Shown: positions 1-34,870 of the stretch, piece by piece
How positions within the stretch are numbered: position 1 is the stretch's first letter
Layout of the letters: the number at the start of each line of letters is the position of its first letter
DNA from: an uncultured Clostridia bacterium
GTDB taxonomy: Bacteria; Bacillota; Clostridia; TANB77; CAG-465
Assembly (NCBI GenBank): GCA_947626975.1
Contig: CANQUF010000011.1
Coordinates: 1 to 34,870 of the forward strand
Length of the DNA: 34,870 nucleotides
Reading direction: 5' to 3'
Notes under the pieces: generated by a model
What the model was told of the DNA's origin: nothing
What the model saw: the letters and a program-made list of their open reading frames with translations, nothing else
The model's database searches: none
Made by a program: the position numbers and the translations under genes

Positions 1-132
1 TATAATGGAAGACCAGCACCATTTAGTGCAGGTCAAAATATTCCAGCAAATCAAATAAATGAACAAGTAAATACAGCGCAAATAACAGTAAATGGTGTAA
101 AAACTACAGCGACAGTAGTTTATGTACATTAA
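1..132 (+). CDS. C-terminal fragment of an upstream protein, truncated by the window edge (reads ...YNGRPAPFSAGQNIPANQINEQVNTAQITVNGVKTTATVVYVH*)
   Basis: Frame 1 is open from base 1 to TAA at 130-132; no start inside the window. Confidence 0.6.
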   Translation, partial: YNGRPAPFSAGQNIPANQINEQVNTAQITVNGVKTTATVVYVH

Positions 133-180
133 TAAATAAAGAAAATAAAATAAAATTATATATGAAGGGAGAGAGCACAT

Positions 181-3100
181 ATGAAGGATAAAGTAGTTAA
201 ATTACTATCAGCAGCATTTGCAATGTTAAGTATATTATTTATTTCAAACAATACATACGCAAGAAGTGTAAGTTCAATAGATGAACTTGGAAAAATAATA
301 GACGAAAAGAATCCAAATGCTGAGACTGCTTTTGTGATAGGAAACTACGTATTTACATCTGCTCATACATTAACAACAGAAGATATAATGCTAGCAGCAA
401 GAAGTATAAATGTAGAAGATGAAAATGGAAAAATAAATACAGATAAAATATATAAAGAAATGACAATAAATCTTATACAGAAAAAATATAATGAAGAGAC
501 ATTTGAATCAGAAGGATGGGAAGTAATTGATAGTAATGTATCAGGAGAGACAAAATTATTTGAAGGAAATAAAACCGCTGATATTAAGTATGTAGATTAT
601 AATTATGTAAAAGATATTTTTAATGTAGAATTTGAATTAGACGGCGGAAAGTTTTCTGATGATAAAAAATCAATTAAAGTAATAGAAGGAGAAAAAATAA
701 ACGAAGCTGATATTACAGGAGATAATAGACCAATACAAACAGGAAAGCAATTTAAAGAATGGGTATTAGTAAAAGAAGGAGATATAACAGAAAAATGGGA
801 CTTCAATAAAGGAGTAACAGGAAATATTACTTTAAAAGCTACATGGCTTGAAGAAGTTAATACTGATACTTTATTAGACCAAGCAGAAAAAAGATTGAAA
901 GCTAATGAATGGTATAGTGCTAAGTTTGATGCAAAAAATTCAAAATTAACATTTACAGTATTAGATAAAAACGAAAAAAATAGCTTAATTAGCGGAACTG
1001 GAATAACAGGAAACATAGTTGCAATATTACAAGAATTAAATGTACAAAGTATAACTATGGGAAATACTAAATTTACAGCGGAAGATTTGAAAAATAGTAA
1101 TCCTGCTGGACCAGATGGTTCTGTTTGGGATAAATTTGGTAAAGAATTAGCAGCTTTAACAAAAAAAAGTAGTTTTAATGACGTTACATTGGGAGATTTA
1201 GTAGGAGTTGACTTAAAATTAACTATTACAGTAGATAAAGAAAAAGCTCTTTCACAAAATGGAAGAGAATCAGAAGAATATACAATAGAATTTGTATATA
1301 ATGCAGAAGCAACTATTGGTAAAGCAAATTCTGAAGAAGATGTTAAGGATTTATTAGACACTTTTAATTATACAACTGAAAATACATATCAAATAGAAGG
1401 TAAAGATGGATTTTATACAGTAACAGGTGGTATATCAGAGTCTAAAAATGTAAAAGGCTTTGGAGCAGATCCAAAAGATGGATACTTCTTTGCATATACA
1501 ATAATATTAGATGAAGGTGTAGATCCAGCTACAGTTAAAGTGAAAATACCTAAAGATAACAATACGACTGATGATGTATATACCGCTGGATATAATGAAG
1601 CAACATTTGATGAAGGAAAAAATACATTAACTGTTTTAATGGAAATAGAAGACAAAGATAAATCTACTAATAAGTTTCGTGATATCATAGTAGAAGTGGA
1701 TGAAGTTCCAACAAAAATAAGAATAGATTTTAGCAAACTAGAATTAAGAAAAGCATCAACATTTGAAATTAAAAATGATAGTGTTGATGAAAAATTGGAG
1801 GCAAATTATGGATGGAAACCTGAAGCTGATTATTCAGCAACATTTAATCCTGAAGGAAATAAAGTGACAGTAACAGGTGTAATTCCATATTTAAGCTCAT
1901 GGGAAAATGATCATAATTCTCCATTCAAAGATGACCATGAAACAGGTTATTATTTCGGATTTGTTGTTAAAACAACTGAAAGTAAAAAAGACAAGACAAC
2001 AGTAAAAATTAAATATGGTTATGAAGGCGATGAAGAAAAAGTTATTTCATCAACAAGTTTTGATGATGAAAATAATTTATATTTGTTAGGACACTTACAT
2101 CCAGAGGATACTACGAGAACATTCGATATAATAGTAGATTTGGATGGTGATGAGACAGAATATAACCCATATACAATAACAGTAGATTGGAGTAAACTAT
2201 TACTTCAAAAAGATTCTGAAACAGAAATTAAGTTACACAATCCAAGTGATGCAGATAATACAACAATGACTAATTGGAATTATAAAGCACCAACTGAACT
2301 TACATTATCTGAAAACGGAATTTTAAAAGGAAAATTAGTAGAACAACAATTAACAGCAGAGCCATTTGGTGATGCACATAAAGATGGATACTATTTCGAT
2401 TTTAAATTCACATCTCCAGATGGAGTAGATAAGTCTAAAATCAAAATAGCACAGGTTGAAACACCTGATACAGAAGCTAAAGTAAAGAAAGAATATAAAG
2501 CGGCAGAGTTTGATGACGAAAACAATTTAACAATCTTATTCCAATTTGAACCAGGTACAACAGGATGTGAGACTTGCAAAGGTGAACCAAAATGTGACGG
2601 AGCTTGTTGTGGTGGAAGTGGAACATGCAATTGTGATAAGAAATTATATTATAGAATTGATTGGGATGGAGACGGAAAAGAATATTTACCAATGGTTTAT
2701 GTAATTGATTATTGTGGGGTTACATTTGAAAAATCTTCAATTGTTGAAATTGCAGATCTTGGTACTGTAGCAGATACAGGAAATGCAAATTGGAAAGGGT
2801 GGACAGAAGACGAGAATTATTCTACAGATTTTACAACTGAAGGAAATACAGTAAAAGTAAGTGGACTTATTCCGATTTTTGATGACGATAGCTGGACCGA
2901 ATCAAACCCTTTCGGAACATATGCATACGATTATTATTTAGCATTTAAATTGAAAAAAGCAGGAACAACAGGAACAAACACAAATACAACTGTTAAATTT
3001 TTAACTGAAGGAGAAGGTAGTGGAGAAACTAATACTATTACTGGATCTGATTTTGGCGGAAACGATGAAATATATGTATTAAAATATATTAATCCAAATA

Positions 3101-6100
3101 AATTTGAAACAACAAAGAAATTTACTATTAAAGTAGATTTTGATGATGATGAAGAAGAGTATGCGTCATATGAAGTAACTATAGATTGGACTGATTTACA
3201 TTTCCAATATGAAAGTCAAATGACAGAAATAGATGCAATTACTAGTGAAGCAGATTTAACAGATATAACTAGTGCTGATAAAGAACAAATTACGAAACAA
3301 TGGGGCTATGATTTCAAAAATGCAGGAAAAGATATTACTGTTGAAGATGGTTCAGGGCTAACTGTAGCTTATGAACTAGGTGGAAAAATTAAAGAACAAG
3401 CATTAAAACCAGAAGCTGGGTTTGGTACTGACGGAGGATATTATATCGTTCTTAAAATCAATGGTCCAACAGAAGAAAATGTGGATAAGAATAAGTGGAC
3501 AGTTCAGTTAAAAGATTCAGAAGGACATTATAAACCAGCATTTACACCAAGTAGTGATGATTATGCAAAAGGATTTATAACTGCGTTAATTAAACTAGAC
3601 GATGGACCATCTAGCGACAAAAAAATTACTTATATGATTGACTGGGATGGTGATGGTAATGAATTTTTACCATATGAGGAAACAATAGATTATTCTAGTT
3701 TAGAATTTTTATCATCTCATAAAATCACAATTGATGATGGAACAGATGCTGAAAATCAAATAATTCCAGTATGGGATGAAGATGTAATAACAGCAGAAAT
3801 GCTTCCAGAAGGACCAAAAGTTGAAGAAGAGAAAGATTATCGTAGTTTTGCTTATTGGGATGAAGGTAATGGAACAGAATTTGTAACTAAGACTATATCA
3901 GAAGAAACTGAAGATATAACATTAGTTCCACATTGGAATATATATTCAGATAAATTCATTAGTGATGTTCTTGAGGATTTAAATAAGACAGAAGACACAC
4001 AATCAGAAGATTTTAGCAAAGAATTTGTAATTGAAGATTACAAAGAAAATAGTGGAGAGGTTACAATTACAGTAAAAGATCCTACAGTAAAATTATCAAG
4101 AATGAATGAAACTAGTATACCTGGTACAATTGCTTATATATTATTAAAAGATGAAATTCAAGAAATTACATTATCAATTAATGACCAAGTAAAAACATTT
4201 ACAAAAGGTGAAAAAACTGATAAAGATACATTAAAACAACAAGTTATAGATGATGCAAAAGGATTCTATTCAGAAATTTTAAAAACACAATTTGAAGGTA
4301 AAGACGAATCTTCAGTAACTTTAAGTGATTTAGCTCACAAGGAAGGTTACAATAGCTTTACATTAAAATTTGATCCAGAAAAAGTATCAAAAACTGTTAC
4401 TTTAACAAAAGCACCAGCTGAAGGAGGACTTTCACTTGCGAGCGTTGTAGATGTACCTAATGAATACAAATTCACATTTGAGTCTGATGCTATAATAGTA
4501 AATACAGAGGATGAATTAAATAACGCATTAAAGACTAAGGCAGAACATATCTATATCGGTAAAGACTTTTCAGTTAAAAATCCTGTAAACATTGGAAGAA
4601 AAGTTGTAATAAATGGTGGAAATGAACATCATAAATTAACTGCTTCTAATGGTGCTGAAACAATATTTGATGTAAAGTCTCCAGATGTAACTATTGATGC
4701 TATTAAATTAGATGCTAAAACACCAATCGTTGTTACAAGTGGAAGTTTAACAACAACAGGGCTTACAGTTGAAGGAGAAAATGCAGAAACAGCTGTTGAG
4801 GTTAAGAATAATGCTTCATTGACAATTTCAGAATTAACCTTTGATAATGAAAAATATACTAAACCTGCTGTTAAAGCAGAAAAAACAAATGCAACAGTAA
4901 AATTCACAGATAGTGAAGAAAAAGAAGCAACAAAACTTGAAACAGTAGAGAAAATCACAAAATATGAAGAATTAAAAGAACCAAGATCAGGTTATGGTGA
5001 TACAAAAGAACCTATGAATGATTACAATTATTATAACTACTATAATAATGAAAAACATTCAAAAATATATAAAACTACTTTCCATAGTCATGAATTTAGT
5101 TCAAAAGCAACATTTGAAAGATATAATTATTATAATGAACAAGTAACAAAACCTTATGATCAAAGTCCATTTGGTGTATTCAAATCATATGCATACGATG
5201 GATATACATATACATTAATTGGATTTGTAGAGAGTAGAGATAAAACTTTGTATTTTGGAAGTTATACTACTGAGGATGTTCCACAAGATGTAACCAAAGT
5301 TGATGGAATTGTAGCAACATCAGATAAGTTGTATTATGGTGCTTATAATGGAAAAGTCGATGATGATACTAGAAGAGTCTCAGATGCGACTGAATTATAT
5401 CAAGCTATACAAGAGCAAGGTGTTTCAAAAATATATATTCCAAATACTACTGATTTGGATTTAACTGATAAAGGTACTATTACTATAAATAGACCACTTT
5501 CAATTGTTGGACCTACTATGGGAGTAAAAATCAAAGTAAAAAATATCAAAATTGAATCTACAGCAAATGATGTATTTTTCCACAGATTAAAAATTGAAGC
5601 TAATCCTGAAGAAAATGTTACTTCTTTAATTGATGTAGAAGGAGAAAAATTTACACTATGGCAATCAAGTTTGAAGAATGTTAGTGATAAAGAAGTTGAT
5701 AGTGCTATTAAGTATTCAGGAAATAAAGCAATAGTTGATATTAGATGGAATACTTTTGATGCAAATAAAATAAAAAATACATTTATTGATGTTAATAGTA
5801 AATTAGCAGGTGTAACAGATATTTACTATAATACTTTCGCAAAATTAACTACATCAACTGATAAGAAGAGTGCAATAACCATTAAAGAATTTGATGAAAG
5901 TGCAAAAATAAGTGAAGAAAACGATGAAACTATAAGTATAGATTTGAATACTTTTAATGATAGCGATTATGCAATCAAAATATTAAAAGAGGCTTCTCCA
6001 GGAACACAAGCTGATATATCTATTGAGTCTACAAAGGATGTAGTTATAGCAGTTCAATATGATGAACAACATAAAGATTTTAGCAAAATAAATATTCATC

Positions 6101-6225
6101 TTAAAGGAAAAACTAGTATAAGTAACATTAAGTTAAAGTACATTAATGGTAGTGAAGAAAAGGAGACATTAGATGACGGTCAAGGAGTAAAAGTAGTTTT
6201 TGAAACAGGAATGCAAGGTATTTAA
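181..6225 (+). CDS. Giant secreted surface/adhesin-like protein: signal peptide, InlB-type B-repeat-like segment, globular domain, about five ~155-aa tandem repeats, second InlB-like + globular module, beta-helix-like C-terminal region
   Basis: 2014-aa ORF; N-terminal hydrophobic signal MKDKVVKLLSAAFAMLSILFISNNTYA; FELDGGKF...KEWV....ITLKATW resembles Listeria-Bacteroides repeat; repeated (D/V)D.DGD..EY.PY..TIDWS.L motif; GGGAG RBS upstream. C-terminus appears frameshifted (see next feature). Confidence 0.85.
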   Translation: MKDKVVKLLSAAFAMLSILFISNNTYARSVSSIDELGKIIDEKNPNAETAFVIGNYVFTSAHTLTTEDIMLAARSINVEDENGKINTDKIYKEMTINLIQKKYNEETFESEGWEVIDSNVSGETKLFEGNKTADIKYVDYNYVKDIFNVEFELDGGKFSDDKKSIKVIEGEKINEADITGDNRPIQTGKQFKEWVLVKEGDITEKWDFNKGVTGNITLKATWLEEVNTDTLLDQAEKRLKANEWYSAKFDAKNSKLTFTVLDKNEKNSLISGTGITGNIVAILQELNVQSITMGNTKFTAEDLKNSNPAGPDGSVWDKFGKELAALTKKSSFNDVTLGDLVGVDLKLTITVDKEKALSQNGRESEEYTIEFVYNAEATIGKANSEEDVKDLLDTFNYTTENTYQIEGKDGFYTVTGGISESKNVKGFGADPKDGYFFAYTIILDEGVDPATVKVKIPKDNNTTDDVYTAGYNEATFDEGKNTLTVLMEIEDKDKSTNKFRDIIVEVDEVPTKIRIDFSKLELRKASTFEIKNDSVDEKLEANYGWKPEADYSATFNPEGNKVTVTGVIPYLSSWENDHNSPFKDDHETGYYFGFVVKTTESKKDKTTVKIKYGYEGDEEKVISSTSFDDENNLYLLGHLHPEDTTRTFDIIVDLDGDETEYNPYTITVDWSKLLLQKDSETEIKLHNPSDADNTTMTNWNYKAPTELTLSENGILKGKLVEQQLTAEPFGDAHKDGYYFDFKFTSPDGVDKSKIKIAQVETPDTEAKVKKEYKAAEFDDENNLTILFQFEPGTTGCETCKGEPKCDGACCGGSGTCNCDKKLYYRIDWDGDGKEYLPMVYVIDYCGVTFEKSSIVEIADLGTVADTGNANWKGWTEDENYSTDFTTEGNTVKVSGLIPIFDDDSWTESNPFGTYAYDYYLAFKLKKAGTTGTNTNTTVKFLTEGEGSGETNTITGSDFGGNDEIYVLKYINPNKFETTKKFTIKVDFDDDEEEYASYEVTIDWTDLHFQYESQMTEIDAITSEADLTDITSADKEQITKQWGYDFKNAGKDITVEDGSGLTVAYELGGKIKEQALKPEAGFGTDGGYYIVLKINGPTEENVDKNKWTVQLKDSEGHYKPAFTPSSDDYAKGFITALIKLDDGPSSDKKITYMIDWDGDGNEFLPYEETIDYSSLEFLSSHKITIDDGTDAENQIIPVWDEDVITAEMLPEGPKVEEEKDYRSFAYWDEGNGTEFVTKTISEETEDITLVPHWNIYSDKFISDVLEDLNKTEDTQSEDFSKEFVIEDYKENSGEVTITVKDPTVKLSRMNETSIPGTIAYILLKDEIQEITLSINDQVKTFTKGEKTDKDTLKQQVIDDAKGFYSEILKTQFEGKDESSVTLSDLAHKEGYNSFTLKFDPEKVSKTVTLTKAPAEGGLSLASVVDVPNEYKFTFESDAIIVNTEDELNNALKTKAEHIYIGKDFSVKNPVNIGRKVVINGGNEHHKLTASNGAETIFDVKSPDVTIDAIKLDAKTPIVVTSGSLTTTGLTVEGENAETAVEVKNNASLTISELTFDNEKYTKPAVKAEKTNATVKFTDSEEKEATKLETVEKITKYEELKEPRSGYGDTKEPMNDYNYYNYYNNEKHSKIYKTTFHSHEFSSKATFERYNYYNEQVTKPYDQSPFGVFKSYAYDGYTYTLIGFVESRDKTLYFGSYTTEDVPQDVTKVDGIVATSDKLYYGAYNGKVDDDTRRVSDATELYQAIQEQGVSKIYIPNTTDLDLTDKGTITINRPLSIVGPTMGVKIKVKNIKIESTANDVFFHRLKIEANPEENVTSLIDVEGEKFTLWQSSLKNVSDKEVDSAIKYSGNKAIVDIRWNTFDANKIKNTFIDVNSKLAGVTDIYYNTFAKLTTSTDKKSAITIKEFDESAKISEENDETISIDLNTFNDSDYAIKILKEASPGTQADISIESTKDVVIAVQYDEQHKDFSKINIHLKGKTSISNIKLKYINGSEEKETLDDGQGVKVVFETGMQGI

Positions 6226-6359
6226 AGTACCAGAGCAAGCAGTTGTTAAAGGCTTAAAACTTAATGGAGATACTTATTCAGGAGTAATAAGCCAAAGATG
6301 AAGCTGGAAAAGCATGGTGGGAAAAACACATTTACGAAGATGCATATAAACAACAATAA
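6218..6359 (+). pseudogene. Displaced C-terminus of the giant surface protein in the other two frames: VFKVPEQAVVKGLKLNGDTYSGVI | AKDEAGKAWWEKHIYEDAYKQQ*
   Basis: Frame from 6218 reads coherent protein to TGA at 6299-6301; frame from 6291 reads coherent protein to TAA at 6357-6359; removing one base near 6217 and one near 6290 restores a single ORF. Confidence 0.65.
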
Positions 6360-6364
6360 AATTA

Positions 6365-6395
6365 TTAAGGTGTGATGACAAACATCACACCTTAA
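6365..6395 (+). terminator. 13-bp perfect hairpin TTAAGGTGTGATG-ACAAA-CATCACACCTTAA between giant gene and the thioredoxin-like gene
   Basis: Perfect inverted repeat directly after the restored stop; no strong U-tract follows, so it may be a weak terminator or an mRNA-processing/stability element. Confidence 0.55.
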
Positions 6396-6417
6396 TTAAA
6401 ATTAAAAAGGAGGCAAA

Positions 6418-6972
6418 ATGAAAAAAGTATTTTTTATTAGCATATTTTTAATGTTAATTTGTTTTATTAGTGTATCTAATGCTATTGTTACTAATTCATC
6501 CGAATATAGTAATGTTAAGGTATATGTTTTCTATAATGAAGAAAGTGAAGTTTACAAACAAGAAAAAGAATGGTTAAGTGAAAAAGTAAATGCTAGAAAA
6601 GAGTATATTAACACTAATGAAAATAGCGAATTATATAATAAAATAAAAGATGTCTTAAAAATAAAAAAAGATAATTTACCTATAATAGTAGTTGGATCAA
6701 CTTATTTTATAGGATTTGACGAAAAAATACAAAGTAATATTGAAGAAGCAGTAAAAGCCTATGAAAATGCTGAAAAATATGGAGATATCGTAGATAAGGT
6801 AAGGAATAATGAAGATGTAAAGGATATTATAAAACAAAATGAAGAAATATATAAACAACCTAATACATCTAATGTTTTTTTAAATGTTATATTTGTAATT
6901 ATTGCTTTATTTATAATAATTTTCATATTAAAAATAGTATTAGAAAAGAAATTAAATAACACTAAGAAATAA
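6418..6972 (+). CDS. Exported, C-terminally membrane-anchored thioredoxin/glutaredoxin-fold-like protein lacking the CxxC motif
   Basis: AGGAGG RBS; signal peptide; VKVYVFYNEESEVYKQEKEWL...LPIIVVGSTYFIGFDEK pattern of thioredoxin-like proteins (beta1-active-site loop, cis-Pro region) but no cysteine; C-terminal TM segment VFLNVIFVIIALFIIIFIL. Confidence 0.6.
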   Translation: MKKVFFISIFLMLICFISVSNAIVTNSSEYSNVKVYVFYNEESEVYKQEKEWLSEKVNARKEYINTNENSELYNKIKDVLKIKKDNLPIIVVGSTYFIGFDEKIQSNIEEAVKAYENAEKYGDIVDKVRNNEDVKDIIKQNEEIYKQPNTSNVFLNVIFVIIALFIIIFILKIVLEKKLNNTKK

Positions 6973-6999
6973 TGTAAAATAAATAAACATATTTATAAA

Positions 7000-7038
7000 C
7001 GAGCAAATTAGATTTAAAGTTTTTTGCTCGCTTTTTTG
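7000..7038 (+). terminator. Rho-independent terminator CGAGCAAA...TTTGCTCG-CTTTTTTG
   Basis: 8-bp stem followed by T-run. Confidence 0.75.
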
Positions 7039-7247
7039 TTTCTAAAAAATACATGTATTTAGCTATATTATATAAAAAATATATAGCATAACTTTTTAAA
7101 TTATGGTATAGAAAATTCTAAAGAAAATACTTCAGTAGTAAATTTTAGTATGAAGAGAAATAATGGATATAATGTTATAAATAAAGAAAAACTTTAAATA
7201 AAAATAATCCTTTTTTAAAACTATAATTTTTTATTTAATCAAATACT

Positions 7248-7275
7248 TGATATATTAAAAAATATAATGTATAAT
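7248..7275 (+). promoter_or_regulatory. Putative sigma-A promoter of rny (TTGATA-N16-TATAAT)
   Basis: -35 7248-7253, -10 7270-7275. Confidence 0.5.
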
Positions 7276-7283
7276 ATTAAGTG

Positions 7284-7318
7284 TATAAATAGAATATACC
7301 ATTTTTATTCTATTTATA
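7284..7318 (+). other. 13-bp perfect 5'-UTR hairpin TATAAATAGAATA / TATTCTATTTATA in the rny leader
   Basis: Perfect inverted repeat starting ~9 nt after the predicted -10; no U-tract. Confidence 0.55.
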
Positions 7319-7432
7319 TTTAAAGTTTAATATAAATTTTATTTATTAGACTTAGTTTGTAGTGTATATTATTATATGAATTTTTAATATATAATGTCGT
7401 ACATTGAAAAAATTATATTGGAGGAGGATAAA

Positions 7433-8983
7433 ATGACAATTACAGTAATAATTAGTTCTGTAATTACATTTTTAATTGGTTCAATTATATTCTTCTTTAT
7501 TGGAATACAATATAGGAAAAATATTGCTGAATCTACTGTAAATTCTGCTGAAAAAGAAGCAGAAAGGATTGTAGATGATGGAAAAAAAGATGCTGAAAGA
7601 TTAAAAAAAGAAGCTTTATTACAAGCTAAAGATGAGATTATAAAACAAAAGAACGAATTAGAAAAAGATGTAAATTACAGAAAAAAAGAATTAAATGATA
7701 TTGAAAATAGGATTAATCAAAGACAAGATTTGGTTGATAGAAGAGCAGCTCTTATTGAAGAAAAAGAAAACAATATCATAAAAAAAGCTGAAGAATTGCA
7801 AAAAAAAGAACAATACTTAAATGAAGCAAATGAACGAGAACTTGAAAAACTTAGTAAAATATCAAAAATGACTACAGAAGAAGCAAAAGATGCTTTAATG
7901 TTAAAGTTAAAGGATGATATGAAAATTGAAATGGCTGACTATATAAGAACTGAACAAGAAAAAGCAAAAGACGAAGTAGATAAAAAAGCTAAAGAAATTT
8001 TAGTTGGCGCAATTCAAAAATGTGCTACCGATCATACTTCTGAAGCAACAGTTACTACAGTTACTTTGCCAAATGATGAATTAAAAGGCAGAATTATAGG
8101 AAGAGAAGGAAGAAATATAAAAACTATTGAAACTCTTACAGGAATTGATTTAATTATTGATGATACACCAGATACTATTGTTCTATCAAGTTTTGATCCT
8201 ATAAGACGTGAAGTTGCAAGAATAGCATTAGAACGTCTTATTGCTGATGGTAGAATACATCCTGGAAAAATTGAAGAGATGATTGAAAAAGCAAAAGTTG
8301 AGGTGGAAAATACAATTAAAGAAGAGGGTGAAAGAGCATTATATGAAACAGGTGTAATAAACGTACATCCTGATTTAATAAAATTACTTGGTAAACTGAA
8401 GTATAGAACAAGTTATGGACAAAATGTTTTAAATCATTCAATTGAAGTATCTAATATAGCCGGTACATTAGCAATTGAATTAGGCTTGGATCCTACTATT
8501 GCAAAACGTGCAGGTTTGTTACATGATATAGGTAAATCTTTTGATCATGATGTTGAAGGAACACATGTAAGTTTAGGTATAGATTTACTAAAGAAATATC
8601 ACGAAAAAGATGAAGTTATATATGGTATGGAAGCTCATCATGGAGATACAGAGCCTAAAACAATAGAAGCTGTACTTGTTCAAACAGGTGATATTGTATC
8701 AGCATCAAGACCTGGAGCTAGAAAAGAGACTGTAAGTGCATATATAAAAAGATTACAAAAATTAGAAGAAATTTGTAATTCATACAAAGGTGTTGATAAA
8801 TCTTATGCTATACAAGCAGGAAGAGAAGTAAGATTAATTGTAAAACCTGATGAAGTAGATGATGCAAGTATTACAATACTTGCTAGAGATGTAGCAAAGC
8901 AAATTGAAAAGGAAATGGTATATCCTGGACAAATTAAAGTTAATGTTATCCGTGAAACTAGAGCTGTTGAAACTGCAAAATAA
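7433..8983 (+). CDS. rny: Ribonuclease Y
   Basis: N-terminal TM, coiled coil, KH domain ([30 protein letters not shown]), HD domain ([10 protein letters not shown]...[12 protein letters not shown]). ATG at 7433 has GGAGGAGG just upstream, so preferred over 7394. Confidence 0.95.
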
Positions 8984-8988
8984 TTAAA

Positions 8989-9024
8989 AGATGGGGTGAG
9001 TTTTTATATTCATCTCATTTTTTT
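8989..9024 (+). terminator. Probable terminator of rny
   Basis: AGATG...CATCT / GGGTGAG...CTCATTT alternatives followed by T7. Confidence 0.5.
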
Positions 9025-9093
9025 ATTATAAAAAATGAAAATTATTTTATATATTACAACATTATTACAAAATAATTACACAAAAATGTTTTT

Positions 9094-9155
9094 TGTCGAA
9101 TAATGTAAAACACATATGTTTTTTTATTGAACAAATAATAAATATGTGATAATAT
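9094..9155 (+). promoter_or_regulatory. Promoter region of surface-protein copy 1: Spo0A-box-like TGTCGAA (9094-9100) and TTGAAC-N17-TAATAT with extended -10 (9127-9155)
   Basis: TTTTTGTCGAATAA matches the 0A-box core TGNCGAA; -35/-10 conserved in copies 3 and 4 with the same spacing. Confidence 0.6.
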
Positions 9156-9189
9156 ATCAATGTAGATAGTAAATTTTGGAGGTTATTAT

Positions 9190-10608
9190 ATGAAAAAAAT
9201 AAAAAGGTTAAGCTTTATATTTTTAGCATTATTTATTGCCTTGGGATGTTTTAGTAAGATATATGGAGTGGATAATATAAATGTTACAACCATAAAACAA
9301 GGTGACGTTATATATTATGATAATTCTTATACAAAATGGGATAATGTAAAAATATATATTTTTAATAAAAGTGGTGATCATGTATTTAATTGGAAAGATG
9401 ATAAAGGTCAGATGCAGAAGATAGGTAATACTGATATTTGGAAGTTTACTGTAACTTCTGATATTGATGTTACATCTAAGAATTACGATGAAGTAATATT
9501 TCTTAAAGCTGATCAAAGTAGAAATGAAGATCAAACAATAGATTTAGGATATATTAGTTCATATTTTGCATATGTATCAGAAGGCGTAAATACAGAAAGA
9601 GAATATAAACAGATGGGATATTGGTATTTATATGATAAAACTGAATTAAAAGAGCTTTTAGAAGAATGTAAAAAGTATGAAGAAAAGTATTATACATCTG
9701 ATTCATGGGCAAAATTTAAAACTTCTATGGACGATGCACAAGATGTTTTAGATGGAGAACAAAAACTAGAATCTGTTAATGAAGATGGTTCTGGAGGGTA
9801 TAAATGTGATTATTTCTATAAATTAGAAGAATTACAAAAAGCAAATGATGAATTAGTTATAGATAAGGAAGTATTAAATAAAAAGATAAAAGACGCAAAT
9901 GAAAAGTTAAAAAATGCTGATAAATATACAGAAGATTCAATTGATAATTTAAAAAATGCTATTGATAAAGCACAAGATAAATATGATGATGATGCTTTAG
10001 AATTAGATGAATTAAAAGAGGAATTAACTAAATTAGATGATGCGATAAATAATTTGAAACCAAATAAAGATAAATTAAAGGAAAAACTAGATGAAGTAAA
10101 TGGCATTATAGATAATAAAGACTTAAAATATTACACTGATGATAGTGTTAACGCATTAAAAGATAAAGTAAATAGAGGAAATGAAGTATATAAAAATGAT
10201 GAAGCAACATTAGAAGAGGTAGAAAATGCTACTAATGATTTAGATGGTGGAATAAAAGGATTAGAGCTTAACAAAAAAATGCTTGAGGATTTATTAAATA
10301 GTACAAAAGATACTGATTTTGATAAGTATACAGATGAAACTGTAACTGCTCTTAAGAGTGCTATAAACAGTGCAGAAGAATTATTAAAAAATGGTGATAT
10401 TACATTAGATAAATTTAAAAATACACTAGAAAATTTAAACACTGCATTAAATGGATTAATTGAAAAACAAGGTGAGGTTGTTACTAATAATACACAAACA
10501 CCAAATACAGGTAGTAATATACTTATTGCAATTATTTTACTTTCTGTAGGAAGTATTGTACTACTAATAACATTTATTTATACTAAAAAAGCTCAAAAAA
10601 ATAATTAG
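9190..10608 (+). CDS. Cell-wall-anchored surface protein, copy 1 (CBM26-like + FIVAR-type repeats + xPxTG sorting signal)
   Basis: Signal peptide; VIYYDNSYTKWDNVKIYIFN...QTIDLGYIS pattern of CBM25/26 starch-binding modules; repeated YT(D/E)(D/E)(S/T)(I/V)..LK..I..A... helical repeats; TPNTGSNILIAIILLSVGSIVLLITFIYTKKAQKNN. Confidence 0.85.
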   Translation: MKKIKRLSFIFLALFIALGCFSKIYGVDNINVTTIKQGDVIYYDNSYTKWDNVKIYIFNKSGDHVFNWKDDKGQMQKIGNTDIWKFTVTSDIDVTSKNYDEVIFLKADQSRNEDQTIDLGYISSYFAYVSEGVNTEREYKQMGYWYLYDKTELKELLEECKKYEEKYYTSDSWAKFKTSMDDAQDVLDGEQKLESVNEDGSGGYKCDYFYKLEELQKANDELVIDKEVLNKKIKDANEKLKNADKYTEDSIDNLKNAIDKAQDKYDDDALELDELKEELTKLDDAINNLKPNKDKLKEKLDEVNGIIDNKDLKYYTDDSVNALKDKVNRGNEVYKNDEATLEEVENATNDLDGGIKGLELNKKMLEDLLNSTKDTDFDKYTDETVTALKSAINSAEELLKNGDITLDKFKNTLENLNTALNGLIEKQGEVVTNNTQTPNTGSNILIAIILLSVGSIVLLITFIYTKKAQKNN

Positions 10609-10635
10609 ATATTTGGTATATATAATAATAAGTAA

Positions 10636-10672
10636 AAAATGAGGTGCCTTGAAATATTAGGTACTTTATTTT
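10636..10672 (+). terminator. Terminator of copy 1
   Basis: AAAATGAGGTGCCT ... AGGTACTTTATTTT 14-bp stem with G-U pairs. Confidence 0.7.
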
Positions 10673-10690
10673 GATATTTAATATACAATA

Positions 10691-10921
10691 ATTATTTTGT
10701 TACAGTTCAGTAAGTGAAATCATTGATATAAAGGCAACTTTAAAATTTTATAAGAAAATATAAAAATATTAAATCTACTTTAAAACATTTATTTACTGAA
10801 TTGATAATTGATATATTTTATATTTTTAATTTAAAAATATTATTTTATAAAATCTATTAAATAAAGTTATATCAATAATTTAACTTAATAATATTTTCTT
10901 ACTGAACTGTAACATTATTTT
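10691..10921. mobile_element. MITE-like element 1 (element 10699-10913, 215 bp; TSD ATTATTTT at 10691-10698 and 10914-10921)
   Basis: 16-bp perfect TIRs GTTACAGTTCAGTAAG (10699-10714) / CTTACTGAACTGTAAC (10898-10913); imperfect further inverted repeat AAGTGAAATCATTGATATAA / TTATATCAATAATTTAACTT; exact 8-bp direct repeat flanks; no ORF. Confidence 0.8.
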
Positions 10922-10952
10922 ATCCCGAAGTGTAAAAAAATATATATTTTTG

Positions 10953-10981
10953 TTGAATATATTTTAATTATATGTTAATAT
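10953..10981 (+). promoter_or_regulatory. Promoter of surface-protein copy 2 (TTGAAT-N17-TAATAT, extended -10)
   Basis: Same spacing and sequence class as the other three copies. Confidence 0.6.
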
Positions 10982-11007
10982 TTTTATATAAAAAATGGAG
11001 GTTATAT

Positions 11008-12438
11008 ATGAAAAAATTAAAAAAGTTAAGTTTTATATTTTTAGCCATTGTAATTACTTTGTTAAGTTTTAATAAAGCATTTGCTGACGAAGAGCGAGGA
11101 GATATTGATGTTATTCCTGTAAAACCAGGAGATGTAGTATATTATAATAATGTAAATACAAACTGGAATAGTGTAAAAGTATATTTATTTAATGATAAAG
11201 AAGAATATGCATTTGTTTGGGAAAATGAAAAAGGTAAAATGACACAAATAGATAGTTCAGATATTTGGGAATATAAAATACCAGATGATATTGAAGAAAA
11301 TAAATATGATCATATTATTTTCTTAAAGGGAGATGGAACTAATAGTAATAATGAAAATCAAACTATTGATTTAGGATACCTTGGAGCAGGATATGCATAT
11401 ATATCTGAAGGTACTGATTCAAATTCTCAAAATAAACAAATTGGATATTGGTATTTGTATGATAAAACTGAATTAGCAAATCTTATAGAAGAATGTGAAA
11501 AATATGAAAGTAATAAAGATTATTATACTACTAAATCTTGGGCAGAATTTTCTGAAGCTTTAAATGATGCTAAAGAAGTTTTAAAGGGTGAACAAAAAGT
11601 AGAGTCTGTTGAAACAGGTGGATTTAAATGCGATTATTTTTATACTTTAAAAGGACTGGCAGAAAAAACTCTTAATTTAAATAAAGAAGCATTAAATAAA
11701 AAAATTCAAGAGGCTGAAGATTTAATAAACGATAAATATGATGACGATTCTACAAATGATTTAAAATCTGAATTACAAAATGCAAAAGATAAATTAAATA
11801 GTGATAGTATTGAATTAGATCAATTAGAAGAAGAATTACACAAATTAAATGAAAAAATAAGTAAAGAAAAATTAAAGCAAAAAATAGATGAAGCAACTGA
11901 TATCTTAAATGATGAAGATTCAAAGTATTATACTGATGATAGCATTAATTCATTAAAAGATAAAGTTAATGCTGGATCTAAAATTTATGAAGATGAAAAA
12001 GCTACTTTACAAGATGTAGAAGGAGCTACTAAAAATATAGATGATGCAATAAATGAATTAGAACTTAATAAAAAAATTCTTGAAGATTTAGTAAGTAAAG
12101 CAAATGAAATTGATTTTGATAAATATACAGATGAAACAGTAGAAGCTTTAAACTCAGCCAAAAAAGAAGCAGAAGAATTACTAAATAACCCAGATATTAC
12201 ACTTGATAATTTTAAAAGTAAAGTAAAAAATTTAAATAATGCTTTAGAAGGATTATTAGAAAAGCAAAATGAAGTTGTCATAGATTCTAATAATACTAGT
12301 GATACTAGTGATACTACTAATAATACTGAAGTACCAAATACAGGAAGTAGTATACTTCTTGCAATTATCTTACTTTCTGCAGGAGCAGTTTTATTACTTA
12401 CAACATCATTTATTTATCATAGAAAAAGAGTAAAATAA
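11008..12438 (+). CDS. Cell-wall-anchored surface protein, copy 2 (CBM26-like + FIVAR-type repeats + VPNTG sorting signal)
   Basis: Paralogous to copy 1; ATG at 11008 preceded by GGAGG; the ORF-track start at 10972 lies inside the predicted -35/-10 region. Confidence 0.85.
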   Translation: MKKLKKLSFIFLAIVITLLSFNKAFADEERGDIDVIPVKPGDVVYYNNVNTNWNSVKVYLFNDKEEYAFVWENEKGKMTQIDSSDIWEYKIPDDIEENKYDHIIFLKGDGTNSNNENQTIDLGYLGAGYAYISEGTDSNSQNKQIGYWYLYDKTELANLIEECEKYESNKDYYTTKSWAEFSEALNDAKEVLKGEQKVESVETGGFKCDYFYTLKGLAEKTLNLNKEALNKKIQEAEDLINDKYDDDSTNDLKSELQNAKDKLNSDSIELDQLEEELHKLNEKISKEKLKQKIDEATDILNDEDSKYYTDDSINSLKDKVNAGSKIYEDEKATLQDVEGATKNIDDAINELELNKKILEDLVSKANEIDFDKYTDETVEALNSAKKEAEELLNNPDITLDNFKSKVKNLNNALEGLLEKQNEVVIDSNNTSDTSDTTNNTEVPNTGSSILLAIILLSAGAVLLLTTSFIYHRKRVK

Positions 12439-12457
12439 AAGTTATATTAAAATAGTG

Positions 12458-12488
12458 TGAAGTACCTATAAATCAGGTACTTCATTTT
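12458..12488 (+). terminator. Terminator of copy 2
   Basis: TGAAGTACCT-ATAAATC-AGGTACTTCA then TTTT. Confidence 0.75.
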
Positions 12489-12595
12489 AAAATTTTTAAA
12501 ATATATTAATTAGTAAAAATTGTTAAAAATAGTATATTATTTTGTTTCAGTAATATTACAAAAATATTGTATAAAAATTACTTTTTGTCGAAAAA

Positions 12596-12656
12596 ACATA
12601 ATGTATATATTTTTATGTTGAACAAATAATAATTATATGATAATATTTCAATATAA
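12596..12656 (+). promoter_or_regulatory. Promoter region of copy 3: Spo0A-box-like TGTCGAA (12596-12602) and TTGAAC-N17-TAATAT (12628-12656)
   Basis: TTTTTGTCGAAAAA is a near-ideal 0A box; located 32 bp upstream of -35 start, as in copy 1 (33 bp). Confidence 0.6.
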
Positions 12657-12680
12657 GTTGAAAATTATGGAGGTCTTTTT

Positions 12681-14120
12681 ATGAATAGAATAAAAAAATT
12701 AAGTTTTATTTTTTTATCAGTTATAATTGCTATATCAAGCTTTACTAAAGTTAAAGGTGTAGAAAAAATATATGTTACAACTATAAAGCAAGGTGATGTT
12801 GTATATTATGATAACTCAATTACAAAATGGGATAATGTAAAGATATACCTTTTTGAGAGAAAAGAGGGTATTAGTGATACGAATGCTTTTACTTGGAATG
12901 ATGATAAGGGACAAATGAAAAAAATTGGTGATACAGATATATGGGAATATACTTTACCAACTGATATTACAAGTGATAAATATAACCATGTTATTTTTCT
13001 TAATGGAACAGAAGGTCCTCAGAATCAAACTATAGATTTAGGATATCTAGGAAAAGGTTATGCATATATATCTAAAGAAATATATAATAAAAATGATGAT
13101 TATAGTAAAAATGGTAAACAGATAGGATACTGGTATTTATATGATAAAACAGGACTTAGAAATCTACTAGACGAATGTAAAAAGTTGGAAGAAAAATATT
13201 ATACTTCTGAATCATGGGCAACATTTAAAACTTCTATGGAAGAAGCAGAAAAAGTTTTAAATAGTGAACAAAGAATAGAAGATGCTGATGATAAAGATGG
13301 GTATAAATGTAACTATTTCTATAAATTAGAAGGTTTAGAAAAGGTTAAAACTGAATTAGTAGTAGATAAAGAGATTTTAAATAATAAAATAAAAGAAACT
13401 CAAAATATAGATAAGGACAAATATACACCAGATAGTGTAAATAAATTAAATGAAGCAGTAAAGAATGCTCAAGGAAAATATAATGGAGAAGATCCTTTAA
13501 CAGTAGATGGATTAAAAGATGAATTATCTAAATTAGATGAAGCAATTAATAACTTAAAACCAAATAAAGATAAATTAAAAGAAAAAATAGACGAAGGAAA
13601 TGGCATTATAGATAATGAAGACTCTAAATATTATACTAATGATAGTGTAAACGCATTAAAAGATAAAGTAAAAAATGGAAATGAAGTATACAAAAATGAT
13701 AATGCAACATTAGCAGAAGTAGAAAAAGCTACTGATGAGATAGATGATACAATAAAAGGATTAGAGCTTAATAAAAAGATGCTTGAAGATTTAGTAAATA
13801 TGGCAAAAAATGCTGATTTTGATAAATATACAGATGAAACTGTAGAAACTCTTAAAGGTGCTATAAATGCTTCTCAAGATCTATTAGGAAGTGGTGAGAT
13901 TACACTAGAAAAATTTAAAAACTCAATAGAAAGCTTAAATTCTGCAATTAATGGATTAGTTGAAAAACAAGGTAATGTTAATGAAAATATTAATAATAAT
14001 ACACAAACACCAAGTACAGGTAGTAGCATACTTCTTGCAATTATTTTACTTTCAGTAGGATCTATTGTATTGCTAATTACATTTATTTATAGAAATAAAA
14101 GCATTAAGAGTAGAAGTTAA
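12681..14120 (+). CDS. Cell-wall-anchored surface protein, copy 3 (CBM26-like + FIVAR-type repeats + TPSTG sorting signal)
   Basis: Paralogous to copies 1, 2, 4; GGAGG RBS. Confidence 0.85.
   Translation: MNRIKKLSFIFLSVIIAISSFTKVKGVEKIYVTTIKQGDVVYYDNSITKWDNVKIYLFERKEGISDTNAFTWNDDKGQMKKIGDTDIWEYTLPTDITSDKYNHVIFLNGTEGPQNQTIDLGYLGKGYAYISKEIYNKNDDYSKNGKQIGYWYLYDKTGLRNLLDECKKLEEKYYTSESWATFKTSMEEAEKVLNSEQRIEDADDKDGYKCNYFYKLEGLEKVKTELVVDKEILNNKIKETQNIDKDKYTPDSVNKLNEAVKNAQGKYNGEDPLTVDGLKDELSKLDEAINNLKPNKDKLKEKIDEGNGIIDNEDSKYYTNDSVNALKDKVKNGNEVYKNDNATLAEVEKATDEIDDTIKGLELNKKMLEDLVNMAKNADFDKYTDETVETLKGAINASQDLLGSGEITLEKFKNSIESLNSAINGLVEKQGNVNENINNNTQTPSTGSSILLAIILLSVGSIVLLITFIYRNKSIKSRS
13362..14060 (+). 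repeat. ~699-bp near-identical direct repeat, first copy (partner at 15052-15750)
   Basis: Read side by side, three substitutions found near the 5' end and none seen in the remaining ~600 bp; flanking coding sequence is clearly more diverged. Confidence 0.9.
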
Positions 14121-14158
14121 ATAATTATTAATCTATATAGAATAGTTATATAAATAAA

Positions 14159-14194
14159 AAAATAAGGTGCCTAAAATATTAGGTGCTTTATTTT
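14159..14194 (+). terminator. Terminator of copy 3
   Basis: AATAAGGTGCCT ... AGGTGCTTTATTTT stem with G-U pairs. Confidence 0.65.
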
Positions 14195-14322
14195 ACTTTA
14201 AAAATTAAATTAGTAAAAAATGGTTAATAATTAGTAATAAAAATTTATATATCAATAATATTACAAAAATATTGCGTTAAAATTTCTTTTTGTAAAAAAA
14301 AGAAGATGCATATATTTTTTTG

Positions 14323-14351
14323 TTGAACAAATAATAATTATATGATAATAT
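14323..14351 (+). promoter_or_regulatory. Promoter of copy 4 (TTGAAC-N17-TAATAT, extended -10)
   Basis: Identical -35, spacer and -10 to copy 3; the 0A-box position reads TGTAAAA (14291-14297), i.e. degenerate. Confidence 0.6.
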
Positions 14352-14385
14352 TTCAATATAGATTGAAAATTATGGAGGTCTTTTT

Positions 14386-15813
14386 ATGAATAGAATAAAA
14401 AAATTAAGTTTTCTTTTTTTATCAGTTATAATTTTTATTACAAGTTTTTCAAAAATTTATGGTATAGAGGATATAAAACTTACAACTATAAAAAAAGGTG
14501 ATGTAATATATTATGATAATTCAAAAACAAAATGGGAAAATGTAAAAATATATCTATTTGAGAAAAAGGATGGTAGTGAAGATAGTGGTGCATTTGAATG
14601 GAATGATAACAAAGGTCAAATGAACAAAATAGATGATACTGACATATGGGAATATACTTTGCCAGATGATATTACAAGTAATAAATATAATCATGTTATT
14701 TTTACTAATAATGGTAAAAATGGTAATAATCAAACAATAGATTTAGGATATCTAGGTAAGGGGTATGCATATATATCTGAAGGTACTGATTCAAGTGATC
14801 AAAATAAACAAAAAGGTTATTGGTATTTATATGATAAAACAGAGCTTAGAAATCTATTAGACGAATGTAAAAAATTGGAAGAAAAATATTATACTTCTGA
14901 ATCATGGGCAACATTTAAAACTTCTATGGAAGAGGCACAATCTGTTTTAGATGGTGAGCAAAAAATAGAGTCTACTGATATTGAAGGGGTATATAAATGT
15001 GATTATTTCTATAAATTAGAAAATTTACAAACAGCAAAAGCTGATCTTAAAGTAGATAAAGAGATTTTAAATAATAAAATAAAAGAAACTCAAAGTATAG
15101 ATAAGGACAAATATACACCAGATACTGTAAATAAATTAAATGAAGCAGTAAAGAATGCCCAAGGAAAATATAATGGAGAAGATCCTTTAACAGTAGATGG
15201 ATTAAAAGATGAATTATCTAAATTAGATGAAGCAATTAATAACTTAAAACCAAATAAAGATAAATTAAAAGAAAAAATAGACGAAGGAAATGGCATTATA
15301 GATAATGAAGACTCTAAATATTATACTAATGATAGTGTAAACGCATTAAAAGATAAAGTAAAAAATGGAAATGAAGTATACAAAAATGATAATGCAACAT
15401 TAGCAGAAGTAGAAAAAGCTACTGATGAGATAGATGATACAATAAAAGGATTAGAGCTTAATAAAAAGATGCTTGAAGATTTAGTAAATATGGCAAAAAA
15501 TGCTGATTTTGATAAATATACAGATGAAACTGTAGAAACTCTTAAAGGTGCTATAAATGCTTCTCAAGATCTATTAGGAAGTGGTGAGATTACACTAGAA
15601 AAATTTAAAAACTCAATAGAAAGCTTAAATTCTGCAATTAATGGATTAGTTGAAAAACAAGGTAATGTTAATGAAAATATTAATAATAATACACAAACAC
15701 CAAGTACAGGTAGTAGCATACTTCTTGCAATTATTTTACTTTCAGTAGGAGCTATTGTATTATTAATTACATTTGTTTTTATCAAAAAAGGTCCTAAAAA
15801 AAATAAAAATTAA
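14386..15813 (+). CDS. Cell-wall-anchored surface protein, copy 4 (CBM26-like + FIVAR-type repeats + TPSTG sorting signal)
   Basis: Paralogous to copies 1-3. Confidence 0.85.
   Translation: MNRIKKLSFLFLSVIIFITSFSKIYGIEDIKLTTIKKGDVIYYDNSKTKWENVKIYLFEKKDGSEDSGAFEWNDNKGQMNKIDDTDIWEYTLPDDITSNKYNHVIFTNNGKNGNNQTIDLGYLGKGYAYISEGTDSSDQNKQKGYWYLYDKTELRNLLDECKKLEEKYYTSESWATFKTSMEEAQSVLDGEQKIESTDIEGVYKCDYFYKLENLQTAKADLKVDKEILNNKIKETQSIDKDKYTPDTVNKLNEAVKNAQGKYNGEDPLTVDGLKDELSKLDEAINNLKPNKDKLKEKIDEGNGIIDNEDSKYYTNDSVNALKDKVKNGNEVYKNDNATLAEVEKATDEIDDTIKGLELNKKMLEDLVNMAKNADFDKYTDETVETLKGAINASQDLLGSGEITLEKFKNSIESLNSAINGLVEKQGNVNENINNNTQTPSTGSSILLAIILLSVGAIVLLITFVFIKKGPKKNKN
15052..15750 (+). repeat. ~699-bp near-identical direct repeat, second copy (partner at 13362-14060)
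   Basis: As above. Confidence 0.9.
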
Positions 15814-15831
15814 GTAATAACTATTTTTAAA

Positions 15832-15862
15832 TTGAGATGAATAAATTTCATCTCAATTTTTT
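15832..15862 (+). terminator. Terminator of copy 4
   Basis: TTGAGATGA ... TCATCTCAA followed by TTTTTT. Confidence 0.8.
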
Positions 15863-15972
15863 AATAAATTTATTACTATTAGAAAATATAAATATTTAAA
15901 AAAAGATTAATTACTCATTTTTGTTAGTATTAATAAATAATAAAATATGTTAACTAAAAGTGAGTTTTGTTC

Positions 15973-16001
15973 TTGACAATATATTAATATTAATGTATAA
16001 T
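15973..16001 (+). promoter_or_regulatory. Consensus sigma-A promoter TTGACA-N17-TATAAT upstream of the Yip1-like gene
   Basis: Perfect -35 and -10 hexamers with 17-bp spacing. Confidence 0.75.
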
Positions 16002-16058
16002 TCCTATAGATATACATATTATTTAGTATATATATATTTTTAGAAAGGATGTTTTTAT

Positions 16059-16682
16059 ATGATAAAAAAATTATTATCTGTATTTATTAAGCCTGTTAGT
16101 TCTACTAATGAATTATCTAATAATAGTAATTTTAAATTACCTTTATTTTTAGGATTAATTTTATGTGGTGTATTTGCTATTTGTAATACTGCTACTAGTT
16201 TTCTTAGCATGTTATTTGTAAAAAAATATAGCTATGTTAGTTCAAAATATACTACTACTATAGATTTTAGTAATATTAATATTTTTAAATTGCCAATATC
16301 TTTTTTTGGAACTATAATAGTATCTGCAATTGTAATTGCGGGTATAGCAGGAATATTATTTGTTTTATCTAAAATACTAAAGAGCAAAAATGTTAAATTT
16401 ATAGATCTATTAACAATTTCAGTAGTAGCAATGCTACCTGTTGCAGTTGTAAAAATAGTATCTATACCTTTTAATGTTTTCTATATGCCAATTGCAACAT
16501 TTTTACTAACAGCAGCATCAGCGTATTATATATTAATTATAATTTTATGCTTTAAAAATAAACTTGAAAATACTAGTGATGATAAAATTGTTTTAGCATA
16601 TATGATAATTTCTACAGCTCTTACAATTATATTCTATTATGCAACTCAATTATATAATTTTATAATGGACTTAATTTTTTAA
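16059..16682 (+). CDS. Yip1-domain-like multi-spanning membrane protein
   Basis: 207 aa, about five hydrophobic segments; overall pattern of bacterial YIP1 family proteins. Confidence 0.55.
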   Translation: MIKKLLSVFIKPVSSTNELSNNSNFKLPLFLGLILCGVFAICNTATSFLSMLFVKKYSYVSSKYTTTIDFSNINIFKLPISFFGTIIVSAIVIAGIAGILFVLSKILKSKNVKFIDLLTISVVAMLPVAVVKIVSIPFNVFYMPIATFLLTAASAYYILIIILCFKNKLENTSDDKIVLAYMIISTALTIIFYYATQLYNFIMDLIF

Positions 16683-16697
16683 GTAAAATACAAATTT

Positions 16698-16734
16698 TAG
16701 CTATATATTTTTATTAGTATATAGCTATTTTTTT
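16698..16734. terminator. Bidirectional terminator between convergent genes
   Basis: TAGCTATATA ... TATATAGCTA + T7. Confidence 0.75.
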
Positions 16735-17125
16735 AATCTTTTATACAATATTTCATCTTAGTTTCGTTTGGCAACATACTATCGATAATTCCATATATTG
16801 CAGCTGCAATTAAGCTACTAACTATTGTAATATAATATCCATCTATAAAAAATTGAGTTATATATATTATAATAGCTGCACTTATAAATCCAACTATTCC
16901 TCGACCAAGTGGTATATCATGAATGCCAGTTATTATTGACATAAGATAATCTAGAACTATAATACAAATAGCACTTAATATAAAAATGGGGAAAGATGAT
17001 ATTTTAAAATTAGGAGTAAAAAATACAGTTATTGCAAATATTGATGATGAAGTAATAATTCTAATAAGCATTTGTGATAATCTAATATAATCTAGATTAT
17101 TTTTTAAACTAAAAATTGTTTTCAT
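16733..17125 (-). CDS. Small four-TM membrane protein (holin-4-like topology)
   Basis: 130 aa, hydrophobic; family not securely identified. Confidence 0.5.
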   Translation of the reverse strand: MKTIFSLKNNLDYIRLSQMLIRIITSSSIFAITVFFTPNFKISSFPIFILSAICIIVLDYLMSIITGIHDIPLGRGIVGFISAAIIIYITQFFIDGYYITIVSSLIAAAIYGIIDSMLPNETKMKYCIKD

Positions 17126-17211
17126 AAATTTAATTCTCCTTATATAATAAGTTAATAATTATTATCTGTATATTTTTTCATATTATGCTAAAAATAATTT
17201 TAGGTGATATA

Positions 17212-17850
17212 ATGTTAATAGTATTTTTAAGAGCTTTGATTTTATATTCGGTCGTATTTATAGTTATAAGATTAATGGGGAAAAAAGAATTGTCAAAAGT
17301 TCAACCTTTTGAACTTGCTATAATAATTCTTATATCAGATCTTGCATCATCTCCAATGTCATCTCGTGGAGTTTCAATATTTGACGGCATTGTGCCAATA
17401 ATAACATTATTAGTTACATATATACTTTTTACTTTAATTTCACATATAAGTATTAAAGCAGAGAAAGCTATGTGCGGAGAAGTAACTCCTATAATACAAG
17501 ATGGTAAAATTATAGAAGAAGAATTTTCAAAACAGAAGTATACAATACCAGATATAATGTCTCAACTAAGAGAACAAGATGTATTTAAAATTCAGGATGT
17601 AAAATTTGCAATGATCGAAACAAACGGAAATTTAAGTATTATAAAAAATTCGTATGGATATAAAGCATTACCTTTAAATATTATAGAGGATGGTAAAATC
17701 TCTGAAACAAATTTAAAAATGCTTAATATGTCAGAAAAAGATGTAGAAAAATTATTAAAAAAACAAAAGTTAGATTTAAAAAATGTTTTACTTGGAACTA
17801 TGGATGAAAACTCAAATTTTATTTATCAATTAAAAGATGAGGTGAAGTAA
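17212..17850 (+). CDS. DUF421-family (YetF-like) membrane protein
   Basis: VIRLMGKKELSKVQPFELAIIILISDLASSPM and C-terminal cytoplasmic domain typical of DUF421; RBS AGGTGA precedes ATG 17212, so preferred over 17185. Confidence 0.8.
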   Translation: MLIVFLRALILYSVVFIVIRLMGKKELSKVQPFELAIIILISDLASSPMSSRGVSIFDGIVPIITLLVTYILFTLISHISIKAEKAMCGEVTPIIQDGKIIEEEFSKQKYTIPDIMSQLREQDVFKIQDVKFAMIETNGNLSIIKNSYGYKALPLNIIEDGKISETNLKMLNMSEKDVEKLLKKQKLDLKNVLLGTMDENSNFIYQLKDEVK

Positions 17851-18230
17851 TGAAACAATGGATAATTTTGATTGTATCTATAATATTATTAATATTTGCA
17901 GGATGTTGGCAAATTCATTATCTTGAAAAAACTGCAAGATATACATTAGCAGATATTGAATATGTAAAAAATACAGCAATTAATGGTAATTATAAGTTAA
18001 GTCAAGAAGGAATTAATAATATAAAAAGTACATGGGATAGTATAAAGCCAGTATGGCATATTTTTATTGATAGTAATGAAATAGATGAAGTAGAGGAGAC
18101 GATTGAGAAATTAAAATCTTATGCAGATGAAGAAAATAAAGAAGAAATTATAATAAATGCAAATGAATTAAATAGAACTATTAATTATATTGTTTCAAAA
18201 CAGCAAATAAAATTAGGTAACATATTATAA
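17850..18230 (+). CDS. DUF4363-family protein
   Basis: 126 aa, N-terminal TM; start overlaps the DUF421 stop by 1 nt (TAATG), the usual DUF421-DUF4363 arrangement. Confidence 0.7.
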   Translation: MKQWIILIVSIILLIFAGCWQIHYLEKTARYTLADIEYVKNTAINGNYKLSQEGINNIKSTWDSIKPVWHIFIDSNEIDEVEETIEKLKSYADEENKEEIIINANELNRTINYIVSKQQIKLGNIL

Positions 18231-18234
18231 TGTA

Positions 18235-18273
18235 AAAATAGCTTAAGAAATTACATATAACTTAAGCTATTTT
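18235..18273. terminator. Bidirectional terminator between DUF4363 and dapA
   Basis: AAAATAGCTTAAG ... CTTAAGCTATTTT perfect 13-bp stem. Confidence 0.8.
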
Positions 18274-18278
18274 ATATA

Positions 18279-19163
18279 TTAATTAAGTATGTCTTCATAT
18301 GATTTAATAAGTAAATCTCTATTAGATTTATTCATGCTACTTAAAGGTAATCTTACACCTCCAACATTAATATCAATATAATTCATTAATTCTTTTATTG
18401 GAATAGGGTTTACTTCAATAAATAATTTTTTTATTAGATCAAAATATTTAAATTGTAGATCCCTAGCTTTATTTATATCTCCTTTAAAGTAATTTTTACA
18501 TATATCATGTACCTCTTTAGGAAATACATTAGCCAGTACTGATATAACACCAGCACCACCAAGAGATAAAATAGGTAATATTTGATCATCATTTCCAGAA
18601 TAAATATAGAAATCTTTATCAACCTTAGAAGCTATTTCTGAAATTTGAGAAATATTAGAGCTAGCTTCCTTAATAGCGCAAATATTTTTAATTTTGGATA
18701 ATTTAATTACTGTATCAGTTTCTATATTAACTGACGTCCTAGTTGGTACATTATATAATATAATAGGTATATCTACAGACCTTGCAATTTCTTTATAATG
18801 TAAATATAAGCCCTCTTGTGTACATTTGTTATAATAAGGTGTAACTATAAGTAATCCATCTGCACCAACCTTATTTGCATATTTTGACATTTCAACTGCA
18901 ATATTAGTATTATTTGAACCTGTACCAGCTATTACTGGAATTTTACCACATGCTTTCTTTACACAAAATTCAATAAGTTTCTTCTTTTCATCATTTGAAA
19001 GAGTAGAAGATTCACCAGATGTACCACATATAACTAATGCATCAGTTTTATTTTTAATATGATAGTCTATTAAATATTCTAATTTTTCAAAGTCTATATA
19101 ATTATTTTTATCAAATGGTGTAACAAGAGCTACACCTGAACCTTTAAATAGCATTTGCAACAC
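18279..19163 (-). CDS. dapA: 4-hydroxy-tetrahydrodipicolinate synthase
   Basis: GVALVTPF, CGTSGESSTLS, catalytic-Lys region CAIKEASSN. Confidence 0.95.
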   Translation of the reverse strand: MLQMLFKGSGVALVTPFDKNNYIDFEKLEYLIDYHIKNKTDALVICGTSGESSTLSNDEKKKLIEFCVKKACGKIPVIAGTGSNNTNIAVEMSKYANKVGADGLLIVTPYYNKCTQEGLYLHYKEIARSVDIPIILYNVPTRTSVNIETDTVIKLSKIKNICAIKEASSNISQISEIASKVDKDFYIYSGNDDQILPILSLGGAGVISVLANVFPKEVHDICKNYFKGDINKARDLQFKYFDLIKKLFIEVNPIPIKELMNYIDINVGGVRLPLSSMNKSNRDLLIKSYEDILN

Positions 19164-19234
19164 TTTCCTTTCACAAAATATATATAATATATTTATACTA
19201 GAAAAATGTAAATTATATTCATAAAATTAAAATA

Positions 19235-19264
19235 AAAATAGACGCTAAAGTAAGCATCTATTTT
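19235..19264 (-). terminator. Terminator of ysxC
   Basis: Minus strand AAAATAGATGC...GCGTCTATTTTTATTTT with one mismatch. Confidence 0.6.
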
Positions 19265-19833
19265 GTATTATTTAAAATTATATTTTCTATTTCAGCAGTT
19301 CCAATTTTAAGTATACTTGAATATGCAATTATATTTTCTTTTGCAAAGAGAACTTTAGTTATATTGTTTAAATATTCAGGAATTTTTGTTTTAGCTACTT
19401 TATCAGCCTTTGTTGCAATAATAGTAAATGGAATGCCTTTTTGAGCTAACCAATCATACATTAATCTATCATCTTTAGTTGGATTGTGTCGTATATCTAC
19501 TAATAAAAATATATGAGAAATATTTTTATTTGTTTCAATATAATAATTAATCAAATCAGAAGTATTTTCCTTTTCTATTTTTGACATATTTGAATATCCA
19601 TATCCAGGTAAATCCACTATATAAAAGTCATTATTTACGTTGTAAAAATTAAGGCATTTAGTTTTACCAGGTGAGTTTCCAACTTTTGCAAGATGTTTAT
19701 TATTTGATAATGTATTTATAAAAGAAGACTTACCTACATTTGATTTACCAACTAATACAATTTGTTTTAAATCTGTATTTATTATTTTATTTTTAGAAAA
19801 AACGGAAGTTTCAAATTTCATATTTTTTAACAT
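19258..19833 (-). CDS. ysxC: Ribosome-biogenesis GTPase YsxC/EngB
   Basis: GKSNVGKSSFINTL, DLPGYGYS, ATKADK. Confidence 0.93.
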   Translation of the reverse strand: MLKNMKFETSVFSKNKIINTDLKQIVLVGKSNVGKSSFINTLSNNKHLAKVGNSPGKTKCLNFYNVNNDFYIVDLPGYGYSNMSKIEKENTSDLINYYIETNKNISHIFLLVDIRHNPTKDDRLMYDWLAQKGIPFTIIATKADKVAKTKIPEYLNNITKVLFAKENIIAYSSILKIGTAEIENIILNNTK

Positions 19834-19915
19834 AATTTTACCTCACAAATATATATAATATAATAACATAAAAAAGTTATAAAATAAAGTAGAGAAGGAA
19901 AGATAAATAGAAAAA

Positions 19916-19946
19916 CTACACTTTAAATTAAATTATTAAAGTGTAG
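19916..19946 (-). terminator. Terminator of serS
   Basis: CTACACTTTAA ... TTAAAGTGTAG with T-run on the minus strand. Confidence 0.75.
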
Positions 19947-19958
19947 TAAAATTGTATA

Positions 19959-21236
19959 CTATTTTTTCTTTTCTATTTTAGTCATACCACCCATATATGG
20001 TATAAGTACTTTTGGAATATTTACAGATCCATCAGCATTTTGATTTAACTCAAGGAGAGGGATAAGTATTCTTGGAGAGGCAATAGCAGTATTATTTAAT
20101 GTATAACAATATTTTGTATTTCCATCTTTGTCTTTGTATTTTATATTACTTCTTCTTGCTTGGAAATCATTAAATGAAGAACAAGAATGTGTTTCACTAT
20201 ATTTTCCACGACTAGGCATCCATGCTTCAATATCATGCTTTCTTACTTGACCAACTCCCATATCACCAGTACATACTTTTACTACTCTATATGGAATATT
20301 TAATTCTTGTAATATTTCTTCTGCATTATTTAATAAAAAGTCATGTAGTTTGTATTGAGTATCATAGTCTGCTTCACATATAATAACTTGTTCTATTTTT
20401 GTAAATTGATGAACTCTATAAAGTCCTCTTGTGTCTTTACCATATGTACCAGCTTCACGTCTAAAACAGCTAGAATATCCACAATACATTTTAGGTAAAG
20501 TTTCAATATTTTCAAAAGTTTCATTGCTATGGTATGAAACTAAAGCTACTTCAGATGTACCAACTAAATATAAGTTATCTTCTGTAATTGCATAAGCTTG
20601 CTCACGTCCTGATGGGAAATAACTAGTACCATACATTGGAGCCTCTTTAACTAAAGTAGGAACAGTCATTGGAGTAAAACCTTTTTTTACAAGTTTATCT
20701 ACAACATATCTACATAAAGCCATTTCAAGTAAAACAGCTTCATTTTTTAGATAATATGATCTACTACCTGCAATTTTAACACCTCTTGGAATATCAATTA
20801 AATCTAAACTTTCAGCAAGTTCAACATGATCTTTTAATTTGAAGTCAAATGTTGGAATATCACCTACTTTTTTTATTTCAACATTTTCTTCATCAGATTT
20901 TCCAATTGGTACCTCATCAAAAGGTACACCAGGTACTTTATACATAAGTTCAGTATATTCTGCTTTTAATGGTTCTAGCTCTTTTTCAAATTTTAAAATT
21001 TCTTCTTTAATAGATTTTACTTCACTAACAATTTTAGCTTTTTCATCTGAACTAGATGAAGGTATTAATGAAGATAATTTATTTCTTCTTTCCTTTAATG
21101 AATCTAAATCTTTAGAAGTAGCAATAATAGTTTTATCTAAAAATAATAATCTATCAATATCAATTTCTATTAGCTTGTTCTTAGCAGCTTCTTTTACTTT
21201 ATCAGGATTTTCCCTTATATATTTAATATCTAACAT
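19959..21236 (-). CDS. serS: Serine--tRNA ligase
   Basis: MLDIKYIRENPDKVKEA N-terminus, class II motifs (FRREAGTYGKDTRGLYRVHQF, TLNNTAIASPRILIPLLE). Start at internal M5 preferred. Confidence 0.96.
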   Translation of the reverse strand: MLDIKYIRENPDKVKEAAKNKLIEIDIDRLLFLDKTIIATSKDLDSLKERRNKLSSLIPSSSSDEKAKIVSEVKSIKEEILKFEKELEPLKAEYTELMYKVPGVPFDEVPIGKSDEENVEIKKVGDIPTFDFKLKDHVELAESLDLIDIPRGVKIAGSRSYYLKNEAVLLEMALCRYVVDKLVKKGFTPMTVPTLVKEAPMYGTSYFPSGREQAYAITEDNLYLVGTSEVALVSYHSNETFENIETLPKMYCGYSSCFRREAGTYGKDTRGLYRVHQFTKIEQVIICEADYDTQYKLHDFLLNNAEEILQELNIPYRVVKVCTGDMGVGQVRKHDIEAWMPSRGKYSETHSCSSFNDFQARRSNIKYKDKDGNTKYCYTLNNTAIASPRILIPLLELNQNADGSVNIPKVLIPYMGGMTKIEKKK

Positions 21237-21318
21237 AATAATCATCACTCCTATATTACTTTATTTAAATTATAAAATAAAAAGTATTAAAAATCAAATA
21301 TAATAATTTATATTATTC

Positions 21319-21843
21319 CTAATCTTTTGTCATCATTTCAAGTAATTTTGAATATATTTTTTCAGCATTTTCACTCCAATTTTTGGAAATATTTTTTGCC
21401 TGTTCTTTATTACCTGCATATATAGTAATATTAACTAACTCGTCAATTCCATCTTTTATATAGCACGATACTTTATATTCATCAAATTTAATTGGAATAA
21501 TATTTGTATCAATTGAGTATTCAGTTTTAATTTCCATTATATTTTTATTTACCACTTTTTTTAAATTAAATATATTTACACCAGGAATTAATTCAATTAA
21601 CTCTTGTAGTGTAGAAGCACCTTCATCAGTAATACTATATAATACAGTATTATCTTTAAAAGTTTCTTTTATATAACCACTAGTTTTTAGCATATCAATA
21701 TAAATGCATACATCAAAGTATGTAATATCATCAAATTCATCACAAAATTTAACTATTTGATCTATTGTTAAAGGTATGGATGAAGTATTAAGAATATATA
21801 GTATAATAATTTTATTATCGAAAATATTTATATCTTTTGACAA
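21319..21843 (-). CDS. DUF4364-family protein
   Basis: 174 aa; N-terminal winged-helix-like segment and overall DUF4364 pattern. Confidence 0.7.
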   Translation of the reverse strand: MSKDINIFDNKIIILYILNTSSIPLTIDQIVKFCDEFDDITYFDVCIYIDMLKTSGYIKETFKDNTVLYSITDEGASTLQELIELIPGVNIFNLKKVVNKNIMEIKTEYSIDTNIIPIKFDEYKVSCYIKDGIDELVNITIYAGNKEQAKNISKNWSENAEKIYSKLLEMMTKD

Positions 21844-21989
21844 TTAAACCACCTTTATTTATTGAAACTGTAAAATAAATACTTTACAATTACATGTATA
21901 TATGATATCATAAATTTATGTAAAAATAAAGGAAATCTGCAAAAAAGCTGATATTTTTTAATATTTATTTTTATAATGGAGGTAATATT

Positions 21990-22682
21990 ATGAATAAGAA
22001 TAATTATATTATAGCAATAGATGGTGGAGCAGGAGTTGGAAAAACATCAATTTCTAAAGAATTAGCTAAAAGGTTAAATATAATATACATAGATACTGGT
22101 GCTATGTATCGTGCGGTTGCGCTATATTTTTTAATTAATGATATACAAATTACAGATGAAAATATACAAAAATATATTAATAATATAGATTTGGATATTA
22201 AGATAGAAAATGGAAATAATATTATAATATTAAATAATAAAGATGTAACTAATAGTATAAGAGATGAGAATGTATCTATGGCTGCCTCTTTAATATCAAA
22301 ATCTAAAATAGTTAGAGATATTTTAGTTGATAAACAAAGAAATATTGCTTTAAATAGAAGTGTAGTAATTGAAGGAAGAGATACTACAACTGTAGTATTT
22401 CCTAATGCTGATTTAAAAATATATCTTACTGCTTCTTTAGACGTTAGAGCAAAAAGAAGACATGATGATTTAGCTAAGTTAAATAAAACATCTAATATAA
22501 CTATTGAAAATGTAAAAGAGAATATGATAAAAAGAGATGAACAAGACACTACAAGAAAGGAGTCACCATTAATTGTAGCAGAAGATGCTATAAAAGTAGA
22601 TACCTCTAATAATGATGTAGATAAGTCTGTAAATATAATAATATCATTATTGAAACAAAAAGTTAAGGACATTAATGTCTAA
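21990..22682 (+). CDS. cmk: Cytidylate kinase
   Basis: IAIDGGAGVGKTSISKELAKRLNIIYIDTGAMYRA; IEGRDTTTVVFPNADLKIYLTAS. Confidence 0.94.
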   Translation: MNKNNYIIAIDGGAGVGKTSISKELAKRLNIIYIDTGAMYRAVALYFLINDIQITDENIQKYINNIDLDIKIENGNNIIILNNKDVTNSIRDENVSMAASLISKSKIVRDILVDKQRNIALNRSVVIEGRDTTTVVFPNADLKIYLTASLDVRAKRRHDDLAKLNKTSNITIENVKENMIKRDEQDTTRKESPLIVAEDAIKVDTSNNDVDKSVNIIISLLKQKVKDINV

Positions 22683-22696
22683 ATGGAAGGTTTAAT

Positions 22697-23281
22697 ATGA
22701 AAAAAGTAATAAAATGGCTTTTTAATGTATTTATATGTAATTTTCTTTATAGAGTAAAGTATAATAATATTGAAAAATTAGATGGACTTGGTAATTGTTT
22801 AATATGTCCAAATCATTCAAGTAAATTTGATGCAATATTTATATTTTGCAAAGTAAATAATTTACATATTATGGCAAAGGCGGAACTTTTTAAAAAGAAG
22901 CTTAATGCTAAAGTATTAAATGCCTTTAATGTTTTCCCTATAAGAAGAGGAGAAAATGATACAAGAAGTATATTTCATGCAATAAAAATATTTAAAAATT
23001 CAAATAAAAGTAAACTGTTAATATATATTGAGGGAGAAAAAGTAAAAAGAAATGAACAAAGAGGAGTAGAAAAAATAGGTCCTGTATTTATAGCAGCACA
23101 AGCTTCTGTACCTATTGTCCCTGTATATGTTACTAAAAATCCAAGATTATTTTCTAAAGTAGAAATTAATTTTGGTGATCCTATATACATAGATAAGAAT
23201 AAAATTAAAGATAAAACATACTTAAAAAATAGTTCTAAACAATTACTTGATACAATATATAATTTAAATACTAAGAAATAA
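22697..23281 (+). CDS. plsC: 1-acyl-sn-glycerol-3-phosphate acyltransferase
   Basis: NHSSKFDAIF (NHxxxxD) motif, EGEKVKRNEQRG block, PVYVTKNP. Confidence 0.88.
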   Translation: MKKVIKWLFNVFICNFLYRVKYNNIEKLDGLGNCLICPNHSSKFDAIFIFCKVNNLHIMAKAELFKKKLNAKVLNAFNVFPIRRGENDTRSIFHAIKIFKNSNKSKLLIYIEGEKVKRNEQRGVEKIGPVFIAAQASVPIVPVYVTKNPRLFSKVEINFGDPIYIDKNKIKDKTYLKNSSKQLLDTIYNLNTKK

Positions 23282-23499
23282 TTATTTAAAATGTCCTAGT
23301 GTATAATTAAATACTCTAGGCATTTATATTTGAGTATAAGATAATATACTGTGTGCTATGTAATAAGTATAATAAAGATAGAAATGATATATATAAATAT
23401 TATATTAACATAAAATATTTATGTAAAATAACATTCCTTTTATTTTACATTAAGTTATAGCTACTTTTACTCTTTTTTGCTGTAATTTTACATAAAATA

Positions 23500-23528
23500 T
23501 TGACAAAAAAATATATATGTTGTAAAAT
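23500..23528 (+). promoter_or_regulatory. typA promoter TTGACA-N17-TAAAAT
   Basis: Consensus -35; followed at 23548-23565 by leader hairpin AACCTAA-ATTT-TTAGGTT. Confidence 0.6.
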
Positions 23529-23607
23529 AAATATATGTATTAAGTGTAACCTAAATTTTTAGGTTATATATTTTTGAGTAAATATAAAAGTTGAAAGGAA
23601 GATATAA

Positions 23608-25422
23608 ATGAAAAACTTAAGAAATGTCGCAATAATTGCCCATGTTGATCATGGAAAAACTACTCTAGTTGATTCACTTTTAAGACAAAGTGGAACTTTT
23701 AGAGAAAATGAACAAGTAGCTGAACGTGTAATGGATTCTAATGATATAGAAAGAGAAAGAGGAATAACAATATTATCTAAAAATACTGCTATACAATATA
23801 AAGATATAAAAATAAATATTGTTGATACACCAGGACATGCTGATTTTGGTGGAGAAGTTGAACGTGTACTTAAAATGGTAGATGGTGTATTATTAGTTGT
23901 AGACGCATTTGATGGCCCTATGCCACAAACAAGATTTGTACTTAGTAAAGCATTAGCACTAAATCTTGTACCAATTGTTGTATTAAATAAAATAGATAGA
24001 CCAGGAGCAAGACCAGAAGAAGTAGTAGATGAGGTATTAGAGTTATTTATGGATTTAAATGCTACAGATGAGCAATTAGATTTTAAAGTTGTATATGCTT
24101 CTGCGAAAAATGGATATGCTAAATTAAATATTGAAGATGAAGATAAAGACATGGAACCTTTATTTGAAACAATTGTTAATACAATTCCAGAACCTAGTGG
24201 AAGTAATGATGAGCCATTACAATTATTAGTAGCTAATATTGACTCTGATGAATATACAGGTAGAGTTGGAATTGGAAGAATTACAAGAGGTTCAATAAAA
24301 AATGGACAAGAAGTTGCATTATGCAAAAAAGATGGTAGTATTAAAAATATAAAAATTGGAAAGTTATATACATACAAAGGACTAAAAAGAGTAGAAACTG
24401 AAGTTGCAAATTGCGGTGATATAGTTGCAGTAAATGGAGTTGAAGGAATCAATATTGGTGAAACAATTGCTGATATACAAAAACCAGAAGCCGTTCCATT
24501 TGTTGATATTGATGAACCTACTGTATCTATGACATTTAGTGTAAATAATGGACCTTTTGCCGGAAAAGAAGGTAAATTTATAACATCAAGACATTTAAGA
24601 GATAGACTTTTTAAAGAACTAGAAACAAATGTTTCACTAAGAGTTGAAGAAACAGATAGTGCAGATAGCTTTAATGTATCAGGTAGAGGTGAATTACATT
24701 TATCTATATTAATTGAAAATATGAGAAGAGAGGGCTATGAGTTACTTGTGTCTAGACCAAAAGTTATATACAAAGTAATTGATGGAGTAAAATGTGAACC
24801 AATGGAACAAGTGACAATTGACGTACCAGAAGATTGCGTTGGAACTGTTATGCAAAAAATGGGATATAGAAAAGGTGAAATGACTAATATGTCACCTTCA
24901 CACTCAAATGCAGGTTATACAAGACTTGAATTTAAAATACCATCACGTGGACTTATTGGATTTAGAAATGAGTTTATGACTGATACTAAAGGTAATGGTA
25001 TAATGAATCATATTTTTGCAGGATATGAGAAAGATAAGGGTGAGATATCTTCAAGACAAAGAGGTGCAGTTATTGCATTTGAAACTGGTAAAGCAACAGG
25101 ATATGGATTATTTAATGCACAAGAAAGAGCTACACTATTTATTGGACCTGGTACTGAAGTTTATGAAGGAATGATTGTTGGAGAAAATTCTAGAAGTGAA
25201 GACTTAACTATTAATGTATGTAAAGAAAAACATTTGACTAATACAAGAGCTTCTGGTAGTGACGATGCACTAAAGCTTGTTCCACCTGTTAATATGTCTT
25301 TAGAGCAATCAATTGAATTCTTAAATGATGACGAACTAGTTGAGGTAACTCCTTTAAATATTAGACTAAGAAAGAAAATATTAGATCCTACAAAAAGATA
25401 TAGAGAAAGCAAAAAAAATTAA
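23608..25422 (+). CDS. typA: Translational GTPase TypA/BipA
   Basis: NVAIIAHVDHGKTTLVD, RERGITI, DTPGHADFGGEVERVL, LNKIDRPGARP and BipA C-terminal domain. Confidence 0.96.
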   Translation: MKNLRNVAIIAHVDHGKTTLVDSLLRQSGTFRENEQVAERVMDSNDIERERGITILSKNTAIQYKDIKINIVDTPGHADFGGEVERVLKMVDGVLLVVDAFDGPMPQTRFVLSKALALNLVPIVVLNKIDRPGARPEEVVDEVLELFMDLNATDEQLDFKVVYASAKNGYAKLNIEDEDKDMEPLFETIVNTIPEPSGSNDEPLQLLVANIDSDEYTGRVGIGRITRGSIKNGQEVALCKKDGSIKNIKIGKLYTYKGLKRVETEVANCGDIVAVNGVEGINIGETIADIQKPEAVPFVDIDEPTVSMTFSVNNGPFAGKEGKFITSRHLRDRLFKELETNVSLRVEETDSADSFNVSGRGELHLSILIENMRREGYELLVSRPKVIYKVIDGVKCEPMEQVTIDVPEDCVGTVMQKMGYRKGEMTNMSPSHSNAGYTRLEFKIPSRGLIGFRNEFMTDTKGNGIMNHIFAGYEKDKGEISSRQRGAVIAFETGKATGYGLFNAQERATLFIGPGTEVYEGMIVGENSRSEDLTINVCKEKHLTNTRASGSDDALKLVPPVNMSLEQSIEFLNDDELVEVTPLNIRLRKKILDPTKRYRESKKN

Positions 25423-25426
25423 TTAT

Positions 25427-25479
25427 AAAAAAAAGAACTACTAAATATTATATAATTTTATTTAGTGGTTCTTTTTTTT
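25427..25479 (+). terminator. Terminator of typA
   Basis: AAAAAAAAGAACTACTAAATA ... TATTTAGTGGTTCTTTTTTTT. Confidence 0.85.
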
Positions 25480-25537
25480 AATATTTTTAAGTATTTGTGT
25501 AGTTTGAAAATATTCTATATTTATCAAAATATAAATT

Positions 25538-25564
25538 ACAATAATCATTTTTTTTCATATAATA
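25538..25564 (+). promoter_or_regulatory. Sigma-K-like promoter candidate (AC-N16-CATATAATA) upstream of the collagen-like gene
   Basis: Matches AC-N16/17-CATANNNTA layout; AT-rich context lowers specificity. Confidence 0.35.
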
Positions 25565-25640
25565 TTATATATTACAATAAATAATATACAATTAATATAG
25601 ATAGTATATAATTTTGTAATAAATAGTAAAAGGGGGAAAA

Positions 25641-26321
<681 letters not shown>

Positions 26322-26393
26322 TTAATATATTCTAAAATAAAAAGATATTTAAAATATAAAATAAAAATGACTCTAAAAAATTATTTATAAAGG

Positions 26394-26424
26394 AATGAGT
26401 GAAGCTTTTTTCACTCATTTTTAT
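26394..26424 (+). terminator. Terminator of the collagen-like gene
   Basis: AATGAGTGAA-GCTTTT-TTCACTCATT + T-run. Confidence 0.8.
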
Positions 26425-26582
26425 CCTTTTAGGAAATTTACTACATATTTTGTATTTTTAATACTATTTTTGTAATATGAATAAATTTCCATGGAAAGTT
26501 AATTATATTTATTGCAATTTTTTTTTCTATATTATATAATTTAATTGTAATAATATAATTTGTTAAAGGGGTTGAATTTAAA

Positions 26583-29500
26583 ATGAAATATACACTAAAT
26601 AGTATTTTTAAAGAAGCTGATGAAAATTATAAAATAATAGAACAGACTAATCGACTACTAGAAACAACAGCGGATCTAAAAATACAAACTCATGCTGCAG
26701 GGCAATGGATTTTAGATAATATGTATATTATAGAAGAACAGTATGAAGATATAAAAGAAGATAAAAAGAGATTAAAAGGAAAGAAACTCCCTATTATAAA
26801 GACAAATGATGGTGAAAAATATATAACAATTTTTTTCTTAGCATACGAATTAATAGAAAAAAATACAGGATATGTTGACCAAAATTTAATTCTAAATTGT
26901 TTAAGAGAACATCAAAAATTATCATATTTAACATCCGAAGAGTTAAATTTATTTATGTTGATGTTAAAATTAGCATTACTTAAATTTATTGCAAGAATCT
27001 GTGAGACTATTGATAACTCTCAACTAAAAAAATTGGAAGTCGAACAGATACTTATATCAGAGTGTACTGATGAAAATTTGAAAAAAAGTTTAACAAATAA
27101 TTTTAAATTAAATATTAATTTTAGAGATTATATTTTAGATACAACAAAAATTAAAAGTACTAATACTGCTTTTGTTGAATATATGTCATATAGATTGAAA
27201 GAACTTGGAAAAAAAGGTGAAAAATATTTTTCAATCCTTACAGATGAAGCAGAGAAAATAGGCTTTACTATTGATGAAGCAATTGTAAAAGAGCATCTTG
27301 AAATTGCAAAATCAACAGATTATATGGGAAGAGCTATACTTGCTTTTAAGCAATTGCAAGGAATAAATTTTAGAGAGATTTTTGAAAAAGTAAATAAAAT
27401 TGATTTAACTTTAGCAGATGACTATACAGGGGAATTTGTGAAATGTGATTATAAAACAAAGACAAGATATCGTGAATATATTATAAAACTTGCAAAAAAA
27501 TATAATTTGTCTGAAATATATGTTGCTAAAAAGGCAGTAGAATGTTCTAAAAAGTATAAAAAACATGTTGGATTTTTTTTAATAGATGATGAAAAATGGT
27601 TACTAAAAAAAGCTTTAGGAAAGTCGTATATTAATAATGTAATATATAACAAAATAATTACTCCAATAAAACCATTTATATATATATCTTCAATTTTTAT
27701 ATTATCAATTTTAATCGCCTATGTTACTACATTTAAACTTTTGGTATTTGATAATATATATATAAAAACTATAGAGTTTATTCTTTCATTTATATTTTCA
27801 ATAGAGATAGTACAAAAGTTTATTAATTATATACTAAGAAAAATAGTACATCCAAAAATATTGCCAAGATTTGATTTTTCTAAATCTATTGATGAAAAAT
27901 ATCCTACATATATAGTTATGCCAACTATTATTTCTTCAGTAAATAAATTAGAAGAAATGATTAAAAAAATGGAAGTAACTTATCTTGCTAATCGCAGTGA
28001 TAATATATATTATATGTTACTTGGTGATTGTATTTCAAGCGATACACCAGATATTGAACTTGATAAAGATATATTAAATTATGCTAAGAAAAGGTTAGAT
28101 GAACTAAATAAAAAATATGTAGATAAACATATTCTGTTTAATTTTATATATCGTAAAAGAGTTTACTCAAAAGGTGAAAAATGCTACATGGGATATGAAA
28201 GAAAAAGAGGTGCTTTATCTGAATTTAATAAACTTATTTTAGGAAGACTTTCACAAGAGCAGATTAGTAAAAAGTTTAATATTATATATGATGATATTAT
28301 AAACGCTAAATATGCGATTACTTTAGATGAAGATAGTAAACTATCTTTAAATACGGCAAAGGATTTAGTGGGTATAATAGCACATCCTATAAATAGACCT
28401 ATACTTTCAAAAAATGGAAAAATTGTAAAAAAAGGCTATGGTATAATTCAACCATCTGTAGGACTTGATATTGAGTCTGCAAATAAATCAATATTTTCTA
28501 AAATTTTTGGTGGATTTGGTGGCTTAGATATTTATACTACTGCAATATCCGATGTTTATCAAGATGTTTTTGGTGAGGCTATTTTCTGTGGTAAGGGTAT
28601 ATACAATATAGAGTTATTTGATGATTTACTAAGTAAAGAAATTCCTGAGAATTTAGTATTATCACATGATTTGCTTGAAAGTTCATATATTAGAGCAGGT
28701 CTTGCTTCAGATATAGAATTACAAGATGATTTTCCAAGCAATTATATTGCATATATGAAAAGAAACCATAGATGGTATAGAGGAGATATGCAAATATTAC
28801 GTTGGTTAATAAGCCCAAAATCTAAAATTAATTTACTGTCTAAATGGAAAATATTTGATAATTTAAGACGACCATCACTTGATGTTTTTTTACTTTTAGC
28901 ATTAATATTATCACTTTTTTATACACCAGAAACTTTTGCAATAACTGCACTTATAGTTTTCTTTACAGTTAATTTTGGCGTATTTTTATCAATTATAGAT
29001 GTGTTATTGTTTGGACTAGAGAATCATACTAAAGAGGTGCAATATATACCAATTATTCATGGAATACAGGCAGATTTATTAAATATGTGTTATAATTTTG
29101 TACTTATTCCATATAAAGCATATATTTGCATAAATGCTTTTTCTCTGTCATTATATAGGATGCTTATATCACATAAAAAACTTTTACAATGGACTACAGG
29201 AGAGATACTTGAGAAAAGGTCAAAATCTAATTTAATGTATTATATTAAAAGTATGATTATAAATATTTTGGTAGGCATTTTCATTATAATAGTTCCTATA
29301 AGTAAAATAACAAAATTAGATGTATATATAATATTTAAAGACTTTATTGGTATGTCTATGATGATTGCCCCATTTCTTGCATATTTGTTAGGAAAAGACC
29401 ATTTATTTACAATTAAGTTAAAAAGAAAGATAAATCAAGATGATAAAGATGAAATTTTAGAAATTGCCAATAGAACTTGGAATTTCTTTGATAATATGAT

Positions 29501-32201
29501 GAATGAAACAAATAATTATTTGCCAACAGATAATTTTCAAGAGACAAGAAGATACAAAATTGTAAATAGAACTTCATCAACTAATATTGGATTTGCAATA
29601 CTTTCTATTATATGTGCATATGATTTGAAATTTATCTCATTAGAAGATACTATAAAAAGATTAAAAAATATTTTTAATACAATTGAAAAATTAGAAAAAT
29701 GGAATGGACATCTATATAATTGGTATAATATAAAAACATTAGAACCATTAAGACCTAGATTTATATCAACTGTAGATAGTGGTAATTTTGTTGCATCTCT
29801 TTATGTTGCAAAAGAGTTTTTAAATGAAATTTCTAATAATGTAAATATTAATTCAAAATTTACTAACATACATGAAAGCGACTTAAAATATTTAAGTGAT
29901 TATATTGTCCAATTAATAGATAATACTGATTTTACTGTGTTATACGATACTAGTAGAAATTTATTTTCTATTGGATATGCCCAGGAAAACGGTAAACTTG
30001 TTGATAGTTATTATGATATGTTAATGTCAGAGAATAGAACTACAAGTTTAATAGCTATTGCATCAAGGCAAATAACATCTAAGCATTGGTTTGCACTAGC
30101 AAGAAATTTAGTTAAAGTAGATGGATACAAAGGACTATTATCTTGGTCAGGAACAGCATTTGAATACTTTATGCCATATATATTTAATAAATCATATCCG
30201 CATACTTTGATTGATCAATCTTTGTTTTTTACTCAATATAGTCAAATTAAATATGCTAAACAAAATAATGTACCATGGGGAATATCTGAAGCTGCATATG
30301 CTGTTAAGGATGATTTATTAAATTATCAGTATAAAGCGTTTGGAATACCTTGGCTTGGACTTAAACGTGGATTAAATAATTATTTAGTTATCGCTCCATA
30401 TGCTTCAATTATAATGTTGCCATTTATACCTCAAAAAGTATGTAAAAATATAAAAAGATTGAAAAGATTAGGATTATATTCTTCATATGGCTTTTATGAT
30501 TCTATTGACTATACAAAAAATCATTTAGATGAAGGTGCTGAATATGAAGTAATAAAGACTTATATGGCACATCATCAAGGTATGATACTAGCTTCTATAA
30601 ATAATTATATAAATAATGGAATTATAAAAGAAAGATTTCATTCTAATCCTGATATTAAAGCTTGCGACATATTGCTAAAAGAAAGAGAAAGAATGAAAGC
30701 TAAAATTAAAAAGACTTTAAGAGATAAAAATAATTTATTCAAACAAAAAAATGTTGAAAAATATACTTCTCATGTAAACTGTATCTATACAGAGAAAAAG
30801 TTTGTTGATGAGAATAAAGATTTTAAGCAAGAGTTAAATATTGCACTTTTAAAAGGAGGAAATATATCTGAAATAATTACTAATACTGGTGCAAGCTATA
30901 TGAATTATAAAGGAAAAATATTAAATAAACAAAGATTCTCAGATATGCAATCAACAGGTAATTTTATATATCTTACAGATAAAGTCAGTGGACATAAATT
31001 TAGTGCTACTGATGGCGATATAACTAGTGTAAATAATAAAAATTCATATAAATGTATATGGACTAGTGGAACAAATAGAGTGGAAAACTATATAGAGGAT
31101 GAAAATTTAGAGATTACAACAACCACATTTTTAGCTCCTGAATATAACGCTGAAATAAAGAAAGTAAGTATGTATAATAATAGTAATATAAGAAGAGAAA
31201 TATTAATAAATACATATTTTGAACCTGCAATGACCGATTATATGACTAATGTTGTACATCCTTCATTTAGTAATCTTCAAATTGAGACATATTATGATGA
31301 CCAATTAGATATTTTGGTTGCAAGTAAAAGGAAGAAAAATGAGGATGACACCGATTTATATGTATACTCAAGATTAGTTGGAATTGATCTTGCAAAAGAT
31401 GTAGAAACAGAAAAACAGAAATTAGTTAAAAATCCTTTACAAGCATATGATATAGATATTGTTAAATATCCTCTTTGGCCTATACTATCATATAGAGCTA
31501 CAATAATACTAGATCCTTATGAAAGGCAAGAATTTTATTATATTATTGGCGCTACTGATACAAAGTATAAAATTTCTAATTCTGTAGTTAATTTAGACAT
31601 TGAAGGAATTAAAAATCAGTTTAAGCTTACAAGTGAACTTAATAGTGTTGTTGCAAGATATCTTAAATTAGAGCACGGTAAAGCTCAAATATATAATAAT
31701 ATAGTAAGAGATGTATTATTTAAAAAACACAAAGATAATTTAAATGCAGATAAATATTGGGGAAAATCTTTACCACAATCTTTACTTTGGAAATATTCAA
31801 TATCAGGAGATTTACCTATTATTCTTGTGTATGTAGAAAAAATTGAAGATGCAGGTATAATAAATGAATTAATAAATTTCATGGATTATATTAAAAATAG
31901 AAAGATTGATATTGATATTGTTATATTAATAGATGAACCTCAAAGACAAAATGGACCTGTATATATGTATCTTAAAACTAGACTTGATAAAACAGTATTT
32001 ATAGATAATACAAGAGGAAATATTTATTTAATAAATGTTAATATATTAAACAATACTGAAATTGATTTATTATCTTTTCTTGCAAGAAAGTTTATTAGAA
32101 GTGCTGATGAGTTTTTAACTGATTCTTCACAAGATGATGTTAATTTTTCAGATGAATTATCAAAGAAAGTTATAGAAAATAACAAAAATAAGGAGGAATA
32201 G
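26583..32201 (+). CDS. Cyclic beta-1,2-glucan synthase, N-terminal polypeptide (GT84-like transferase, TM segments, glycoamylase-like/GH189-type domain, first beta-glucan-binding sandwich domain)
   Basis: LKIQTHAAGQWILDNMYIIEEQ N-terminus of NdvB/ChvB family; ITLDEDSKL and KRNHRWYRGDMQILRW glycosyltransferase motifs; SGTAFEYFMPY...WGISEAAYAVKD...GIPWLGLKRGL of the glycoamylase-like domain; SGDLPIILVYV. Confidence 0.88.
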   Translation: MKYTLNSIFKEADENYKIIEQTNRLLETTADLKIQTHAAGQWILDNMYIIEEQYEDIKEDKKRLKGKKLPIIKTNDGEKYITIFFLAYELIEKNTGYVDQNLILNCLREHQKLSYLTSEELNLFMLMLKLALLKFIARICETIDNSQLKKLEVEQILISECTDENLKKSLTNNFKLNINFRDYILDTTKIKSTNTAFVEYMSYRLKELGKKGEKYFSILTDEAEKIGFTIDEAIVKEHLEIAKSTDYMGRAILAFKQLQGINFREIFEKVNKIDLTLADDYTGEFVKCDYKTKTRYREYIIKLAKKYNLSEIYVAKKAVECSKKYKKHVGFFLIDDEKWLLKKALGKSYINNVIYNKIITPIKPFIYISSIFILSILIAYVTTFKLLVFDNIYIKTIEFILSFIFSIEIVQKFINYILRKIVHPKILPRFDFSKSIDEKYPTYIVMPTIISSVNKLEEMIKKMEVTYLANRSDNIYYMLLGDCISSDTPDIELDKDILNYAKKRLDELNKKYVDKHILFNFIYRKRVYSKGEKCYMGYERKRGALSEFNKLILGRLSQEQISKKFNIIYDDIINAKYAITLDEDSKLSLNTAKDLVGIIAHPINRPILSKNGKIVKKGYGIIQPSVGLDIESANKSIFSKIFGGFGGLDIYTTAISDVYQDVFGEAIFCGKGIYNIELFDDLLSKEIPENLVLSHDLLESSYIRAGLASDIELQDDFPSNYIAYMKRNHRWYRGDMQILRWLISPKSKINLLSKWKIFDNLRRPSLDVFLLLALILSLFYTPETFAITALIVFFTVNFGVFLSIIDVLLFGLENHTKEVQYIPIIHGIQADLLNMCYNFVLIPYKAYICINAFSLSLYRMLISHKKLLQWTTGEILEKRSKSNLMYYIKSMIINILVGIFIIIVPISKITKLDVYIIFKDFIGMSMMIAPFLAYLLGKDHLFTIKLKRKINQDDKDEILEIANRTWNFFDNMMNETNNYLPTDNFQETRRYKIVNRTSSTNIGFAILSIICAYDLKFISLEDTIKRLKNIFNTIEKLEKWNGHLYNWYNIKTLEPLRPRFISTVDSGNFVASLYVAKEFLNEISNNVNINSKFTNIHESDLKYLSDYIVQLIDNTDFTVLYDTSRNLFSIGYAQENGKLVDSYYDMLMSENRTTSLIAIASRQITSKHWFALARNLVKVDGYKGLLSWSGTAFEYFMPYIFNKSYPHTLIDQSLFFTQYSQIKYAKQNNVPWGISEAAYAVKDDLLNYQYKAFGIPWLGLKRGLNNYLVIAPYASIIMLPFIPQKVCKNIKRLKRLGLYSSYGFYDSIDYTKNHLDEGAEYEVIKTYMAHHQGMILASINNYINNGIIKERFHSNPDIKACDILLKERERMKAKIKKTLRDKNNLFKQKNVEKYTSHVNCIYTEKKFVDENKDFKQELNIALLKGGNISEIITNTGASYMNYKGKILNKQRFSDMQSTGNFIYLTDKVSGHKFSATDGDITSVNNKNSYKCIWTSGTNRVENYIEDENLEITTTTFLAPEYNAEIKKVSMYNNSNIRREILINTYFEPAMTDYMTNVVHPSFSNLQIETYYDDQLDILVASKRKKNEDDTDLYVYSRLVGIDLAKDVETEKQKLVKNPLQAYDIDIVKYPLWPILSYRATIILDPYERQEFYYIIGATDTKYKISNSVVNLDIEGIKNQFKLTSELNSVVARYLKLEHGKAQIYNNIVRDVLFKKHKDNLNADKYWGKSLPQSLLWKYSISGDLPIILVYVEKIEDAGIINELINFMDYIKNRKIDIDIVILIDEPQRQNGPVYMYLKTRLDKTVFIDNTRGNIYLINVNILNNTEIDLLSFLARKFIRSADEFLTDSSQDDVNFSDELSKKVIENNKNKEE

Positions 32202-32207
32202 ACTCAA

Positions 32208-34259
32208 ATGAAAATAGGAAATACATCCAATTATATTGCTTTTAATTCCTATGGTGGATTTACAAAGAGTAAGGATGAATATCATATTTTAAATACTAAA
32301 ACTCCATTACCTTGGTGTAATGTAATGGCTAATGAAAATTTTGGTACCATAATATCTAGTTATGGTACCGTATATACATATTTTAAAAATAGTAGAGAAT
32401 ATAAAATTACAGATTGGTGTAATGATTGGATAAATTTTACACCAGGTGAAATATTTACAGGAATATTTGAAAAAGATTATAACTTAATTTATGGATTTGG
32501 ATATAGTGTAGTTGTTGAAGAAAATGAGTATATAAAAAAATCAATGAACATATTTATTCCAAAGGATGATACTATTAAAATTCAACAGATAAATTTAGAG
32601 AATATATATGGTGAAGAAAAAGAATTGGAAATAACATATAAAATGGAAGTAGCACTTGGGGTTGCTCAAGAGACTAATAAAGAATATATAATTTCTAGAA
32701 TTAAAAATAATATTTTGGAACTTCAAAATCCTTATAGTCTAGAATTTTCGAATTGTACAGTGTTTGTAATGGTAATTGGCAATGATGATGATAATGTTTC
32801 ATATTCTTTTGATGCTGAAAATGCAACTACTAAAATTAAGATTAAAATACCAGCGTATAGTAAAATTTCATTTAGTATAATAGTTGGTGGAACTGATAAA
32901 GGTGAAGAATATATAAATTATATATATGATAAATATTCTAAAAGTAATGCTATAACTAAAGAATTTAATAAAACTAAAAAATATTGGAGAGAATTAGTAG
33001 TAAGAAATTCAAATATAGATGACGAGTATATTAATATAATGTATAGTGGTTGGTTACTTTATCAAACAATTGTATGTAGACTATACGCCAAATCAGGATT
33101 TTATCAATCAGGTGGTGCTATTGGTTTTAGAGATCAATTACAAGATTCGTTAGCTTTAATTTCATCAAAACCTGAATTTACACGAAAGCAAATAATTCTA
33201 AATGCTAGTAAGCAATTTGAAAAGGGAGATGTACTGCATTGGTGGCATGAACATAATGGAGCTGGAATTAGGACATATTTTTCAGATGATTATCTTTGGC
33301 TTGCTTATGTTTTATCTGAGTATATATCAAAAACTTCTGATTATTCAATTTTAGATATAAGGACTAATTATTTAGAAGATAAACATATGGGAAATAAACG
33401 TGAATTATATGATGTATTTCATTCTATACCAAAAGATGACAGCATATATGAACATGCTAAAAAAGCTATATTATATAGTTTGTCAAGAAAAAGCCCTAAA
33501 AACGGACTTCTTGATATTGGAGACGGTGACTGGAATGATGGATTTAGTAATATACGTGGACAGTCAGTATGGCTTACATTTTTCATGATGAATATTCTTG
33601 ATAGATTTAAAGATATTGCAAATTATATGAAAGATTTTGATATGGTTAAAATTTGTCAAAGGGAAAGACATATTTTAAAATATAGTATAATATCTAATTG
33701 TTGGGATACTGATCATTTTGTAAGGGCCTTTTTTGAAAATGGAGAAATTTTAGGAGCATATTCAAATAATGAATGTAAAATTGATTTAATTTCACAAGCA
33801 TGGGCAGTAATTTCAATGATAAATGATCTAGACGTTAAATATGAATTAAATACATGTATTCAAACTGCTAATAAATATTTAGTAGATAAAGAAAATATGA
33901 TTGTAAAATTATTATATCCACCTTTTGATAAACCTAAGAATAATCCTGGGTATATAAAAGCATATATTCCTGGGATAAGAGAAAATGGGGGACAGTATAC
34001 GCATGCTGCTACTTGGCTTGCAAAAGCATATTTTGAATTAGGTAAAAAAGATGAAGCAATAGAAATACTTAAATATATCAATCCAATATATCATAGTGAT
34101 ACAAAAGAAAAAGCAGATAGATATATGGTAGAACCATATGTAGTAGCTGCTGATATATATTCTAATCCTGAACATATAGGAAGAGGAGGGTGGACTTGGT
34201 ATACTGGTTCATCTGCTTGGAACTTTAAAATAATAGAAGATTATTTGGATAAAAAATAA
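32208..34259 (+). CDS. GH94 phosphorylase-type polypeptide corresponding to the C-terminal part of cyclic beta-1,2-glucan synthase
   Basis: NSYGGFTKSKDEYHI...TPLPWCNVMANENFGTIISSYGTVYTYFKNSREYKITDW and catalytic GDGDWNDGF; own AGGAGG RBS (32192-32197) overlapping the end of the preceding ORF. Confidence 0.88.
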   Translation: MKIGNTSNYIAFNSYGGFTKSKDEYHILNTKTPLPWCNVMANENFGTIISSYGTVYTYFKNSREYKITDWCNDWINFTPGEIFTGIFEKDYNLIYGFGYSVVVEENEYIKKSMNIFIPKDDTIKIQQINLENIYGEEKELEITYKMEVALGVAQETNKEYIISRIKNNILELQNPYSLEFSNCTVFVMVIGNDDDNVSYSFDAENATTKIKIKIPAYSKISFSIIVGGTDKGEEYINYIYDKYSKSNAITKEFNKTKKYWRELVVRNSNIDDEYINIMYSGWLLYQTIVCRLYAKSGFYQSGGAIGFRDQLQDSLALISSKPEFTRKQIILNASKQFEKGDVLHWWHEHNGAGIRTYFSDDYLWLAYVLSEYISKTSDYSILDIRTNYLEDKHMGNKRELYDVFHSIPKDDSIYEHAKKAILYSLSRKSPKNGLLDIGDGDWNDGFSNIRGQSVWLTFFMMNILDRFKDIANYMKDFDMVKICQRERHILKYSIISNCWDTDHFVRAFFENGEILGAYSNNECKIDLISQAWAVISMINDLDVKYELNTCIQTANKYLVDKENMIVKLLYPPFDKPKNNPGYIKAYIPGIRENGGQYTHAATWLAKAYFELGKKDEAIEILKYINPIYHSDTKEKADRYMVEPYVVAADIYSNPEHIGRGGWTWYTGSSAWNFKIIEDYLDKK

Positions 34260-34298
34260 TAATATATGATATATAATTTATAATTTAATTATATGTGG

Positions 34299-34495
34299 CG
34301 TTACAAGTTACTATTCAGACTACCTTGATCAGAAAATGCAAAATTAATTAAAATTTAATGTGTATTATACATAATATTGAATTTGTAATACAATTTTAAA
34401 ATATTATATTTAATTTAGAAATATAGTAATATTAAGGTTAATAATCATTTTTTATAAATTTTATAATCTTCTAGTCTGAATAGTAACCGTTACAA
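34299..34495. mobile_element. MITE-like element 2 (element 34307-34487, 181 bp; TSD CGTTACAA at 34299-34306 and 34488-34495)
   Basis: 16-bp perfect TIRs GTTACTATTCAGACTA (34307-34322) / TAGTCTGAATAGTAAC (34472-34487); exact 8-bp direct repeats outside; no ORF. Confidence 0.83.
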
Positions 34496-34526
34496 AAATA
34501 AAAAAATGTAAAAATGTAAAAAAATA

Positions 34527-34555
34527 TTGACTTTTTATAAATTTTAATGTATAAT
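34527..34555 (+). promoter_or_regulatory. Strong promoter TTGACT-N17-TATAAT for the RNA candidate
   Basis: -35 34527-34532, -10 34550-34555. Confidence 0.7.
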
Positions 34556-34561
34556 ATTGCA

Positions 34562-34800
34562 TAGAGTTTAAGTTATATATTTTTTTAATAAAAATTAAGT
34601 TTAATTATTATAGTTATTTATTATGTTTAATAAATGGAATTAGAGGGGAGATATACCATTTTATTTGCACTTATCCCTTAGGCGGAATGTCTTATTGTTT
34701 TAAGATATATCGGTTCAACTCCGTTTGAGTGCGCATAGTCATTTTTATTAACCTCCCGTTTAATGGCATATACTAAAAGTATATGTCATTAAATTTTTTA
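34562..34800 (+). ncRNA. Structured non-coding RNA candidate (family unknown), with terminator at its 3' end
   Basis: Promoter upstream, no ORF, nested pairings GGGAG/CTCCC (34646-34650 with 34753-34757), GCACT/AGTGC (34667-34671 with 34728-34732), ATGTCTTA/TAAGATAT hairpin (34687-34708), CGG-TTCAACT-CCG T-loop-like hairpin (34711-34723), terminator at 34761-34799. Locally more GC-rich than surrounding intergenic DNA. Confidence 0.65.
34761..34799 (+). terminator. Terminator of the RNA candidate
   Basis: TAATGGCATATAC-TAAAA-GTATATGTCATTA then T6. Confidence 0.85.
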
Positions 34801-34870
34801 TATAATAGGAAAGTCATACCGAAAAAATTCAAAAAAGTGTAGGTTAACATAATAGTACTATACTAATAAA

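Follow-up and report, generated by a model that had tools for sequence, protein, structure and literature searches.

The locus and its setting

We analysed an entire contig of 34,870 nucleotides (C11, hereafter the window) from a small, AT-rich genome assembled to 1.15 Mb in 39 contigs with a completeness of 94.7%. Close to its end lies a candidate RNA gene that is flanked on both sides by mobile or repeated DNA (Table 1). The contig stops 70 bases past the terminator of this candidate, so the DNA further downstream cannot be read directly.

Table 1. Coordinates of the features at the candidate RNA locus, numbered along the window.
Feature	Position	Strand	Basis or remark
MITE target-site duplication, left copy CGTTACAA (8 bp)	34299..34306	.	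sequence, copy comparison
MITE-like element, 181 bp, with 16-bp perfect terminal inverted repeats GTTACTATTCAGACTA/TAGTCTGAATAGTAAC	34307..34487	.	copy comparison; outside the RNA
MITE target-site duplication, right copy CGTTACAA (8 bp)	34488..34495	.	sequence, copy comparison
Promoter-like TTGACT-17-TATAAT	34527..34555	+	consensus match at 11/12 positions
AT-rich 5' part of the predicted transcript, 11% GC	34562..34643	+	start inferred from the promoter
GC-rich structured core, ~115 nt; closing helix GGGAG 34646-34650 / CTCCC 34753-34757	34644..34758	+	predicted fold, GC
Inner domain; helix GCACT 34667-34671 / AGTGC 34728-34732	34667..34732	+	sequence, predicted fold
Long hairpin ATGTCTTA 34687-34694 / TAAGATAT 34701-34708	34687..34708	+	sequence, predicted fold
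T-loop-like hairpin CGG-TTCAACT-CCG	34711..34723	+	ensemble probability about 0.23
Intrinsic terminator, 17-bp stem then TTTTTT	34758..34800	+	-17.5 kcal/mol
Multi-copy repeat, from its start to the contig end	34794..34870	.	first bases within the terminator T-tract

The upstream MITE-like element recurs in the genome in at least eight other copies, some full and some partial: near-identical ones lie on contigs C2, C3 (two), C7, C10 (two) and C31 and partial ones on C35 and C4; a diverged sequence is present in genome G001. Prior to this insertion, some 80 bases would have separated the stop codon of the upstream GH94-type gene from the RNA promoter. On the downstream side, the 77 bases of the repeat recur on contigs C23, C9 and C6 and, in diverged form, on C5, giving five copies in the genome. 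Because these shared bases stand at contig ends, the end of the window probably reflects an assembly break at the repeat. By eye, the copies on C6 and C23 start at terminator-like T-tracts, as does the one in the window, and the C6 copy holds an 84-aa ORF. An identification of the repeat as an IS605/TnpB left end was unsupported by searches of Pfam, NCBIfam, plasmids and the PDB.

Trigger factor often comes after the GH94-type gene in relatives, either directly or one gene later; in this genome it is located on contig C12, behind another gene. The query used for this purpose was approximate (about the first 55 of its 80 residues came from L023) and served to locate the gene only, which was then confirmed in the ORF list. 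Given the MITE upstream, the repeat downstream and trigger factor on a separate contig, the RNA locus is a rearranged place whose flanks were reshuffled by the two elements.

Elsewhere in the window, a tandem array of four paralogous genes (9190-15813) encodes proteins of about 470-490 aa that begin with a signal peptide-like segment and have a hydrophobic C-terminus; long stretches of the last two are nearly identical. A collagen-like protein with Gly-X-Y repeats (25641-26321) gave weak NCBIfam matches to collagen-like adhesins.

Promoter, terminator and coding content

The preliminary description had reported a promoter with a 17-base spacer, some 235 nt without an ORF and a strong terminator, and all three were recovered: the promoter-like and terminator sequences are present as listed in Table 1, and no ORF of at least 30 aa was detected on the + strand of 34562-34800. 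The promoter score is the highest among the 100 promoter-like sites in the region 24000-34870, where it is shared with one minus-strand site and where 92 sites are expected by chance; a lone good promoter match is not rare in such AT-rich DNA. Only two terminators were detected in the same region, one of them that of the candidate RNA. A promoter and a terminator of its own (both as consensus matches only) thereby enclose a non-coding stretch, which is the arrangement of a stand-alone small RNA gene.

Composition and predicted fold

GC content has reportedly been used in earlier work to seek structured RNAs in intergenic DNA. We compared the 69 nt at 34666-34734 with windows of the same length and obtained 42% GC, versus a mean of 17% for intergenic windows. 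This is the highest value of any intergenic 69-nt window of the contig, and it exceeds about 99% of coding windows. The intergenic stretches next in rank (11-80 and 6279-6349) appear to be remnants of coding sequence or the end of a gene. At 6226-6340, a GC-rich coding-like stretch directly follows the stop codon of a gene of 2014 aa and is possibly its frameshifted or decayed C-terminal part. For the candidate RNA, composition is a stronger signal than the promoter match.

The entire transcript, including the terminator hairpin, folds with a z-score of -3.76, its energy being equalled by 1 of 200 shuffles; part of this value arises because the terminator hairpin is included. For the core alone the z-score is a modest -2.63 (4 of 200 shuffles equally good), and the AT-rich first 82 nt have no structure beyond that of shuffles (z +1.0). 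The closing helix, the inner helix and the ATGTCTTA/TAAGATAT hairpin have ensemble probabilities of 0.90-1.0, and the minimum-energy fold is a long hairpin with a large internal bubble. A GC-enriched core with nested pairings had been described from the outset, and all four of its elements were located in the sequence.

The fourth element, the T-loop-like hairpin, held up in part. Its sequence is real, and the predicted ensemble contains it at a frequency of only about 23% (0.22-0.24 for the stem pairs), because the CGG and CCG arms can instead extend the long hairpin (CGGA/TCCG); the predicted fold therefore allows it as a possibility and does not firmly include it, even though enforcing it costs only 0.4 kcal/mol. 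Two TTCRANY hairpins closed by three Watson-Crick pairs were observed in the window, where about three are expected by chance, and such a hairpin occurred in 0.8% of shuffles of the candidate transcript.

Searches for known families and for homologs

We scanned the window with Rfam and found no matching family at the gathering threshold and chance-level matches only at E-values up to 10, in agreement with the initial failure to recognise a known family. The suggestion of a raiA-type RNA was not supported: the model RF03072 has no match in the window, and it gave nothing in the genome, the control genomes being equally silent. A bacterial Y RNA (YrlA) was rejected, since no Y RNA model appeared among the Rfam matches at E-values up to 10 and the gene of its Ro-family partner TROVE (PF05731) was absent from 45 of 45 genomes (this one and 44 relatives; one control genome was positive). 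The same holds for 6S RNA (RF00013), whose model does not match the candidate RNA and whose own candidate lies elsewhere in the genome. This 6S candidate, at C2:19501-19659, scores 43.5 bits against the Rfam cut-off of 46.4; because 6S scores are low throughout the genus, the 6S RNA of the genus appears to have diverged. The tmRNA was found in the genome.

Homologs of the candidate RNA were then sought in several collections. A blastn search of 40 genomes returned short AT-rich matches only, and DNA similarity searches of plasmids and phages gave AT-rich or chance matches only. A single-sequence covariance model (R1) yielded nothing credible in 391 genomes of the order, nor did it when run under laxer filters on 28 genomes from the genus (27 others besides this one). 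Three weak matches in the genus were a tRNA-like sequence on G010, which was the best other match, an apparent coding region and a stretch of 46 bases that aligned with no more than the closing helix. Because R1 was built from a single sequence, it could overlook relatives that have diverged. We also inspected 1.5-kb flanks of homologs of the upstream gene, where nothing resembled the candidate RNA. Since no homolog was found in the genomes, plasmids and phages searched, the RNA is apparently limited to this species or very diverged.

This outcome is what one would expect of a chance arrangement, in which non-functional intergenic DNA or the remnant of a foreign element happens to have incidental GC content and folding. 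The z-score of the core, only -2.6, and the mobile or repeated DNA on either side are also consistent with it; against it, the promoter, the 42% GC core and the strong terminator coincide once in the window, and only 1 of 200 shuffles reaches the energy of the whole transcript. We consider a chance arrangement unlikely, while ranking it first among the alternatives.

Likeness to tRNA

The preliminary description had stated that there is no tRNA cloverleaf. That is slightly overstated, because a defective cloverleaf can be traced through the inner domain. In this drawing, a 7-bp acceptor (GCACTTA/TGAGTGC) is followed by a D-like arm with GG within its loop (TCC-CTTAGGC-GGA, 34674-34686), by the 8-bp long hairpin with its 6-nt loop at the place of the anticodon arm and by a T-arm with one mismatch (ATCGG-TTCAACT-CCGTT). 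Its defects are a linker 8-9 of 0 nt, no 7-nt anticodon loop and no CCA. Equally good drawings were obtained from 1.6% of shuffles that preserve the T-arm, a statistic that is post hoc. The tRNA model RF00005 (cut-off 29 bits) finds 23 tRNAs above the cut-off in this genome and does not list the locus even at E-values up to 10, and ARAGORN reports no tRNA there. With both programs silent and the linker, the anticodon loop and CCA lacking, a true tRNA is ruled out.

Two further searches touch on this likeness. We looked for the pattern TTAGGCGGA plus GGTTCAANTCC within 20-36 nt in 264 Gb of genomes and obtained 16 matches, 7 of them tRNA-Cys genes and the rest unrelated sequences; running R1 over the 16 gave nothing credible. 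On the minus strand, the inner domain gave a weak match of 19.1 bits to Plastid-ycf2, a model with a consensus that resembles the complement of a plastid tRNA. The candidate RNA is possibly tRNA-derived or tRNA-mimicking, on evidence that is suggestive and post hoc.

These results bear on a second alternative, namely that the locus is a decayed tRNA, or a fragment of one borne by a mobile element, that has kept a T-arm, part of a D-loop and an acceptor pairing and has no function of its own. It would account for the four arms being drawable in order, with few shuffles doing as well, for the tRNA-Cys genes among the pattern matches, for the minus-strand match of a tRNA-complement-like model and for the tRNA-like sequence on G010 as the top other match of R1. 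It sits poorly with the silence of RF00005 and ARAGORN at the locus, with the missing nucleotides 8-9 and CCA and with a 6-nt anticodon-like loop on an 8-bp stem; its supporting statistics are post hoc, and it offers no account of why an outer helix, a fitted promoter and a terminator are there. We judge tRNA decay to be improbable.

A possible leader cut off from its gene

The order of promoter, structured RNA and terminator is also that of a cis-acting leader (a riboswitch or attenuator), here one that would have been cut off from its downstream gene by insertion of the repeat, and riboswitches can have tRNA-like folds, for example the yjdF aptamer (PMC9142559). A leader attenuator had been suggested at the outset, which the findings do not support. 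Repeat DNA runs from the terminator T-tract to the contig end, and a search for antiterminator pairings gave none stronger than chance: for the 5' arm of the terminator, the most stable pairing with upstream sequence reaches -6.9 kcal/mol, weaker than in 90% of shuffles. Moreover, the closing helix lies immediately next to the terminator and leaves it free to form; trigger factor, the commonest following gene in relatives, sits elsewhere in this genome; and neither yjdF nor other riboswitch models have a match. A severed leader is distinctly doubtful.

Interpretation

On the basis of the anatomy of the locus, its GC content and the lack of an Rfam match, we read it as an RNA gene of no catalogued family. 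Our best reading, to which we assign a probability of about 0.55, is a stand-alone small non-coding RNA that would act in trans, be stabilised by its fold and probably be bound by protein. Such an RNA, of about 235 nt, would start from a sigma-A-type promoter and stop at an intrinsic terminator, both its own. In its GC-rich domain of about 115 nt, the closing helix would lead through a large internal loop to a branched distal domain, and the latter may form a tRNA-like elbow in which the T-loop packs against the GG-containing loop. The protein bound would perhaps be a tRNA-handling one. Transcription, the exact fold, action in trans and the protein-binding role are what we infer from the features described above.

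The original proposal of a promoter-to-terminator RNA gene without an identified family is thus upheld by anatomy, composition and the Rfam result, and weakened by the lack of any homolog found. The locus is a fair candidate for an orphan non-coding RNA gene, and its novelty lies solely in belonging to no catalogued family. If it is transcribed and relatives are found, it would represent a new family of RNAs from small-genome uncultured bacteria, and its tRNA-like look would point to a testable protein partner. A bolder version, which we consider very unlikely, would make it a member of a new, lineage-restricted class of free-standing, tRNA-mimicking RNAs, which carry a reduced tRNA-like fold set on a terminal helix and, having no Ro partner, act on proteins that handle tRNA.

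Comparison with known RNAs

ModT (the raiA motif), conserved across more than 2,500 species, folds into 8 helices with 2 pseudoknots (PMC11706538). The candidate RNA resembles it as a stand-alone structured RNA of about 200 nt from Clostridia-type bacteria and differs in having 3-4 helices, no relative found and no RF03072 match. With 6S RNA it shares the long hairpin with a large internal bubble of its minimum-energy fold. The likeness to a tRNA or tRNA pseudogene lies in the T-arm sequence, the order of the arms and the GG in the D-like loop, whereas the candidate RNA is unscored by RF00005 and ARAGORN and lacks the 8-9 linker, the 7-nt anticodon loop and CCA.

In the yjdF aptamer, the T-loop and D-loop-like loops form a tRNA-like fold outside tRNA (PMC9142559). 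The candidate RNA differs from this riboswitch in having no match to its model and no visible downstream gene to regulate, while T-loop and D-loop-like loops can be drawn in it as well. In the bacterial Y RNA YrlA, both ends of the molecule form a terminal helix, beyond which come an internal loop and, at the far end, a tRNA-like module, and the architecture of the candidate RNA can be drawn in the same way.
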